Of a DNA stretch of 64,000 nucleotides, positions 1 through 64,000 are shown in pieces. How positions within the stretch are numbered: the first letter of the stretch is position 1; every line of letters begins with the position of its first letter. Below the pieces are notes generated by a model. That model worked only from the letters and a program-made list of their open reading frames with translations, had not been told where the DNA came from and did no database searches. The position numbers were made by a program, and so were the translations under genes. Origin of the DNA: an uncultured Roseovarius sp. (GTDB lineage Bacteria; Pseudomonadota; Alphaproteobacteria; Rhodobacterales; Rhodobacteraceae); the NCBI RefSeq assembly GCF_913057115.1, contig NZ_CAJXNN010000015.1, forward strand, positions 1-64,000, written 5' to 3'.

Positions 1-1199
1 CCGATGATCCCGATCAGGATGATCCCCATGATCACGATATCGGTGTTCTGGAAGCGGCTGGCGACCATCACCATCATGCCCGCGCCCTTTTCGGCGGCGA
101 CAAGTTCGGCGGCAACCACCGTGCCCCAACAGACCCCCATGGCCACACGCGCGCCGGTGAAGATCTCGGGCAGGGAATTCGGCACGATCACATGGCGCAT
201 CAGCTGCCACTTGCTGGCCCCCAGCGAATAGGCCGCATGCACCTTGGAAATCGCCACGCCCGACACCCCGGCACGGGCCGAAATCGTCATGATCCAGAGC
301 GCGGCCAGGAACAGCAGGATGATCTTGCCGGTTTCACCAATACCGGCCCAGATGATGACCAGCGGGATCAGCGCCAAGGGCGGCACCGGGCGCATGAATT
401 CCACGATCGGGTCAAACCAGCCGCGGAACCAATCGGAAAGGCCCATGGCATAGCCCAACGGAATGCCCACCGCGGCGCCGATAATAAAGCCTACGATCAC
501 CCGGAAGAGCGACCAGAAAAGGTGCTGCCAGAGGGTGAAGTTCTGATAGCCCTCGCTGGCGATCTCGCCCACGCGCGCGACCACCGCCTCGGGCGAGGGT
601 AGCCAGATGGGTTCCATCTGCATGCCCTTGGCGGGGCTGAAGTTGATCGAGCCTTTGGAGGTGAGCGCAACCGTGCCATCGGCAACGCGGACGCTTTCTC
701 CGGCGCTCACCGGCTGGCCATCAATCGCGACGATCTTGGCCCCTTCCTTGCGCTTCACCTCGTCGTTCTTGTCCATCAACAAAAGCTCGGACCGCCACGC
801 GCCCACCTTGATGGCGTCGTCTTTGGCAAAGCCTTCACCGGGGTCGACCTCGGGCACATCGGCGTCCTCACCCACCTTGAAGACACGGGCGAAAACTGTG
901 GCGTCATCGCGGGCACCGTCCGGGGCCTCAAGCGTGTAGGTGAACTGGGTCTCGCCCACGAAGGGTCCGGGCGCATGGATTGGCACCCATTTCGACCCGG
1001 TGAACGCCCCCCAGAGAAGGAAAATCGTGATCACCGATATCACGCTGGCCCAGCGATCCGGCCTTACCGCGCTTTCATCGCCAAATGTCACCGTCTTGAG
1101 CGAGGTGAAATCCTGCATCTGGCGGAATTTGCTCACGCCCATGCGCACCACGAAAAACGCCGCCGTAAAGATCACGATGTAGATAATCAGAATGGTCAT
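1..1199 (-). CDS. tauC: Taurine ABC transporter permease TauC (3' end outside window)
   Basis: Inner-membrane permease of the taurine importer. The frame starts at an ATG (1197-1199) sharing 4 bp with the tauB stop (ATGA) and stays open to the window edge, so about 399 codons are seen and the stop is missing. A membrane segment lies near residues 3-18 and another near 50-66, followed by about 150 mostly soluble residues. The usual BPD_transp core begins around residue 223, and the EAA-type loop with its G-A motif sits around 321-345. The classical E. coli TauC is about 275 residues, so this one carries a long N-terminal extension. tauA and tauB upstream support the taurine assignment. The extension's role is unknown. 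Confidence 0.9.
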   Translation of the reverse strand, partial: MTILIIYIVIFTAAFFVVRMGVSKFRQMQDFTSLKTVTFGDESAVRPDRWASVISVITIFLLWGAFTGSKWVPIHAPGPFVGETQFTYTLEAPDGARDDATVFARVFKVGEDADVPEVDPGEGFAKDDAIKVGAWRSELLLMDKNDEVKRKEGAKIVAIDGQPVSAGESVRVADGTVALTSKGSINFSPAKGMQMEPIWLPSPEAVVARVGEIASEGYQNFTLWQHLFWSLFRVIVGFIIGAAVGIPLGYAMGLSDWFRGWFDPIVEFMRPVPPLALIPLVIIWAGIGETGKIILLFLAALWIMTISARAGVSGVAISKVHAAYSLGASKWQLMRHVIVPNSLPEIFTGARVAMGVCWGTVVAAELVAAEKGAGMMVMVASRFQNTDIVIMGIILIGII

Positions 1200-2005
1200 G
1201 CCGAAGCCTCCTCGGTGCGGCCCATGATCTCTTCTTCCATGTCCCAGATCATCGACAGGATTTCCTCGCGCTTCTGGCCGAACTCGGGGTTCTTCTTGAC
1301 CTCACGAAGGTCCTTGCCCACGCCATCATCGGCGAAGGGCAGGCGATATTCCTTGTGAATGCGCCCCGGGCGCGGGGCCATGACCAACAAGCGTTCCCCC
1401 AGCAAAAGCGCCTCTTCGACCGAGTGGGTGATCAGGATGATCGTCTTGCCGGTTTCTTTCCACAGCTTCAGAACCAAACCTTGCATCTTTTCACGGGTCA
1501 GCGCGTCCAAAGCGCCCAATGGCTCGTCCATCAAGATCACGTCGGGATCATTGGCAAGGCAGCGGGCCAAGGCGACACGCTGCTGCATCCCGCCCGACAA
1601 TTCATAAACCGCCTTTTCCTTGAAGTCCTGAAGGCCCACCACATCGAGCAAATGGTCGACCGTTCCGGCCCATTCCTTTTCACGCTTGCCAGCCATGCGC
1701 GGCCCGAAACTCACGTTGTCGCGCACGCTCATCCACTCGAAGAGCGCGCCTTGCTGAAACACCATGCCGCGCTCGGCGTCCGGCCCGGTGACCAGATGAT
1801 CGTTCAGCATGATCTTGCCTTCGGTCGGGGCCAAAAACCCCGCGACGATATTCAAAAGCGTGGTCTTGCCACAGCCCGAAGGCCCCAGCACACTCATCAA
1901 TTCGCCTGTCTTGATCTCAAGACTGACGTCTTTCAAGGCTTGCACATGCCCGCCATTCGGCAGGTCAAAGCGCATCGATATATTTTCGATGGATAGCGTC
2001 GACAT
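1196..2005 (-). CDS. tauB: Taurine ABC transporter ATP-binding protein TauB
   Basis: Cytoplasmic ATPase powering taurine import, 269 residues, normal for the NrtD/SsuB/TauB family. Walker A GPSGCGKTT is at residues 41-49, the signature LSGGMQQR precedes Walker B (VILMDEP), and the H-loop histidine lies in ILITHSVEEA. It follows tauA after about 80 bp containing a strong stem-loop and overlaps tauC by 4 bp, so tauBC are translationally coupled. The subgroup alone would also fit sulfonate or nitrate importers; taurine specificity comes from the adjacent tpa and tauA. Confidence 0.93.
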   Translation of the reverse strand: MSTLSIENISMRFDLPNGGHVQALKDVSLEIKTGELMSVLGPSGCGKTTLLNIVAGFLAPTEGKIMLNDHLVTGPDAERGMVFQQGALFEWMSVRDNVSFGPRMAGKREKEWAGTVDHLLDVVGLQDFKEKAVYELSGGMQQRVALARCLANDPDVILMDEPLGALDALTREKMQGLVLKLWKETGKTIILITHSVEEALLLGERLLVMAPRPGRIHKEYRLPFADDGVGKDLREVKKNPEFGQKREEILSMIWDMEEEIMGRTEEASA

Positions 2006-2043
2006 CCCCGCCCCCGTTGTTGATTTTTGAAATTTTTGAGTGT

Positions 2044-2072
2044 GGCGCGGGCCAAAGGATCAGGCCCGCGCC
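2044..2072 (-). other. Stem-loop between tauA and tauB
   Basis: A perfect 10-bp stem (GGCGCGGGCC at 2044-2053 with GGCCCGCGCC at 2063-2072, 9-nt loop) lies in the tauA-tauB gap. No T-run follows on the minus strand, so it is not a full intrinsic terminator. Hairpins in this position commonly protect the binding-protein mRNA or attenuate readthrough, giving more TauA than TauBC. That role is inferred from position. Confidence 0.6.
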
Positions 2073-2087
2073 GCGTGACAGCGGGGA

Positions 2088-3086
2088 TTACATCCCGTGG
2101 GCTTGCTCAAGCGGCCCGGTGTTCACGTTGTTCTCGTAAGTGTCCAGCGCGGCGTCGATGCTGCCGGCTTCCACAAAGACGTCGGCAACGCCTTTCATGA
2201 ATTCCTGTGCACCGCCACCAAGCCACTTCTCGGTCAACTGCTCATCAACCGGCGGGAAAACGAAGGTGTCGATGGTGGCTGCTGTGGCCTCGACATCCAT
2301 ACCGCTGTCCTTGGCGATGACGGGCAGCATCTTGTCGCGGTTGGCGTCATCGGCCCACATCGCGTTGGCATCTGCGGTGACTTTCAGGAACTTGGCGACC
2401 ACGTCGCCGTTTTCGGCGATGTAATCGGCAGGGCCACTGGTCACGTCAAACACCAGAATACCCAGTTCTTCCTTCTCAGCGCCGGTCAGCAGGACATTGC
2501 CGTGCTCTTTCGCACGACGCAGGCTGCCACCCCAGCCGCAGAACAGGTCAATCGCGCCTTGTGCGATGGCGGCAGCGCCCTCAGGCGGCGCCATGTTGAC
2601 CACATCCATGGTCGAAATATCGACGCCAAAGTGGTTCATCTGCTTGAGGAAACCATAGTGCGCGGCGGTGCCCAGCGGCACGGCGGCCTTCTTGCCTTCA
2701 AGTTCCTTGGCGTTGGTCTTGTCGATCTCAAGCGCCTCGGCGGCGACACAGTTGTCGTTTTCCGAATAGCTCACCGCAACGTCGACGATCTGCAAATCCT
2801 GCCCCGCGCTTGTGGCCACCACGAAGGGCGGAACCCCTTGGCTGACCGACAGCTGCACATCGCCCGAGGCCATGGCCGCGCTCATCGCCGTACCGGTGTC
2901 GAAGGCGCGCCAGTTCACGGTCATGCCCAGCGCCTCGTCATACATGCCTTCGACCTTGGCGTACTGGAACGGCATCGGCCACTCAAGGAAGTAGCCCACG
3001 GTGATCTCTTCGGCGCTGGCGGCGCTGGCGCCACCCAGCATGGCCGCGCCGGCCGCAGCCGATATCAGTTTGGTTTTCAGCGTCAT
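2088..3086 (-). CDS. tauA: Taurine ABC transporter substrate-binding protein TauA
   Basis: Periplasmic taurine receptor, 332 residues. A Sec signal peptide is clear: Lys-containing n-region, alanine-rich core, cleavage expected after ASA at residue 25. The mature protein begins EEITVGYFLEWPMPFQYAK, typical of the SsuA/TauA/ThiY-like family. First gene of the tauABC operon, divergent from tpa across a 395-bp regulatory region holding candidate TauR repeats. Induction by taurine through TauR is likely. Other sulfonate specificities cannot be excluded from sequence alone. Confidence 0.92.
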   Translation of the reverse strand: MTLKTKLISAAAGAAMLGGASAASAEEITVGYFLEWPMPFQYAKVEGMYDEALGMTVNWRAFDTGTAMSAAMASGDVQLSVSQGVPPFVVATSAGQDLQIVDVAVSYSENDNCVAAEALEIDKTNAKELEGKKAAVPLGTAAHYGFLKQMNHFGVDISTMDVVNMAPPEGAAAIAQGAIDLFCGWGGSLRRAKEHGNVLLTGAEKEELGILVFDVTSGPADYIAENGDVVAKFLKVTADANAMWADDANRDKMLPVIAKDSGMDVEATAATIDTFVFPPVDEQLTEKWLGGGAQEFMKGVADVFVEAGSIDAALDTYENNVNTGPLEQAHGM

Positions 3087-3481
3087 AATCTTGGTTCTCC
3101 CGTTGGTTCTTGGACCGGGCCTTTGCAGACCCTGTTGTTATAGATGCGCAGACAGCTGGCCATCCCCTTGGGTTTGGCGCAGCGGTCCGGTGCAGGTGTA
3201 TCCGAGACCAATTCGCGATTCCGATCAATGCTTTTATCGGTCTGCTCCAGGTATTTCGCGCTTCGTGAAGGCAAATTTCGGGAAATCGCAAAGGAAAACG
3301 GCACGATTTGCTACAATATAAATACACGGGCGAGTCGCGGTGCCGCTCTGGCCTTAAACAAAGGTAAGTTTTGGCCCTATCGGATTCTTGGGATTCCGGG
3401 CTGATATGCCAGTCAGACAGCACCGGGCCAAGGCCCGCCACCCGGCATGCGAAACCCGGGCCCAACAGATGGAGACCCACC
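3087..3481. promoter_or_regulatory. Divergent tauA / tpa control region
   Basis: This 395-bp stretch holds no convincing gene. It must carry the promoters for tauABC (leftward) and tpa (rightward). It includes an AT-richer patch around 3305-3335 and the paired repeats listed separately at 3348-3380. The tpa ribosome-binding site GGAG at 3471-3474 is 7 nt from its ATG. No confident -35/-10 pair could be assigned by eye. Confidence 0.6.
3348..3380 (+). promoter_or_regulatory. Candidate TauR direct repeats upstream of tpa
   Basis: Two 10-mers, CTGGCCTTAA (3348-3357) and TTGGCCCTAT (3371-3380), lie in direct orientation 23 bp apart, start to start. They resemble the CTGGACYTAA direct repeat known for TauR of Rhodobacter capsulatus. 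A pair with the same 23-bp spacing precedes xsc at 7870-7902. TauR binding is inferred. Confidence 0.6.
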
Positions 3482-4864
3482 ATGGATGGCACCCTGAAGA
3501 ACGATATCGAAAAGGTCGTCGATGCCGACCGCGCCCACGTCTGGCACCACCTGATCCAGCACAAGCCGTTTGAAACCGGCGCACCGCGTATCATCGTGGA
3601 AGGCAAGGGCATGCGGGTCTGGGATCAGCATGGCAAGGAACACCTTGATGCGGTCTCGGGCGGGGTATGGACGGTAAACGTCGGCTATGGCCGTGAACGC
3701 ATTGCCAACGCCGTGCGCGACCAATTGATCAAGCTCAATTATTTCGCTGGCACCACCGGCTCCATTCCCGGCGCGCTGTTTTCCGAGCGTCTGATCGAGA
3801 AGATGCCGGGGATGAGCCGAGTTTACTACACCAACTCCGGCTCCGAGGCGAACGAGAAAGCCTTCAAGATGGTCCGCCAGATCGCGCACAAGCGCTACGG
3901 CGGCAAGAAATACAAGATCCTCTACCGCGACCGCGATTACCACGGCTCCACCCTCGCCACCATGTCGGCGGGCGGTCAGGATGAGCGCAACGCCCAATAC
4001 GGCCCCTTCGCGCCCGGTTTCGTGCGCGTGCCGCATTGTCTTGAATACCGCGCGCAGTGGGACCTGTCGGGCGAGGAATACGGCGTCGCCGCCGCCAACG
4101 CCATCGAAGAGGTGATCCTTGCCGAAGGCCCCGACACCGTCGGCGCGCTCTGCCTTGAACCCGTCACCGCCGGGGGCGGCGTCATCACCCCGCCGCCGGG
4201 CTACTGGCCCCGCGTGCAGGAGATTTGCCGCAAGTACGACATACTGCTGCATATCGACGAAGTGGTTTGCGGCGTCGGCCGCACCGGCACATGGTTCGGC
4301 TATCAGCACTACGGGATTGAGCCTGATTTCGTGACCATGGCCAAGGGCGTCGCCTCGGGTTACGCCGCGATTGCCTGCTGTGTGACCAATGAAAAGGTCT
4401 TCGACATGTTCAAGGAATCGCCCGACGATCCCATGGACTACTTCCGCGACATTTCCACCTTCGGCGGCTGCACCGCTGGCCCCGCTGCCGCGCTGGAAAA
4501 CATGGCCATCATCGAAGAGGAAGGCCTGCTGGAAAACACCACGCAAATGGGCGATTACATGCTCGACCAGTTGCGCGCCCTGCAAGACAAGCACGCCGTG
4601 ATCGGCGAGGTGCGCGGCAAGGGCCTTTTCCTTGGGGCCGAACTGGTCGCCGACCGCGACAGCCGCGAACCCGTGGCCGAGAAACTGGCACAGGCCGTGG
4701 TTGGTGACTGCAATGCCCAAGGCGTGATCATCGGCGTCACCAACCGGTCGATCCCCGGGTTCAACAACACGCTGTGTTACTCGCCCGCGCTGATCTCGAC
4801 CAAGAACGACATCGACCAGATCGTCGAGGCCACGGACAAGGCCCTGACCAAGGTCTTCGGCTGA
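3482..4864 (+). CDS. tpa: Taurine--pyruvate aminotransferase
   Basis: Class III PLP aminotransferase, 460 residues, converting taurine and pyruvate to sulfoacetaldehyde and alanine, the first cytoplasmic step of taurine dissimilation. The PLP lysine is K288 in TMAKGVASGYAA; IDEVVCGVGRTG upstream contains the conserved Asp that contacts the PLP pyridine nitrogen. An ATG 111 nt further upstream is in frame, but ATG 3482 has GGAG 7 nt before it and gives the family N-terminus (MDGTLKNDIEKVV). Divergent from tauABC and followed by an intrinsic terminator, so it is probably a single-gene transcript. Its product feeds Xsc, encoded 3 kb downstream. Confidence 0.92.
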   Translation: MDGTLKNDIEKVVDADRAHVWHHLIQHKPFETGAPRIIVEGKGMRVWDQHGKEHLDAVSGGVWTVNVGYGRERIANAVRDQLIKLNYFAGTTGSIPGALFSERLIEKMPGMSRVYYTNSGSEANEKAFKMVRQIAHKRYGGKKYKILYRDRDYHGSTLATMSAGGQDERNAQYGPFAPGFVRVPHCLEYRAQWDLSGEEYGVAAANAIEEVILAEGPDTVGALCLEPVTAGGGVITPPPGYWPRVQEICRKYDILLHIDEVVCGVGRTGTWFGYQHYGIEPDFVTMAKGVASGYAAIACCVTNEKVFDMFKESPDDPMDYFRDISTFGGCTAGPAAALENMAIIEEEGLLENTTQMGDYMLDQLRALQDKHAVIGEVRGKGLFLGAELVADRDSREPVAEKLAQAVVGDCNAQGVIIGVTNRSIPGFNNTLCYSPALISTKNDIDQIVEATDKALTKVFG

Positions 4865-4896
4865 TCACACTCCCAAAGATTAGCTTCTTCCCTACT

Positions 4897-4923
4897 CCCC
4901 GGCGCGCCGCGCCGGGGTTTTTT
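4897..4923 (+). terminator. Intrinsic terminator after tpa
   Basis: A perfect 9-bp GC stem, CCCCGGCGC (4897-4905) with GCGCCGGGG (4909-4917) around a 3-nt loop, is followed by six Ts (4918-4923). This is a textbook Rho-independent terminator 32 bp after the tpa stop. Confidence 0.92.
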
Positions 4924-5014
4924 ACCTGCGTGGTTGCATCCTCGGCCCAAAGCAGGCCATCTGACCCAAGACGTGACTCACCCCGAGGCGTCGGCAGACC
5001 AAATTGAGGACCAC

Positions 5015-5596
5015 ATGAAAAAGACCCCCGCACTCGCCACAATGGCCATCCTTGCCGCCACCCCCGCCGCCGCCCACCTGCCGCCCGGCGAATACGGCTC
5101 ATTCCTTGCCGGGGTCACCCACCCGCTTTTCGGCCTTGATCACGTTCTGGCCATGATTGCCGTTGGCCTTTGGGCCGCGCAAATCGGCGGGCGGGCGCTC
5201 TGGCAAGTGCCCAGCGCCTTTGTCCTCGCCATGCTGGCCGGGTTCGCACTGGCATTGGCAGGCCTGCCGCTCCCCATGGTCGAACCGGCAATCCTTGTGT
5301 CGATCATCGTGCTGGGCCTTGTCGTCGCCATGGCCCTGCGCCCCGCCGCTCCTTGGGCCATGGCACTGGTCGCCGGCTTCGCGCTCTTCCATGGCCACGC
5401 TCACGGCGGAGAACTGGGCGGCGCACAAGCGCTGACATTCGGCGCGGGCTTTGCCATGGCCACCGCCGCGCTGCACGCCATGGGCCTTCTGATCGCGCTG
5501 ATCTTTGCCCGCGCCCTTCAGGCAGGCTCCGGCCTCGTCCTGCGCCTCATGGGTGGGGCCACCGCCCTCGCCGGGGCCGCCATCGCCTTTGGCTAA
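5015..5596 (+). CDS. HupE/UreJ-family membrane protein
   Basis: Polytopic membrane protein of 193 residues. The N-terminus resembles a signal peptide ending in AAA before HLPPGEYGSF. The family motif HPLFGLDHVLAMIAVGLWA lies near residues 35-53, and the His-rich FHGHAHGG sits mid-protein, followed by further hydrophobic segments. HupE/UreJ proteins are nickel (or cobalt) permeases. ATG 5015 is preceded by TTGAGGA, which decides the start over upstream in-frame ATGs. It is flanked by terminators, so monocistronic. No urease or hydrogenase genes are in the window, so the metal or other substrate is unknown. Confidence 0.82.
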   Translation: MKKTPALATMAILAATPAAAHLPPGEYGSFLAGVTHPLFGLDHVLAMIAVGLWAAQIGGRALWQVPSAFVLAMLAGFALALAGLPLPMVEPAILVSIIVLGLVVAMALRPAAPWAMALVAGFALFHGHAHGGELGGAQALTFGAGFAMATAALHAMGLLIALIFARALQAGSGLVLRLMGGATALAGAAIAFG

Positions 5597-5605
5597 TCAT
5601 CACAG

Positions 5606-5634
5606 AAAACCCCGGCGCATCGTGCCGGGGTTTT
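5606..5634 (+). terminator. Intrinsic terminator after the HupE-like gene
   Basis: An 11-bp perfect stem, AAAACCCCGGC (5606-5616) and GCCGGGGTTTT (5624-5634), ends in T-rich sequence 10 bp after the stop codon. The A/T flanks make it usable from both strands. Confidence 0.88.
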
Positions 5635-5646
5635 CTCTAAGCGGCA

Positions 5647-5694
5647 CCGATTTCTTCAAAAGAAATCGGACCGAAATCTTTTAAAGATTTCGGT
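5647..5694. repeat. Two tandem perfect hairpins
   Basis: CCGATTTCTT (5647-5656) pairs with AAGAAATCGG (5660-5669), and ACCGAAATCTT (5670-5680) pairs with AAGATTTCGGT (5684-5694). Both have 3-nt loops and the hairpins abut. They lie between two convergent genes and probably act as transcription stop or mRNA-end structures. They also look like the small intergenic palindromes common in roseobacter genomes. Confidence 0.75.
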
Positions 5695-5698
5695 ACCC

Positions 5699-6046
5699 TC
5701 ACTGCCCATGTGCCGCTTTACTATCCGCAGGGGCCTCATCCCGCTCGTGCATCCCGTAATCCCGGATCACGCTGACCACCCGCAGGCGATAATCGTCGAA
5801 CATCCTCTCACGCCCGGCCTTTTGCGCCCCCCGGTGCGCCTCCAAGGTGCGCCAACGCTCGACCGCAGCTTCATCCTCCCAAAAGCTCAGCGATAACAGC
5901 TTCTCGGGGTTGGTCAGGCTCTGGAACCGCTCCACGCTGATGAACCCCTCCACGCCTTCCGCCAAGGGCCGCATCTTGGCGGCCATCTCAAGGTAATCCG
6001 CCTTCTGCCCCTCACCGGGGGTCACTTCAAAAATGACCGCGATCAT
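5699..6046 (-). CDS. ABM-domain (antibiotic biosynthesis monooxygenase-like) protein
   Basis: 115-residue cytoplasmic protein matching the dimeric alpha/beta ferredoxin-like ABM fold: MIAVIFEVTPGEGQ at the N-terminus, GVEGFISVERF in the middle, LSLSFWEDEAAVERWRTL as the helix, and HRGAQKAGRERMFDDYRL. Members include heme-degrading and quinol monooxygenases, and many have no known substrate. A strong ribosome-binding site (GGAGGT, 4 nt from ATG) fixes the start. Divergent from tauR; the shared 223-bp gap is full of GTAC repeats that may control this gene. A role in taurine metabolism is not evident. Confidence 0.8.
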   Translation of the reverse strand: MIAVIFEVTPGEGQKADYLEMAAKMRPLAEGVEGFISVERFQSLTNPEKLLSLSFWEDEAAVERWRTLEAHRGAQKAGRERMFDDYRLRVVSVIRDYGMHERDEAPADSKAAHGQ

Positions 6047-6132
6047 TTTTACCTCCTATGTCATCGACTTGACCCCAGACAACCGGATTACAACCTTCTG
6101 TGCAAACCCTGTTCCGCACCACCATGACCCGG

Positions 6133-6218
6133 GTTTTGTACGAAACGTACGTTCCGCCTCACGCACCCCCCGATTTTTGTACGAAACTCACGTACAAAAC
6201 GTACGACTCGTACAAAAC
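6133..6218. promoter_or_regulatory. Cluster of GTTTTGTAC/GTACAAAAC repeats
   Basis: Four copies of the 8- to 9-mer lie in the gap between the ABM gene and tauR: GTTTTGTAC 6133-6141, TTTTGTAC 6175-6182, and the inverse GTACAAAAC at 6192-6200 and 6210-6218. Additional CGTACG cores occur at 6147-6151 and 6200-6205. The arrangement looks like a multi-site operator. The cognate regulator is unknown. A related inverted repeat occurs at 36767-36800. Confidence 0.6.
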
Positions 6219-6222
6219 TCAC

Positions 6223-6254
6223 ACCATACCAGATTGCCAGCGCGATAAGTCCAA
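6223..6254 (-). promoter_or_regulatory. Candidate TauR site upstream of tauR
   Basis: Read on the minus strand, TTGGACTTAT (6254-6245) is a close match to the TauR repeat CTGGACYTAA. A weaker CTGGTATGGT follows at 6232-6223, 22 bp further along. The site ends 15 bp before the tauR ATG, so it could allow autoregulation. The second repeat is poor, which lowers confidence. Confidence 0.4.
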
Positions 6255-6269
6255 TCTAACGTCACCTCT

Positions 6270-7739
6270 ATGGCAATCTCGGTCGAAACCTTCTTTCTCA
6301 ACCCCGATGATGAGGGCACGCTACAGGCCCGCATCCAACAGATGATCGCCCAAGGCATCCTGTCGGGGCGCTTCCGAAAGGGCGAAAAACTCCCTAGTTC
6401 CCGTAAGTTAGCCCAACATCTCGGAGTCAGCCGTATCACCGTGACCCTCGCCTACACCGAGCTTTTGGCCAACGATTACCTCGAATCGCGCGACCGCTCA
6501 GGCTATTATGTATCTGAAAACGCGCCAGAACCTCCGCAGTTCACCCCCAACCCCACCAGCAGCGGCGACAATATCGACTGGTCCCGCGCGCTTGGCCGCC
6601 GCTTTACCGGCGGGCGTACCCCTACCAAACCGCTCGATTGGTCAAGCTACCGTTATCCCTTTATCTATGGCCAAACCGACCCCACACTGTTCGATCACGC
6701 CAACTGGCGGCACTGCGCATTGCAAGCCCTTGGGCAAAAAGACTTTTCCGCGCTCACCACCGATTACTTCGACCAAGACGACCCCAAACTGATCGAGTTC
6801 ATCGCCCGTCATACCCTGCCCCGGCGCGGCATCCTTGCCCAACCCGACGAGATCCTCGTCACCATGGGCGCCCAGAACGCCCTGTGGCTCACGGCGCAGG
6901 TTTTGCTGACCCAGCGGCGCACCGCCGCCATCGAGGAACCCTGCTACCACGCCCTTCGCGACATCCTCACGCAATCGCGCTGCTATCTCTCCCCCGTTGA
7001 GGTGGATACCAACGGCCTGCCCCCCGATGCGCTGCCCAATCATGCCGATGTGATTTTCACCACGCCCAGCCACCAATCGCCCACCAATGCCACCATGCCG
7101 CTTGAGCGGCGCAAGGCGCTGTTGGAAAAGGCGCGCAAGATGGACGCGCTGATTGTCGAGGACGACTACGAATTCGAGATTTCTTTCCTTCGCAGCCCCT
7201 CACCGGCTCTCAAATCGCTCGATACCGATGGCCGGGTGATCTATGTCGGCAGCTTCTCCAAGTCGATCTTCCCCGGCCTGCGACTTGGCTATCTTGTTGG
7301 ATCAAAACAGTTTATCCGCGAATGCCGGGCCTTGCGAGCCTCTGTGCTGCGCCACCCGCCGGGGCATATACAGCGCACCGCGGCTTATTTCCTCAGCCTC
7401 GGCCATTACGACAGCCTGATACGGCGGATGGGGCAGGTCTTTGCCCGCCGCCGCAAAGTGATGGAGAAAGCGCTGGCGGATCATGGCCTTGGCGTCGAGG
7501 GGCGCGGCGTCTTTGGCGGCTCGTCCATCTGGATGCGCGCCCCCGAGGGCGTGGATACCGAGGAGTTGGACCATATCCTGCGCGCGCGCAGTGTGCTGAT
7601 AGAACCCGGGCGCACCTTCTTTCGCGGCCCTGGTGCGCCGCGCAACTTTTACCGGCTGGCCTATTCCTCGATCCCGTCCGAGCGCATCCCGGACGGGATC
7701 GCGATTCTGGCCGACGAACTGGCAAAGTTAACAAGATAG
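6270..7739 (+). CDS. tauR: MocR/GntR-family taurine regulator TauR
   Basis: 489-residue MocR-type transcription factor. Residues about 15-80 form a GntR winged helix (KLPSSRKLAQHLGVSRITVT is the recognition part), joined by a linker to a fold-type I aminotransferase-like domain. The domain's PLP lysine lies in VGSFSKSIFPGLRLGY. TauR proteins sense taurine through PLP and activate tau/tpa/xsc promoters. It sits directly upstream of xsc and 1.4 kb from tpa. No clear ribosome-binding site precedes ATG 6270. Other MocR functions are possible, but context favours TauR strongly. Confidence 0.88.
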   Translation: MAISVETFFLNPDDEGTLQARIQQMIAQGILSGRFRKGEKLPSSRKLAQHLGVSRITVTLAYTELLANDYLESRDRSGYYVSENAPEPPQFTPNPTSSGDNIDWSRALGRRFTGGRTPTKPLDWSSYRYPFIYGQTDPTLFDHANWRHCALQALGQKDFSALTTDYFDQDDPKLIEFIARHTLPRRGILAQPDEILVTMGAQNALWLTAQVLLTQRRTAAIEEPCYHALRDILTQSRCYLSPVEVDTNGLPPDALPNHADVIFTTPSHQSPTNATMPLERRKALLEKARKMDALIVEDDYEFEISFLRSPSPALKSLDTDGRVIYVGSFSKSIFPGLRLGYLVGSKQFIRECRALRASVLRHPPGHIQRTAAYFLSLGHYDSLIRRMGQVFARRRKVMEKALADHGLGVEGRGVFGGSSIWMRAPEGVDTEELDHILRARSVLIEPGRTFFRGPGAPRNFYRLAYSSIPSERIPDGIAILADELAKLTR

Positions 7740-7869
7740 CCCGCCTTCCGGGATGGCTCTGCAAAGCCCTGAATTTCCAGAAGAGTCTTTTTAAGAATCT
7801 CTTGAGGGCCGCCAAATTTTCCCAATAATGACTTACAATTGAGACCTTGAGTCTCATTAATATTTTACA

Positions 7870-7902
7870 CTGGATATATCATGCTATAGTATCTGGCCCT
7901 AC
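7870..7902 (+). promoter_or_regulatory. Candidate TauR direct repeats upstream of xsc
   Basis: CTGGATATAT (7870-7879) and CTGGCCCTAC (7893-7902) are direct repeats 23 bp apart, start to start, 77 bp before the xsc ATG. Spacing and the downstream half-site (TGGCCCTA) match the pair before tpa. The tauR-xsc gap of 239 bp is AT-rich and is likely the xsc-ackA promoter. Confidence 0.6.
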
Positions 7903-7978
7903 TGCGCGGATGCGGCGCGGCATACCTTTCGCCAGACTCGCCGGACCTCCGGCCTTTTTTCTCTTGGGAGTGCCAGAC

Positions 7979-9757
7979 ATGAAGATGACCACCGAAGAAG
8001 CCTTCGTTAAAACCCTTCAACGCCATGGGATCGAACATGCCTTCGGGATCATCGGGTCGGCCATGATGCCGATCTCCGACCTGTTTCCAAAGGCCGGGAT
8101 CACCTTCTGGGATTGCGCCCACGAAGGCAGCGCCGGCATGATGGCCGATGGCTACACCCGCGCCACCGGCAAGATGTCGATGATGATCGCCCAAAACGGG
8201 CCCGGCATCACCAACTTCGTGACTGCGGTCAAAACCGCCTATTGGAACCACACCCCGCTTCTTCTGGTCACCCCACAAGCCGCCAACAAGACCATCGGTC
8301 AGGGTGGCTTCCAGGAAGTCGAGCAGATGAAGCTCTTTGAAGATATGGTCGCCTATCAGGAAGAAGTGCGCGACCCATCCCGCGTGGCCGAGGTTCTGGC
8401 GCGCGTGATCTCCAAGGCGAAACAGCTTTCGGCCCCTGCGCAAATCAACCTGCCGCGCGATTACTGGACGCAAGTGATCGACGTGGAGATTCCGCAAGCC
8501 TTGGAATTCGAGCGCTCTTCTGGCGGTGAAAACTCGGTCGCCGAGGCTGCGCGCATCATGTCCGAAGCCAAGAACCCGGTCATTCTCAATGGCGCGGGCG
8601 TGGTCCTGTCCAAGGGCGGCATCGCAGCCAGCCAAGCCTTGGCCGAGCGTCTGGATGCCCCTGTTTGCGTGGGCTACCAGCACAACGATGCCTTCCCCGG
8701 TTCGCACCCCCTGTTCGCCGGGCCGCTGGGCTACAACGGCTCCAAGGCCGGGATGGAACTGATCAAGGAGGCCGATGTTGTGCTTTGCCTCGGCACCCGG
8801 CTTAACCCGTTCTCGACCTTGCCGGGCTACGGCATGGAATACTGGCCCGCAGACGCCAAGATCATTCAGGTCGACATCAACCCCGACCGGATCGGCCTGA
8901 CCAAGAAGGTCACCGTCGGTATCGTCGGTGATGCGGCCAAAGTGGCAACGGGTATCCTGAACCAGCTTTCTGATACCGCCGGTGACGAAGGCCGCGAGGC
9001 CCGCAAGGCGAAAATCGCCGAAACCAAATCCCGCTGGGCGCAACAACTGTCGTCGATGGACCACGAAGAAGATGATCCCGGCACCACCTGGAACGAACGC
9101 GCCCGCGCCGACAAGCCCGAGTGGATGAGCCCCCGCATGGCATGGCGCGCCATCCAAAGCGCCCTGCCGCGCGAGGCGATCATCAGCTCGGACATCGGCA
9201 ACAACTGTGCCATCGGTAACGCTTATCCGGCGTTCGAGGAAGGCCGCAAATACCTTGCGCCGGGCCTGTTCGGGCCTTGCGGTTATGGCCTTCCCGCCAT
9301 CGTCGGCGCCAAGATCGGCTGCCCGGATGTGCCGGTTGTGGGCTTTGCCGGTGACGGGGCCTTTGGCATCGCGGTCAACGAACTGACCGCCATTGGCCGC
9401 AGCGAATGGCCCCCGGTCACGCAGATCGTGTTCCGCAACTACCAATGGGGTGCGGAAAAGCGCAACTCGACCCTGTGGTTCGACGATAACTTTGTCGGCA
9501 CCGAGTTGGACGACGACGTCAGCTATGCCGGTATCGCCAAGGCCTGTGGTCTGAAAGGCGTGGTGGCCCGCACCATGGACGAACTGACCGACGCGCTGAA
9601 CCAAGCGATCAAGGATCAGATGGAAAACGGCACCACCACCCTGATCGAGGCGATGATCAACCAGGAACTGGGCGAACCCTTCCGCCGCGACGCGATGAAG
9701 AAACCCGTGGCTGTGGCTGGCATCGACGCCGGCGACATGACCCCGCAGCAGGTGTAA
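7979..9757 (+). CDS. xsc: Sulfoacetaldehyde acetyltransferase
   Basis: ThDP-dependent enzyme, 592 residues, the normal Xsc length. It splits sulfoacetaldehyde with phosphate into acetyl phosphate and sulfite. N-terminal Pyr domain (KTLQRHGIEHAFGIIGS), central domain, and C-terminal PP domain with the GDG...N ThDP/Mg motif (GFAGDGAFGIAVNELTAIGR then FRNYQWGAEKRN). ATG 7979 is preceded by TTGGGAG and begins the family sequence MKMTTEEAFVKTL; upstream in-frame starts are discounted. Followed 4 bp later by ackA. The sulfite produced is the expected substrate of the soe genes downstream. Confidence 0.95.
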   Translation: MKMTTEEAFVKTLQRHGIEHAFGIIGSAMMPISDLFPKAGITFWDCAHEGSAGMMADGYTRATGKMSMMIAQNGPGITNFVTAVKTAYWNHTPLLLVTPQAANKTIGQGGFQEVEQMKLFEDMVAYQEEVRDPSRVAEVLARVISKAKQLSAPAQINLPRDYWTQVIDVEIPQALEFERSSGGENSVAEAARIMSEAKNPVILNGAGVVLSKGGIAASQALAERLDAPVCVGYQHNDAFPGSHPLFAGPLGYNGSKAGMELIKEADVVLCLGTRLNPFSTLPGYGMEYWPADAKIIQVDINPDRIGLTKKVTVGIVGDAAKVATGILNQLSDTAGDEGREARKAKIAETKSRWAQQLSSMDHEEDDPGTTWNERARADKPEWMSPRMAWRAIQSALPREAIISSDIGNNCAIGNAYPAFEEGRKYLAPGLFGPCGYGLPAIVGAKIGCPDVPVVGFAGDGAFGIAVNELTAIGRSEWPPVTQIVFRNYQWGAEKRNSTLWFDDNFVGTELDDDVSYAGIAKACGLKGVVARTMDELTDALNQAIKDQMENGTTTLIEAMINQELGEPFRRDAMKKPVAVAGIDAGDMTPQQV

Positions 9758-9761
9758 GACA

Positions 9762-10928
9762 GTGGCAGGGCCCGGTGATACAGATCTTATTCTGGTTCTC
9801 AATGCCGGGTCCTCCTCTATCAAGTTTGCCGTTTTCGACAGCAAGCTGAACGATGTTCTGTCCGGAATGGCCGATGGCGTCGGTGGGCCGGGCACGCTCA
9901 AGGTTGGCGACGACAAGACCGAGGTCAGCCTTGCCAATCACGATACATCCCTAGAAGCAGTGCTTGACGCGCTGCGCGCAAAGGATATGCCGCCCGAACG
10001 GTTCGCCGCCGCCGCGCATCGCGTCGTCCATGGCGGCACCAATCTGACCGCCCCCGCGCGCGTCACACCCGACACTCTCAACGAAATACGTGCCTGCGTG
10101 CCCTTGGCCCCGCTGCATAACCCGCACAACATCGCCGCCATGGAAACCTTGGCCCGGCTGGCCCCGGACCTGCCGCAATTCGCCAGCTTCGACACCGCCT
10201 TTCACGCCACCATGCCCGAGGTTGAGCGGCTATATGCCCTGCCGCCGCGCATCAGTGCGCGTGGCATTCGCCGCTATGGCTTTCACGGCACCTCTTACGC
10301 TTCCTTGGTGCGGCTTTGGCCTTCGGTCACAGGGGGCGATCTGCCCGACCGGGTCTTGGCCTTCCACCTTGGCAACGGGGCCTCCCTTTGTGCAATCCAC
10401 GAAGGCCGTTCAGTGGCCACGACCATGGGCTATTCGCCGATTGAGGGGCTGACCATGGGCACCCGCACAGGCGATATTGACGCCAATGCCGTACTGCGCT
10501 TGGCCGAGGAAGACGGCATCGCAGCAACAGCCAAACTCCTCAACCGCGAAAGCGGGCTGACGGGCCTCTCGGGCGGCACCTCGGACATGCGCGCGCTATT
10601 GGCCAGTGACGACCCGGACTGCGCTTTCGCGGTCGATCACTTCTGCCACAGCGCCCTGCGCCACGCAGGGGCCTTGATCGCTGCCATGGGTGGGTGCGAT
10701 GCCTTGGCCTTTACCGGCGGTATCGGCGAAAACGCCGCCCCGATCCGGGCGCGGATCATGGCGGGCCTCGCATGGCTTGGTCTGACGCCGGACGTGACCG
10801 CAAACGACGCCAATCAGCCGCGGCTTCATGCCCAGGACTCCGCCATTTCCGCATGGATTATCCCCGCCGAAGAAGAACGCATGATCGCCGCCGACGCCCT
10901 CCGCCTTCTGAAACCGGAGGCCGAATGA
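9762..10928 (+). CDS. ackA: Acetate kinase
   Basis: 388 residues, ASKHA-fold kinase interconverting acetyl phosphate plus ADP with acetate plus ATP. Signatures: LVLNAGSSSIKFAVFD at the N-terminus, the phosphate loop FHLGNGASLCAI, TMGTRTGDID, and FTGGIGENAAPIR near the C-terminus. It starts with GTG 9762, 4 bp after the xsc stop, so it is almost surely cotranscribed and uses Xsc-made acetyl phosphate. Many taurine clusters carry pta in this position; here the kinase is present and no pta is in the window. Confidence 0.93.
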   Translation: MAGPGDTDLILVLNAGSSSIKFAVFDSKLNDVLSGMADGVGGPGTLKVGDDKTEVSLANHDTSLEAVLDALRAKDMPPERFAAAAHRVVHGGTNLTAPARVTPDTLNEIRACVPLAPLHNPHNIAAMETLARLAPDLPQFASFDTAFHATMPEVERLYALPPRISARGIRRYGFHGTSYASLVRLWPSVTGGDLPDRVLAFHLGNGASLCAIHEGRSVATTMGYSPIEGLTMGTRTGDIDANAVLRLAEEDGIAATAKLLNRESGLTGLSGGTSDMRALLASDDPDCAFAVDHFCHSALRHAGALIAAMGGCDALAFTGGIGENAAPIRARIMAGLAWLGLTPDVTANDANQPRLHAQDSAISAWIIPAEEERMIAADALRLLKPEAE

Positions 10929-11058
10929 CTCACAACGCATACCCCCGACATTCAGGATTTCCGGGACGATTTTTCGGCAAATCAGAAGGTTTTAGAAATA
11001 TGTCGCGAGGCTGCAAAATCTGCCCTACCGTGACCCACGCATCAAACGGGACCGCGCA

Positions 11059-13887
11059 ATGACACATCACCAGCCACGGATCGACACCTCGCCGAAAGTT
11101 TCCGACGAGGTCAGGAAAACCACCTGCTACATGTGCGCCTGCCGTTGCGGCATCAACGTGCACATGAAGGATGGCAAGGTCGCCTATATCGAAGGCAACC
11201 GCGACCACCCGGTGAACAAGGGCGTGCTTTGCGCCAAGGGCAGCGCCGGGATCATGCAGCACAACGCGCCCTCGCGCCTGCGCGCGCCCCTGAAACGTGT
11301 CGGCCCCCGCGGCTCGGGCGAGTTCGAGGAGATTTCGTGGGACGAGGCGCTCAGCCTCGCCACCGAATGGCTGGCCCCGATCCGCGCGGAAAACCCTGAA
11401 AAGCTGGCCTTCTTCACCGGCCGTGATCAATCACAAAGTTTCACCAGCTTTTGGGCGCAAAACTTCGGCACCCCCAACTATGCCGCCCACGGCGGCTTTT
11501 GCTCGGTCAACATGGCGGCGGCGGGTATCTACACCATGGGCGGTGCCTTTTGGGAGTTTGGTCAGCCCGATTGGGATTACACGAAACTCTTCATGATTTT
11601 CGGCGTGGCCGAAGACCACGATTCCAACCCCATCAAGATGGGCATCGGCAAGATCAAGGAACGCGGCGCGCGGGTCATCGGGGTGAACCCGATCCGCTCA
11701 GGCTATAACGCCGTGGCCGATGATTGGGTCGGCATCACACCCGGCACCGATGGCCTCTTCATCCTGTCGCTGATCCATGAGTTGCTCAAGGCGGGCCGGA
11801 TTGATCTGGATTACCTTGCGCGTTTCACCAACGCGCCCTGCCTGGTGAACATGGACCCGGATTCACCCGAACACGGGCTGCTGCTGCGCGACGAGAACGG
11901 CAAGACGCTGGTCATCGACCGCAAGACCGGGAAGCTCACCCCCTTCGATCAACCCGGCGTACAGCCCGATCTTTCGGCCAGTCACCGCAAGGCCGGCATC
12001 ACCCATAAGCCGGTGATGCACCTGATTGCCGAGCGTTACCTAGACGATCAATACGCGCCCGAGGCCGTGGCCGAACACTGCGGCATAAAGCCAGAAAAAA
12101 TCCGCGCCATTGCCGCCGAACTGGCCCGCGTCGCCTTTGACGAGGCCTTCGAGCTGGACCATGAATGGACGGATTTCCGCGGCGAGACCCACAAAACCAT
12201 GACGGGCCGCCCGGTCAGCTTCCATTCCATGCGCGGAATTTCCGCCCATTCCAACGGCTTCCAAACCTGCCGCTCCTTGCACCTGCTGCAAATCCTGCTG
12301 GGCACGGTCGAAGTACCGGGCGGTTTCCGCTTCAAACCGCCCTACCCCAAACCAGTCAGCGCCCACCCCAAACCGCATTGCGGCGTAACGCCGGGAAAGC
12401 CGCTCGATGGCCCGCACCTCGGCTTTGTCCAAGGCCCCGACGATCTGGCGCTGAAGGACGATGGCAGCCCCGCCCGCATCGACAAGGCCTTCACATGGGA
12501 AAACCCCATGTCGGCCCATGGCCTGATGCATATGGTGATTTCCAACGCCCACGCGGGCGACCCCTACAAGATCGACACGCTTTTCATGTACATGGCCAAC
12601 ATGTCGTGGAACTCCACCATGAACACGCGCGGCGTGATCGACATGTTGACCGACAAAGATGAAAACGGCGATTACGTGATCCCACATATCATCTATTCCG
12701 ATGCCTATAGTTCGGAGATGGTGGCCTATGCCGATCTGATTTTCCCCGATACCACCTATCTGGAACGGCACGATTGCATCTCGCTGCTGGACCGCCCGAT
12801 TTGCGAGGCGGACGCGGCGGCCGACGCCATCCGCTGGCCAGTGGTGGAACCCGATCGCGACGTGCGCGGCTTCCAATCGGTGCTGTGCGAGTTGGGCGCG
12901 CGCCTCAACCTGCCAGGCTTCGTCAACGACGACGGCAGCCAAAAATACGCCGATTACGCCGATTACATCACCAACCACGAACGCAAACCGGGCATCGGCC
13001 CGCTGGCCGGCTGGCGCATGGGCGAAGAGGGCCTGACGCACGGGCGCGGCGGCCCGAACGAGGCACAGCTTGACCACTACATCGAAAACGGTGGCTTCAT
13101 GGTCAAACACATCCCCGAGGAAGCCAGCTATTACAAACCGTGGAACAAGGCCTATCAGGACTGGGCGGTGGAGCTGGGGCTTTTCGACAGCCCGCAACAC
13201 TACATCTTCGATCTCTACGCCGAACCCCTGCGCCGCTTCCAACTGGCTGCCGAAGGCCATGGCGACCGACAGCCACCCGAACACCTGCGCGAGCGTATCA
13301 AGGAAACGCTGGACCCGCTGCCGATCTGGTACGCACCATTCGAGGATAGCGGCGTCGACACCGACGAATTCAACGTCCACGCGCTGACGCAACGGCCCAT
13401 GGCCATGTACCACTCATGGGGCACTCAAAACGCGTGGCTGCGGCAAATCCACGGGCACAATCCGCTCTACCTGCCGACCAAACTCTGGGAAAAGCACGGC
13501 TTCGCCGAAGGCGACTGGGCGCGCGTGACCTCGGCGCATGGTGAAATCACCGTACCCGTGGCCCACATGGCCGCGCTCAACGAAAACACCGTCTGGACAT
13601 GGAACGCCATCGGCAAGCGCAAGGGCGCTTGGGCGCTCGACAAGGACGCGCCCGAAGCCACCAAAGGCTTCCTGCTCAACCACCTTATCCATGAGCTGCA
13701 ACCGCCCAAGGGCGATGGCCTGCGCTGGGCCAATTCCGACCCGGTCACGGGACAGGCGGCTTGGTTCGACCTGCGGGTGAAAATCGAAAAATCGGGCGCC
13801 CCCGCCGAGGTTCAACCCAGCTTTGAGCCGATCAAATCCCCGGTGGGCCAAGGCCCCGCCAACCTTGAATGGAAGGTTGGTAAATGA
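11059..13887 (+). CDS. soeA: Sulfite dehydrogenase SoeA-type molybdopterin subunit
   Basis: 942-residue DMSO-reductase-family catalytic subunit. Four N-terminal cysteines (23, 26, 30, 58) bind a [4Fe-4S] cluster. GGFCSVN places Cys148 as a plausible Mo ligand. The C-terminal region has the cofactor-binding domain. There is no twin-arginine signal, so it faces the cytoplasm, as known for SoeABC, which oxidises sulfite made inside the cell. Position right after xsc-ackA strongly supports sulfite as substrate. 130 bp separate it from ackA. A polysulfide/thiosulfate-reductase-like role is the main alternative, less likely without an export signal. Confidence 0.85.
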   Translation: MTHHQPRIDTSPKVSDEVRKTTCYMCACRCGINVHMKDGKVAYIEGNRDHPVNKGVLCAKGSAGIMQHNAPSRLRAPLKRVGPRGSGEFEEISWDEALSLATEWLAPIRAENPEKLAFFTGRDQSQSFTSFWAQNFGTPNYAAHGGFCSVNMAAAGIYTMGGAFWEFGQPDWDYTKLFMIFGVAEDHDSNPIKMGIGKIKERGARVIGVNPIRSGYNAVADDWVGITPGTDGLFILSLIHELLKAGRIDLDYLARFTNAPCLVNMDPDSPEHGLLLRDENGKTLVIDRKTGKLTPFDQPGVQPDLSASHRKAGITHKPVMHLIAERYLDDQYAPEAVAEHCGIKPEKIRAIAAELARVAFDEAFELDHEWTDFRGETHKTMTGRPVSFHSMRGISAHSNGFQTCRSLHLLQILLGTVEVPGGFRFKPPYPKPVSAHPKPHCGVTPGKPLDGPHLGFVQGPDDLALKDDGSPARIDKAFTWENPMSAHGLMHMVISNAHAGDPYKIDTLFMYMANMSWNSTMNTRGVIDMLTDKDENGDYVIPHIIYSDAYSSEMVAYADLIFPDTTYLERHDCISLLDRPICEADAAADAIRWPVVEPDRDVRGFQSVLCELGARLNLPGFVNDDGSQKYADYADYITNHERKPGIGPLAGWRMGEEGLTHGRGGPNEAQLDHYIENGGFMVKHIPEEASYYKPWNKAYQDWAVELGLFDSPQHYIFDLYAEPLRRFQLAAEGHGDRQPPEHLRERIKETLDPLPIWYAPFEDSGVDTDEFNVHALTQRPMAMYHSWGTQNAWLRQIHGHNPLYLPTKLWEKHGFAEGDWARVTSAHGEITVPVAHMAALNENTVWTWNAIGKRKGAWALDKDAPEATKGFLLNHLIHELQPPKGDGLRWANSDPVTGQAAWFDLRVKIEKSGAPAEVQPSFEPIKSPVGQGPANLEWKVGK

Positions 13888-14033
13888 GCGGCAAAACCCT
13901 GACCCTCTTGCTCATCCTCGCCTTCGTCGCCCTGACGCTGGGCTCTTTCATCTGGTTCATCATGAGCTGGGACAAATCCAAGACACAATCGGTCACAACC
14001 GGACCGCAAATTATTGAGGAGCGCATCGCATGA
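13884..14033 (+). CDS. 49-residue single-pass membrane protein between soeA and soeB
   Basis: A short frame tightly nested in the operon: its ATG overlaps the soeA stop (ATGA, 13884-13887) and its TGA overlaps the soeB ATG (ATGA, 14030-14033). The protein starts MSGKTLTLLLILAFVALTLG, contains one hydrophobic helix (about residues 6-27), then a short polar tail ending QIIEERIA. Overlaps on both sides strongly suggest it is translated. It may be a small accessory subunit of the membrane-bound Soe complex, or help anchor SoeB. I recognise no family. Confidence 0.75.
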   Translation: MSGKTLTLLLILAFVALTLGSFIWFIMSWDKSKTQSVTTGPQIIEERIA

Positions 14034-14800
14034 CCACGCTTCCCGAAAAAACCGACCGTAAACTGGGGCTGGTGATCGACCTTGATACCTGCGTCGGCTG
14101 TCACGCCTGCGTGGTCTCCTGCAAAGGCTGGAACACCGAAAACTACGGCGCGCCCCTCTCGGATCAAGACCCCTATGGCGCCGACCCAACGGGCACCTTC
14201 CTCAACCGCGTGCACTCCTACGAGGTGCAGCCCGAGGAAGGCACGGCGCAGCTCATCCATTTCCCCAAATCCTGCCTGCATTGCGACGACGCGCCTTGCG
14301 TCACCGTCTGCCCCACCGGGGCCAGCTACAAGCGCACCGAGGATGGCATCGTTCTGGTCAATGAAACCGACTGCATCGGCTGCGGGCTTTGCGCATGGGC
14401 CTGCCCCTATGGCGCGCGGGAAATGGATGCCGCCGAGGGCGTGATGAAGAAATGCACCCTCTGCGTCGACCGCATCTATAACGACAACCTGCCGGAGGTG
14501 GACCGCGTCCCTGCCTGCGTACGCACCTGCCCTGCCGGCGCGCGCCACTTCGGCGATCTGGGCGACCCCGACAGCGAGGTCAGCCAACTGGTCGCCGAAC
14601 GCGGCGGCATGGACCTGATGCCGGAACAAGGCACCAAGCCGGTCAACAAATACCTGCCGCCCCGGCCCAAGGATGAACTTGACCGCACAGCCGCCCCCGA
14701 GGATGGCGAGATCGACGTTCTGGCCCCCTATCTCAATCCCGTCGCCGACAGCCCCAAGGGCTTCCTTGGCTGGCTCGACAAGACATTGGAGAAGCTCTGA
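14030..14800 (+). CDS. soeB: Sulfite dehydrogenase iron-sulfur subunit SoeB
   Basis: 256-residue ferredoxin-like electron-transfer subunit with four [4Fe-4S] cysteine groups: CVGCHACVVSC (from Cys21), CLHCDDAPCVTVC, CIGCGLCAWACP, and CTLC...CVRTCP. This matches the DmsB/PsrB/SoeB family. It would pass electrons from SoeA to the membrane subunit SoeC and the quinone pool. The start overlaps the 49-residue ORF by 4 bp and its stop shares a base with the soeC start, showing strong coupling. Cytoplasmic side, no signal peptide. Confidence 0.9.
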   Translation: MTTLPEKTDRKLGLVIDLDTCVGCHACVVSCKGWNTENYGAPLSDQDPYGADPTGTFLNRVHSYEVQPEEGTAQLIHFPKSCLHCDDAPCVTVCPTGASYKRTEDGIVLVNETDCIGCGLCAWACPYGAREMDAAEGVMKKCTLCVDRIYNDNLPEVDRVPACVRTCPAGARHFGDLGDPDSEVSQLVAERGGMDLMPEQGTKPVNKYLPPRPKDELDRTAAPEDGEIDVLAPYLNPVADSPKGFLGWLDKTLEKL

Positions 14801-15672
14801 TGCATCCCGCACCCTCCGTCATCATCTTCACAACGCTGTCCGGTCTGGGTTTTGGCCTGCTGGCGTGGCTTGGTCTTGGCTTTCCCGCCGTCACCGGCTG
14901 GACCGCCTTTGCCTTTTTCGCCATCGCCTATGCGCTGGCCGTGGGCGGGCTTCTGGCTTCGACCTTCCACCTCGGACACCCCGAACGGGCGATCAAGGCC
15001 TTCACCCAATGGCGCTCCAGCTGGCTCAGCCGCGAGGCTTGTACCAGTGTCGCCGCGCTTGTCGTTATGGGCCTCTACGGCGCGGGTTTGGTGTTCTTGG
15101 GGGAACGCTGGACACTGCTTGGCTGGATCGGCGCGGCGCTCTCGCTGCTGACCGTCTTTACCACCTCGATGATCTACGCCCAGATGAAGACCGTGCCACG
15201 CTGGAAAACCCCGTTGACCCCGGTTCTATTTCTGACCCTCGCCCTCACCGGCGGGGCGATCCTTTCGGGCGAAGTCACCGCGGCACTGGTGCTATTGCTC
15301 CTCGCTGCCGTGGTGCAGGTGATCTGGTGGCAACGCGGCGATAACGCCTTGGGGCAAAGCGGCACCAACCTTGCCACAGCCACAGGCCTTGGCAAACCCG
15401 GCCAAGTCCGCGCCTTCGAGCCGCCGCACACCGGCACCAACTACCTGCTGCGCGAATTCGTCCATGTGGTGGGCCGCAAGCATGCGATGAAACTGCGCCT
15501 CATCGCGCTGGTTCTTGGCTATGCCCTGCCCTTTGCCTTCCTTGCCCTGCCTTTCAGTCACCTCTTCGCACTTCTCGCCGTGCTCAGCCATCTGGCCGGC
15601 ATCGCCGCCTCGCGTTGGCTGTTCTTCGCAGAAGCCGAACATGTTGTGGGCCTCTACTACGGCAAACGCTAA
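14800..15672 (+). CDS. soeC: Sulfite dehydrogenase membrane anchor SoeC (DmsC/NrfD-like)
   Basis: 290-residue integral membrane protein with about eight hydrophobic helices, belonging to the DmsC-like quinone-reactive anchor group. Charged loops include STFHLGHPERAIKAFTQWRSSWLSREA, a stretch conserved in DmsC-type anchors. It would hold SoeAB at the inner face of the membrane and reduce quinone with electrons from sulfite. Start and stop junction with soeB is TGATG. Last gene of the operon; several hairpins follow. Confidence 0.88.
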   Translation: MHPAPSVIIFTTLSGLGFGLLAWLGLGFPAVTGWTAFAFFAIAYALAVGGLLASTFHLGHPERAIKAFTQWRSSWLSREACTSVAALVVMGLYGAGLVFLGERWTLLGWIGAALSLLTVFTTSMIYAQMKTVPRWKTPLTPVLFLTLALTGGAILSGEVTAALVLLLLAAVVQVIWWQRGDNALGQSGTNLATATGLGKPGQVRAFEPPHTGTNYLLREFVHVVGRKHAMKLRLIALVLGYALPFAFLALPFSHLFALLAVLSHLAGIAASRWLFFAEAEHVVGLYYGKR

Positions 15673-15717
15673 GACAGAGGCACCCGCCGCTTCTTCTGGC
15701 CGCAAATATCCTGGGGG

Positions 15718-15829
15718 AGTTTGAAAATCTTCTGATTTTCAAACTGGGGCGAAGCCCCTAACGGCGCGCCGCAGGCGCACAGTTTTGAATGCGTTCAGGC
15801 CACGCAGGCCTTGGGGGCGCTGCCCCCAA
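15718..15829. repeat. Group of intergenic hairpins after soeC
   Basis: Three perfect inverted repeats: AGTTTGAAAATC (15718-15729) with GATTTTCAAACT (15734-15745); GGGGC (15746-15750) with GCCCC (15754-15758); and TTGGGGGC (15811-15818) with GCCCCCAA (15822-15829). They lie between convergent genes. No clean T-run follows, but the first stem is T-rich. Likely transcription-end structures of a type dispersed in roseobacter genomes. Confidence 0.65.
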
Positions 15830-15869
15830 ACGCCCGGGATATTTAAGAACAGAAGAAGAGGCTAAAGCG

Positions 15870-16445
15870 TTATTCCCAGCCGTCGGTCCATTCATCGACC
15901 TTGGGGGCGATCTTGTTCTTTCTAAACCGCCGCCAACGGGCCCAGATACCCCATGCGAAAGCGGCGAGAATCGTCAGAACGATGATGTTGAACCACGGGA
16001 TGAGCGTTACATCCGGTCCTGCCACCCGCTTGATCCCCACGGCATTGGGGAAGATCGACAGGAACTCATTTCGCCACCCATAATGCGTGACGGCATACCA
16101 TTCCGGCGCGTCCTTGGTGGAGGTCGAGTCGCTGGCATCGGTATAAAGGTTGGCGGTGTCGAACTTGAAGTAAGGCGGCCAGCCCCAGCCGGTATCCTCG
16201 TTGCGATAGACCATCGGATCACCATCGGGGGCGATCGCTTGAATGAACTGAACATCCCAGCTTTGCAGGCGCTCCTGTGATTGGTCCGAGGCAGCCCAGA
16301 ACATCTTGGTCCAGCCGGTGACATCTTGGCGTTCTTCATAGGTGTTCACGATCCGCACGATATCGCGCTGCGGCAGGGAGTAATGCAGGAACCCAACCAC
16401 GATGAGCCAGAAAAGCCCCCAGAACACCCATTTGACATAAACCAT
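15870..16445 (-). CDS. DUF1523-family membrane protein
   Basis: 191 residues from ATG 16445, chosen because AAGGG sits 6 nt upstream; a GTG at 16460 overlapping the preceding stop is the alternative (196 residues). An N-terminal membrane helix (VYVKWVFWGLFWLIVVGFL) is followed by an extracytoplasmic region with HYSLPQRDIVRIVNTYEERQ and WGWPPYFKFDTANLYTDA. A second helix near residue 155 (IPWFNIIVLTILAAFAWGIW) leads to a basic tail. I recognise DUF1523, found in Rhodobacterales; the function is unknown. It is coupled to the small membrane gene upstream. Confidence 0.78.
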   Translation of the reverse strand: MVYVKWVFWGLFWLIVVGFLHYSLPQRDIVRIVNTYEERQDVTGWTKMFWAASDQSQERLQSWDVQFIQAIAPDGDPMVYRNEDTGWGWPPYFKFDTANLYTDASDSTSTKDAPEWYAVTHYGWRNEFLSIFPNAVGIKRVAGPDVTLIPWFNIIVLTILAAFAWGIWARWRRFRKNKIAPKVDEWTDGWE

Positions 16446-16456
16446 CAAAAGCCCTT

Positions 16457-16723
16457 TCACATGAAATTGGTCACGTAGATGATCGTTCCGACCACAACGA
16501 CCGGCACCACATAGATGAGCAGTATAAGCTTGCGGCGCAAGGATTGTTCGTATTGCGCCATGCCGGTCTCGATATAGGTTTCCTTATCGCCCGGCTGGCC
16601 GTTTTCGGTCCAGTCCTTCGCAAGCTTGCGGCGCTGCGTCGCGCGCGACCAGACCAAGACGATGACATAGATCACCGTGAGGATCAGAAAGCCAAAGACC
16701 ACCAATCGCAGGAATGCCACCAT
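16457..16723 (-). CDS. Small two-helix membrane protein
   Basis: 88 residues with one hydrophobic helix at each end (LRLVVFGFLILTVIYVIVLVW and LILLIYVVPVVVVGTIIYVTNF), separated by a charged cytoplasmic-looking middle (RATQRRKLAKDWTENGQPGD). The stop lies 12 bp before the chosen DUF1523 start, so the two form an operon and may act together. No function is recognised; it looks like a conserved roseobacter membrane protein. Confidence 0.7.
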   Translation of the reverse strand: MVAFLRLVVFGFLILTVIYVIVLVWSRATQRRKLAKDWTENGQPGDKETYIETGMAQYEQSLRRKLILLIYVVPVVVVGTIIYVTNFM

Positions 16724-16795
16724 GACGTTCGCCTTTCATCCGCGTTCCCGTTCTGCATAAGGCGCAGGAGATCACAGGGCAATGACGATCGACGC

Positions 16796-16823
16796 GAAAA
16801 AGGGCGGCACTCGCGCCGCCCTT
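16796..16823 (-). terminator. Intrinsic terminator after creatinase
   Basis: On the minus strand, a perfect 9-bp stem (AAGGGCGGC 16800-16808 paired with GCCGCCCTT 16815-16823) is followed by a run of Ts (As at 16797-16801 on the plus strand). It begins 23 bp after the creatinase stop codon. Confidence 0.88.
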
Positions 16824-16845
16824 GCCTGTCCTTGTCGTATCGCGG

Positions 16846-18054
16846 TTACCCCACCACGTTGAACTCTGGCCCGTAGGGGTAGCCGGTGATGTTCTCGTTG
16901 CCATCCTCGGTGATGATCAGGATGTCATGCTCGCGGTAGCCGCCCGCACCCGGTTGGTCATTGGCAATGGTCAGCATCGGCTCCATCGAGATCACCATGC
17001 CCGGTTCCAGCACCGTGTCGATATCCTCGCGCAGTTCCAGCCCCGCCTCGCGGCCATAGTAATGCGACAGCACTCCGAAGGAATGGCCATAGCCAAAGGT
17101 CCGGTATTGCAGCAGGTCACGCTCGGCAAAGAAATCGTTGGTCTTCTGGGTCACCTCGGCACAGCTTGCCCCGGGGTTGAGCAGGCTCATCCCGTATTCA
17201 TGCGCCGCCACGTTGGCCTCCCAGATCTTCAGGCTGGCCTCGTCCACCTCACCCACGAACATGGTGCGTTCCAAAGCGGTGTAATAGCCCGAGATCATCG
17301 GGAAGGTATTGAGGCTCAGGATATCACCGCGCTGCAATTGCCGCGCTGTTACCGGGTTATGCGCGCCATCGGTGTTCAGCCCCGATTGGAACCAGACCCA
17401 TGTGTCGCGGTATTCGGCATCGGGGAAGGATTTGGCAATCTCCAACTCCATGGCATCGCGCCCTGCCATGGCCACGTCGATCTCGCGCGCGCCCTCCTTG
17501 ACGGCCTCGCGGATGGCATAGCCCCCCACATCGGCCACCCGCGCCCCTTCGCGGATCAACAAAAGCTCGGCAGGCGATTTATGCATCCGCTGGCGCATGG
17601 TGGTGGGGGCGATATCGACCATGGTCACCGGCTTCAGGAAATCCTCCAGCTTGTCGCGCTGTTGCAGGGTCAGGTGATCGCCCTCATAGCCCACAACGCG
17701 CCCCTCGCCCGTCACTGACAGGATCGCGCGCCAGAAATTGTCGCGTTGCCAGTCCGTATAGGTGATGTTGTCACCATGGCACCGGCGCCACGGCTGGCCC
17801 GCGTCAATGCCCGCACTGATGGTCACGCTTTCGCTGTCCGTCACGACAAGCCCATAGGGCCGCCCGAACGAGCAATACAAGAAACCGCTGTAATAGGCGA
17901 TGTTGTGCATCGAGGTGAAAACCGCCGCTTGCACACCGGCCTCTTCCATCCGGGCGCGCAGAGCTTTCAAGCGCGCTTCATACTCGATCTCGGCAAAAGG
18001 CAGCGGGGCCTTTTCACCATTGTGGAAACGATACATTTCAGGACGTGCAGTCAT
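16846..18054 (-). CDS. Creatinase (creatine amidinohydrolase)
   Basis: 402 residues, M24 'pita-bread' fold, hydrolysing creatine to sarcosine and urea in the cytoplasm without a metal. The numbering agrees with characterised Pseudomonas creatinase: His232 in TDGAHNPVT, Glu262 in YTALERTM, His324 in GYGHSFG and Glu358 in ISMEPM are all present. This supports true creatinase rather than a related Xaa-Pro peptidase. AAGGAGGG precedes the ATG. No sarcosine oxidase or urease lies nearby, and the gene appears monocistronic, with its own terminator. Confidence 0.92.
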   Translation of the reverse strand: MTARPEMYRFHNGEKAPLPFAEIEYEARLKALRARMEEAGVQAAVFTSMHNIAYYSGFLYCSFGRPYGLVVTDSESVTISAGIDAGQPWRRCHGDNITYTDWQRDNFWRAILSVTGEGRVVGYEGDHLTLQQRDKLEDFLKPVTMVDIAPTTMRQRMHKSPAELLLIREGARVADVGGYAIREAVKEGAREIDVAMAGRDAMELEIAKSFPDAEYRDTWVWFQSGLNTDGAHNPVTARQLQRGDILSLNTFPMISGYYTALERTMFVGEVDEASLKIWEANVAAHEYGMSLLNPGASCAEVTQKTNDFFAERDLLQYRTFGYGHSFGVLSHYYGREAGLELREDIDTVLEPGMVISMEPMLTIANDQPGAGGYREHDILIITEDGNENITGYPYGPEFNVVG

Positions 18055-18209
18055 AACGACCCTCCTTCAAAAGAAAGGTCCCGGCGTTCAGGACTGTTTT
18101 GGAATAAGGCCCGAAGCGGGCGACGCCATCGCCCGGCCATAGGCTTTCCTTGCCGATCGCGCGCAATCTGGCAAGATGAATCTCACCAAGGATAGGAAAT
18201 TTCACGACC

Positions 18210-19211
18210 ATGACCGCCAAACCCGGCCCCCGTAACCTGATCACCGATGTTCCCGGCCTGAAGGTCGGCCAAGCGCAGGACGAGTCCGTCAAGACCGGGG
18301 TCAATGTCCTTTTGGGTGACGCGCCCTTCACCTGCGGGGTGCATGTCATGGGCGGCGCGCCGGGTACCCGCGAAACTGACCTTCTGGCGCCTGACAAAAC
18401 GGTCGAGCAGGTGGATGCCCTCGTGCTGTCCGGCGGCTCGGCCTTTGGGCTTGATGCCGCCTCGGGCGTGGCCGACGGATTGCGCGCCATGGGGCGCGGC
18501 TTTGCCGTGGGGGACCAACGCGTGCCGATCGTGCCGGGCGCGATCATCTTCGACCTGCTGAATGGCGGCGACAAGAGTTGGAGCGATAACCCCTACAAGC
18601 GATTGGGGCGAAAGGCCCTCGGTGCCGCATCGGGAAAATTCGCCCTCGGCACCCATGGCGCAGGGACCGGGGCCACCACGGCCAACCTCAAAGGCGGCGT
18701 CGGCTCTGCGTCGGTGGTGCTTGCAACGGGGCATACAGTCGGTGCGCTTGTCATCGTCAACGCGCTTGGCTCCGCCACCGTGGGGGACAGCCCGCATTTC
18801 TGGGCCGCCCCCTTCGAGATCGAGCAGGAATTCGGCGGCTTTGGCCCGGCGTCGCAGTATCCCGACCTCACAACCCCTCCCACCAAGCTCAGCCAACACG
18901 CCAACACGACCATCGGCATCGTCGCCACAGACGCCGCCCTGACAAAGCCGCAATGCACGCGGATGGCCACGGCCGCGCATGATGGCTATGCCCGCGCCTT
19001 GGTGCCTTCGCACACGCCCATGGACGGCGATTTGATCTTCGCTGCCGCAACGGGCGCACGGATGATGGCTGATCCTCTGGCGGAAACGCTCATGCTGGGC
19101 CATGCGGCAGCCACATGCATGGCAAGGGCGATTGCCCGGGGGGTCTATGCCGCCACTGCCGCCAAAGGCGATACGCTTCCCTGCTGGCACGACAGGTTCG
19201 ACAAGGCTTAG
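18210..19211 (+). CDS. P1 (S58/DmpA) family peptidase
   Basis: 333 residues, DmpA/BapA-like Ntn-hydrolase. N-terminal ITDVPGLKVGQAQ and the VDALVLSGGSAFGLDAASGV segment are family hallmarks. The autocleavage point is expected at the N-T bond in ANTTIGIVATDAAL, making Thr233 the nucleophile of the beta chain; many relatives use Ser. Such enzymes release N-terminal D- or beta-amino acids from peptides or amides. AGGA lies upstream of ATG. Divergent from creatinase and overlapping the next minus-strand gene by 4 bp tail to tail. The substrate is unknown. Confidence 0.85.
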   Translation: MTAKPGPRNLITDVPGLKVGQAQDESVKTGVNVLLGDAPFTCGVHVMGGAPGTRETDLLAPDKTVEQVDALVLSGGSAFGLDAASGVADGLRAMGRGFAVGDQRVPIVPGAIIFDLLNGGDKSWSDNPYKRLGRKALGAASGKFALGTHGAGTGATTANLKGGVGSASVVLATGHTVGALVIVNALGSATVGDSPHFWAAPFEIEQEFGGFGPASQYPDLTTPPTKLSQHANTTIGIVATDAALTKPQCTRMATAAHDGYARALVPSHTPMDGDLIFAAATGARMMADPLAETLMLGHAAATCMARAIARGVYAATAAKGDTLPCWHDRFDKA

Positions 19212-19933
19212 CCCGCCAAACCCAACCGCGTGCCCAATGCTTGCAAGCCCAATGGCTCCAGATCCTCGGCGGCCACGACGTCGACCGGCACGCCCTGCGC
19301 CTGCAAGGCACCGGCATACCCCAACCTGTCGCCAATCACCGCCACCTGCTGACCCAACCAATAAGGCCGTGCGGCAGCCAATTCCGCGCCGATCAAATGC
19401 CCGGTCAGCGCAGTCGCATTGCCAGCCACCTCCGCTGCACGCAGATGCGCGGCAAGGCGTTCCGGGCGGCTCAGGCTATCGGCAAGGGCGGCCTCGTCGG
19501 GGGCGGCTGCCGCGCCCAAGGCCTCATTCAGGCGTGGGGTCAGAAAACTCTGGCAACTCACCACCTCATCGGCGCTGACATGCAGCCAATGACTGATCCC
19601 GCCCTCTTGGGCACAGATGATCCCATCCCAATTCTCACGGCTGGCCAGAAACCCGGCGATCCAAATACGCACCCAAGCGCCGATCACATCCGCCGGGGTT
19701 TGCTGGGTCAGCGCAGGACAGCCTCCACCGCTTTTCGGCAAAACCGGCGCAGGCACCGCTTCCGGCGCCCCATCCCCTATCCGTACCAAGCGGGCCTCAC
19801 CATGCCCCAAGGCTGCCAAGGCCCCGGTCTCATCGCTCCCCTGCGCCGACGAAAGCCAGCTCGCGCCGCGCATCGCATGGGCAACAACACCCGACCCGCC
19901 GTGGCGGCCAATGGCAATCCAATCGCTTGCCAA
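19208..19933 (-). CDS. Degenerate 2-dehydro-3-deoxygalactonokinase-like protein
   Basis: 241 residues, starting with TTG 3 bp after the upstream stop. The middle and C-terminus resemble DgoK: a segment like ICAQEGGISHWLHVSADEVV in place of the usual PGTHSKW...SGE, then SFLTPRLNEALG, and a final IGDRLGYAGALQAQGVPV. The N-terminal WGTTNLR-type phosphate loop of active kinases is absent (here WIAIGRHGGSGVVAHAM), and the protein is about 50 residues shorter than typical. It may be a pseudokinase or have a new role. Coupled to the TIGR01244 gene. Confidence 0.6.
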   Translation of the reverse strand: MASDWIAIGRHGGSGVVAHAMRGASWLSSAQGSDETGALAALGHGEARLVRIGDGAPEAVPAPVLPKSGGGCPALTQQTPADVIGAWVRIWIAGFLASRENWDGIICAQEGGISHWLHVSADEVVSCQSFLTPRLNEALGAAAAPDEAALADSLSRPERLAAHLRAAEVAGNATALTGHLIGAELAAARPYWLGQQVAVIGDRLGYAGALQAQGVPVDVVAAEDLEPLGLQALGTRLGLAG

Positions 19934-19936
19934 AAC

Positions 19937-20353
19937 TCAGCGCGCCTGCAACTGGCGGACAAGCCCGCCCATGTCATAACCCGCCGCCTGCGTCGCCTTC
20001 AGGATTTCATCACCGCCAAGATCGTCGAACTTCACAAGGCTCCACAGCATGGTGCAGCGCGTCCCGGTCCGGCAATAGGCCAAGATCGGCTTGGGCATCT
20101 CCTCAAGCGCCTGCGCGAAATCCTGTGCCGCCTGCGGCGTCACCATGCCCGACACAATCGGCACGCTGCGCACCTCAAGGCCCGCCGCCTCGGCGGCCTT
20201 GGCCACATCGTCAAAATCGGGCTGGCCATATTCCTCACCATCCGGGCGATTACACAGGATGGATTTGAACCCGGCCTGCGCCACCGCCTCCGCCTCGCTC
20301 ACATCAATCTGCGGCGAGACCGAAAAATCATCCGAAAGTTTGCGGGCATCCAT
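19937..20353 (-). CDS. TIGR01244 (DUF442) phosphatase-like protein
   Basis: 138 residues of the TIGR01244/BLH dual-specificity-phosphatase-like family. ISPQ-like N-terminal SVSPQIDVSEAEAVAQAGF, then ILCNRPDGEEYGQPDF, and the active loop AYCRTGTRCTMLW with a cysteine followed by Arg four residues later (shorter than the canonical CX5R). Relatives are linked to sulfide metabolism (fused to persulfide dioxygenase) or act as phosphatases. AAAGGAGA precedes the ATG. First gene of a two-gene operon with the DgoK-like protein. The substrate is unknown. Confidence 0.78.
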   Translation of the reverse strand: MDARKLSDDFSVSPQIDVSEAEAVAQAGFKSILCNRPDGEEYGQPDFDDVAKAAEAAGLEVRSVPIVSGMVTPQAAQDFAQALEEMPKPILAYCRTGTRCTMLWSLVKFDDLGGDEILKATQAAGYDMGGLVRQLQAR

Positions 20354-20484
20354 GGGTCAATCTCCTTTGACACTCCCTGCCATATGCCCCCAAGGCCCAG
20401 GCAATTTCAATGCCGTGCCGCGTTGACTTTTGCCCAGAACCCTACAAACCTTTGACATATGGGTAATTTTTGGGCGGGGTTGGT

Positions 20485-23400
20485 ATGAGCGGACAATGGG
20501 AATTCTGGATCGACCGGGGCGGCACCTTCACCGATATCGTGGCGCTTGACCCAAAAGGCACGGTGCATACCCACAAACTTCTGTCCGAAAACCCCGACCG
20601 CTACCGCGATGCCGCCGTGCAAGGCATCCGTGAGGTGATGGAGGTTACCGGCGACTTCCCCAACCAAAGCATCCGCGCCGTCAAGATGGGTACCACCGTC
20701 GCCACCAACGCCCTTTTGGAGCGTAAGGGGGAACGCGTGCTTTTGCTCATCACCAAGGGGTTCCGCGACCTGCTGCAAATCGGCTATCAGACGCGCCCGC
20801 GCCTCTTTGATCTGCATATCAAACGCCCCGACCTGCTGTATGAGGAGGTGGCCGAGATGGACGAGCGCCTCGATGCCGATGGCGCGGTGGTTCAGGCCCT
20901 CGATGAAGACACCACCCGCATCGCCCTCCAGGCAGCCTATGACAAGGGTATTCGCGCGGTGGCCATCGCGGGCCTGCACGCCTACCTCAACCCCGATCAC
21001 GAACGCCGCGTTGCCGACATCGCCGCCGAACTGGGCTTTACCCAAATCACCGCCAGCCATCAGGTCAACCGATTGGCCAAGCTGGTGGGCCGCGGCGATA
21101 CCTCCGTGGTCGATGCCTACCTTTCCCCGATCCTGCGCCGCTATGTCGATCAGGTGGCCGATGCGCTGGACGTGGGCCGCGCCTGCGAGGCGCTGTTGTT
21201 CATGCAATCGAACGGCGGGCTAACCGATGCGCGGCTCTTTCAAGGCAAGGATGCCATCCTGTCCGGCCCCGCGGGCGGTATCGTCGGCATGGTCAAAACC
21301 GGCGAGGCGGCGGGCCATGACAAGCTCATCGGCTTTGACATGGGCGGCACCTCCACCGATGTCAGCCACTACGCCGGGGACTACGAACGCAGCTTCGAGA
21401 CTGAGGTGGCCGGCGTGCGGATGCGCGCGCCGATGATGGATATTCACACCGTCGCCGCCGGTGGCGGTAGCATCTGCAAATTCGAAGGCGGCCGCTTTCA
21501 GGTTGGCCCCGAAAGCGCGGGCGCCGATCCCGGCCCGGCCTGCTATCGCCGCGGCGGGCCGCTCACGGTGACCGATTGCAACGTCATGCTGGGCAAGCTG
21601 AACCCCGATCACTTCCCCGCCGTTTTCGGCCCAAACGGTGACGAGCCGCTAGACGCCGAGGTGGTCCGCCAGAAATTTGCCGACCTCGCCCAAACCGTGG
21701 CTGAAGAAACGGGCGAAAGCCCCCGCACCCCCGAAGACATGGCCGAAGGCTTCCTGCGCATCGCCGTCGACAACATGGCCAACGCGATCAAGAAAATCAG
21801 CGTGCAGCGCGGCCATGACGTGACCGGCTATACCCTGCAATGCTTCGGCGGCGCGGGCGGGCAACATGCCTGCCTCGTGGCCGATGCGCTTGGCATGCAA
21901 AAGGTGCTGATCCACCCGCACGCAGGCGTCCTTTCGGCCTATGGCATGGGCCTTGCCGAAATCCGCGCCATGCGCGAGGTGCAGCTTGATGCCCCCCTCT
22001 CGGCCATCCAAACCGCCGAAGACGCGCTTGCCCAAATCACCCGCCAAGCCCGTGGCGAGGTTGAGGCGCAGGGCGTGCAAGACATCTCCCTGCAACCCCG
22101 CGCCCACCTGCGCTATGACGGCTCCCATCAGGCGCTTGAGGTGCCTTATGGCAGCCCCGACCAGATGCAGAAGGATTTCGAAGCCGCCCACCGGCAACGC
22201 TTTGGCTTTCACAGCCCTGAACGCGACATCCTGTTCGACATGCTCAGCGTCGAGGCCATCGGCGAAACCGGCCAAGCGCCCAGCGCCGCCATGCCCTCGG
22301 GCCAAGGAAACCCAAAGGCACAAATCCCCGTGCATATCGAAAACGGCTATACCGATATCCCGCTTTATGACCGCGACGATCTGAACGCCAATACGACCGT
22401 CCAAGGCCCCGCCATCATAACTGAACCCACCGGCACCAACATGGTCGAACCCGGCTGGTCCGCCCGTGTCGATGCCATGGGAAACCTCCTGCTCCAGCGC
22501 ACGGAAACCAAATCCCGCGACCTTGCCGCAGGCACACAGGCCGACCCTGTGCTTCTGGAGGTGTTCAACAACCTCTTCATGTCCGTCGCCGACCAAATGG
22601 GCGCGACGCTGGCCAATACCTCATGGTCGGTGAACATCAAGGAACGGCTGGATTTCTCCTGCGCCATCTTCGACGACAAGGGCGATCTGGTGGCCAATGC
22701 CCCGCATGTCCCGGTGCACCTTGGCTCCATGTCCGACAGCATCAAAACCGTGATGCGCCTCAATCCCGATGTTTGCCCCGGCGATGCCTTCATGCTCAAC
22801 TCGCCCTATAACGGCGGCACCCACCTGCCCGATGTGACCGTGGTCACCCCTGTGTTCGTCGGCGACACCCCCGCCTTCTGGCTTGGCTCGCGCGGGCACC
22901 ACGCCGATATCGGTGGCCGCACCCCCGGAAGTGCGCCGCCCGACAGCAGCCATATCGATGAAGAAGGCGTTTTGATCGACAACGTCAAACTCGTCGACCA
23001 AGGCAGCCTTTTGGAAGAAAAGGCCGAAGCGGTGCTCGCCTCGGGCCGCTACCCCTGCCGCAACATCCGCCAGAACATGGCCGACCTGAAAGCCCAAGTC
23101 GCCGCCAATGAAACCGGACGGCAGGAACTCCTCAAGGTCGTCGACCACTACGGCCTCGATGTGGTGCAGGCCTATATGGGCCACGTTCAGGACAACGCCG
23201 AAGAAAGCGTGCGCCGGGTGATCGACCGCCTCAAAGACGGTGAATTCACCTACCCGATGGATATCGGCAGCACGATCCAAGTGAAGGTCACCGTCGATCA
23301 CGCCAACCGCGCGGCCACCATCGACTTCACCGGCACCTCACCGCAGAACCCCGGCAACTACAACGCCCCGCGCTCGATCTGTGACGCGGTGGTGCTCTAT

Positions 23401-24057
23401 GTCTTCCGCACCATGGTCGGCGGGGACATTCCATTGAACCAAGGTTGCCTGAAACCGCTCAACATCATCGTCCCCGATGGCTCCATGCTCAACCCGGTCT
23501 ATCCCGCCGCCGTCATCGCCGGGAACACCGAGGTTAGCCAAGCCACCTGCAACGCGCTGTACGGCGCGCTGCATGTCATCGCCGGATCACAGGCGACGAT
23601 GAACAACTTTGTCTGGGGCAATGACGACTTCCAGAACTATGAAACCATCGCCGGTGGCACCGGCGCGGGACAGGGGTTCGATGGCTGCGACGCGGTGCAA
23701 AGCCATATGACCAACACCCGCATGACCGATCCGGAAATCCTAGAAAAACGCTTCCCCGTCCGGCTTGAAGATTTCTCGATCCGGCCCGCCTCGGGCGGCG
23801 CGGGCAGGTGGCGCGGCGGGCATGGCGTCTTCCGCCGCCTGCGCTTCCTTGCGCCGGTTACCGTGACAACCCTGTGTTCGCACCGCGAAATTCCGCCCTT
23901 CGGCGTGGATGGCGGTGAACCCGGCAAGGTCGGGGAAAACTGGGCCGAATGGCCCGATGGCACCGTACAACCCATGGCTGGCAATGATGAAATCGACCTG
24001 CCCGCCGGGGCCGTGTTTGGCATGGCCACACCGGGCGGCGGCGGCTGGGGGCGTTAA
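20485..24057 (+). CDS. 5-oxoprolinase / hydantoinase A-B fusion
   Basis: 1190-residue ATP-dependent amidohydrolase. The N-terminal HyuA half starts WEFWIDRGGTFTDIVALDP and has the ASKHA ATPase elements VKMGTTVATNALLERKGER and GFDMGGTSTDVS. The C-terminal HyuB half begins around DPVLLEVFNNLFMSVADQMG with LNSPYNGGTHLPDVTVVTPV and ends GGGGWGR. The full-length fusion fits 5-oxoprolinase (5-oxoproline to glutamate), though hydantoinases share the fold. ATG 20485 preceded by GGGG is preferred to a TTG 15 nt upstream. Monocistronic; its 3' end overlaps the lrp-type gene by 4 bp. Confidence 0.87.
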   Translation: MSGQWEFWIDRGGTFTDIVALDPKGTVHTHKLLSENPDRYRDAAVQGIREVMEVTGDFPNQSIRAVKMGTTVATNALLERKGERVLLLITKGFRDLLQIGYQTRPRLFDLHIKRPDLLYEEVAEMDERLDADGAVVQALDEDTTRIALQAAYDKGIRAVAIAGLHAYLNPDHERRVADIAAELGFTQITASHQVNRLAKLVGRGDTSVVDAYLSPILRRYVDQVADALDVGRACEALLFMQSNGGLTDARLFQGKDAILSGPAGGIVGMVKTGEAAGHDKLIGFDMGGTSTDVSHYAGDYERSFETEVAGVRMRAPMMDIHTVAAGGGSICKFEGGRFQVGPESAGADPGPACYRRGGPLTVTDCNVMLGKLNPDHFPAVFGPNGDEPLDAEVVRQKFADLAQTVAEETGESPRTPEDMAEGFLRIAVDNMANAIKKISVQRGHDVTGYTLQCFGGAGGQHACLVADALGMQKVLIHPHAGVLSAYGMGLAEIRAMREVQLDAPLSAIQTAEDALAQITRQARGEVEAQGVQDISLQPRAHLRYDGSHQALEVPYGSPDQMQKDFEAAHRQRFGFHSPERDILFDMLSVEAIGETGQAPSAAMPSGQGNPKAQIPVHIENGYTDIPLYDRDDLNANTTVQGPAIITEPTGTNMVEPGWSARVDAMGNLLLQRTETKSRDLAAGTQADPVLLEVFNNLFMSVADQMGATLANTSWSVNIKERLDFSCAIFDDKGDLVANAPHVPVHLGSMSDSIKTVMRLNPDVCPGDAFMLNSPYNGGTHLPDVTVVTPVFVGDTPAFWLGSRGHHADIGGRTPGSAPPDSSHIDEEGVLIDNVKLVDQGSLLEEKAEAVLASGRYPCRNIRQNMADLKAQVAANETGRQELLKVVDHYGLDVVQAYMGHVQDNAEESVRRVIDRLKDGEFTYPMDIGSTIQVKVTVDHANRAATIDFTGTSPQNPGNYNAPRSICDAVVLYVFRTMVGGDIPLNQGCLKPLNIIVPDGSMLNPVYPAAVIAGNTEVSQATCNALYGALHVIAGSQATMNNFVWGNDDFQNYETIAGGTGAGQGFDGCDAVQSHMTNTRMTDPEILEKRFPVRLEDFSIRPASGGAGRWRGGHGVFRRLRFLAPVTVTTLCSHREIPPFGVDGGEPGKVGENWAEWPDGTVQPMAGNDEIDLPAGAVFGMATPGGGGWGR

Positions 24058-24536
24058 TCCCCAAGCCCATCCAGATTGTAACCCCGAAACTCCTTCACCG
24101 TGGAAAGGCTCAACAGCGTCTTCATCTGCGTGACCGACGGAATCTGTGACAGCCGATTGCGATAAAGCGCCTCGTAATCCCCGGTGCTCTGTGCCGCGAC
24201 CCGAATCAGGTAATCGAACTCCCCCGAAATCAGGTGACACTCCAGAACGTCATCCATCCGCTTGATCGCCTCCTCGAAGGCTTGGATATCCTCAGGTCGT
24301 TGCGACGTCAGCTTGATCTCGATGAAGACCTGAATTTCAAGGCCAATCGCCCGCCGATCCAACCGCGCGGCGTAATGCGAAATCTTCCCCTCGCCCTCAA
24401 GAATCTTGACCCGCCGGTGACAGGCCGAAAGAGACAACCCAACCGCCTCGGACAAGCGCGCCATACTGATCTGTCCGTCCCTTTGCAGAATGGAAAGAAT
24501 ACGGCGATCCAGTTTATCCATAATAAAATTTCCCAT
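24054..24536 (-). CDS. Lrp/AsnC-family regulator
   Basis: 160 residues. An N-terminal helix-turn-helix (LDRRILSILQRDGQISMARL then LSLSACHRRVKIL) is followed by an AsnC ligand domain with the GEFDYLIRV signature. Starts at ATG 24536 or ATG 24521 are both plausible. Divergent from uspA and the amino-acid symporter, separated by an AT-rich 132-bp gap with runs of A/T suited to Lrp binding. It therefore probably senses an amino acid and controls that pair, and perhaps itself. Confidence 0.88.
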   Translation of the reverse strand: MGNFIMDKLDRRILSILQRDGQISMARLSEAVGLSLSACHRRVKILEGEGKISHYAARLDRRAIGLEIQVFIEIKLTSQRPEDIQAFEEAIKRMDDVLECHLISGEFDYLIRVAAQSTGDYEALYRNRLSQIPSVTQMKTLLSLSTVKEFRGYNLDGLGD

Positions 24537-24668
24537 ATATTGCCTATTTTAAGATATGTTTTCTTAAATTTTCCGAATTCGCAAGGAACTTCGATAAGTT
24601 TTACCTCACAACGCAGGGTAAATTGGACCTGCGCCAAAACCGCGCAGCTACAACTTTGGGAGGATGCA

Positions 24669-25103
24669 ATGTCCGGAAAATTCGTCGTCGGCTATGACGG
24701 CAGCGAAGGCGCGCGCCGTGCGCTCGACTTCGCGATTGAACGCGCCGCGGCACAAGGTGGGTCGGTCGTGATCGCCCATGTGCTCGAATGGTCGCCCTAT
24801 TCGTTTCTGACACCAAACGAACTGGAGGAGCGTCACAAACGCCGCAAGGAAGAACTGGAACGCGCCGAAACCGCCCTCATGGCTCCGGTCGTGAAAGAGG
24901 TGTCCGGCAAAGGTGCCGAGATCGAGACCGCCATCAAATACGGCAAGATCGCGGACGTCCTGTGTGACATCGCCAAAGAAATGGGCGCATCACAGATGTT
25001 CATCGGTCGTAACGGTCATTCACCAATGGGCGCACGCGTCTTCGGATCGGTGGCAAGCGTATTGGTGCAAACCGCGCCCGTACCCTGCACCGTCGTACCA
25101 TAA
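24669..25103 (+). CDS. Universal stress protein (UspA family)
   Basis: 144 residues, Rossmann-like UspA fold: FVVGYDGSEGARRALDFA at the N-terminus and the ATP-binding GX2GX9GS motif in GRNGHSPMGARVFGSVAS near the C-terminus. GGGAGGA precedes the ATG at 24669, which overrides longer upstream in-frame starts. It sits 27 bp before the AGCS symporter gene; Usp genes paired with transporters often encode regulatory partners of the carrier. Confidence 0.88.
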   Translation: MSGKFVVGYDGSEGARRALDFAIERAAAQGGSVVIAHVLEWSPYSFLTPNELEERHKRRKEELERAETALMAPVVKEVSGKGAEIETAIKYGKIADVLCDIAKEMGASQMFIGRNGHSPMGARVFGSVASVLVQTAPVPCTVVP

Positions 25104-25130
25104 ACAACAGATAAAACAGGGATAGTCATC

Positions 25131-26672
25131 ATGTTCCGCACGTTCAATCGCGCGGCTGCCACGGGTCTGGGCCTCAGCCTTCTATCCGCCCCCGCCTTCG
25201 CGCAGTCCATCGACGAAAAGGTCAACGACCTTTTCGCAAGCTCCACAGGCTGGTTCGTCAGCTTCATCTTCAGCCCCTTCCCCGGCACGTCCTTTCCATG
25301 GATCGTGGCATGGCTGGTTGTCGCGGCAACCGTCTTCACTCTCTACTTCGCCTTCGTGCAGTTCCGAAGCTTCGGCCATGCGATCTCACTGGTGAAAGGC
25401 GACTACTCCGACCCCAACGACGCCGGTGAAGTCAGTCACTTCCAAGCACTGGCAACGGCGCTTTCAGGCACCGTCGGCCTGGGCAACATCGCCGGTGTGG
25501 CCGTGGCCATCGGCATTGGCGGTCCGGGTGCCACCTTCTGGATGATCCTTGCGGGCCTGATGGGGATGGCCTCGAAATTCACCGAATGTACGCTGGGCGT
25601 AAAATATCGCAACGAATACGAAGACGGCACCGTTTCAGGCGGCCCGATGTATTATCTCACCAAGGGCTTTGCCGAACGCGGCCTGCCGGGCGGGAAAATC
25701 CTCGCGGTTCTCTTCTCGGTCTTCTGTATCCTCGGTGCCCTGGGCGGCGGCAACATGTTCCAAGCCAACCAGGCCCACCAGCAAATCAGCGGCATCACCG
25801 GCGACTATCCCGGCTGGATCACGGGTGTGATTTTTGCCGTGATCGTCTTCCTCGTGATCGTCGGCGGCCTGAAATCCATTGCCCGCGTGACCGAAAAGGT
25901 GGTGCCCTTCATGGCCGTGGTCTACGTTTCGGCCGCCCTGATCATCATCATCGCCAACTTCGACATGGTCGGCTGGGCCTTCGGACAGATTTTCGAAGGG
26001 GCCTTCACCGGGCTGGGCGTTGCCGGCGGCATGGTCGGCGCGCTGATCCAAGGCTTCAAGCGCGCCGCCTTCTCGAACGAAGCGGGCGTTGGTTCAGCGG
26101 CCATCGCCCACTCGGCGGTGCGCACCAAGGAACCCATCACCGAAGGCTTCGTGTCATTGCTGGAACCTTTCATCGACACCGTCGTGATCTGCACCATGAC
26201 CGCGCTTGTGATCATCATCTCGGGCCAATTGATCGTCGATGCCGATACCGGTCTCTACATCGCCACCGAAAGCGGCATGTTGCAAACCGTCGATGGCAAC
26301 ACCGGCGTCAGCCTGACCTCAGCCGCCTTCGCCACGGCCTTCGGCTGGTTCCCTGTCGTGCTGGCCATCGCGGTGGTGCTCTTCGCATTCTCGACGATGA
26401 TCAGCTGGTCCTACTACGGCCTCAAAGCCTGGACCTACCTCTTCGGCGAAGGTCAAGGCAAAGAGATCACCTTCAAGGTCATCTTCTGCATCTTCGTGGT
26501 GATCGGCGCCTCGGCCAACCTCGGCCCGGTTATCGACTTCTCGGATGCGGCAATCTTTGCCATGGCCGTGGTCAATGTCTTCGGCCTCTACTTCCTGATG
26601 CCGATCGTCAAACGCGAGCTGCAAAGCTACACCGAGCGGCTGCGCTCCGGCGAAATCAAGAAGTTCCACTAA
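25131..26672 (+). CDS. Sodium:alanine/glycine symporter (AGCS family)
   Basis: 513 residues with about eleven membrane helices; the first hydrophobic segment looks like a signal peptide ending AFAQS. AGCS hallmarks include [21 protein letters not shown] and [16 protein letters not shown]. It would import alanine or glycine with sodium at the inner membrane. Cotranscribed with uspA and ended by an intrinsic terminator. The neighbouring Lrp regulator fits amino-acid-responsive control. Confidence 0.9.
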
Positions 26673-26695
26673 AGAACCATATCATTGACCTGATC

Positions 26696-26723
26696 AGGGC
26701 CGGCCATGCGCCGGCCCTTTTTT
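26696..26723 (+). terminator. Intrinsic terminator after AGCS gene
   Basis: The stem AGGGCCGGC (26696-26704) pairs with GCCGGCCCT (26710-26718) around a 5-nt loop and is followed by a T-run to 26723. Located 23 bp after the stop. Confidence 0.92.
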
Positions 26724-26837
26724 CATGCTATCGTGCGATTGTCGCAGACGGTTGATGGTCGCGGTCCGTGCTCTTACCTCTGGTTAAGAGACAGGCCGCA
26801 ACTCGGCTCATTTGGAATTGAACGGAAGGATTTACCC

Positions 26838-27125
26838 ATGGCGGACAAAGACGCATACGAAAAGAAGCTCAAAGCCCAACTGGACGAATGGCAGGCCAAC
26901 ATCGACAAGATGCGCGCCCAAGCGCAAGAAGCCAGCGCCGACGCGCAAATCAAGTACCAAGAACAGATCAAGGAACTCCGCAGTCAACGCGACGAGATGG
27001 AGACCAAGCTCAAAGAGCTGCAGGATTCACAATCTACCGCTTGGAATGACGTAAAAGCCGGTGCCGACAAGGCTTGGGACGAAATGACCAAGGCCATGCA
27101 GGACGCCTGGAAACGGTTTAGCTAA
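26838..27125 (+). CDS. Small coiled-coil protein
   Basis: 95 residues, almost entirely charged alpha-helix with heptad-like spacing (YEKKLKAQLDEWQANIDKM, KYQEQIKELRSQRDEMETKL), then a Trp-containing tail with KAWDEMTKAMQDAWKRFS. It has no signal peptide or membrane segment. GGAAGGA 7 nt before ATG 26838 sets the start. Monocistronic between two terminator-like hairpins. Similar small proteins are widespread in alphaproteobacteria without assigned function; a structural or stress role is only a guess. Confidence 0.75.
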   Translation: MADKDAYEKKLKAQLDEWQANIDKMRAQAQEASADAQIKYQEQIKELRSQRDEMETKLKELQDSQSTAWNDVKAGADKAWDEMTKAMQDAWKRFS

Positions 27126-27135
27126 GGTCAAGAGT

Positions 27136-27160
27136 AGGGTGCGCATTCACTGCGCACCCT
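27136..27160. terminator. Bidirectional hairpin between convergent genes
   Basis: A perfect 10-bp stem, AGGGTGCGCA (27136-27145) and TGCGCACCCT (27151-27160), lies in the 42-bp gap between the coiled-coil gene and the convergent aminotransferase. Neither side has a strong T-run, so termination strength is uncertain. Confidence 0.65.
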
Positions 27161-27167
27161 CCAAAGC

Positions 27168-28517
27168 TCACGCCGCGGCAAACCCTTTATCAAGTGCCGC
27201 GATGATCCGGTCCACCTCAGCCTCAGAAATTGTCAGGGGCGGTGACATCAGGATGTTATGCGCGCCCAGCCGCACCATGGCCCCGGCCTCATAGGCCGTC
27301 TGGTGCACCCGCTTCATGGTCTCGGCATCCATCGGCGTCTTGGCCGCCCGGTCACTGACCAGTTCGATCCCGGTCATCAACCCATGGCCACCCCGCACAT
27401 CGCCGATGATGTCGTATTTCTCGGCCAGCTTGCGCACACCTTCATAAAGCTGCGTGCCCCGCGCCGCCGCATTGGTTTTGGTATCAAGCCGCAAAGTCTC
27501 ACTCAAACAGGCCACAACCGCCGCCGCGCCGACGGGATGCGCCGAATAGGTATAGCCCGTCCAGATCGACCCTTCCGGCCCCGCACTTTCGAACACATCC
27601 GCCACCTTGTCCGACAGCAGCACACCACCCACCGGGAAATACCCGCTGGTGATGCCCTTGGCGACGGTCATCATGTCGGGCTTCACGCCCCAATGCCGCG
27701 CGCCGGTCCAGTCACCCGTCCGGCCAAAGCCACAGATCACCTCGTCACTGATCATCAGGATGCCGTAGCGGTCACAAATCTCGCGCATATGGGTCATGAA
27801 GGAGGCATCCGGCACGATCACCCCACCAGCCCCCTGAATCGGCTCCATGATGAAGGCGGCAATGGTGCTGGGGTCTTGGAACTCGATCTCGTCCACCATG
27901 GCTGCCGCGATCTTCTCGGCCAGCTTGGCAGGATCGGTTTCGTCAAACGGATTGCGATAGGTGTACGGGCTGGGCAGGTGGAAACAGCCCGGCAAAAGCG
28001 GCTCATAGGTGATGCGGAAGCGGTTGTTGCCATTCACACTGGCCCCACCCCAATGCGTGCCGTGATAGCCCTTCTTGAGGCTCAGGAACTTGGTGCGCGT
28101 CGGCTCTCCGCGAAGGCGGTGATACTGCCGCGCCATGCGCAAGGCGGTATCCACACTGTCCGACCCGCCCGAGGTAAAGAACACCCGGCTCATGCCATCC
28201 TCGGCAAAAAATTCCTGCACCGCGTATGACGCCTCAATCGCCGCCGGGTTCGAAGTGCCCGCAAAGGCCGAATAATAGGGCAACTGCCACAGTTGATCGG
28301 CAATCGCCTGCTTCACCGCATCGTTGGAATAGCCAAGGTTCACACACCACAGGCCACCCACCGCATCCACCGCCCGGTGGCCATCAAGGTCGATAATCTC
28401 AACGCCCTCGGCGCCTTTGATGATCTTGGGGGCGTTCTCTTGCGCCTCGCCGGGGTGGCCCATCGGGTGCCACAAATGGCGGGCGTTCATCTCGCGCAGG
28501 AAATTGTCGTCTTTCAT
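27168..28517 (-). CDS. Class III aminotransferase (omega-amino acid:pyruvate type)
   Basis: 449-residue PLP aminotransferase. Landmarks: RVFFTSGGSDSVDTALRMARQ, KKGYHGTHWGGASVNG, FIMEPIQGAGGV, ISDEVICGFGRTG and the PLP lysine in MTVAKGITSGYFPVGG. The subgroup contains beta-alanine/omega-amino-acid:pyruvate transaminases, and the exact amino donor cannot be told. AAGGAG lies 8 nt before ATG. A 16-bp palindrome sits 26 bp upstream, suggesting dedicated control. It resembles tpa in fold but is clearly a different clade. Confidence 0.85.
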   Translation of the reverse strand: MKDDNFLREMNARHLWHPMGHPGEAQENAPKIIKGAEGVEIIDLDGHRAVDAVGGLWCVNLGYSNDAVKQAIADQLWQLPYYSAFAGTSNPAAIEASYAVQEFFAEDGMSRVFFTSGGSDSVDTALRMARQYHRLRGEPTRTKFLSLKKGYHGTHWGGASVNGNNRFRITYEPLLPGCFHLPSPYTYRNPFDETDPAKLAEKIAAAMVDEIEFQDPSTIAAFIMEPIQGAGGVIVPDASFMTHMREICDRYGILMISDEVICGFGRTGDWTGARHWGVKPDMMTVAKGITSGYFPVGGVLLSDKVADVFESAGPEGSIWTGYTYSAHPVGAAAVVACLSETLRLDTKTNAAARGTQLYEGVRKLAEKYDIIGDVRGGHGLMTGIELVSDRAAKTPMDAETMKRVHQTAYEAGAMVRLGAHNILMSPPLTISEAEVDRIIAALDKGFAAA

Positions 28518-28542
28518 CGGGCCACTCCTTGGGCTGAGTCTC

Positions 28543-28558
28543 GGATTTGATCAAATCC
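28543..28558. promoter_or_regulatory. Perfect 16-bp palindrome upstream of aminotransferase
   Basis: GGATTTGATCAAATCC is self-complementary and centred about 33 bp before the aminotransferase start, inside its likely promoter or leader. It looks like a dimeric repressor site. It does not fit the FNR box (TTGAT-N4-ATCAA). The regulator is unknown. Confidence 0.55.
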
Positions 28559-28589
28559 TGACACCAGCCTGCGCCCAAGTCCAGAGGGC

Positions 28590-29660
28590 TCAGGTCTCCT
28601 CGCGCCCCCAGCCGTCCGATTGCATCTCGCGCAAGCGGCTTGCGGTGCGCTCGAACTCGAAACTGCCTTCGCCCTCGACGTACAGATACTCCGGCTCCGC
28701 CGCCGCCGAACAGATCAGCCGCACCTTGGCTTCATAGAGCGCATCAATCAGGGTCACGAACCGCTTGGCCTCGTTGAAGTTCGACCGGCTCAGTTGTGGC
28801 ACGTTTTCCAACACCAAAACCCGCGCCGCATTGGCAAGCGCAAGGTAATCCGCCGGGCCAAGCGGCTTACCGCAAAGGTCATAAAACGTCGCCCGCGCCA
28901 CGCCATTGCGAAACGCCGGAATCTCCACCTCGCGCTTTTTCACATGCAGGGTCAAAGGCTCACCCCCCTGCCCATCGGTCAGGTCCTGCCAAACCTCTTC
29001 GATCCGCGCCCGAGCTTCCGCGCCCAATGGCGCGAAATAGGTGGGCGAACCTGCCAATCGATCCTGCCGGTAATCGGTGGGGCTGACCATCTCATGCACC
29101 ACCATCCGTTCTTTCAGAAGGTCAATGAACGGCAAAAACAACTGCCGGTTCAGCCCGTCCTTGTAAAGATCATCCGGCACCCGGTTGCTCGTCGTGATGA
29201 CCACGACACCACCGTCGAACAACGCCTCGAACAGCCGCCCCACGATCATCGCATCGGTGATGTCGGTGATCTGCATCTCGTCAAAGGCCAAAAGGCGTAC
29301 CTCGTCGACAACCTGCTTGGCGACAGGGGCCAGCGCATCCTCCACCCCTTCGGCACGGGCCTTGTGCATCCCGGCATGAATTTCCTGCATGAAAGCATGG
29401 AAATGCACCCGACGGCTTGGCACCTCCAAGCCCTCCACGAACAAATCCATCAACATGGATTTGCCGCGTCCGACACCGCCCCAAAGGTAAAGCCCCTTGA
29501 TCTCGGGCGCCGAGGCGCGCCGAAACCACCCGCGCTTCACCGGCTGCGCCAATCCCTCGCGAATACGCTCGAACTCCGGTAACACCGCCTCCTGCGCGGG
29601 GTCGGCTTCCAACCTGCCCTCGGCCACCAGCCGGGCATATCTTTCACTCACGCGTTCCAT
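28590..29660 (-). CDS. zapE: Cell division ATPase ZapE (AFG1-like)
   Basis: 356 residues from ATG 29660; a GTG 18 nt upstream is less likely. P-loop NTPase of the AFG1/ZapE family: Walker A GGVGRGKSMLMDLF, Walker B LLAFDEMQITDITDAM, and sensor TTSNRVPDDLYKDGLNR. ZapE interacts with FtsZ during division in E. coli and relates to mitochondrial AFG1. Cytoplasmic. Separated from the aminotransferase by 72 bp; probably its own transcript. Confidence 0.9.
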   Translation of the reverse strand: MERVSERYARLVAEGRLEADPAQEAVLPEFERIREGLAQPVKRGWFRRASAPEIKGLYLWGGVGRGKSMLMDLFVEGLEVPSRRVHFHAFMQEIHAGMHKARAEGVEDALAPVAKQVVDEVRLLAFDEMQITDITDAMIVGRLFEALFDGGVVVITTSNRVPDDLYKDGLNRQLFLPFIDLLKERMVVHEMVSPTDYRQDRLAGSPTYFAPLGAEARARIEEVWQDLTDGQGGEPLTLHVKKREVEIPAFRNGVARATFYDLCGKPLGPADYLALANAARVLVLENVPQLSRSNFNEAKRFVTLIDALYEAKVRLICSAAAEPEYLYVEGEGSFEFERTASRLREMQSDGWGREET

Positions 29661-29799
29661 AGACCCGCCATAGCGCACCGCATTTCGTTAGGGAAGAACC
29701 CTCCGTGCGTCAGCCTCCCTGATACCCCCCATCACAAACCCTGAATTGACCACCCCCTGAAAACGCCTAAAGTCGCGCCCAGCGAACCAAGGACAGATC

Positions 29800-31038
29800 A
29801 TGCAAAAGTCACCCCCCCTCTTCACGCCCGTCCTTATCGCGGGCTGCGTGATCATGCTGGTCTCCTTCGCGATCCGCGCGTCCTTCGGCGTGTTTCAAAT
29901 CCCGATTGCCGAGGAATTCGGCTGGCTCCGGGCCGAGTTTTCGCTCGCCATCGCCATCCAGAACCTCGCATGGGGCATCGGGCAACCCATTTTTGGGGCC
30001 ATCGCCGAACGCATCGGCGACCGCAAGGCCATCATCTTGGGCGCGCTCACCTATGCCGCCGGTCTGGTGCTCTCGTCCTTCGCGGTCTCCCCCGAAGCAC
30101 ACCAGTTCTATGAAATCCTCGTCGGCTTTGGCATCGCGGGCACCGGCTTTGGCGTGATCCTCGCCGTCGTGGGCCGCGCCAGCAGCGACGCCAACCGCTC
30201 CATGAGCCTTGCCATCGCCACCGCCGCAGGCTCGGCCGGGCAAGTCTTCGGCCCACCCGTGGCCGAGGCGCTGCTTGGCATAATGAGCTGGCAAATGGTT
30301 TTCGTCAGTTTCGCCGCCGCGGTGCTGGCCACGCTCGTGTTCCTTCCGCTGATGCGCGCCCCCGAACCCGCCTCCAAGGCGGAACTCGAAGAAACCATGG
30401 GCCAGATCCTCACCAAGGCCTTCCGCGACCCCTCCTATACGCTGATCTTCCTTGGCTTCTTCTCTTGTGGCTACCAATTGGGCTTCATCACCGCCCACTT
30501 CCCCGCCTTCGTGACGGAAATGTGCGGCCCGATCTCCCCCGGCGGGGTGCTGCACAATATCGGCATCACCACCACCTCGGCCCTTGGGGCCACCGCCATC
30601 GCGGTCATCGGCCTTGCCAATATCGCCGGCACGCTCAGCGCCGGTTGGCTCGGCAATCGCTATTCCAAGAAATACCTGCTGGCGGGCATCTATGCCGGGC
30701 GCACCCTGATCGCCGCCGCCTTCATCATGACCCCGATGACCCCAGCCACAGTGCTGCTATTCTCGGCCAGCATGGGCGCGCTATGGCTCGCCACGGTCCC
30801 CCTCACCTCTGGCCTCATCGCGCATCTTTACGGGCTGCGCTACATGGGCACGCTCTATGGCATCGTCTTCTTCAGCCACCAACTCGGCAGCTTCCTTGGC
30901 GTCTGGCTCGGTGGCCGCATGTATGACCTGACGGGTGGCTACACCATGGTCTGGTGGATCGGCGTGGGCGTGGGGGCCTTCTCGGCCCTCGTCCACCTGC
31001 CGGTGCGTGAGACTCGCCTGATCCCCAAAACCACTTGA
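29800..31038 (+). CDS. MFS transporter
   Basis: 412 residues with twelve predicted helices. N-terminal [18 protein letters not shown] and the loop-2/3 motif [14 protein letters not shown] are typical of the monocarboxylate/oxalate-formate antiporter-like branch of the major facilitator superfamily. It likely carries a small organic anion across the inner membrane; the substrate is not inferable. Followed 46 bp later by aroC without an obvious functional link. Confidence 0.82.
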
Positions 31039-31084
31039 GGCCACGCCACCACCCCGCTATCTCAGGGCGCAAAGGAGCCGCGCC

Positions 31085-32188
31085 ATGAGCCTCAACACAT
31101 TCGGACATCTCTTTCGCGTCACCACATGGGGCGAAAGCCACGGCCCCGCCTTGGGCGCCACCGTCGATGGCTGCCCCCCGGGCGTGCCGGTGGATGAAGG
31201 CTTCCTGCAACAATGGCTCGACAAACGCCGCCCCGGTCAGAACAAGAACACCACTCAGCGGAATGAACCCGACGCGGTGCAAATCCTCTCGGGCGTGTTC
31301 GAAGGCCAGACCACCGGCACCTCGATCCAACTGATGATCGAAAACACCGATCAACGCTCCCGCGACTATGGCGAGATCGCCCAGACCTTCCGGCCCGGTC
31401 ACGCCGATATCACCTATCACCAGAAATACGGGCTGCGCGATTATCGCGGCGGCGGGCGCAGTTCCGCCCGCGAAACCGCGGCCCGCGTGGCCGCCGGTGG
31501 TATCGCCCGCGCCGCCCTGCGTGAACTGGTCCCCGGTTTGGAAATCAAAGGCTACATGACCCGCATGGGCGAGATGGAGATCGACCGCGAGCGCATCGAC
31601 TGGGCCGCCATCGACACCAATGATTTCTGGCTCCCCGATGCGAACGCCGCGCCCGAGTGGGAGGCTTATCTGCAAAAACTCCGCAAGGATAAAAACTCCG
31701 TCGGGGCCGAGGTCGAAGTGGTCGCGCGCGGCGTCCCGGTGGGCCTGGGCGCGCCGGTCTATGGCAAACTCGATACCGACCTTGCCGCCGCCATGATGTC
31801 GATCAACGCCGTGAAAGGCGTGGAAATCGGCGAAGGGATGGCGGCCGCCCGCCTGACAGGCACCGAAAACGCCGATGAGATATTCATGGGCGACAACGGC
31901 CCGGAATATTCCTCGAACCATTCCGGCGGCATCCTTGGCGGTATCTCGACGGGGCAAGACGTGGTCGTGCGCTTTGCCGTCAAACCTACCTCCTCGATCC
32001 TGACGCCCCGCCGCTCCATCCGCATGGATGGCACGCCCACCGAAGTGGTCACCAAGGGCCGCCATGATCCTTGCGTCGGCATCCGCGCCGTGCCCGTGGG
32101 CGAGGCGATGATGGCCTGCGTGCTGCTCGATCACCTCATGCTGCACCGCGCCCAAGTGGGCGAAGGGCCAAGGGGCAAGATCGGCTAG
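31085..32188 (+). CDS. aroC: Chorismate synthase
   Basis: 367 residues, FMN-dependent enzyme turning 5-enolpyruvylshikimate-3-phosphate into chorismate in aromatic biosynthesis. Family signatures are clear: [20 protein letters not shown] at the N-terminus, [20 protein letters not shown] in the middle, and [20 protein letters not shown] near the C-terminus. AAAGGAG lies upstream of ATG. Full length. Confidence 0.96.
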
Positions 32189-32253
32189 ACCCACCTCGCC
32201 AAACCAGCCTGAAACGCAGCCCGCCACAGCTTGCTTGACAGCGGGTGGCGGTC

Positions 32254-32853
32254 ATGATCATTCGCCCTATGATTGCACCCACCCTTCTCTTCTTCGCGTC
32301 GCTCCTAGGTATCTGCATCGCCCTCTTGGTGATGCAGTCGACCAATCTCGCGCTCCTTGCCGCCCTCTGCAGCATCGCCAGCCTAATCCTGCTGGTCCAA
32401 GGCTATATTCGCCACCGCCGCGCCAAGGCGCGGGCGAACTGGCTGATCTTGGATGGCTCAAACATTATGCATTGGAAAGACAACACCGCCGATATTGCCA
32501 CCCTGCGTGCGGTGACTGACTACCTATCGCAACTTGGCTACACCCCTGGCGTCGTCTTCGACGCCAATGTTGGCTATAAAATTTCCAACCGTTTCCTGGA
32601 TGATCGCGCCTTGGCCAAACTGCTACACCTGCCCCGCAATCAGGTGATGGTCGTGCCAAAAGGCACCCCCGCCGATCCCACAATCCTCACCGCCGCCCAC
32701 GACTTTGGCGCAAGGGTCGTCAGCGACGACCGCTTTCGCGATTGGGAGCAAACATACCCGGAAATCAACGAGCCAGGGTTCCTCATTCGTGGCGGCTATC
32801 AAAACGGCGAACTCTGGCTGGACTTGCCAACAGCCTCACAGCGCAGTGCATGA
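32254..32853 (+). CDS. Membrane-anchored NYN (Zc3h12a-like) nuclease
   Basis: 199 residues from ATG 32254 (a GTG lies 9 nt upstream). Two N-terminal membrane helices (TLLFFASLLGICIALLVM and LALLAALCSIASLILLVQGYI) are followed by a basic linker. The soluble domain starts NWLILDGSNIMHWKDN, the acidic NYN/PIN-like active site. It continues with VVFDANVGYKI, VMVVPKGTPADPTIL and VVSDDRFRDW, giving the expected cluster of Asp residues. Zc3h12a-type domains are endoribonucleases. Anchoring one to the membrane suggests RNA cleavage at the inner face. The target is unknown. Confidence 0.75.
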   Translation: MIIRPMIAPTLLFFASLLGICIALLVMQSTNLALLAALCSIASLILLVQGYIRHRRAKARANWLILDGSNIMHWKDNTADIATLRAVTDYLSQLGYTPGVVFDANVGYKISNRFLDDRALAKLLHLPRNQVMVVPKGTPADPTILTAAHDFGARVVSDDRFRDWEQTYPEINEPGFLIRGGYQNGELWLDLPTASQRSA

Positions 32854-32914
32854 CGGGTTTGAGGCCGCGCTGGACATTGACGCCACAAACGGAAAACGGC
32901 GCAAGAAAAGACCC

Positions 32915-33676
32915 TTAGGCTGACTTTGGCGCGCGCGGCAACTCGCTCCGGTAGAGACCTGCCTCAATGTCGCGCGCGATCCGGGTCATCGCCTCTCCGA
33001 TACTCACGCGGAATGCCGGGGAAAACACGCGGGTCGATCCCGTCGCGCCGATTGACATTGTCGCGCCCGGTCCGCTGTGGCCCAGCGGTGCGGCGACCGA
33101 ACACATGCCGCGTTCAATTTCCTCAACGCATTCGGCATAGCCGCGCCTGCGGATTTGTTCCAGTTCCGCCTCCAAATCCTCAAACCTTGTAAGCGTAAAT
33201 TCGGTATAGGCCTTGAGCCGACCAGCAAGGCTTTGCGACGCCAGAACTTCCGGCGAAAACGCCACGATCGCCTTCGAGCAGGAGCACGCGTGAAGCGGGC
33301 GTTTCCCAAGGCCGGGGTGCAGAAAGGACACCCCGGTATCAGGGGTTTCGACATGGATGATCTCGACGGCCCGACCGCGCAGCCGCGACAGGAAAAAGGC
33401 CGCGCCATGCGTCATTGCCGCCTGTTTCAGGCTGGGGGCCACAAGTTCAATCAGTGTTTCGTCCGACTGGTCGGATTGAACAACCCGCCTGAGCCGCGTG
33501 CCGATCATGAACCGCCCCCGCGCCACCGGTTCCAGCAATCCGGTGCCAACCAAATCCTGCACCAGCCGATAGGCCGTGGCCTTGGGCAGGTCCGAATGGC
33601 CGCAGATATCGGCCACCGTCGCCTCGCCCTTCTGGCCAACGATTTCGAGGATAAGCGTCAGGCGTTCCAGATGCAT
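32915..33676 (-). CDS. IclR-family regulator
   Basis: 253 residues: N-terminal winged helix (LTLILEIVGQKGEATVADI then LPKATAYRLVQDLVGTGLL) and C-terminal effector domain with GKRPLHACSCSKAIVAF and GMCSVAAPLGHSG. Divergent from the SBP56/methanethiol-oxidase-like gene with only 73 bp between the start codons. It is therefore very likely the local regulator, perhaps responding to a methylated-sulfur intermediate. The effector is unknown. Confidence 0.85.
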   Translation of the reverse strand: MHLERLTLILEIVGQKGEATVADICGHSDLPKATAYRLVQDLVGTGLLEPVARGRFMIGTRLRRVVQSDQSDETLIELVAPSLKQAAMTHGAAFFLSRLRGRAVEIIHVETPDTGVSFLHPGLGKRPLHACSCSKAIVAFSPEVLASQSLAGRLKAYTEFTLTRFEDLEAELEQIRRRGYAECVEEIERGMCSVAAPLGHSGPGATMSIGATGSTRVFSPAFRVSIGEAMTRIARDIEAGLYRSELPRAPKSA

Positions 33677-33692
33677 GATTTTCTCATTTCAT

Positions 33693-33705
33693 AAAACATG
33701 GTTTT
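33693..33705. promoter_or_regulatory. Candidate IclR operator
   Basis: AAAAC (33693-33697) and GTTTT (33701-33705) flank ATG in a 13-bp palindrome inside the iclR-mtoX intergenic region, with further A/T half-site-like sequence on both sides. Position and symmetry suit an IclR dimer site. No direct proof. Confidence 0.45.
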
Positions 33706-33749
33706 TCGTTATACGGGAATTAACGGGGATTCAAGGGAGGACGCGGACA

Positions 33750-35105
33750 ATGGACGGAGCATGCTGCGGACCGGGCTATTCAAGCCCGCAAGAGGCGATA
33801 AGAGCACCAAGGGAAAAACTGCTTTACACAATCGCCATCTATACCGGGACCGGAATCCAGAAACCGGACTATCTGGCAACGGTCGATGCCGACCCCGACA
33901 GCCCGACCTATTCCCAGGTGATCCACCGGCTGGAAATGCCGGGCATCGGGGATGAGCTGCACCACATGGGCTGGAACGCATGCTCCTCGTGCCATGACGA
34001 CAGCTCGATGTCGCGCAAGTACCTGCTGGTTCCGGGCGTGCGCTCCAACAACATCCATGTCGTCGACACGGCCACCGACCCCTATGCGCCGCGCCTGCAC
34101 AAGGTGATCGACGGGGCCGAAATCAAGGCAAAGGCCAACCTCAGCGGCCCGCACACCGTGCATTGCCTCGGGTCCGAGATCATCATTTCGTTCCTCGGTG
34201 ACGCGCAGGGCGAAGCGCCGGGCGGCTACCTTCATCTCAACAAGGACTTCGAGATCGTCGGCCGCTGGGAAGAAACCATGGGCGACATCCCCTTCGGCTA
34301 CGATTTCTGGTATCAGCCGCGGCACAACGTGATGATCAGCTCGGAATGGGCGGCCCCCAACACCTTCATGCCGGGCTTCGATCTGGAGGAGGTGGGGCAC
34401 CTGAAATACGGCCGCCGCCTGCATATCTGGGATTTCGAGAAACGCACCCCCGTCGACAGCATGTATCTGGGCGAGGACGGGTTGATCCCGCTGGAGGTGA
34501 AGTTCCTGCACGATCCCGACAGCACGCATGGCTTCTGCGGGGCGGCCCTGTCCACCAACGTGATCCATTTCTGGAAATCCGACTCCGGCAAATGGGAATG
34601 GGAAAAGGTCATCGACGTCGACAACGAGCCGCACCCCGAATGGCCCATTCCAGTGCCGGGTGTGATGTCGGCCATCCTCGTGTCGATGGACGACAAGTAT
34701 CTCTACCTCAACAACTGGCTGCACGGCGACATGCGCCAGTATGACATCACCGACCCGCACAACCCGAAACTGACCGGCCAGGTCTGGATGGGCGGGCTTC
34801 TGGGCCGCGCCCCCGAGGTCAACGGCGTCAAGGTCGCCGGCGGGCCGCAGATGTTCCAGCTCAGCCTCGATGGCAAACGGCTCTATGTCACCACCTCGCT
34901 GTTTTCGACCTGGGACAACCAGTTCTACCCCGAGATCCGCACCCAAGGCGGGGTGATGGTGATGATCGACTGCGATGTTGAAAACGGCGGCATGAAGATC
35001 AACGAGGATTTCATCGTCGATTTCGGGAAAGAGCCGAACGGCCCCAGCCGTTGCCACGAAACCCGCTACCCCGGTGGCGACTGCACCAGCGATATCTGGC
35101 TTTGA
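33750..35105 (+). CDS. Selenium-binding protein SBP56 family / methanethiol oxidase-like
   Basis: 451 residues from ATG 33750, preceded by AAGGGAGG. The protein is SBP56: CGPGYSSPQEAIRAPREKLL at the N-terminus, HHMGWNACSSCHDD with Cys78 and Cys81 (equivalent to the selenium-binding Cys57 region of human SELENBP1), SGPHTVHCLGS, and many HxD/HxE copper-ligand candidates. MtoX members oxidise methanethiol to formaldehyde, hydrogen peroxide and hydrogen sulfide, a step after DMSP demethylation in marine bacteria. No signal peptide, so cytoplasmic, unlike the exported Hyphomicrobium enzyme. Heads a three-gene cluster; activity is inferred. Confidence 0.82.
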   Translation: MDGACCGPGYSSPQEAIRAPREKLLYTIAIYTGTGIQKPDYLATVDADPDSPTYSQVIHRLEMPGIGDELHHMGWNACSSCHDDSSMSRKYLLVPGVRSNNIHVVDTATDPYAPRLHKVIDGAEIKAKANLSGPHTVHCLGSEIIISFLGDAQGEAPGGYLHLNKDFEIVGRWEETMGDIPFGYDFWYQPRHNVMISSEWAAPNTFMPGFDLEEVGHLKYGRRLHIWDFEKRTPVDSMYLGEDGLIPLEVKFLHDPDSTHGFCGAALSTNVIHFWKSDSGKWEWEKVIDVDNEPHPEWPIPVPGVMSAILVSMDDKYLYLNNWLHGDMRQYDITDPHNPKLTGQVWMGGLLGRAPEVNGVKVAGGPQMFQLSLDGKRLYVTTSLFSTWDNQFYPEIRTQGGVMVMIDCDVENGGMKINEDFIVDFGKEPNGPSRCHETRYPGGDCTSDIWL

Positions 35106-35470
35106 CCGAGACCCGCACCATAACCCTCGCCAACCGCGACGGCGCGACATACACCGTCGATGCGCGCCGCCCGTTGCTCGACACCCTGCGCGAGCAAGGC
35201 GTTGATCTGCCATATGGCTGCAAATACGGCGGCTGCATCACCTGCGCGGCCAAGCTCACCGCGGGCGAGGTTGATCAGCGCCGCCAAGTGGCCCTGAACA
35301 ATCGTCAGATCGACAACGGCTATGTCCTGCTGTGCATTGCCCGTGCGACCACCGACATCACCTTGGAAATCGGTGTCGAAAGCCACGACAAACTCTACCG
35401 AAACCCATTCCTCGATCCGCTGGAGCCGCATGAGCTCAAGGCGGACATCGCCACACCGAAGGAGCGTTAA
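35102..35470 (+). CDS. [2Fe-2S] plant-type ferredoxin
   Basis: 122 residues from TTG 35102, which overlaps the SBP56 stop (TTGA) and gives the compact ferredoxin N-terminus. Cysteines 40, 45, 48 and 78 form the CX4CX2C...C ligand set (PYGCKYGGCITC and YVLLCIA). It would carry electrons for an oxygenase or oxidase; its tight coupling to the methanethiol-oxidase-like gene suggests a partner role, not described for MtoX as far as I know. The C-terminal tail (DPLEPHELKADIATPKER) is extra to the domain. Confidence 0.82.
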   Translation: MTETRTITLANRDGATYTVDARRPLLDTLREQGVDLPYGCKYGGCITCAAKLTAGEVDQRRQVALNNRQIDNGYVLLCIARATTDITLEIGVESHDKLYRNPFLDPLEPHELKADIATPKER

Positions 35471-35471
35471 C

Positions 35472-35936
35472 ATGCCTGCGACCGCGCTTGACGAGCTTTA
35501 CGACTACGACCAGACGTACCTCGCCGACATCCTGAACTCGGTCAAGACCATCGCGATGGTCGGGGCCAGCGCCGACAAGACCAAGTTCAGCTACGGGGTG
35601 CTGCGGGTTCTGCACGAAACCGGCTACGACATGATCCCGGTGAACCCCAACCCCAAGGTCACCGAGATCCGGGGCATCAAGGTCTATAACTCGCTGGAGG
35701 ACATCGACCGGCCCGTGGACATGGTCGAAGTGTTCCGCCCCAAGGAAGAGCTTTACGGCATCACCGAAAAGGCCATCGCCATTGGCGCGAAAGTGCTTTG
35801 GGGGCAGATCGGCGTCTACGACGATGACGCGGCCAAACTTGCCGAGGAGGCAGGCTTGAAGGTGGTAATGAACCGCTGCCCCAAAATCGAGCTGTTCCGC
35901 CCCTTCTGGAAGCCGCGCCTCGATCTGGCGATCTGA
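35472..35936 (+). CDS. CoA-binding domain protein (YccU-like)
   Basis: 154 residues starting 1 bp after the ferredoxin stop. A Rossmann-type CoA-binding domain: IAMVGASADKTKFSYGVLRVL, MIPVNPNPKVTEIRGIKVYNSL, and a C-terminal VVMNRCPKIELFRPFW. The fold resembles the CoA-binding part of succinyl-CoA synthetase. Small stand-alone members have unclear roles. The operon suggests function with the SBP56 protein and ferredoxin. A longer in-frame upstream start is rejected since it would run through the ferredoxin gene. Confidence 0.83.
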   Translation: MPATALDELYDYDQTYLADILNSVKTIAMVGASADKTKFSYGVLRVLHETGYDMIPVNPNPKVTEIRGIKVYNSLEDIDRPVDMVEVFRPKEELYGITEKAIAIGAKVLWGQIGVYDDDAAKLAEEAGLKVVMNRCPKIELFRPFWKPRLDLAI

Positions 35937-36186
35937 ACCGCCCGGGGCAATGAATGTATGTCGGAGGCTCGGAGCTACCGTTGGCGCCCGGCCCCGACCC
36001 TGCGCCGCGGCCCGCCATACCGGCCATTCGTCCGCCTGGCAGAATTTTTGAGCGCGAAGGGTCGCTATGCGGGACGGAGTGGACTTCTTGAATTCCTCTC
36101 CGTGTGTCGACTTTCGAAAAAACGTGCTATGGTCGCGCGATGTTTAACGCATTCTCCGCAATGCAGTCTTTCGTGAGAGCAACGCT

Positions 36187-36522
36187 ATGTCGCAATCGCT
36201 TGGTCGCCTTGTAGAACGCCAGATTCAGAAAGCATTGGCTGAAGGCAAACTTCAAGGATTGGAGGGCGAAGGGAAACCACTTCCTGACCGCTCAGGCGAA
36301 GCTTTCACAGATATGGCAACAGCAGTCGCGGTTCGGATAATGGCCGAAGCGGGGACGCTTCCGGAAGAGTTCAAGATCAAGAAGCTTCTCGAAGCTGCTA
36401 GGGAAAACTATCGGGCTGCGAAGACAGAAGACGAAAAACATGTTGCAATGGCGCTGATCGCAGAGTTGGAACAACGCTACAGTATTGCGGTCGAAGCCCG
36501 ACGCCGTTTCATGGCTCCGTAA
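36187..36522 (+). CDS. DUF1992 (DnaJC28-like conserved domain) protein
   Basis: 111 residues matching DUF1992: LGRLVERQIQKALAEGKLQG, LEGEGKPLPDRSG, and a helical C-terminus. It lacks a J domain. Function is unknown; eukaryotic DNAJC28 shares the region. Its base and codon use is clearly more AT-rich than neighbouring genes, and it stands alone between two stretches without genes, suggesting acquisition by transfer. The ATG is preceded by GAGAGC only. Confidence 0.82.
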   Translation: MSQSLGRLVERQIQKALAEGKLQGLEGEGKPLPDRSGEAFTDMATAVAVRIMAEAGTLPEEFKIKKLLEAARENYRAAKTEDEKHVAMALIAELEQRYSIAVEARRRFMAP

Positions 36523-36945
36523 CAGAACCGCCATTCGCGCATTCTGCAGCATTAGCCGAAATGGGCTCAAAGCAGCCTTGCGGCAGAGCAGAGAGCGGGT
36601 TCGCGTCAAGGCCTTTCAGACATCCGTTTCTCCGCTTTGACGCTGTAAGGCTCGTCAACGCAGCGAATGTTTCTCCCCGTCCACCGTATCCATCACCGTA
36701 TCGATGAGGGTCTGGGTGTGGGGTCAGCGTCTGACTGGCAAAAGCGATCTTTGTTCTAACGGGTCAAAACGTACGAAACTTCCGTACGTTTCGTACGTTT
36801 CTCACCGCACGCCCTGTTAACCTGCGGGGACACAGACAAAAACACCGACGCGATACCGACGTTTTACCGACGCGTTACAGAAAGCGATTTTTTCGGTTAA
36901 CCAATGGGTTAGACCCGATTCGCTCGTCCTTTGCCTCTGCCCCCT
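36523..36945. other. 423-bp intergenic region without a gene
   Basis: No frame here looks coding. Composition is less GC-rich than average. It contains the CGTACG inverted repeat (36767-36800), three ACCGACG motifs at about 36844-36873, and GGTTAACC followed by GGGTTAG at 36895-36912. It lies between the DUF1992 gene and the convergent 3' end of the phosphotransferase gene, so promoters are not required here. The motif density is unexplained. Confidence 0.6.
36767..36800. promoter_or_regulatory. Perfect 13-bp inverted repeat with CGTACG cores
   Basis: AAACGTACGAAAC (36767-36779) and its exact complement GTTTCGTACGTTT (36788-36800) are separated by 8 bp, with a further CGTACG between them. 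Each arm contains a smaller palindrome, so it could bind two dimers. It resembles the repeats at 6133-6218. No gene start lies just downstream. Confidence 0.6.
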
Positions 36946-37953
36946 TCAACCCGCCAGAAGCTCCAGCCCACGCCGCCCCAGAGCCTGCGCCAGCGGCGCA
37001 AGCTGATCCGCGTTCTTGCCCGCCGCCGTCCCGGCGCGGGCGCGGTCGGCTATGCCCACGAAGATCACGCCAAAGCGGAAAAGCGAGAATATGACGTGGA
37101 AATCCGTCAACTGACCCGCCTCCGATTGCGCGTCGTACCGGGCCACGAACTCCTCCTTGGACGGGATGCCAAGCGCCCCAAGGTCAAGGCCACGGATGCC
37201 GCCGTATTCTTCCGGCGTCGTGTGCCATGTCATGCAGCAATACCCAAGGTCAGCCAAGGGGTGGCCAAGCGTCGACAACTCCCAATCCAGAATCGCGATG
37301 ACCCGCGGCTCGGTCGGGTGAAACATCAAGTTTCCAAGGCGAAAATCGCCATGCGCAATCCGGCTTTGCCCGTCATCTTCGGGCAGGTTTTCCTGCAACC
37401 ACAGGGACAATTCATGCAGTTCGGGGATCGGCTCGCCGGTGGAGCCATGCAACTGCTTGGTCCAGCGTCCGACCTGCCGCGCAAAATAGTTTCCGGGCTT
37501 GCCATAATCAGCCAGCCCCACCTGTGCCGGATCGACAGCATGCATCTTGGCCATGGCATCCGCCATGCCAAGATAAATCGCGCGGCGTTCCTCCGGCGCG
37601 ATACCGGGAAGCGAGCAATCCTCGAAAACCCGTCCCTGCAACCGTTCCATCAAGTAAAACGGGGTTCCAAGCGCCTCCGGGTCATCATGGAAAAGCACCA
37701 CCTTCGGCACCGGCACAGGCGTCGGGCCAAGGGCCTCCATCACCCGGTATTCGCGGTCAATGGCATGCGCCCCCCGAAGGATCTCCCCGTTGGGCTGTTT
37801 GCGCAGCACCATCTGCCTTGTGCCATGCGTCACGAAATAGGTCGGGTTCGACTGCCCACCCGATATGCGGGTCAACTCGGTGATGGGCGCAGCGCCAAGG
37901 GTACTATCCAACACCGCCTGAAGGCGCGCAGGGTCGAAATCGGTGTCGCTCAT
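36946..37953 (-). CDS. APH-family phosphotransferase (ACAD10/11-type kinase)
   Basis: 335 residues from ATG 37953, which overlaps the acyl-CoA dehydrogenase stop by 4 bp. Kinase-like fold: [13 protein letters not shown] as nucleotide loop, VLRKQPNG with the conserved Lys, catalytic [13 protein letters not shown] and the metal site [11 protein letters not shown]. In mammalian ACAD10/11 this domain is fused to an acyl-CoA dehydrogenase; in Pseudomonas levulinate degradation a stand-alone homologue phosphorylates 4-hydroxyacyl-CoA. The same job is likely here, with the upstream gene as partner. Confidence 0.82.
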
Positions 37954-39164
37954 GCCTCTGCCCCGGCCACATCCCAAGCCCAGAAACCACGGCCCTCTGC
38001 CCGCAACTCACGGCTCAGGACCATGCGATGTACCTCGTCGGCCCCGTCGACAAGCCGGGCCTGCCGGGCATAGCGGTATATCCACTCCACGACGGTATCC
38101 TTGGAGTATCCGCGCGCACCGTTTATCTGGATCGCCGCATCGGCGGCATCGTGCAGGACATTGGCCACCTGGATCTTGGCCATGGAAATCTCCTTGCGGG
38201 CAAAGCCGCCCCGGTCGATTTCCCGCGCGGCTTTCATGACAAGCAACCGCCCCACTTCGATCCGCATCGCAACGTCACCCAGAATCTGCGCCACGCTTTC
38301 GCGCTCGATCAGACGCTGTCCAAAGCCTTCGCGCGTCTCGGCGTACTCCGTGGCAATCTCCATGCAGCGTTTGGCAAGCCCCAACCACCGCATGCAATGT
38401 GTCAGGCGCGCAGGCCCCAAACGGGTCTGCGTCACTTTCATGCCACGGCCTTCCTCCAAAAGCACGTTCTCGGCAGGAATCTCCAAACCATCGAACACCA
38501 TCTCGCAATGGCCGCCATGCTCTTCTGGACCCATGATCGGGATGCGCCGTTCAATCGACCAACCCGGGTCATCCCGGTGAAACAGAAAGGCAGTATGCCC
38601 GCGCTTCGCGTCATCCGAGGTGCGCGCCACGAGGATGAAATGCGCCGCTTCGTCGGCGCCGGTGATGAACCACTTGCGCCCATGCACGACATATCGGTCG
38701 CCCCGCTTCTCCGCTCGGGTCAACATCATGCCGGGGTCCGATCCACCCCCGGGCGCGGGCTCGGTCATCGCAAAGGCCGAGCGCACCTCGCCACGCATGA
38801 TCGGGTCGAGCCAACGCTCGCGCTGTGCTTCTGTTCCCAAGGCCCCGAGAACCATCATGTTGCCGTCATCCGGCGCGGCCGAGTTGAACACCACCGGCCC
38901 GAAGATCGAGCGGTTCATCTCTTCATAGACCACTGCCATGCCAGCCTTGGACAGCCCCCCACCGCCAAGCTTTTGCGGCATCTGCAAACACCACAGCCCC
39001 GCGTCACGCGCGGCGGCGCGCTCGCGCTCAAGAACATCCAACGCTATGTTTTCATGGTCGTCGTAGTTCGCTCTATCCGCCTCAAGCGGGATCAGGCGCT
39101 CCTCAACGAACTCCGCTACGCGGCGGCGGATGTCTTCGAGGTCCGTGGAGATGCTGAAGTCCAT
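37950..39164 (-). CDS. Acyl-CoA dehydrogenase (ACAD10/11-like)
   Basis: 404 residues from ATG 39164; longer in-frame starts lack family sequence. FAD-dependent dehydrogenase fold with [32 protein letters not shown], and C-terminal [35 protein letters not shown]. It is the ACAD part of a split ACAD10/11 system with the APH kinase downstream. Such pairs act on hydroxyacyl-CoAs through a phosphorylated intermediate. The natural substrate is unknown. Confidence 0.87.
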
Positions 39165-39365
39165 GTTGTCGCCTTTCACCAGGTTGCAACCAAAGGCTCG
39201 CCTTTGAAGGCGAACGCGTTTCCGGCTTGTAACGCGCGCCACCGAGGGCAGGCAACCATCACCTCGTCGTGGAATTGGAAACCATCGGGTCCGCTTTACC
39301 GGCGGATCATGGGGCCGCCCTTGGCAAACAATGAAACTCACGCGGGAACATCTCGATAACAACTA

Positions 39366-39394
39366 AAACACCCGCTTTTCTGAAGCGTGGGTTT
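39366..39394 (-). terminator. Imperfect hairpin after the secreted small protein
   Basis: On the minus strand, AAACCCACGCTT and AAGCGGGTGTTT can pair with two mismatches and are followed by TTAGTT. Located 43 bp after the stop of the gene at 39437-39790. It could terminate that transcript. Evidence is modest. Confidence 0.4.
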
Positions 39395-39436
39395 CAGTGG
39401 AAAAACCGCAGCATGGAAAGGCTTGCGGCTCAGCGC

Positions 39437-39790
39437 TTAGCGCAACTGCAAATCCGCAAATTGACCAGTGCCCCGGTCTGAGATGAAGCGCATGGTCCGC
39501 CCTCGAACCTTCACCGCCTGGCAATTCGGTCCAAGATCCATCTGGCCCCAGTACAGATCACGACAGAAGTATCCGGACCTCCAGCGCCATGCGCCTGTCA
39601 CATCACGCCCGAAAGCACGGCCCTTGATCCGACCATCACGGGTGACATCCAGCTTGATACCAAAACGGGTAAGCTCGCGGCCTTCGACAAGCGAAACGAA
39701 CGCGCCTTTTTCGGAAATTTGTGAAAAGCCTTCGGCGCTTGCGGGCGGCGCCAAGGCCATCGCGAGAACAAGTGCGCATGCACGTTTCAT
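39437..39790 (-). CDS. Secreted small protein of unknown function
   Basis: 117 residues with a Sec signal peptide (MKRACALVLAMALAPPASA, cleavage before EGF). The mature 98 residues hold REFG-like segments: LTRFGIKLDVTRDGRIKGRAFGRDVTGAWRWRSGYFCRD and two cysteines (in YFCRD and PNCQA) that may form a disulfide in the periplasm. The region FCRDLYWGQMDLGPNCQAV resembles small periplasmic proteins conserved in Rhodobacteraceae. No function is recognised. Confidence 0.7.
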   Translation of the reverse strand: MKRACALVLAMALAPPASAEGFSQISEKGAFVSLVEGRELTRFGIKLDVTRDGRIKGRAFGRDVTGAWRWRSGYFCRDLYWGQMDLGPNCQAVKVRGRTMRFISDRGTGQFADLQLR

Positions 39791-39843
39791 GGGTCACGCT
39801 CTTTTGGCATACACCGATGGTACGTGACCCGAGGGAAACCGGA

Positions 39844-40662
39844 TCAATTTTCGCTCAGGCCCAGCACATCCAGCATGTCATATTCGCCAGGGCCACGTCC
39901 CTGCCCCCAAAGCGCCGCCTTCAATGCGCCACGGGCGAAAACCGCCCTGTCACTGGCGACATGGCGCAGGGTGATCCGCTCACCCGTGGCGGCGAAAAGA
40001 ACATCATGCTCCCCCACGATGTCACCGCCCCGGATTGCGTGAAAGCCAATGTGCCCGCGTTCGCGTTTGCCGGTGATCCCGTCGCGCCCTCGGTCCGAAA
40101 CGGCTTCAAGATCGACACCCCGGCCATCCGCCGCGGCTTGGCCCAGCATCAGGGCCGTCCCCGAAGGCGCATCGACTTTTTGGTTGTGGTGAGACTCGAT
40201 CACCTCGATGTCGAAATCTTCGTCCAGTGCCGCAGCCACCTTTTTCGTCAATTGAACCAACAGGTTGACCCCAAGGCTCATGTTGCCGGCCCGAACCACG
40301 ACAGCGTGGCGCGCCGCAGCCTTGATCTTGGCAAGGTCATCGTCGCTCATGCCAGTGGTACCAATGACATGCACACAGCGTGCTTGCGCGGCGATGCCCG
40401 CGAATTCCACCGTGGCGGCAGGGGCGGTAAAATCAATAACCGCATGCGCTTTGGCGAAGGCTTCCAGCGGGTCGTCCGTTACGGTCACCCCCATTTCGGC
40501 ACCTCCCATGGCTATACCCACGTCGCGACCGATCCAGTCATGGCCCTTGCGCTCCAACGCCCCCACCAGCCGCGCGCGTCCACTTTCCACGATGGTACGG
40601 ATCAACATCTGTCCCATGCGCCCCGAGGCGCCTGTCACCACGATACCCGGCAGGTCTGTCAT
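39844..40662 (-). CDS. dapB: 4-hydroxy-tetrahydrodipicolinate reductase
   Basis: 272 residues, NAD(P)H-dependent enzyme of lysine and diaminopimelate synthesis. Dinucleotide loop [11 protein letters not shown] (residues 9-19), [18 protein letters not shown], and the catalytic/substrate segment [17 protein letters not shown] are all present. ATG 40662 has GGGAGA upstream and gives the family start, so longer upstream frames are rejected. Divergent from rbfA. Cytoplasmic, complete. Confidence 0.95.
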
Positions 40663-40802
40663 CGCTTTTATCTCCCGTTCTTGCCGCGCCTTGCATAGCG
40701 CGGGCAGAGACAATTGGCAAAGCGGCTTTGTGGTGGTGCAATCAGGCCAACCAACGCCGATCATCGCTTGGCAAAACGAGCCCGAGCGATTAGATGCGAG
40801 GC

Positions 40803-41198
40803 ATGGCAAAGAACAAGTTTCATGACGGGCCCGGCCCCTCCCAACGGCAACTTCGCGTCGGCGAGTTGATCCGCCGGACCCTGTCCGAGGTGCTGATGCG
40901 TGGCGATATCCATGATCCCGACCTCAACCGCATGTCGGTAACGGTGGGTGAAGTGCGCACCTCTCCCGACCTCAAGATCGCCACAGCCTATGTCTTGCCC
41001 TTGGGCGGCGAAGGACAGGATGATCTGATTGAGCTGCTGGCGCGCAACAAAAGCGAGTTGCGTCGTCTCATCGGTAAGAAACTTGATCTGAAGTACGCCC
41101 CCGACCTGCGCTTTCGCCTTGATAAGACCTTCGATCAAATGGACGAAACCCGACGCCTGTTTTCCCAAGAAAAAGTTCGCCGGGATGTTGAAGGCTAG
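40803..41198 (+). CDS. rbfA: 30S ribosome-binding factor A
   Basis: 131 residues from ATG 40803 ([20 protein letters not shown]); an ATG 9 nt upstream (40794) is possible. KH-like fold with [40 protein letters not shown], and [20 protein letters not shown]. RbfA matures the 30S subunit and 16S rRNA 5' end. The 3' end overlaps the next gene by 14 bp; truB, its usual partner, lies 2.3 kb downstream on the same strand. Confidence 0.95.
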
Positions 41199-41937
41199 GC
41201 GCTTCGCGTGGTGTCTTGCGACGCTCACGGTTCTCGCAAGTCCGACCCTCGCGGTAGAGTGCGGCCGTCTGGACCATGACGGCGCAACCTATACCGTTTG
41301 CAAAGTCGACACGACGCATGAAACCATCCGGCTGTTCCTGAATGACCCTGAAACCGGCAAACCTCTGGGCAGCTTCAACAATGTCGAAACGCTCAGCGAA
41401 GCGCGTGGCGAAATCCTCACTTTCGCCATGAATGCCGGGATGTATCATCAGGATCGCACCCCTGTGGGGCATTACCTTGAGGACGGCAAGGAAGCCCGAG
41501 GGGTCATAACATCGGATGGTCCTGGCAATTTCGGCCTTTTGCCCAATGGCGTGTTCTGCGTAGGTGGTGACGGCGCGCAGGTCATCGAGACCAAGCGCTA
41601 TGTCGAGGAAAAGCCAAACTGCACATATGCCACGCAATCCGGGCCCATGCTGGTGATTGACGGCGGACTGCACCCGCGTTTCCTGAAGGACAGCGACAGC
41701 CTTTATGTCCGCAACGGTGTGGGAACCTCAGCTGACGGCAAAACGGCCTATTTCGCGATCTCCGAGGACGCTGTGAATTTCCACGCATTCGGACGCCTGT
41801 TTCGCGATGCCTTGAAAGTTCCGCAAGCGCTGTATTTCGACGGCAATATCTCACGGCTCTTTTCGCGCGACTTGGGCCGCCACGATGGCGGCTTTCCCAT
41901 GGGGCCTATCGTCGGTGTGACCCAACCTACCCAATAA
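41185..41937 (+). CDS. Exported phosphodiester glycosidase-family protein (NAGPA/DUF2233)
   Basis: 250 residues with an N-terminal signal peptide ([22 protein letters not shown]). The domain has [70 protein letters not shown], and [16 protein letters not shown]. These match the NAGPA-type phosphodiester glycosidase fold seen in periplasmic proteins. It may act on cell-envelope or exopolysaccharide phosphodiesters; the substrate is unknown. It overlaps rbfA by 14 bp, so they are cotranscribed. Confidence 0.8.
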
Positions 41938-42003
41938 CGCGAAACTGGCCTTCCCTGGGACGCGCACTACGTCGGCACAGATGATATCAGAAGGCCAAAC
42001 CGC

Positions 42004-43404
42004 ATGACCGCCGATCGTGACCTGAACGAAGGCCCGGTCAGTCACGCCCTGATCGCTGTCAGCGCGCCCATGACGCTTGGTATTTTAGGCGTTCTTTCGG
42101 TGGGTCTGGCCGACGCCTTTTTTCTGGCCCGCCACAGCGACACGGCGCTGGCTGCTATCGGGTTCGTCTACCCGGTTATCGTCGCGCTGGTCTCGCTTTC
42201 CATCGGGCTATCTGCAGGAACCAACACGGTCGTCTCGCAGGCCATTGGCAAGGGGGAGCGAGGCGCGACGCGACAACGCCTGACGCTACACGCCATGGGC
42301 CTCGCGGCGACCATGGCCTGCACGGTGTCATTGGCATTTTATCTTGCCGCGCCGTGGCTGTTCTCGGTGATGGGTGCCAAGGGGGACGTACACGACGCGA
42401 TCCTCGGCTATGTGCCCTATTGGTGTCTCAGCTTTCCGCCAATGGTGACGGGCATGGCGCTGAACGCCACCTTCCGCGCCGCCGGACGCAGCGGCGTAGC
42501 AGCCACGGTGATGGCGGTTCAAGCCCTCCTCAATATCGCTCTTGATCCGCTTTTTATCTTTGGCATTGCTGGTGTGCCTGCTCTGGGCGCCGAAGGTGCC
42601 GGGCTGGCGACTTTCCTCGCACGTGGTATTGCCTTTCTTGGGCTATTCACCTTCGCGCTGCATCAAGGTGCGATCCGGCTGGATTGTGCGCCCCTTACCG
42701 ACCTACGCAAATCCATCCGAAGGATTGCACGCGTCGGACTGCCGGCAGCCCTGTCCAATGCAATCAACCCGGCGGGCATGGCCGCCGTCACAGCCGCCGT
42801 GGCCGTCATCGGCGATGTGGCCGTTGCAGGCTTTGGCGCGGCGGCGCGAGTGCAATCCATCCTTTTCGTCCCCATGCTGGCGCTGTCGTCCGGGATCGGC
42901 CCTGTGGTTGGTCAGGCCTGGGGTGCCAAAAAGTATGATCGCGCTCGCGATGCGATGCGGCTTTCGGTTCTTATCTGCCTTGGCTATGGGCTGACACTGG
43001 CTTTGGTACTGCTGGTTTTCGCCAAACCGATCGCTACCCTAATGACTGGTGGAGATGGGGCTGCGCCCTATACCGCGCGATACCTGCGCATCGTCGGCTG
43101 GGGCTTTTTCGGCTACGGCATTCTTGTCACCGCGAACGCTGCAATGAACGCCCGGGACCGCGCGGTTTGGTCCATGGCGCTGAGCGTTACGCGCATCGCG
43201 GTGGTTTTCATACCTTTCGCTTGGGCGGGTGTCTGGCTCCTGGAGTACACCGGAGTTCTGTTGGCGGCACTGGCCGCCAATGTCATCGGCGCCTGGGCCG
43301 CATTGATCGCCACGCGCGCCACGGGCCTGCTGCACCTTGACTGGTGGCCGATAGGTCTACCCGCCCGGCAACTCACACGCAGCTTGCCAGTCAGCACGAA
43401 TTGA
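42004..43404 (+). CDS. MATE-family efflux transporter
   Basis: 466 residues, twelve membrane helices in two homologous halves, NorM-like. N-terminal [20 protein letters not shown] and [19 protein letters not shown], and the second-half [20 protein letters not shown] are characteristic. It would export cationic compounds using a proton or sodium gradient. Lies between the glycosidase gene and truB in the same direction; a link to ribosome genes is positional only. Confidence 0.88.
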
Positions 43405-43465
43405 CAGGACACCCGCCTTGGGCTACCCCGCCGCCTTCATCCAGGGCAACGGGCAGGCAAGCACC

Positions 43466-44371
43466 ATGGCACGCAAACGCAAGGGACGCGATATCTCCGG
43501 CTGGCTGGTGGTGGACAAACCGGCTGGCATGACCTCTACTTCCGTGGTGAACAAGGTCCGCTGGGCGCTTCAAGCCAAGAAGGCCGGCCACGCTGGAACG
43601 CTGGACCCCGAGGCGACGGGGGTATTGGCCGTGGCTTTGGGTGAAGCCACCAAAACCGTTCCCTACATCACCGATGCACTCAAGGCCTATGAGTTTACGG
43701 TGCGCTTGGGGCAAGCCACCAATACCGACGATGCCGATGGCGAGGTCATCGCAGAAAGCGACACCCGTCCGGACGATGATGCCATCAAGGATGCACTCGG
43801 CCAATTCGTGGGTGAGATCATGCAGGTCCCGCCCAAGTATTCCGCCGTGAAAATCGACGGCGAACGCGCCTACAAACGCGCCCGCGATGGTGAGGATTTC
43901 GAGGTTGAAGCCCGCCCCCTCTGGGTTGAGGAGTTGCTGCTTGTCGATCGCCCCGACGCCGACCACGTCACGCTGGAAATGACCTGCGGCAAAGGCGGCT
44001 ACGTGCGGGCAATCGCCCGCGATCTGGGTGAGGCGCTCGGCTGCTACGGCCATGTGCGCGACTTGCGGCGCATCTGGTCCGGTCCCTTCCGCGCCGAGGA
44101 GGGATTGACCATCGACCAGATCGACGAAATGGCCCATTCGCCCGAACTGGACACCTACCTGCGACCGCTCGAAGATGGCCTTACCGACCTTCCCCGCGTT
44201 ACCGTCACCGACCAGGGGCTTGCCAAGCTCAAGAACGGCAATCCTGGCTTGGTTGTCGCGCATGATGTCGAGTATGGCGAAGAATGCTGGGCCGCCTATG
44301 ATGGCCACGCCGTCGCCGTGGGCCGCTTCAAGGCCGGGGAATTGCACCCCAGCCGGGTCTTCAACCAATGA
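43466..44371 (+). CDS. truB: tRNA pseudouridine-55 synthase
   Basis: 301 residues from ATG 43466; a longer TTG-start frame is unlikely. TruB motifs: [13 protein letters not shown], catalytic Asp47 in [40 protein letters not shown], and [19 protein letters not shown]. It modifies U55 in the tRNA T-arm. Its stop overlaps the DUF1643 start by 4 bp. Confidence 0.95.
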
Positions 44372-44928
44372 CCGAAACCGGCGCGCATGATCCCGGTGGC
44401 AAGGTTCGCCTGAAACTGCCCGAGGGTGTGACAGGCACCGCCAGGTTTTCCGATTGCGGCCGCTATCGGCAGGCCCTTACGCGCGATTGGACACCCGAAG
44501 GCGGGGCCCCCCGCGCGATCCTCTTTATCGGCATGAACCCCTCGGTTGCCGCCGCCGAAGTCTCCGACCCAACGTGCCACCGCGAATTGATCTTTGCGCA
44601 GGATTGGGGATTTACCCGATATCTCAAGGGCAATGTTCTGGATTGGCGGGCCACCTCGCCCAAGGACATCCCCGCCGATCCTGATCTGGCGTGCAGCCCC
44701 GCCAATATTCCGACGCTGGTCGAAATGGCGGCTGAAGCCGAAGTGATCGTCATGGCCTACGGCAAGCTTCACAAACGCTTTGCCCCCCTGACCGAAACCG
44801 TGATCCGCGCCATGGCCGACACCGGCAAACCACTACGCTGTTTGGGCCTCAACAAGGATGGCTCTGCCAAACACCCGCTTTACCTGCGCAAGGACACGCC
44901 CTTGATGGACTTCCCCCACCAAGGCTAA
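44368..44928 (+). CDS. DUF1643 protein
   Basis: 186 residues. It matches DUF1643: [68 protein letters not shown], and [20 protein letters not shown]. The fold is uracil-DNA-glycosylase-like in appearance, but function is unknown. Translationally coupled to truB (ATGA), so perhaps an RNA- or nucleotide-related role. Convergent with the DUF1185 gene. Confidence 0.82.
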
Positions 44929-44936
44929 TCGCGCCG

Positions 44937-45518
44937 CTATCGCAGCCCGTCTTCACCTTTGACTTCATCGACGGTCAGCCCACCCATACGGTCGTGAATA
45001 CGCCCGCCGCGCGACATGGCCAGCACAAAGAGCAACTCGTCGGCGCGGGGGCCATCGGGCAGACCCACTTCCATCCCATCAAAATGACTGCGCACATAGG
45101 CGGCGTTGATATGGCCCAGTGGCACATCAAGGCGGGTGCCCGGCCCGCCTTGTTTCATTGAAGAGGGCACGATGGCCTTGGCCTCGCCCAGCCGGGCGCG
45201 CATGGCGTAACCGCCCGGCACGTGCCAAAGCGCGGTATGCTCAAGCTCGCCGCGTTCCCCGGCCATGGCGGCCTTGCCGTAGCCGTCGATGCCCTCGGCA
45301 CCGCCCATGGCCTCGACCAGACGGTCGGTCATCATCAGGCCCAGCGGTTTGAGGTCATCCATGGCCGATTGCAGATCGTCCACATAGGTGCCTGCAAAAG
45401 GGTTCTTGACCAGCGCCGCGATGGCGGCGCGGCGGCGGGGCTGGTCGGCGAAGGGGCCGCCATCGTGGTGAATCTCTTCGACGAAAAGCGCGGTTTTACG
45501 CAGGGTGAACTCGGGCAT
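44937..45518 (-). CDS. DUF1185 'amino acid synthesis' family protein
   Basis: 193 residues from ATG 45518. It matches DUF1185: TLRKTALFVEEIHHDGG, KNPFAGTYVDDLQSAMDDLK, YGKAAMAGERGELEHTALWH, and LGHINAAYVRSHFDGMEV. The family name is historical and no activity is established here. The gene start lies 23 bp inside UPF0280, showing strong coupling. It is the last gene of the heterocycle-type cluster, so it may act on a ring-opening or amide product. That is inference. Confidence 0.8.
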   Translation of the reverse strand: MPEFTLRKTALFVEEIHHDGGPFADQPRRRAAIAALVKNPFAGTYVDDLQSAMDDLKPLGLMMTDRLVEAMGGAEGIDGYGKAAMAGERGELEHTALWHVPGGYAMRARLGEAKAIVPSSMKQGGPGTRLDVPLGHINAAYVRSHFDGMEVGLPDGPRADELLFVLAMSRGGRIHDRMGGLTVDEVKGEDGLR

Positions 45519-46353
45519 GTTCTGGGTCTTTCTTTTGGATGAGCGAAGGCGCGCCAACAAGGCGCTGTGCGCCTTGCAGGGTCAGTACGGCGGCGGTGAT
45601 CAGGCCTTGGGCGATCAGCAATTCTGCATAAGCCGCGCCGGTGTCGAGGGCTTTGGCCTTGTCTTGCTCAGACAAGGCGGCGACATGGGTGGTGACGAGC
45701 CGCGCGCCAAGATCACTATCGTGCGCAAGGTCCTTGGCCGGCTGCCGGACGATGGCCGGGTGGCCCGGCAGATCAGTGGCATTGGCGATCATCGTGGCGG
45801 CGGCATCGGCCATGGCCGCGCCGGGGGCCAGCACGGTAACCGCATCGGCGATGCCCAGCGAATGGCTGCGCCCTTGCCAGCCGGAAGTGGCGACGCCGCG
45901 CACCGGGTCGCCGTGGCAGATCAGGGCCTGGCCGGGGGGTGCGGTGGCCAGCGCGGCGCGCATCGCCTCACCTTCACATAGGTGAAAGGCCACGTCGCCG
46001 CCGTTGTTGACATAGGCGCGGGTGATCCCCGGCCCGTAACAAATAGCGCGCAGGATGGTTTCGGCCCCCGCGCCCGCCACGGCGGCCATGGGCGTGATGA
46101 AGCGCGGCACGAAGGGCTGTGTTGCGCGGTGCATGATGCGGGCGGTTTCGCCTTTGGGTACGGGGCCATGTGCGCGGCGCAGGCGGGGTAGTTCCTCCAC
46201 GAGTTCGTTCAGCAGGGTTTCAAACCTTTGGGTGGCGCGGGCAAACCCGGCCTTTCGCCCTGGCCCGTCCATCCCGACGATCATGTCGATCGGCCCGTGG
46301 TGCAGGTGAAGCCTTTGACCATCCGGGAGCCATGATGCCTGTGCCCCGCTCAT
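45496..46353 (-). CDS. UPF0280 family (ApbE-like) protein
   Basis: 285 residues. UPF0280 segments seen: IMHRATQPFVPRFITPMAAVAG, AYVNNGGDVAFHLCEGE, GVATSGWQGRSHSLGIADAV, and TMIANATDLPGHPAI. The NNGGD and SGW...H pattern echoes ApbE-type flavin transferases. Function is unproven. It overlaps the reductase-like gene upstream by 4 bp and DUF1185 downstream by 23 bp. It might maturate a flavin- or Fe-S-containing enzyme of the cluster. Confidence 0.8.
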   Translation of the reverse strand: MSGAQASWLPDGQRLHLHHGPIDMIVGMDGPGRKAGFARATQRFETLLNELVEELPRLRRAHGPVPKGETARIMHRATQPFVPRFITPMAAVAGAGAETILRAICYGPGITRAYVNNGGDVAFHLCEGEAMRAALATAPPGQALICHGDPVRGVATSGWQGRSHSLGIADAVTVLAPGAAMADAAATMIANATDLPGHPAIVRQPAKDLAHDSDLGARLVTTHVAALSEQDKAKALDTGAAYAELLIAQGLITAAVLTLQGAQRLVGAPSLIQKKDPEHARVHPA

Positions 46354-47804
46354 GCTTTGCCCTTGGGGCCGACGGCGCGGGCGGCGCTGCCGTATTCGCC
46401 GCCTTTTTCGAGGATGTCCGAAAGGCTGCGCACCGCTTTGTCATGGCCGCCTAGCACCCGGTAATCTTCGCGCGGCAGGGTGAATTCCAAGGGCGCGACC
46501 AGCGCCGGGGTGGGCACATAGCCAAAGGAGCCTTCGGGCATCTGCGTGACATCCACCATCAGGGTGATCCCGCCACCGGGCCAGACATAGGCAGGCGCAC
46601 CGCCGCAGGTCACACGGGTTTTGAGCGCCTGCACCGAGCGGGTTAGCTTTACCGGGTTGCGCGTGACGCCCGAGCGCAGGGAACCGCCTGCGCCCGCCTG
46701 AAACATCACCGTGCAAAGCGCCGGTTCACAGTTTTCGGCGATCAGGTCGACCGAAGGCTGGAGTGCCTCTGGCATAGGGGTCGGTTGCGGGGTCAGGTCA
46801 TCGTCCAGCACGTAATAGGCCGCGTGTTCGCCGGTGGTGGAGACCATCAGCAGGGTCAGCCCCGGCCGCGCGCCTTTCTTTTCCAGCCATGGGTTGAGAA
46901 TCGCCAGCGGGTCATCAATATCCGTCCCGCCCCAGCCAAGGCCGGGGTTGGCAACTTGGAAATAGCGCCCGGGGGTGGAGCGGCGGCCCTTGATGCGGAT
47001 GCCGGTATCGGGCCAGCCCAGAACCTTTCCGGCCTGATGTTCACTGACCACGCCGGTGATATGGTCATCGACCACGACGACTTCATCCACCAAGCCGTGC
47101 CATTGACTGGCGAACATCCCGATGGTGGCCGAGCCGCAGCCAACGCGCATGCGTTCCTCGCGCTGGCCATCGACGATGGGGGCCTTGCCAGCCTGCACCG
47201 TGACGGTTGCGCCGCCGTCGATGGTCAGCTCCACCGCCTCGCGGTTGCACAGGCGCAGGAGGGTGTCGCAGGTGACGCGGCCTTCGGGTTTGCTGCCGCC
47301 GGTGAGGTGTTCGACCCCGCCAAGCGACAGCATTTGCGAGCCGTATTCGGAGGTGGTGACATGGCCCACGGCCTCGCCCTGCGCCCGCACCGTCGCGGCC
47401 TCCTCGCCCAGGTGCCTGTCGGTGTCGATTTTCACCTTCACGCCACAGTAGGAATAGATCGCCTCGGTCACCACGGTGACGAAATCCGCGCCGTCTACCT
47501 CTTGGCTGACGATGAAGGGGGCGGGTTTGTAATCGGGGTAGGTGGTGCCCGCGCCGACGCCGCTTATCGCCAAGGTTTCATTGCCCATAACCTCGCCGTC
47601 CCAATCGGATTTGAGGAAGGGGCGGACCTCATCGCCTGCGGCCAAGCGACGGTCCAGCACGGTGAAGGGATCGCAGCGGACGATCTTGCCATCCTCGTTG
47701 GCGTAGCGGTCGCAGGCGCCCACTTTGCCCGGTGCGATGTAGCACATCACCGGGCAGGCATCGCAGCGGATCTTTTCCTCTTTTTCGCGGGCGCGGTCGC
47801 TCAT
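46350..47804 (-). CDS. 6-hydroxynicotinate reductase-like Fe-S protein
   Basis: 484 residues. Near the N-terminus cysteines 14, 17, 21 and 31 (CDACPVMC...GACDRY) form a probable [4Fe-4S] site; others follow in SYCGVKVK. The rest includes GGVEHLTGGSKPEGRVTCDT, RVGCGSATIGMF, and an NPGLGWGGTDIDDPL stretch. I recognise the family annotated as 6-hydroxynicotinate reductase, which reduces a hydroxylated pyridine ring using ferredoxin. Coupled by 4 bp on both sides to the molybdenum hydroxylase and UPF0280, consistent with hydroxylate-then-reduce ring breakdown. The actual substrate is unknown. Confidence 0.7.
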   Translation of the reverse strand: MSDRAREKEEKIRCDACPVMCYIAPGKVGACDRYANEDGKIVRCDPFTVLDRRLAAGDEVRPFLKSDWDGEVMGNETLAISGVGAGTTYPDYKPAPFIVSQEVDGADFVTVVTEAIYSYCGVKVKIDTDRHLGEEAATVRAQGEAVGHVTTSEYGSQMLSLGGVEHLTGGSKPEGRVTCDTLLRLCNREAVELTIDGGATVTVQAGKAPIVDGQREERMRVGCGSATIGMFASQWHGLVDEVVVVDDHITGVVSEHQAGKVLGWPDTGIRIKGRRSTPGRYFQVANPGLGWGGTDIDDPLAILNPWLEKKGARPGLTLLMVSTTGEHAAYYVLDDDLTPQPTPMPEALQPSVDLIAENCEPALCTVMFQAGAGGSLRSGVTRNPVKLTRSVQALKTRVTCGGAPAYVWPGGGITLMVDVTQMPEGSFGYVPTPALVAPLEFTLPREDYRVLGGHDKAVRSLSDILEKGGEYGSAARAVGPKGKA

Positions 47805-50494
47805 GCCTTTGCCTCCCGCATCGCCGCCAGCACGCGGTGCGGCAGCGCGGGCAGTTCGGTGACCAATGCGCCGGTGGCGTGGCGAATGGCGTTGAGGATC
47901 GCAGGCGCGGTGGGGATCAGCACGTGTTCGCCCAAGCCCTTGGCCCCCATCGGGCCTTCGGGGTCGGGCACCTCAAGGAAGATCGTGTCGATCGGGGGCA
48001 TGTCGCCGGTGGTGGGAATGAGGTAATCGTGCAGGTTTTCGGTGCGGGCGGGGATATATTCCTCCATCAGCGCAAGGCCCAAACCTTGGGCGATGCCGCC
48101 CTGCACCTGACCTTCGGCCAAGATCGGGTTGATCAACCGGCCCAGATCATGCGCGGCGGTGATATGGGTGACTTTGACCGTGCCAAGCCGGGTGTCCACC
48201 GTCAGGCGGACCACCTGTGCGCCGTAGCCATAGACCGCATAGGGCGCGCCTTGGCCGTTTTCATCCAAGGGCCGCGTGGGTGGGTCATAGGTTTCTTCGG
48301 CGGCGAGGACATAGCCGTTGGCGTCAGCCTGTAAGTCCGACAGGGCGATGTGGCGCGCGGCTTGGCAGTCGCTGACCGTGAGGGTGGTGCCATCGAGGTG
48401 GAACGCGGCCTCCTTACCCATGTTGGTCATTTGCAGGATGCGTTGGCGCAGGGCGGCCCCGGCGCGCAGGGCGGCGCTTCCGGTGACATAGGTTTGCCGC
48501 GAGCCGGAGGTTTTGCCGCAATCGGGGGTGCGGGCGGTATCGGCGTCGATGATCTGCATCTGGGCGATGGGCAGGCCAAGGGCGTCGGCGCAAATCTGGG
48601 TGATCACGGTGTTGGAGCCTTGGCCGATGTCGACCGCCCCTTGGTGCAGGCGCAAATCGCCCTGGGCTGTGATCCCCACCCGAATGGTCGAGGGGTTCGG
48701 GATGCCGGTATTGCCGCAGCCATACCAACAGGAGGCCACGCCAACCCCGTGGCGCATGGCCCCGCCCTGGGCGTTCTCTGTTTCGGCCCAGGCCAGCGCC
48801 TTCTTCCAAGGCTCTTCAAGGGCCTCAAGACAGGCGGCCATGCCGACGCCATGCAGGACTTGCCCGCAGACGGTATCCTGCCCGTCGCGCAAGGCGTTGA
48901 GGTGGCGGAAGGCCAAGCGGTCCATTCCGGCCTTGTCGGCAAGTTCATCGAACAGGGTTTCTTGCAGGATTGCCGCCTGTGGCACGCCAAAGCCCCGGAA
49001 AGCGCCCGAGATCGGCTCGTAGCTGTAATTGGCGCGCGCCTCGGCGTGGTAGTGGGGGATGTAATAGGGGCCGGAGGCATGCACCGGCACCCGGCCCGAG
49101 ACCGTCGGCCCCCAACTGGCATAGGCGCCAGTGTTGAAATCACCGTCAAAGGTCATGCCCGTCAGCCGCCCCTCGGCATCGACGCCGATGGTGCCGCGCA
49201 TGTCGGAGGGGTGGCGCTTGGTCGTGGTGGCCATGGATTCGGCGCGGCTATAGATCATCCGCGCGGGCCGCCCGGTTTTCAGCGCCACAAGCCCGATGAG
49301 CGGTTGCAGCGAGAGGTCCAGCTTGGCCCCGAAACCACCGCCGGTTGCTGCGGGCAGGATGCGCAGCTTCTCAAGCGGTAGGCCAAGGATGCGCGCGGTA
49401 TCGTCGCGGTCCATGATCGGGGCTTGGGTGCAGGCGCGGATGACAAGCGTGTCGCCTTCCATCCAAGCCACCCCGGCCTCGGGCTCAATATAGGCGTGTT
49501 CCACATATCCGGTGCGCATATGGCCGCTTGCCAGATGGGCCGCGTTTTTCAGGGCGTCTTGGGCTGTGCCGCGCCGCACCACGCCTGTGATCAGGGTGTT
49601 ATCGGGGTGGGTGTCATGCACGGGGGCGTCGCTTGGGGCCTCGGCCCAAGTGATGGGGAAGGTTTCAAGCTCCAGCGATTCGATCAGCGCAGGGTCGCCC
49701 GCGACAAGGGCCACGGCCTCGCCCCGCATGCGGACGCGCGATTGGGCAAGGGCCGGTTGATCGACGAAAGCCGGGATGACGCCAAAGCGGTTCACGCCGG
49801 GAATGTCACTTGCCGTGAAGATATGCAGCGGGCCGGCGTGCGCGGCCTGCCATTCTTCAAGATCGCCGAAGGTGAAGGTCATCGGCGCGGCGGGGGCGCG
49901 GATCGCCCGGACCAAAAGCGCACCTTCGGGGACGTGATCAGCACCGTAGCTTTCGCTGCCGTCGACCTTGGGGGCACCGTCCAGCCGCTCCAGTGGCGCG
50001 CCCACCGATTGCCCCGCGTCGGGCATCGGTGGGGCTGCGCCGGGGGCGGCATCCAGCACCGCGTCAAGGATGCGGGTGTAGCCGGTACAACGGCAAAGCA
50101 CGCCGCCAAGGGCCTCCTCAGCCTCGGCACGGGTCGGGGTTGGGATGCGTTCCAGAAGGGCGGTGGCGGCCATCAGCATGCCGGGCGTGCAAATTCCGCA
50201 TTGCGCCGCGCCGTGACGCAGGAAGGCGCTTTGCAGGCGGGTGGCGGTCAGGCCTTCGACGGTGGTGATATTCCGCCCGGCGGCTTGGGCGGCAGGGGTC
50301 AGGCAGGCGCAGACCGGCGCGCCATCCAAAAGAACGGTGCAGGCCCCGCAATCGCCCGCGTCGCAGCCCACCTTGGTGCCGCGCATCCCCAGCCCCTCGC
50401 GCAGAAGTTCCGACAAGCGGGTGCCGGGATGGGCGGGCAGGCTGACTGTTTCGTCGTTGACGCTTAGGGTGAGGGTGTCAAAGGGCCTGTTCAT
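47801..50494 (-). CDS. Molybdenum hydroxylase, fused [2Fe-2S] and molybdopterin subunits
   Basis: 897 residues, xanthine-dehydrogenase family. Residues 1-150 form the small subunit: plant-type cysteines 44, 49, 52 and 62, then the second cluster QCGIC (Cys99, Cys102) with CRCTGYTRI. From about 165 the large subunit follows, with GGGFGAKLD, ISGAFRGFGVPQAA and the catalytic Glu856 in GAKGLGEHVLIP. Such enzymes hydroxylate C-H next to ring nitrogen using water, and the small-large fusion is less common than separate genes. The FAD subunit is encoded upstream with a 4-bp overlap. Probably a heterocycle hydroxylase. Confidence 0.85.
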   Translation of the reverse strand: MNRPFDTLTLSVNDETVSLPAHPGTRLSELLREGLGMRGTKVGCDAGDCGACTVLLDGAPVCACLTPAAQAAGRNITTVEGLTATRLQSAFLRHGAAQCGICTPGMLMAATALLERIPTPTRAEAEEALGGVLCRCTGYTRILDAVLDAAPGAAPPMPDAGQSVGAPLERLDGAPKVDGSESYGADHVPEGALLVRAIRAPAAPMTFTFGDLEEWQAAHAGPLHIFTASDIPGVNRFGVIPAFVDQPALAQSRVRMRGEAVALVAGDPALIESLELETFPITWAEAPSDAPVHDTHPDNTLITGVVRRGTAQDALKNAAHLASGHMRTGYVEHAYIEPEAGVAWMEGDTLVIRACTQAPIMDRDDTARILGLPLEKLRILPAATGGGFGAKLDLSLQPLIGLVALKTGRPARMIYSRAESMATTTKRHPSDMRGTIGVDAEGRLTGMTFDGDFNTGAYASWGPTVSGRVPVHASGPYYIPHYHAEARANYSYEPISGAFRGFGVPQAAILQETLFDELADKAGMDRLAFRHLNALRDGQDTVCGQVLHGVGMAACLEALEEPWKKALAWAETENAQGGAMRHGVGVASCWYGCGNTGIPNPSTIRVGITAQGDLRLHQGAVDIGQGSNTVITQICADALGLPIAQMQIIDADTARTPDCGKTSGSRQTYVTGSAALRAGAALRQRILQMTNMGKEAAFHLDGTTLTVSDCQAARHIALSDLQADANGYVLAAEETYDPPTRPLDENGQGAPYAVYGYGAQVVRLTVDTRLGTVKVTHITAAHDLGRLINPILAEGQVQGGIAQGLGLALMEEYIPARTENLHDYLIPTTGDMPPIDTIFLEVPDPEGPMGAKGLGEHVLIPTAPAILNAIRHATGALVTELPALPHRVLAAMREAKA

Positions 50495-51345
50495 GCGGCG
50501 GCCTCATACTCGTGGGCCAGATCAGCCAAGGCTCGGCGCATGAGCTCCGCCGCCGCGTGGGCGCGATAGATGGCATCGGCGCGGATATCGGCGATGGGGG
50601 CAAGGGCAGGTGTGATGATGGCATCTATGGCAAGGGCCGGCAGGCTGCTGTCCACCGGCTGTCCGATCAAGGCCTGTTCCAATTCGGGCAGACGCGTGGC
50701 TACCGGGCCGCAGGCCCCGATGGCAAGAGCGGCTTGTTTGACGTGACCGTCCTCCACCTCAATGCGCACAGCAACCATGGCAATGGAAATCACCAGATAC
50801 CTGCGCGCGCCCAGCTTCGCGAAGCGCGAACGCCCTTGCACCGCGCTCTGCGGAACATGGATCGCCGACAACATCTCACCGGGGGCCAGCGCGGTTTGCC
50901 GTGGGCCTGTGATGAACGCCTTTAGCGGTAGAGTGCGCACACCTTGGATCGAGGTCAATTCCACCTCAGCATCCAGGGTCAATAAGCAAGGCACGCCATC
51001 GGCCGCGGGCGAAGCGTTGCAAAGATTCCCCGCGATTGTCCCCGCGTTCTGAATCTGACGCGATCCGACCTCCTTCGCCGCCTCTTTCAACATATCGAAG
51101 GCGGGCGGCAAATCGGCGGCGATAACGTCTGACCACGTCGTTGCCGCACCGATACGGAAACCGGACGAAGCTGACCCGATCCCACGAAGTGCCTTGATAC
51201 CAGTGATATCAAGCACCGACCCGGGCAAACTTCGCGCCTCGGTGGCTGGGAAAAGGTCGGTGCAGCCCGCCGCGATGGTCACCCCGCCCTCGGCCAGAAG
51301 GCCAAGCGCGTCTTCCATCCTGTCGGGCCTGTGATAAGCAGCCAT
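50491..51345 (-). CDS. FAD-binding subunit of molybdenum hydroxylase
   Basis: 284 residues from ATG 51345. CoxM/XdhB-like medium subunit: TIAAGCTDLFPATEA as the FAD pyrophosphate loop (normally AGGTDL), then VGSRQIQNAGTIAGNLCNASPAADGVPCLLTLDAEVEL. It passes electrons from the [2Fe-2S] clusters of the fused subunit to NAD or another acceptor. The 4-bp overlap with the fused subunit gene indicates a stoichiometric complex. Confidence 0.85.
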   Translation of the reverse strand: MAAYHRPDRMEDALGLLAEGGVTIAAGCTDLFPATEARSLPGSVLDITGIKALRGIGSASSGFRIGAATTWSDVIAADLPPAFDMLKEAAKEVGSRQIQNAGTIAGNLCNASPAADGVPCLLTLDAEVELTSIQGVRTLPLKAFITGPRQTALAPGEMLSAIHVPQSAVQGRSRFAKLGARRYLVISIAMVAVRIEVEDGHVKQAALAIGACGPVATRLPELEQALIGQPVDSSLPALAIDAIITPALAPIADIRADAIYRAHAAAELMRRALADLAHEYEAAA

Positions 51346-51426
51346 GGCGCACCGCTGTCCTGAAACCACCGGAAGATCCGGCAATGGAATGGTGCGGCAG
51401 GCGGCGCGCGCCTGTCAACTGCGCTG

Positions 51427-52683
51427 TCAGCTGCCGGTCGCCTCGGCCATGGCCGACAGGAATTGCGCCACTTCGGCATGGCTGTTGTAATGGCTGATGG
51501 AGACCCTGATGCAATCCTCAACCCCCAAGGGGCCAAGGATATTGCCACAGTAATGGTCGTTCTTGCGGATGTGAACGCGAATGCCACGCTCGGCAAGGAA
51601 ATCCACCAGATCAGCAGAATTGATGGAGGCAAGACGCAACGAAACAACACCCTCGCGCCCATCCAAAGCATCGCCGCCAATGAACTCTACCCCCGGCATT
51701 TCTCGCAGCCCTGGAAGGTTTCCGGTGCCAGACAACGCCGCCTGCATCAACGCGCGTTCATGCACGGCAATCGCTTGTGTCGCCGCTTCCAGACGGGCGC
51801 GGGGGGCGGTGACATCGCTCACCTCACCGCCCAACCAATCGAGATAATCAACGACGTCCGAAAAGGTGGCATAGGCCCCGGTATCACGGGTGCCCAATTC
51901 CCAGTTTTCCGTCGGACCATCCTTGATCTGTTCCTTGGTCAGAGCCGTCAGCCGGTCCGAGGCCCAGCCGACACCATAGCCATGGCGCGAGAACACTTTG
52001 TAAGGTGATACTGCATAGCCATCGGCCTGACAGGTGGAGACATCCACCGCACCGTGGCTGGCATGCTGTATCCCGTCCACGATGATGAAACATTCGGGCG
52101 CAACCTCACGAATGGCGGCGGCAATCGCCGGTACATCAACGGCCATACCTGTAACCGGCGAGGTATGGACAATGGTCGCAACGCGCAGATCCGAGGTGAT
52201 ATGTTCACGATAAGCATCGACCGATACCGTCCCCGTGGCATCATCATGCGGCACTCGGATATGAGGGCGTCCAGTCACCTCGGCCCAGCGCGCCATCGCA
52301 CTGTTCGACGCCGGATGCTCAAGGGACGACCCCAACATCACACCCCCCTGCGGTGCGCCCAAGGCGGCCGTGCGGACCAATCGGAACAAAACCTCTGTGC
52401 CGCTTTCCCCCACGAAGGGCACGCCACCCGAGGCGTTGAAAAACAGCATCATGTCTGCCTTGCCTTTGGCAATCACCTCCATCAACGCCCGCGAAGCAAC
52501 GTTAGCACGCCCTTGGTTGTCTGGATAGCCTGCGAACTTGGCTGATGTTTCGATCACGGATTTCAGCCGCAAGGCCCCGCCCGCATTCTCGAAAAACACC
52601 CTGGGGCCTTCGAACGGGCACATGTCGACATGTGCGAAACGACTGCGAATAGCCTGTAAAAGGTCTGGTGTGTCTGAGATCAT
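51427..52683 (-). CDS. Class V aminotransferase-family PLP enzyme
   Basis: 418 residues from ATG 52683. Fold-type I PLP enzyme of the NifS/class V group: FFENAGGALRLKSVI, GSSLEHPASNSAMARW, IVHTSPVTGMAVDVPAI, FIIVDGIQHASHGAVDV and the PLP lysine in AVSPYKVFSRHGYGVGW. It could be an aminotransferase, desulfurase, kynureninase-like or C-N lyase; it lacks an obvious IscS catalytic loop. It lies 81 bp upstream of the FAD-subunit gene on the same strand, so it is likely part of the same pathway. Confidence 0.78.
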   Translation of the reverse strand: MISDTPDLLQAIRSRFAHVDMCPFEGPRVFFENAGGALRLKSVIETSAKFAGYPDNQGRANVASRALMEVIAKGKADMMLFFNASGGVPFVGESGTEVLFRLVRTAALGAPQGGVMLGSSLEHPASNSAMARWAEVTGRPHIRVPHDDATGTVSVDAYREHITSDLRVATIVHTSPVTGMAVDVPAIAAAIREVAPECFIIVDGIQHASHGAVDVSTCQADGYAVSPYKVFSRHGYGVGWASDRLTALTKEQIKDGPTENWELGTRDTGAYATFSDVVDYLDWLGGEVSDVTAPRARLEAATQAIAVHERALMQAALSGTGNLPGLREMPGVEFIGGDALDGREGVVSLRLASINSADLVDFLAERGIRVHIRKNDHYCGNILGPLGVEDCIRVSISHYNSHAEVAQFLSAMAEATGS

Positions 52684-52831
52684 CGCCCGTAGCCCCAAGA
52701 TTCTTTGCCCGAACCATGAACAGCCACGCGGCAATTGGCAAGCCGGTCACCTGATACGCTGAAACCCCAGAAAGCTATCACGACGAACAGGGAATCGCGC
52801 ATTCGATACACCCGTTCACCAAGCAGCGCGC

Positions 52832-54466
52832 TCACATCACGAGATCTGGCACCCGCTGTCGCAGAACGAACTTTTGGATTTTCCCGGTCGAGGTTCTGGG
52901 GATCGTTTCGAAGACGATCTTGCCCGGAACCTTGTAGGACGCAAGATGCTCGCGGCACCAAGTGCGCAGGGTCGCCTCATCCAACTCTTGGCCCGCGTTC
53001 AGTTCGACAAAGGCACAAGGGGTTTCGCCCCATTTCTCGTGCGGCATGGCAACGACCGCTGCCACCGCCACAGCCGGGTGGCGATACAATGCTTCCTCCA
53101 CCTCGATGGAAGAGATATTTTCGCCCCCCGAGATGATGATGTCCTTGGAACGGTCCTTCAATTGTATGTAGCCATCCGGGTGAACAACCCCCAGGTCACC
53201 CGAATGGAACCACCCGCCCGAAAGGGCCTTTTGTGTGGCTTCCGCGTTGCGGAAGTAACCTTTCATCACGACATTGCCACGGAACATGACCTCGCCCATG
53301 GTTTCGCCGTCACGTGGGACGGGCTGCATGGTGTCGGGGTCCAGCACGTCAAGCTGTTCCAGCGGCAAGTACCGCACGCCTTGGCGGGCCTTCAGGCGGG
53401 CCTGTTCGGCGGCGGGCAGGGCCGACCAATCGCCATGCCATTCATTGACCACCGCCGGGCCATAGGTTTCGGTGAGGCCGTAAAGGTGCGTCACGTCAAA
53501 GCCTGCCGCATCCATGCTGGCCAACAGGCTTTCGGGCGGCGGGGCGGCGGCGGTGAAAAACTGCACCCGGCGGTCAAGCTCACGCTTTTCCTCGGCCGGG
53601 GCGCTTTCGATCAGCGACATGACGATGGGCGCGCCGCAGAGGTGTGTCACCCCTTCTTCGGCGAGCGCGCGCCAGATCGGTTCGGAGCGGACTTGGCGAA
53701 GGCAGACATGAGTGCCGATGATGGCGGACAAAGTCCAAGGGAAGCACCAGCCGTTGCAATGGAACATCGGCAGGGTCCAGAGGTAAACGCTGTGCTTGCC
53801 CATCGAGGTGGTCAACGCGTTGCCCTGCGCCAGAAGGTAAGCCCCCCGGTGGTGCGAAACCACGCCCTTGGGGTCGCCCGTGGTGCCGGAGGTGTAGTTG
53901 ATGGAAATCGCGTCCCACTCATCCTCGGGCATGAGCCATGCAAATTCCGGATCGCCCGAGGCCACGAATGCCTCGTAATCCTCGGCCCCTTCCATGGCAC
54001 CGGGGCCGGTATATTCGGGATCATCGTAGAGGATCACCTGCGGAGTGACCTTGGCCAGCGCCAAGGCCTCGCTCATCAGCGGTGCGAATTCCCGGTCCAC
54101 GATGACGATCTTCGCCATGGCGTGATCCAGTTGGAAGGCGATGATCGCGGCATCAAGGCGCGTGTTGATCGAATGCAGAACCGCACCGCACATCGGCACG
54201 CCATAGTGGCTTTCCAGCATGGCAGGCGTATTGGCCAGCATCGCCGAGACCGTATCGCCCCGCCCCATGCCGCGCTCCGCCAAGGCCGATGCCAAAGCCC
54301 GCGACCGGGCATAGAACTCCGCATAATTGCGGCGCAGGTCCCCGTGCACGATAGCGGTGTGATCGGGAAACACACTGGCCGCACGCTCCAGAAAGCCAAG
54401 CGGCGTCAGCGGCTGATGGTTCGCCGGGGTGCGATCAAGGCCGGTGTTGTAGGGGTTCTCGGTCAT
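52832..54466 (-). CDS. Acyl-CoA synthetase (AMP-forming)
   Basis: 544 residues from ATG 54466 (MTENPYNTGLDRTPAN); a GTG 21 nt upstream is the alternative. ANL-superfamily ligase with the P-loop YTSGTTGDPKGVVSHHRG, YGLTETYGP, GWFHSGDLGVVHPDGY, and the C-terminal catalytic lysine in STGKIQKFVLR. Activates a carboxylic acid as AMP ester, then CoA thioester. It is followed upstream by an enoyl-CoA hydratase with a 5-bp gap. It does not look like characterised DmdB, so a DMSP role is not claimed. Substrate unknown. Confidence 0.87.
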   Translation of the reverse strand: MTENPYNTGLDRTPANHQPLTPLGFLERAASVFPDHTAIVHGDLRRNYAEFYARSRALASALAERGMGRGDTVSAMLANTPAMLESHYGVPMCGAVLHSINTRLDAAIIAFQLDHAMAKIVIVDREFAPLMSEALALAKVTPQVILYDDPEYTGPGAMEGAEDYEAFVASGDPEFAWLMPEDEWDAISINYTSGTTGDPKGVVSHHRGAYLLAQGNALTTSMGKHSVYLWTLPMFHCNGWCFPWTLSAIIGTHVCLRQVRSEPIWRALAEEGVTHLCGAPIVMSLIESAPAEEKRELDRRVQFFTAAAPPPESLLASMDAAGFDVTHLYGLTETYGPAVVNEWHGDWSALPAAEQARLKARQGVRYLPLEQLDVLDPDTMQPVPRDGETMGEVMFRGNVVMKGYFRNAEATQKALSGGWFHSGDLGVVHPDGYIQLKDRSKDIIISGGENISSIEVEEALYRHPAVAVAAVVAMPHEKWGETPCAFVELNAGQELDEATLRTWCREHLASYKVPGKIVFETIPRTSTGKIQKFVLRQRVPDLVM

Positions 54467-54471
54467 GTCTT

Positions 54472-55275
54472 TTATCGATCCTGCCACTGGGGCGCGCGTT
54501 TTTCGATGAAGGCACCGATGCCTTCTTCGGCATCATGCGCCAGCATGTTATCAACCATGACTTGGCTGGCATAGTCATAGGCCTCGGCCAAGGGCATTTC
54601 GCGCTGGGCATAGAAGGCGCGCTTGCCGGTGGCCAGTGTCATGCTGGATTTCGAGGCGATCTTGCGGGCCATTTCCATGGTCGTCTCGGTCAAGGCATCC
54701 TCGGCCACGGCATAGTTCACAAGGCCGATCTCGGCGGCGCGGGCGGCCGGCGTCATATCGCCGGTCAGCAGCATTTCCATGGCGTGCTTGTTAGCGGTGT
54801 TGCGCGACAGCGCCACCATGGGGGTGGAGCAGAACAGCCCGATATGCACGCCCGGCGTGCTGAACTTGGCGCTCTCGGCGGCCACGGCCAGATCGCAGCT
54901 TGCCACCAATTGGCAGCCTGCGGCGGTGGCAATCCCGGTCACTTCGGCAATCACCGGCTTGGGGCAGTTGACGATCCCCTGCATGACGCCCGAACACTGC
55001 GCCATCACGCGCGTGAAATAGGCGCGACCCCGATCCTCGGCCTCGCGCCCGGCGGTCATTTCCTTGAGGTCGTGACCGGCGCAGAAGGCCGGGCCATTGG
55101 CGGCCAGCACGATCACCCGAACATCCGGGTTCTCGCCTGCCTCCGCAAATGTCCGGCCCAGCTCGGTCAGCATCGCCTCGGACAGCGCGTTGCGCCGCCC
55201 GACGTCATTCAGCGTCAACCGAAGGATCCCGTCGTCTGACAAATCTTGCAGCAGAATAACGCTTTCGTTTTTCAT
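54472..55275 (-). CDS. Enoyl-CoA hydratase/isomerase family protein
   Basis: 267 residues from ATG 55275, preceded by AAGGA. Crotonase fold: LRLTLNDVGRRNALSEAM, oxyanion-hole segment GPAFCAGHDLKEM, and PKPVIAEVTGIATAAGCQLVASCDLAVA. It resembles ECHDC3-type members that lack one of the two canonical catalytic Glu residues in GxLGG-like position (here HIGLFCSTPM). Coupled to the CoA ligase (5-bp gap) and to osmC (23-bp gap). It likely hydrates or hydrolyses a CoA ester formed by the ligase. Confidence 0.85.
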   Translation of the reverse strand: MKNESVILLQDLSDDGILRLTLNDVGRRNALSEAMLTELGRTFAEAGENPDVRVIVLAANGPAFCAGHDLKEMTAGREAEDRGRAYFTRVMAQCSGVMQGIVNCPKPVIAEVTGIATAAGCQLVASCDLAVAAESAKFSTPGVHIGLFCSTPMVALSRNTANKHAMEMLLTGDMTPAARAAEIGLVNYAVAEDALTETTMEMARKIASKSSMTLATGKRAFYAQREMPLAEAYDYASQVMVDNMLAHDAEEGIGAFIEKRAPQWQDR

Positions 55276-55298
55276 AGCACGAGGTCCTTCTTGGGGTC

Positions 55299-55763
55299 TT
55301 AGTTGACGTTGATGTCCACGCTGTCGGCCAGCGTGTTGGCGATGAAGCAATAGCGGTGCGCGCGGTGCTGCATCTCGTCCAGCTTGTCTTGCTCGACCGT
55401 GAATCCAGTGTCGAAACGCACCACCGGGTTCAGGTCGATCCGCGTGACCGACATTTGCCCCTTTGGGTTCTTGCCCAAATGCGCCTCGGCATAGTCGTGG
55501 TAGCTGGCCACCGGCCAACCCGCCTTGGCGCAAAGCGCCAAGAAGGTCATCATGTGGCAACTCGACAGGGCCGCGGCGAGGGCCTGTTCGGGGTTGGTGT
55601 TTTCCGGATCGCCGCCCCAATCAGGGGCGGCGTCCACTTGCAGCTCATGCTCGCGGTTGTATTGCACGGTATGGGAGTTGGAAAACTTGCCAGTTTCCAA
55701 AACCGGTTCCGCGCGGTGCCAGTGCAACTCGACCGCGAGATCGGAAAGCGTCGCGGCCTTCAT
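55299..55763 (-). CDS. OsmC-family protein
   Basis: 154 residues. OsmC/Ohr-type fold with ALAAALSSCHMMTFLALCAKAGW holding the first redox cysteine and HRAHRYCFIANTLAD holding the second. Such proteins reduce organic hydroperoxides or act in thiol metabolism. The start overlaps the DmdA-like stop by 4 bp (55760-55763), so its function is probably tied to that reaction, for example handling a reactive product such as formaldehyde-linked or thiol species. Confidence 0.85.
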   Translation of the reverse strand: MKAATLSDLAVELHWHRAEPVLETGKFSNSHTVQYNREHELQVDAAPDWGGDPENTNPEQALAAALSSCHMMTFLALCAKAGWPVASYHDYAEAHLGKNPKGQMSVTRIDLNPVVRFDTGFTVEQDKLDEMQHRAHRYCFIANTLADSVDINVN

Positions 55764-56929
55764 GCTGTCGCCTGTGCGTTGATGGCGGCACCGGTGGCGG
55801 CAATCTGCTTGCGCGGATCGAAGAAGGGTTTTTCCACGACGGTCGCGGTGGTCTCACCCGTCTGGGTCAGAACTTCCAACTCGCTGCCCAGTTCGGCCGC
55901 CTCAACCGCCACCATGGCCAGCGCGATGTTCTTTTTCAGGCGCGGCGAATAAACCGCCGAGGTTACCTTGCCCACAGTCTCGCCCTCGTGATTGATCGTC
56001 CAGAAGGCGGTGTTCGGGCCGGCCATCGGATCGCCATCAATGATCAGGCCAACCTGTTTGCGGGCAACACCATTGTCACGGATGCGTTGCAGGGCGAACT
56101 TGCCGATGAAATCGGCCTCCATGTCGAGGTTCACCAGACGGTCAAAGCCCAACTCGAAGGGGTTCGTGGTGATGTCGGCATCGGCGTGGTACGACAGCAT
56201 GCCACCTTCGATGCGGCGGATGGTCGAGGTGTGGCCGGGCTTGAGGCCCATGGGCATACCAACGGCCATGATCCGCTCCCACAGGGCGTCGCCATAGGTG
56301 GAGTCTCGCAGGTAAATCTCGTACCCCAATTCGCTGGACCAGCCGGTGCGCGACACGATCAGCGGAATACCGTCCAGCTGCGTTTCGATGAACCAGTAGT
56401 AACGCAGGTCCATGATCTCGTCGCCAAAGAGTTCCCGCATGATCTCACCCGATTTCGGGCCTTGCAGCTGCAACGGCGACACATCCGGCTCGGTGATGGT
56501 CACATCAAGGCCCGAGTGTACGGCCACACCCTGCGCCCAAAGCAGGATGTCGCTATCGGCCAGCGACAGCCAGAAGTGATCTTCCGCCAGTTTCAGCAAG
56601 ATCGGATCGTTCAGGATGCCGCCTTCGGCATTGGTGATCAGGACGTATTTGCACTGACCGACCGACATGTTGGACAGGTCGCGCGGGGTCAGCATCTGGG
56701 TGAACTTTGCAGCATCCGGCCCGGTGATTTCGACCTGACGCTCGACCGCCACGTCACACAGGATGGCGTCGTTCACAAGGTTCCAGAAGTTTTGTTCCGG
56801 ATCACCGAAATCGCGCGGGATGTACATGTGGTTGTAAACCGAAAATCCCTGCGCGCCCCAACGCACGGTGGCGTCGAAGTAAGGCGATTTGCGAATCTGA
56901 GTACCAAAGCCAAAATCTTGAAGTTGCAT
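55760..56929 (-). CDS. DmdA-like / GcvT-family aminomethyltransferase
   Basis: 389 residues from ATG 56929, where GGGTGGAG sits 6 nt upstream. It has the GcvT/DmdA fold: YNHMYIPRDFG, CDVAVERQVEITGPDAAKF, MLTPRDLSNMSVGQC, NDPILLKLAEDHFWLSLADSD, and EPDVSPLQLQGPKSG. These segments are clearly like DMSP demethylase (DmdA), which moves a methyl from the sulfonium to tetrahydrofolate. It diverges enough that N-methyl or other methyl donors are equally possible. First gene of a run with OsmC, hydratase and CoA ligase. Confidence 0.75.
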   Translation of the reverse strand: MQLQDFGFGTQIRKSPYFDATVRWGAQGFSVYNHMYIPRDFGDPEQNFWNLVNDAILCDVAVERQVEITGPDAAKFTQMLTPRDLSNMSVGQCKYVLITNAEGGILNDPILLKLAEDHFWLSLADSDILLWAQGVAVHSGLDVTITEPDVSPLQLQGPKSGEIMRELFGDEIMDLRYYWFIETQLDGIPLIVSRTGWSSELGYEIYLRDSTYGDALWERIMAVGMPMGLKPGHTSTIRRIEGGMLSYHADADITTNPFELGFDRLVNLDMEADFIGKFALQRIRDNGVARKQVGLIIDGDPMAGPNTAFWTINHEGETVGKVTSAVYSPRLKKNIALAMVAVEAAELGSELEVLTQTGETTATVVEKPFFDPRKQIAATGAAINAQATA

Positions 56930-57506
56930 GATGTTCTCCACCCTCATTTGCGCTTCGGGCCCGGCCCTAGGCTGCGTTGTCTCCTGAGGCGGATGTAATC
57001 GGTTTCATTTGAAATTCCGGCCTAAAAATCGGGGCTTACGCAGACCGTTCAGGCTTGGATTCAGGGCTTTGAGGACCGATTGGACCAAGTTGCCAAGTAG
57101 CGACACGGGCGTGTCGCAAATATCTGAATCAGTATTTCACGATTGATCCGCCTGTTGTGCGCATCTTTTCAAATCCGTCGTTCATCGTAGAGATGTGAGC
57201 GGCGGCTTTGCGCAGGGAGCGGAGTTCGCGAAGTTGCGACGTTTCTCGATACCAGACCTTCGTTTCAACCGCCACAAATGCGGGCAGTGAGCCCTTGCTG
57301 GACGTTCAAAGCATAGACCCGGGCCCGAATAGCACCGCAGGTGCCAGGCCATCGCCGCTTCGTCCCGCAAAACCGACATGCACAGGCTTTATCCGCAGTC
57401 TGGGACGAACACCAAACTGACCCACGTGCAAGCCACGCCGCGGGCTTGACCCGGGGCCTCTTTCACGTTCCAAAAGGTGAAAACGCAAAGCATCCCCGAG
57501 GACCAA
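56930..57506. other. 577-bp intergenic region, divergent promoters
   Basis: It separates the leftward DmdA-like operon from the rightward agmatinase gene. No convincing coding frame. It presumably holds both promoters. An imperfect CAAGCC/GGCTTG stem (about 57429-57448) and a TTTCAC/GTGAAA pair (about 57462-57482) lie in the agmatinase leader, and GAGGA precedes its ATG. No known riboswitch was recognised. Confidence 0.55.
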
Positions 57507-58469
57507 ATGACCAAACACGGCTATGAAAGCGGGCGGCTCGACCTGCCCTTCGTCGGCATCTCCACCTTCGGCAAAAGGCCCTATGTGGCGGATTGGTCCA
57601 CCATCGACGCCGATATCGCCATCCTCGGCGCACCGTTTGACGCAGGCACCCAATGGCGCTCGGGCGCGCGCTTCGGCCCGCGTGGCGTGCGCGAGGCAAG
57701 CACGCTCTTCAGCTTCGGCCACGCCGGGGCCTATGACCATGAGGACGACGCCACCTACCTGCCCGGCACGGTGCGCATGGTCGACATTGGCGACGCCGAT
57801 ATCATCCACACCGATACCGAAAGCTCCCACGCCAATATCGAACAGGGCGTGCGCGCCATCCTCAAGGCGGGGGCCCTGCCGGTGACCATCGGCGGCGATC
57901 ACTCGGTCAATATCCCCTGCATCAACGCCTTTGAGGGCCAAGGCGATATCCACATCCTGCAAATCGACGCCCACCTCGATTTCGTCGATGAACGCCACGG
58001 CGTGCGGCACGGCCACGGCAACCCGATGCGCCGCGCCGCCGAGAAACCCTATGTCACCGGCCTCACCCAACTGGGCATCCGCAACGTCAGCTCCACCGCC
58101 AAGGACGGCTATGACGACGCCCGCGCGCGCGGCTCCGATATCCTCTCGGTCCGGCAAATGCGCGCGCTGGGGCCAGAAGCCACCGCAAACCGCATCCCCA
58201 AAGGCGCGCGGGTCTATGTCACCATCGACATCGACGCCTTCTGCCCCTCCATCGCACCGGGCACCGGCACACCCAGCCACGGCGGCTTTCTCTACTACGA
58301 AGTGCTGGAACTGCTGCAAACGGTGGCCCAAAACCACGAGGTGGTCGGCCTCGACCTCGTCGAGGTTGCCCCCGATTACGACCCCACAGGCTCCACCTCC
58401 ATCCTCGCGGCACAACTTTTGCTGAACGTTCTGGGCTTCATCTTCCACGCGCGGGGGCACGGCCTTTAA
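57507..58469 (+). CDS. Agmatinase-family ureohydrolase
   Basis: 320 residues from ATG 57507 (GAGGA just upstream). Mn-dependent arginase fold: VTIGGDHSVNIPCINAF, LQIDAHLDFVD, and VTIDIDAFCPSIAPGTGTPS. All binuclear metal ligands (His in GGDHS, Asp/His/Asp in DAHLD, Asp-X-Asp in DID) are present. The usual DP after the last motif is CP here. Probably cleaves a guanidino compound to urea plus an amine; agmatine, guanidinobutyrate and related substrates cannot be separated. Single gene. Confidence 0.85.
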   Translation: MTKHGYESGRLDLPFVGISTFGKRPYVADWSTIDADIAILGAPFDAGTQWRSGARFGPRGVREASTLFSFGHAGAYDHEDDATYLPGTVRMVDIGDADIIHTDTESSHANIEQGVRAILKAGALPVTIGGDHSVNIPCINAFEGQGDIHILQIDAHLDFVDERHGVRHGHGNPMRRAAEKPYVTGLTQLGIRNVSSTAKDGYDDARARGSDILSVRQMRALGPEATANRIPKGARVYVTIDIDAFCPSIAPGTGTPSHGGFLYYEVLELLQTVAQNHEVVGLDLVEVAPDYDPTGSTSILAAQLLLNVLGFIFHARGHGL

Positions 58470-58566
58470 CCCCGCGCCAGCACATCACAGCAAGATCACA
58501 TTCGCTGCCAAATATCGCCCAATTTAGCGGCGAACCCTAGGCAAACACAAAACGCTTAGGTTGCAA

Positions 58567-60018
58567 ATGCATTTTCAAAGTCTAATCAAATCCTGCCTGA
58601 CCGAAAAATTCTGGTCGATCCAAGGCCGCGCCTCCCGATCCGAGTTTTGGATCTTCATGGCGTTTTGCACGGCGGTGATGGTGATCTTGGTGCTCTTCAC
58701 CGGCACATGGCGGATGAAACCGCTCATTTCACTCTGGCTCGATCCCTCCTACGGGTTCTACCTGCTCCGCACGGTGGGCAGCCTGATCGAACTGGCGCTC
58801 TTTGTGCCTGCCACAACAGTCACCATTCGCCGGTTTCACGATATAGGGCTTAGCGGCTGGTGGTATCTGGGCATCCTTGTCCCCTCCGCCTACATGACAG
58901 CCCGGTTTGCCGATGGCGAAATTCTCGGCCCGCTGTTTGGTCTGGTCGCCATAACTTCGGTCGCCCTGCGCAAAGGCACCTATCGCGGCGAAAAATACGG
59001 CCCCGCACCGAAGGCCCCAGACCCCGATGAAGCCCGTCAATTTGACAGGTCCGGCCACAAACGGCTCTGGATCGGCCTGCGCCCGCTGACCGCGCGCCTC
59101 GGGCTGGCCGCCATCGGCCTCATCGGGCTTCTCGACGTGGCTATCGCCCATCTTTACACCCCCGCGCCCCAACCAGAGCCCTACTTCGACCCAAACCGCC
59201 AGCAAGTGATGCTGCGCGACGCGGGCCGCAATGGGCATTGGGGCGACCATGATGATGCCCTCTGGGCCTTCAGCTTTCCCAAAGCCGCCAACGTGCACCC
59301 CACGGTGGATTACAAACGCGTCACACTTGTGAGCGCCGAAGATGTCGAAAAGACCCACAAACAGGGCTACGCTGTGCTTTCAACCGAGCTGCGCCCCAAA
59401 CAGCCCGCGTCGGGAGACTCCACGCTGAAACTTCTCGTTACCTTACCCGAATTCAGCCCGCTTGCCGGGGCGTTTACAGATCACCCAAAGACAGCCTTGG
59501 AAATCTCCCTACCCTCACAGCATCGCCTTTACGATGGCACCCCCGATTGGGGGAGCACCCCCTCCTTCACCGACGAATTCGAAAAACTGACCCGCTTCAA
59601 TTGTGAAGCCGACCGTGTCATTGCCCCGGGGATCACCCGGTTAAAGGAAATGTCCGCCGCCTCGGCCCAAGCCGCGCTTGAGGCCTTTCGCGACCGCGGC
59701 CCGCGCTATGAAACCCGCGAGGGCTGCATCGGCAAAGCCGCTGCGCGCGGGGCAAGCTATGCCGTCACCGACGGCACCGGCAACCCGGCGGGTTTCGGAA
59801 CCTGTGAGAGTTATCGCAAAGCCGAAGATTTCGGAACATGCCGCTTTACATTCTGGCTGCCCCAAGAGCGCGTCATCACCTACCGCTTTTCCGAGGAATT
59901 CCTGCCCATGCTGCGCGACATAGATGCCCAAGCCCGCGATGCTCTGGCGCAGGCCACCGTGGCGCATGCCTCCAAGAACATTGACCTACCGACGCGCCAA
60001 AGCGCGCATGGTCAGTAA
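58567..60018 (+). CDS. DUF805 membrane protein with large C-terminal region
   Basis: 483 residues from ATG 58567 (AGG 6 nt before). The N-terminal ~130 residues are DUF805: [17 protein letters not shown], three to four membrane helices, and [19 protein letters not shown]. After a linker and another membrane helix near residue 185 ([20 protein letters not shown]) comes a roughly 280-residue region rich in Pro, Tyr and charged residues with a few cysteines, likely periplasmic. DUF805 alone is usually 110-150 residues, so the tail is unusual. Function unknown; tail-to-tail overlap with the LuxR gene. Confidence 0.72.
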
Positions 60019-60653
60019 TTCCCCGCCACGTACTTGGCAATCGCCGCCCCGCGTGAGTTCACATCGAGCTTCTGGTAAATCGCCTTGAGGTAATATTTCA
60101 CCGTGTTCTCGCTCAGGCCCAGCCGCGCGGAAATCTGGAAATTGGTCAAGCCATCCACCAACAGCGCCAAAATCTCATGCTCGCGCCGCGACAGCGCGTC
60201 GGTGTTCTCCGAAGTCAGCCGCTTGAGGATATCCGTGGGCACGATCGAATGTCCCTCCACCAGCTTGCCCAGAATCTTCGGCAGGCTGGTCAGGATCTGG
60301 CTCATCATGCAAACCGAATTGGCCCCCTGTTTGATCGCCGCCCGGATAAAAGCAAACTCGCTGTCCTCGGCGACGACGACGACCATCACCTGCGGGTAAT
60401 CCTTGCGCACCATCTCCAGCACCTGGGTCAAATCCCCATCCGCCAGCCGCACACCCAAAATCAGGATGGCAGGCCCCTTGGTCCCCGACAGCAGCTTCTT
60501 GAGGCTCGCCTTGTCGGTGGCGAAGGCACCCAGCGTCACCTCGGGAATTTGCGACACAAGCGACCCTATCCCCTGACAGACGATCACTTGCCGGTCGGCA
60601 ACAATCACCTGCGGGGCGTCGCGCGTGGCGCTGTCTACAGGCGCCGCGGTCAT
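60012..60653 (-). CDS. LuxR/NarL-type regulator with degenerate receiver
   Basis: 213 residues from ATG 60653, because GGAGGAG lies 9 nt upstream; an ATG 18 nt earlier is possible. C-terminal LuxR helix-turn-helix: [43 protein letters not shown]. The N-terminal domain has the receiver shape ([33 protein letters not shown]), but the position of the phosphoacceptor Asp is Gly. It is therefore probably not regulated by phosphorylation. Its target genes are unknown. Confidence 0.82.
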
Positions 60654-60925
60654 GAATTTGGTCTCCTCCATCGGCACAGTGTACACGAAACGCGGCCTTT
60701 TCCCACGCCCTGAAATGCGACAAAAAATCACTCTAAAACGATGATTTTCAAGGATTTTTCAGTATGCCACGGCATGCGACTGTGCGCCTTCACTCAACCG
60801 GGTGGGGCCGCCCTACCCGATAGGAGGCACGCCCCGCCAGCCGCTCGCCATGGGTATTCACTCGGGGATTACGCCAACAGCCGCAGATGCCGATACAGGG
60901 ATCAAAGAAAAACTGGAGAAGCCCC

Positions 60926-62128
60926 ATGCACGGTTATCAACACCTCTTCGTCCCCGGCCCCACCAATGTCCCCGAACCCGTCCGGCAGGCCATGAACATC
61001 CCCATGGAGGACATGCGCGCCCCGGATTTCGGCGGCTTCGTCGATAGCGTCCTGACCGACATCAAAAAGGTCTTCCGGCTTGAAAACGGCCGGGTCTTCA
61101 TCTTCCCCTCCTCCGGCACCGGGGCTTGGGAATCGGCGATCACCAACACGCTCGACACCGGCGACCGTGTGCTGATGTCGCGCTTCGGCCAGTTCTCCCT
61201 GCTCTGGGCCGAGATGGCCACCCGCCTCGGCCTCGATGTGGACCTCTGCGACACCGACTGGGGCAACCCCGTCCCGGTCGAGACCTATGCCGAACGCCTC
61301 AAGGCTGATACCGGCCACCAGATCAAGGCCGTCTTCGCCACCCACAACGAGACCGCCACCGGCGTCACCTCCGACATTGCCGCCATCCGCCGCGCCCTGG
61401 ACGAGGCGGGCCACCCCGCCTTGCTTTTCGTCGATGGCGTCAGCTCCATCGCCTCGATCGAATTCGAGATGGAAAAATGGGGCGTCGACCTCGCTGTCGC
61501 CGGTTCGCAAAAGGGCTTCATGCTGCCGGCGGGCCTCGGCTTCCTCGGGGTCTCCGACAAGGCGCTTGCGGCCAGCAAAACCGCCTCCATGCCGCGCAGC
61601 TACTTCCATTTCGCCGATATGATCGCCCTCAACGACACCGGCTATTTCCCCTATACGCCCGCTACGCAACTCCTGCGCGGTCTACGCGTGTCGCTCGACA
61701 TGCTGCTTGAGCCCGGAATGGAAAGCACATGGGCCCGGCACGCCCGCCTCGCCGAAGGCACACGCGCCGCCGTGGCCGCTTGGAATGGCTGCGAACTGGT
61801 GGCCCGCGATCCGGCCTGCTACTCCGACACGGTCTCGGCGATCTATACGCCCCAAGGCGTCGATGCCCGCGACGTGATCTCGACCGCCTATTACAAATAC
61901 CAAACCTCGCTGGGATCGGGCCTCAACATCCTTGCCGGTCGCGCCTTCCGCATCGGTCATATCGGCTCGATGAACGCGGTCATGCTCTGCGGTGCGATTT
62001 CCGCCGCTGAAATGGCCCTGCGCGATGCCGGGGCCAAGGTTGAACCCGGCTCCGGCATCGCCGCCGCGTCCGAGCATTTCCGCGCCACGACCCCCGATGC
62101 GCGCCACGCGGAAAGCAAGGCAGCCTGA
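60926..62128 (+). CDS. Serine--glyoxylate-type aminotransferase
   Basis: 400 residues from ATG 60926 (GGAG upstream). Class V PLP enzyme: LFVPGPTNVPEPVRQAMN, FIFPSSGTGAWESAITNTL, SRFGQFSLLWAEMATRLG, VDGVSSIASIEFEMEKW, PLP lysine in VAGSQKGFMLPAGLGF, and GHIGSMNAVMLCGA. It fits serine-glyoxylate aminotransferase, but the closely related aspartate-glyoxylate enzyme (BhcA) shares these features and none of its partner genes is visible. Monocistronic. Confidence 0.8.
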   Translation: MHGYQHLFVPGPTNVPEPVRQAMNIPMEDMRAPDFGGFVDSVLTDIKKVFRLENGRVFIFPSSGTGAWESAITNTLDTGDRVLMSRFGQFSLLWAEMATRLGLDVDLCDTDWGNPVPVETYAERLKADTGHQIKAVFATHNETATGVTSDIAAIRRALDEAGHPALLFVDGVSSIASIEFEMEKWGVDLAVAGSQKGFMLPAGLGFLGVSDKALAASKTASMPRSYFHFADMIALNDTGYFPYTPATQLLRGLRVSLDMLLEPGMESTWARHARLAEGTRAAVAAWNGCELVARDPACYSDTVSAIYTPQGVDARDVISTAYYKYQTSLGSGLNILAGRAFRIGHIGSMNAVMLCGAISAAEMALRDAGAKVEPGSGIAAASEHFRATTPDARHAESKAA

Positions 62129-62218
62129 GCCTGCCTTGCGCCCTGCCGCATAGCTGACAACCACATGAGGGAGCGTTTGTGTTGAAGCCGCAGGCGACAC
62201 CAACGAATGCTCCCTCAT
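62115..62218. repeat. Two inverted repeats between convergent genes
   Basis: GCAAGGCAG (62115-62123) with CTGCCTTGC (62131-62139) forms a 9-bp hairpin overlapping the stop codon. ATGAGGGAGC (62165-62174) with GCTCCCTCAT (62209-62218) closes a 34-nt loop, and the adjoining bases partly pair too. Both are likely transcription-end structures between the aminotransferase and the convergent ABC ATPase. No T-run is present. Confidence 0.55.
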
Positions 62219-62246
62219 CAAAGCCAAGTCATGCGTTAGACGGCGC

Positions 62247-63857
62247 TCATGCCGGTTGCCGGCTCCACTTGGTGCCGGGGACCGCTGCCAGAAGGTTGCG
62301 GGTATACTCCGCCTTGGGATCAAGAAAGACCTCGCCCACCGGGCCAAGCTCCACCAGCTTGCCCTTTTGCATCACCGCCACCCTGTCACAAAGCTGCGCC
62401 GCCACCCGCATGTCATGGGTGATGAACATCAGCGACAGGTTCAACCGGCTTTGCAGGTCGCGCAAAAGGTCCAGAACCTGCGCCTGAATGGACACGTCCA
62501 AGGCCGAAACCGCCTCATCCGCGATGATCAGGTCCGGGTCCATCGCCAAGGCGCGGGCAATGCCAATCCGCTGCCGCTGCCCGCCGGAAAACTCATGCGG
62601 ATAGCGGTCTGCGGCGCCGGCATCCAGCTCGACAATCTCCAGCAATTCGCGCGCCCGCGCATGGGCCTTATCCTTGGGCACGCCTTGCACAATCGGCCCT
62701 TCCGACAGGGCATGCAAAATCTTCTTGCGCGGATTGAGCGAGGCATAAGGGTCTTGGAAAATCATCTGCACCCTGCGGCGCGCGCTGCGCAATTCCTCGG
62801 CGCTCAGGCTGTTCATGTCTTGGCCGTCAAGGATCACCTCGCCGCTGTCGGCCTCCACCAGCCGCACGATGGCGCGGCCCACGGTGGATTTGCCCGAACC
62901 GGATTCGCCGACAATGCCCAAAACCTCGCCCCGCGCGATGGTGAACGACACATCGTCAATCGCCGTGACACTCCGCTTGGGTTTGAAGAGACCACCCGAG
63001 GTGACAAAGGTCTTGCGCAGGTTGCGCACCTCCAGAACCGGCCCCCCGGCATTTGGCTCAGGTGTGGGAACGTGATCAGACGGGATCGCCTCAAGCAAGG
63101 CCTTGGTGTAATCGTGCTGCGGGTTTTCCAGAACCTCGCGCGCCGCGCCCTGCTCGACAATCTCGCCATAGCGCATGACGATCACCCGGTCGGCAATCTC
63201 GGCCACGACGCCGAAATCATGGGTGATGAACATCACCGCCATGCCGTGGCGTTCCTGAATGGATTTGATGAGGTCAAGGATTTGCGCCTGCGTTGTCACA
63301 TCCAGCGCCGTTGTCGGCTCATCGGCAATCAGGATCGCCGGATCAAGCGCCAGCGCCATGGCGATCATCGCCCGCTGCCGCTGCCCGCCCGACAATTGGA
63401 AAGGATAGGCGCGGATGATCTTTTCGGGGTCGGGCAGGCCCACCTCACGAATAAGGGACAGGGCCTTTTCCCGCCGCTCTGCCGGGCTGTGCCGGTTGTG
63501 CGCCTCGAAGACCTCGGTGATCTGGTCGCCAATCCGCATCAGCGGGTTGAGGGCGGTCATCGGCTCTTGGAAGATCATCCCGATCCGGTCACCCCGCAGC
63601 TTACGGCGCTCACCGTCCGGCAGGCTCATGATGTCCCGCCCTTCGAAGACTGCGCTGCCCTGCGCCACCTCCACCTGATCGGGCAAAAGCCCCATCAGCG
63701 CATTCGCGGTCATGGACTTGCCCGACCCGGATTCCCCCACCACACACAGGATTTCCCCGGCGTTGAGGTCAAATTCCACATGCTGAACGGCAAACTCCCG
63801 GTCGGCCCCGGGGGGCAGGGAAATCGCCAGATCGCGGATTGAAAGCACCGTTTCCAT
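62247..63857 (-). CDS. Dipeptide/oligopeptide-type ABC transporter, fused double ATPase
   Basis: 536 residues from ATG 63857. Two complete ABC domains in tandem: the first with Walker [34 protein letters not shown] and DEPTTALDV; the second with [39 protein letters not shown] and DEAVSALDV. Each is followed by a peptide-transporter C-terminal extension. This is a DppD-DppF-like fusion powering import of peptides or similar solutes (for example YejF or GsiA type). The permease gene upstream ends 1 bp before the start. Confidence 0.88.
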
Positions 63858-63858
63858 C

Positions 63859-64000
63859 TTAGCGCCCCTTCCGTGCCAGCCGCGGGTTGAGCGCATCGTT
63901 CAGCCCCTCGCCGATCAGGTTCAGCGCCAGCACCGTCAACAGGATCGCCACACCGGGAATGAAGCTCAGCCACCAGGCCGAGCGGATCACCGTCCGCGCC
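63859..64000 (-). CDS. ABC transporter permease (DppC-like), 3' end only
   Basis: The last 46 codons of an open frame running off the right edge of the window, ending TAA at 63859-63861. It reads ARTVIRSAWWLSFIPGVAIL and then LTVLALNLIGEGLNDALNP, the C-terminal helix and tail typical of DppC/OppC permeases. It is one base from the ATPase start, so it belongs to the same transporter operon. Confidence 0.85.
   Translation of the reverse strand, partial: ARTVIRSAWWLSFIPGVAILLTVLALNLIGEGLNDALNPRLARKGR

Follow-up and report, generated by a model that had tools for sequence, protein, structure and literature searches.

Introduction

In Eubacterium barkeri, the cluster type for nicotinate fermentation comprises nicotinate dehydrogenase (Ndh), 6-hydroxynicotinate reductase (Hnr) and enamidase. 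The Hnr of this species was reportedly described by Alhapel in 2006 as carrying a covalent flavin. In the nicotinate dehydrogenase, Tyr13 of subunit M was modelled in contact with the nicotinate nitrogen (PMC5746545). For Azorhizobium, Bradyrhizobium and strain SG-6C, nicotinate clusters were described (PMC3511419) in which Hnr is accompanied by two unknown proteins and a putative ABC transporter; the two unknowns are probably UPF0280 and DUF1185, since NicB-type clusters of the same class were found to hold both there. Tetrahydro-6-oxonicotinate (THON)-type nicotinate catabolism is taken here as growth on nicotinate through THON and 2-formylglutarate.

In the window, i.e., the whole 64,000-nucleotide stretch of Roseovarius DNA that was analysed, the five overlapping genes of the cluster at 44937..52683 (- strand) correspond to the first half of nicotinate breakdown by the THON route. 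These five genes are rather likely to encode the first two steps and the accessory proteins of this route, with UPF0280 maturing Hnr and an unlinked HyuAB opening THON together with DUF1185 of clade a (DUF1185a). From gene content, conservation, co-occurrence, folds and active-site residues, we infer the enzymatic activities, the substrate, the flavin transfer and its site, and the DUF1185 reaction. The initial annotation had regarded the cluster as the strongest candidate for an incompletely described pathway, which was not quite right as worded; what is undescribed are the roles of UPF0280 and DUF1185 and the enamidase-free variant.

Organization and distribution of the gene cluster

The cluster was found to contain six ORFs in one direction on the - strand, all confirmed at the coordinates first assigned to them. 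The five genes initially annotated with 4- to 23-bp overlaps were found to share 4 bp between the FAD-subunit and Mo-subunit genes (50491-50494), 4 bp between the Mo-subunit and Hnr genes (47801-47804), 4 bp between the Hnr and UPF0280 genes (46350-46353) and 23 bp between the UPF0280 and DUF1185 genes (45496-45518, with the ATG assumed at 45518). These four overlaps tie together the FAD subunit, the fused Fe-S/Mo hydroxylase, the Hnr-like reductase, UPF0280 and DUF1185. The class V PLP enzyme (51427..52683, - strand, 418 aa), with an Aminotran_5 match, was without overlap, a gap of 42 nt separating its gene from the FAD-gene ORF in the long TTG form of the latter, or of 81 nt if the FAD gene begins at its likely ATG, 51345. 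No class V PLP gene was found near any of the 57 related clusters (0/37 and 0/20 neighbourhoods). It was judged to be a local neighbour outside the conserved system, and its earlier placement in the pathway was given up.

Hnr and UPF0280 were in view in 57/57 related neighbourhoods, DUF1185 in 56/57, and the FAD-linked hydroxylase as well as the complete five-gene set in 38/57. Most neighbourhoods without the FAD-linked hydroxylase contained a NicB-type hydroxylase. The gene set was found to recur in several genera, and the association is far beyond chance, related genomes being non-independent observations in these counts. The co-occurrence on which the first proposal depended was observed very strongly for Hnr, UPF0280 and DUF1185.

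Hnr-like reductase

The Hnr-like protein (46350..47804, - strand, 484 aa) had no hit at E 0.001 among the Pfam and NCBIfam models, and the PDB libraries searched gave no fold match that was convincing. The annotation '6-hydroxynicotinate reductase' is carried by many of its homologues on plasmids. Full-length homologues were found close to enamidase in Clostridia, where most of the regions fetched contained enamidase, Hnr, UPF0280 and DUF1185 together, and by sequence the window protein is an Hnr homologue.

The alignment of Pseudomonadota and clostridial Hnr was found to contain six invariant cysteines, C14, C17, C21, C31, C223 and C359. The first four (residues 14-31; 47712..47765, - strand) form a probable [4Fe-4S] site, for which we infer the cluster type. 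Residues 375-381 (46662..46682, - strand) were found to read Ser-Leu-Arg-Ser-Gly-Val-Thr, a candidate flavin-acceptor motif that ends in Thr381 and resembles the ApbE target motif (PMC12052999); against the acceptor motif D-x-x-[ST]-G-A-[ST], the window Hnr reads S-L-R-S-G-V-T, with the Asp missing. Position 381 was occupied by Thr in 36/37 and 98/99 sequences of two sets, by Val in two proteins (L060 and L154) whose clusters still contain UPF0280, by Cys in one Hnr from Clostridia (L246), and by Ser in two others and a paralogue. Thr381 is the best candidate acceptor of the Hnr flavin, and is not universal among Hnr. As step 2 of the proposed route, Hnr would act as an Fe-S flavoprotein and reduce 6-hydroxynicotinate to 1,4,5,6-tetrahydro-6-oxonicotinate (THON).

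UPF0280 and its proposed role

UPF0280 (45496..46353, - strand, 285 aa), which corresponds to COG2122, was found to score 332.1 bits against the family model NF003322 (cut-off 290) and to share its fold with the flavin transferase ApbE, with no match to the Pfam ApbE model at E 0.001. No leader peptide was visible by eye, and the protein is therefore probably cytosolic. The AD..[AS]T motif was present in 38/40 UPF0280 and 15/16 ApbE sequences, and Asp183-Thr187 (45793..45807, - strand) is the equivalent, by motif and not by superposed coordinates, of the ApbE metal-site Asp/Thr, which in E. coli Ftp are the metal ligands D280/T284 (PMC4767422). The ATSG motif was found in 39/40 UPF0280 against 4/16 ApbE sequences, the Ser being invariant and the following Gly variable in ApbE. 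The ApbE general-base His with its loop motif was found in 0/40 UPF0280 against 12/16 ApbE sequences and falls in a gap of the profile alignment, and the invariant or nearly invariant UPF0280 columns were found to contain no cysteine.

UPF0280 and Hnr were found in exactly the same 32/398 Pseudomonadota genomes. Because of this identical distribution and the ApbE fold, UPF0280 probably matures Hnr, which falls on the maturation side of the 'maturation or ring opening' suggested at the outset for UPF0280 and DUF1185. In step 3 it would be a dedicated Hnr maturation factor, most likely attaching the covalent flavin. It is tentatively suggested that UPF0280/COG2122 is a second, cytosolic flavin-attaching family with the ApbE fold and another active site, which installs the covalent flavin of Hnr, the same chemistry possibly serving the unrelated DUF39 homocysteine system in strict anaerobes. 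Hnr and DUF39 (HcyBio) were found to be unrelated by profile comparison (hhalign probability 0.1%), and one Syntrophomonas genome was found to contain an HcyBio gene ~0.8 kb from a UPF0280 match.

According to PMC5764234, COG2122 is needed alongside DUF39 and NIL/ferredoxin to make homocysteine, a persulfide role was put forward for it by Rauch et al., and its homology to ApbE was seen by Price et al. as seeming to stop short of the flavin-binding region. The homocysteine requirement and the persulfide proposal, together with the missing catalytic His and the six cysteines kept in Hnr, would suit a sulfur or Fe-S factor for Hnr, acting in persulfide or cluster maturation and not as a flavin transferase. 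This alternative is doubtful in view of the ApbE fold, the motifs that keep the metal-site Asp/Thr and the Ser, the conserved columns without cysteine and the reportedly covalent flavin of E. barkeri Hnr.

Molybdenum hydroxylase and the substrate

The FAD subunit (50491..51345, - strand) was found to match FAD_binding_5 and CO_deh_flav_C, its ORF being open from the likely ATG at 51345 back to a TTG at 51384. Its top solved relative was 3hrd_C, the FAD subunit of nicotinate dehydrogenase (E 3.6e-27), with 7dqx close behind (2.5e-26). The fused subunit (47801..50494, - strand, 897 aa), with two [2Fe-2S] domains and a molybdopterin part, was found to match Fer2, Fer2_2, MoCoBD_1 and MoCoBD_2, and the top match of its C-terminal part was 3hrd_B, subunit M of nicotinate dehydrogenase (E 2.6e-60; runner-up 4.9e-40). 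The catalytic Glu856 named in the initial annotation (codon 47927..47929, - strand) was confirmed and aligns with the Glu of 3hrd_B. An additional active-site residue, Tyr591 (codon 48722..48724, - strand), was found in the WYGxGNTG motif and corresponds to Tyr13 of E. barkeri subunit M. By homology (closeness of its C-terminal part to 3hrd_B) and active-site residues (Tyr591 and Glu856), the enzyme is a putative molybdenum nicotinate hydroxylase, and in step 1 it would oxidise nicotinate to 6-hydroxynicotinate.

The hydroxylation and subsequent ring reduction of an N-heterocyclic acid that had been proposed were supported, and the clostridial clusters, the shared Hnr family and the 3hrd_B match now limit the likely substrate to nicotinate or a closely related 3-carboxypyridine. 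It is unlikely that the same sequence of hydroxylation, Hnr-like reduction and lactam opening serves another pyridine carboxylate (picolinate, isonicotinate) or an N-methylated one (the betaines trigonelline or homarine, demethylated first). A single tyrosine is insufficient to read hydroxylase specificity, the transporter type was found to vary by lineage (LivHM_S vs LivH_F/LivM_F), and some marine clusters contained an added VanA-type Rieske oxygenase, as identified by a Pfam run on the Sagittula protein and by homologues elsewhere, in a class that includes demethylases. However, the four pairings of hydroxylase type with ring opener were all found to share one Hnr family, the equivalent of Tyr13M is kept in the window hydroxylase, the clostridial clusters contain enamidase and a split hydroxylase, as in the nicotinate route, and no Rieske gene was found in the ten genes scanned of or beside the window cluster.

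Ring opening and DUF1185

The Roseovarius genome (G000, 98.7% complete) was found to contain no enamidase match at E up to 0.001. An unlinked HyuAB-type lactamase was found in 14/14 window-type genomes tested, a lineage without enamidase. On contig C3 of G000, locus L290 encodes HyuA and HyuB with 66% and 78% identity, respectively, to the Sagittula cluster proteins, which served as references and match Hydantoinase_A and Hydantoinase_B; the locus adjoins a branched-chain-type ABC transporter and is unlinked to the window cluster. In step 4, the ATP-dependent HyuAB-type lactamase would open THON, a six-membered lactam, replacing the classical bifunctional enamidase. No report of THON as a substrate of the HyuAB family was found among the titles and abstract starts of the literature matches listed.

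DUF1185 (AA_synth; 44937..45518, - strand, 193 aa) was found to match PF06684 with 228 bits (cut-off 27), the solved structures 3byq and 2qtp being close. Its tree contained two clades that track the type of ring opener, the window protein falling in clade a, which is consistent with the 'maturation or ring opening' of the initial annotation. At 14/61 evaluable pattern-scan loci, DUF1185 was absent from view downstream of Hnr. Within the same step 4, DUF1185a would act at or just after ring opening by HyuAB, perhaps freeing ammonia from the resulting enamine. This deaminase idea is weakened because enamidase clusters also carry DUF1185 though enamidase is described (PMC9304392) as performing the deamination itself. 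A role of DUF1185 in amino-acid metabolism, loosely linked to the cluster, was suggested by the family name, by a chorismate-mutase-like fold and adjoining branched-chain amino-acid transport genes (PMC2954203) and by the 28/366 Hnr-free genomes that carry it; this is very unlikely, as it was found in 31/32 Hnr genomes and its clade tracks the ring opener. A branched-chain-type transporter belongs to many Hnr clusters, so the amino-acid reading may rest on transporter annotation.

Implications

Action of the hydroxylase on purines or aldehydes, with the adjoining genes coincidental, would fit a broad family in which the top solved relatives of the full 897-aa subunit were aldehyde oxidoreductases followed by xanthine dehydrogenases, but is extremely improbable given the nicotinate dehydrogenase nearest to its C-terminal part and the recurrence of the gene set across genera.

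Three points look new, namely the identical distribution of UPF0280 and Hnr together with the ApbE fold, the enamidase-free HyuAB lineage, and the DUF1185 clades tracking the ring opener, and a testable role is offered for two widespread, unexplained gene families. If the proposal is true, the Pseudomonadota UPF0280 would serve as the maturase of a single client and explain how Hnr acquires its flavin, and its role would bear on the unexplained COG2122 requirement of homocysteine synthesis in anaerobes. DUF1185 would move from amino-acid synthesis, a name derived partly from branched-chain-type transporter neighbours, to N-heterocycle breakdown. Roseovarius and related marine bacteria are predicted to reduce the nicotinate ring and then to spend ATP in opening it, which would tie them to the marine turnover of vitamin B3 and pyridine betaines.

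Comparison with known systems

From the flavin transferases ApbE, Ftp and FmnB, UPF0280 differs in the absent catalytic His loop, the unmatched Pfam ApbE model, the probably cytosolic location and the single dedicated client family in Pseudomonadota. It is shared, as COG2122, with the DUF39 and NIL/ferredoxin homocysteine system, whereas DUF39 is unrelated to Hnr and the pathway proposed here is catabolic. The caprolactamase CapAB of the HyuAB/oxoprolinase family (PMC8453981) is alike in the Hydantoinase_A/B domains and the proposed lactam substrate, the difference being that the substrate proposed here is THON, a carboxylated cyclic enamide.

The E. barkeri cluster type is alike in the Hnr homologue and the Mo hydroxylase with the Tyr13M equivalent, and UPF0280 and DUF1185 were also present in most clostridial clusters fetched. 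It contains a split Mo subunit and enamidase, whereas the window contains an Fe-S-fused Mo subunit in an enamidase-free genome with HyuAB. The NicB-type clusters were found to contain a hydroxylase with a cytochrome c domain and DUF1185b, whereas the window cluster has DUF1185a and a hydroxylase of the FAD-linked type, HyuAB lying unlinked elsewhere in the genome.

Gene content of the cluster

Six ORFs on the same strand were confirmed in the window, and the gene cluster recorded in the initial annotation was found to be real. Five of them, coding for the FAD subunit, the fused Fe-S/Mo subunit, the 6-hydroxynicotinate reductase-like protein (Hnr), UPF0280 and DUF1185, were joined by overlaps, with the class V PLP enzyme gene lying upstream without overlap. 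The FAD subunit, the Mo subunit and the PLP family were confirmed by Pfam and NCBIfam, DUF1185 matched PF06684 (228 bits) and UPF0280 matched NF003322 (332 bits). No Pfam or NCBIfam model matched Hnr at E 0.001, and a PDB fold search with its model (pLDDT 81.7) gave no convincing match. Its cysteines 14, 17, 21, 31, 223 and 359 were invariant across the Pseudomonadota and clostridial alignment. Two genomes contained Hnr as two overlapping ORFs with a break near residues 205-240 (G016 C1:2969811-2971258, locus L070; G838 C1:642364-643781), which could be gene fission or a frameshift.

Elsewhere in the window, positions 55760-56947 (-) were found to code for a GcvT-fold protein scoring 377 bits with the DMSP demethylase model, below the cut-off of 410, adjoining OsmC, enoyl-CoA hydratase and acyl-CoA ligase genes.

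Conservation of the neighbourhood

UPF0280 was in view beside Hnr in all 37 neighbourhoods compared (31 from a 398-genome Pseudomonadota sample and 6 of 26 plasmid records), DUF1185 in 36 and the FAD subunit in 20; a NicB-type hydroxylase substituted in most clusters without the FAD subunit. A further same-genus set of 20 loci, taken from 20 of the 30 other Hnr-bearing genomes among 60 searched, contained UPF0280 and DUF1185 in 20/20 and the FAD subunit in 18/20. The PLP gene, which had been counted as a cluster member, was in view in 0/37 and 0/20 of these neighbourhoods and is to be dropped.

A pattern scan of genome contigs gave 116 loci, 111 of them with Hnr. Of 80 judgeable loci, 76 had UPF0280 within 1.5 kb after Hnr; for DUF1185 (within 3.5 kb) the count was 47 of 61. 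Three of the four genomes lacking adjacent UPF0280 were tested (L086 was left out), and all three contained a UPF0280 of 347-358 bits elsewhere, in two on a contig different from that of Hnr by length and in L084 about 8 kb from Hnr on a contig of equal length. In loci L087, L120 and L141, from SAR116 and other marine alphaproteobacteria, DUF1185 was absent from the ~3-4 kb following Hnr and UPF0280; in these organisms it may be dispensable or unlinked. The MAG names of L155, L178 and L150 (Bordetella parapertussis, Rickettsia typhi and Thermoflexus) seem doubtful for such loci, and mislabelling is only suspected.

The tightest link found is that between Hnr and UPF0280, the proposed Hnr maturase. 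Hnr was found in 32 of the 398 Pseudomonadota genomes and UPF0280 above 300 bits in the identical 32, with zero discordant genomes (Fisher p 6e-48 by genome and 2e-24 by genus, both too optimistic owing to relatedness); 20-bit matches in two other genomes were left uncounted. The UPF0280 profile, built from Hnr-linked proteins, also picked up DUF39-type COG2122 proteins in two Syntrophomonadaceae genomes, with scores of 69-79 bits (of the two genomes, G418 was checked for the DUF39 gene), so such relatives would probably have shown up in the sample. DUF1185 was present in 31/32 Hnr genomes versus 28/366 others.

Hydroxylase and substrate

The C-terminal part of the window Mo subunit was nearest to nicotinate dehydrogenase 3hrd_B (E 2.6e-60; runner-up 4.9e-40), and the whole-length subunit gave top scores to aldehyde oxidoreductases. 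The motif WYGxGNTG was common to the subunit and 3hrd_B, with Tyr591 corresponding to Tyr13M, which has been modelled as contacting the ring nitrogen of nicotinate (PMC5746545).

Hydroxylase and ring opener were tabulated for 75 loci, which contained the FAD-linked hydroxylase with enamidase in 5 and with HyuAB, an ATP-dependent lactamase type, in 9, and the NicB-type with enamidase in 9 and with HyuAB in 2; in the remaining loci one part was out of view or the subunits were split. Since a single Hnr family was common to all four combinations, the intermediate reduced would most simply be identical, namely 6-hydroxynicotinate.

Some marine Hnr clusters also contained a Rieske oxygenase (L006 13535-14605, L008 14091-15158, L009 13544-14614), with a VanA_C domain in that of L006, the one tested. 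Its presence suggests an extra demethylation step for N-methylated pyridines.

Ring opening

In the described route, one bifunctional enamidase both opens the ring of tetrahydro-6-oxonicotinate, the proposed Hnr product, and deaminates it (PMC9304392). No enamidase match was found in the window's genome. Among 21 selected genomes (14 window-type, 3 enamidase-type and 4 Hnr-less), cluster-type HyuA (65-73% identity) was present in 14/14 window-type genomes and in 0/3 enamidase-type and 0/4 Hnr-less genomes (best 43%), and enamidase at 79-84% was present in the 3 enamidase-type genomes only.

The HyuAB genes of the window's genome were located on contig C3, in divergent orientation to branched-chain-type transporter genes (LivH 68%, LivM 60%). 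In several sister genomes, transporter genes of that kind immediately preceded the hydroxylase operon, and in L296 and L297 HyuAB adjoined the matching binding-protein gene; these shared neighbours tie the HyuAB and hydroxylase loci together. The HyuAB family carries out ATP-dependent opening of caprolactam and valerolactams (PMC8453981, PMC11033972), and no report of such opening in nicotinate breakdown was found among the titles and abstract beginnings listed, mostly outside the subscription literature.

A protein family of 457-487 aa, without Pfam matches, recurred beside the clusters' transporter genes (L005 2737-4200, L004 12897-14270, L272, L275, L280, L282, L286, L296 and L297). The HyuA-like sequence at window positions 20506-22497 (+), within a 1196-aa open frame, was rejected as cluster-type HyuA at 36% identity; we take it to be probably an ordinary 5-oxoprolinase.

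DUF1185 clades

The tree of 91 DUF1185 sequences (midpoint root) contained clade a (48 sequences, support 0.80), clade b (41, support 0.82) and a remote pair. With the clade assigned per locus by best match, the 30 of 32 enamidase loci with DUF1185 in view contained clade b in 30 and clade a in 11, and the 12 linked HyuAB loci contained clade a in 11 and clade b in 4. Among the tabulated loci, clade a alone never occurred with enamidase, nor clade b alone with HyuAB. This pattern, in which the clades follow the ring opener, places DUF1185 putatively at or near ring opening. A role as enamine deaminase is a guess, weakened by the presence of DUF1185 in enamidase clusters too.

A second DUF1185 of the window's genome (contig C2 168183-168707; L002, L071), unlinked to Hnr and with an ABC ATPase gene nearby, belonged to the remote clade at 34% identity to clade b.

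Clostridial clusters and comparison with the known route

Long Hnr matches were found in 14 of 398 genomes of the phylum of the starting Syntrophomonas genome. In 44 clostridial genomes only the N-terminal four-cysteine motif of Hnr matched, at the start of many ORFs of ~280-370 aa, which are possibly radical-SAM activating enzymes. Locus L247 (G790 C22), one of the clostridial regions, contained a divergent Hnr paralogue, with a degenerate form of the candidate flavin-acceptor motif, and two amidohydrolases at 35-38% to enamidase-type references; neither UPF0280 nor DUF1185 was in view there.

Of 17 clostridial regions taken from the 14 genomes with long Hnr matches, 15 had UPF0280 in view, 15 an enamidase-type amidohydrolase and 14 DUF1185. 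The one clostridial amidohydrolase tested matched enamidase 2vun at E 2e-163, and one from a Sulfitobacter cluster matched it at E 1e-106. Most of the regions had a split Mo subunit, the arrangement reported from E. barkeri (PMC5746545). Because the clostridial regions pair the Hnr-UPF0280-DUF1185 trio with enamidase and the split subunit, the trio belongs to the classical nicotinate route. The earlier proposal of hydroxylation followed by ring reduction holds in outline: the route is known in kind, and the enamidase-free HyuAB variant, together with the proposed roles of UPF0280 and DUF1185, is its new and testable part.
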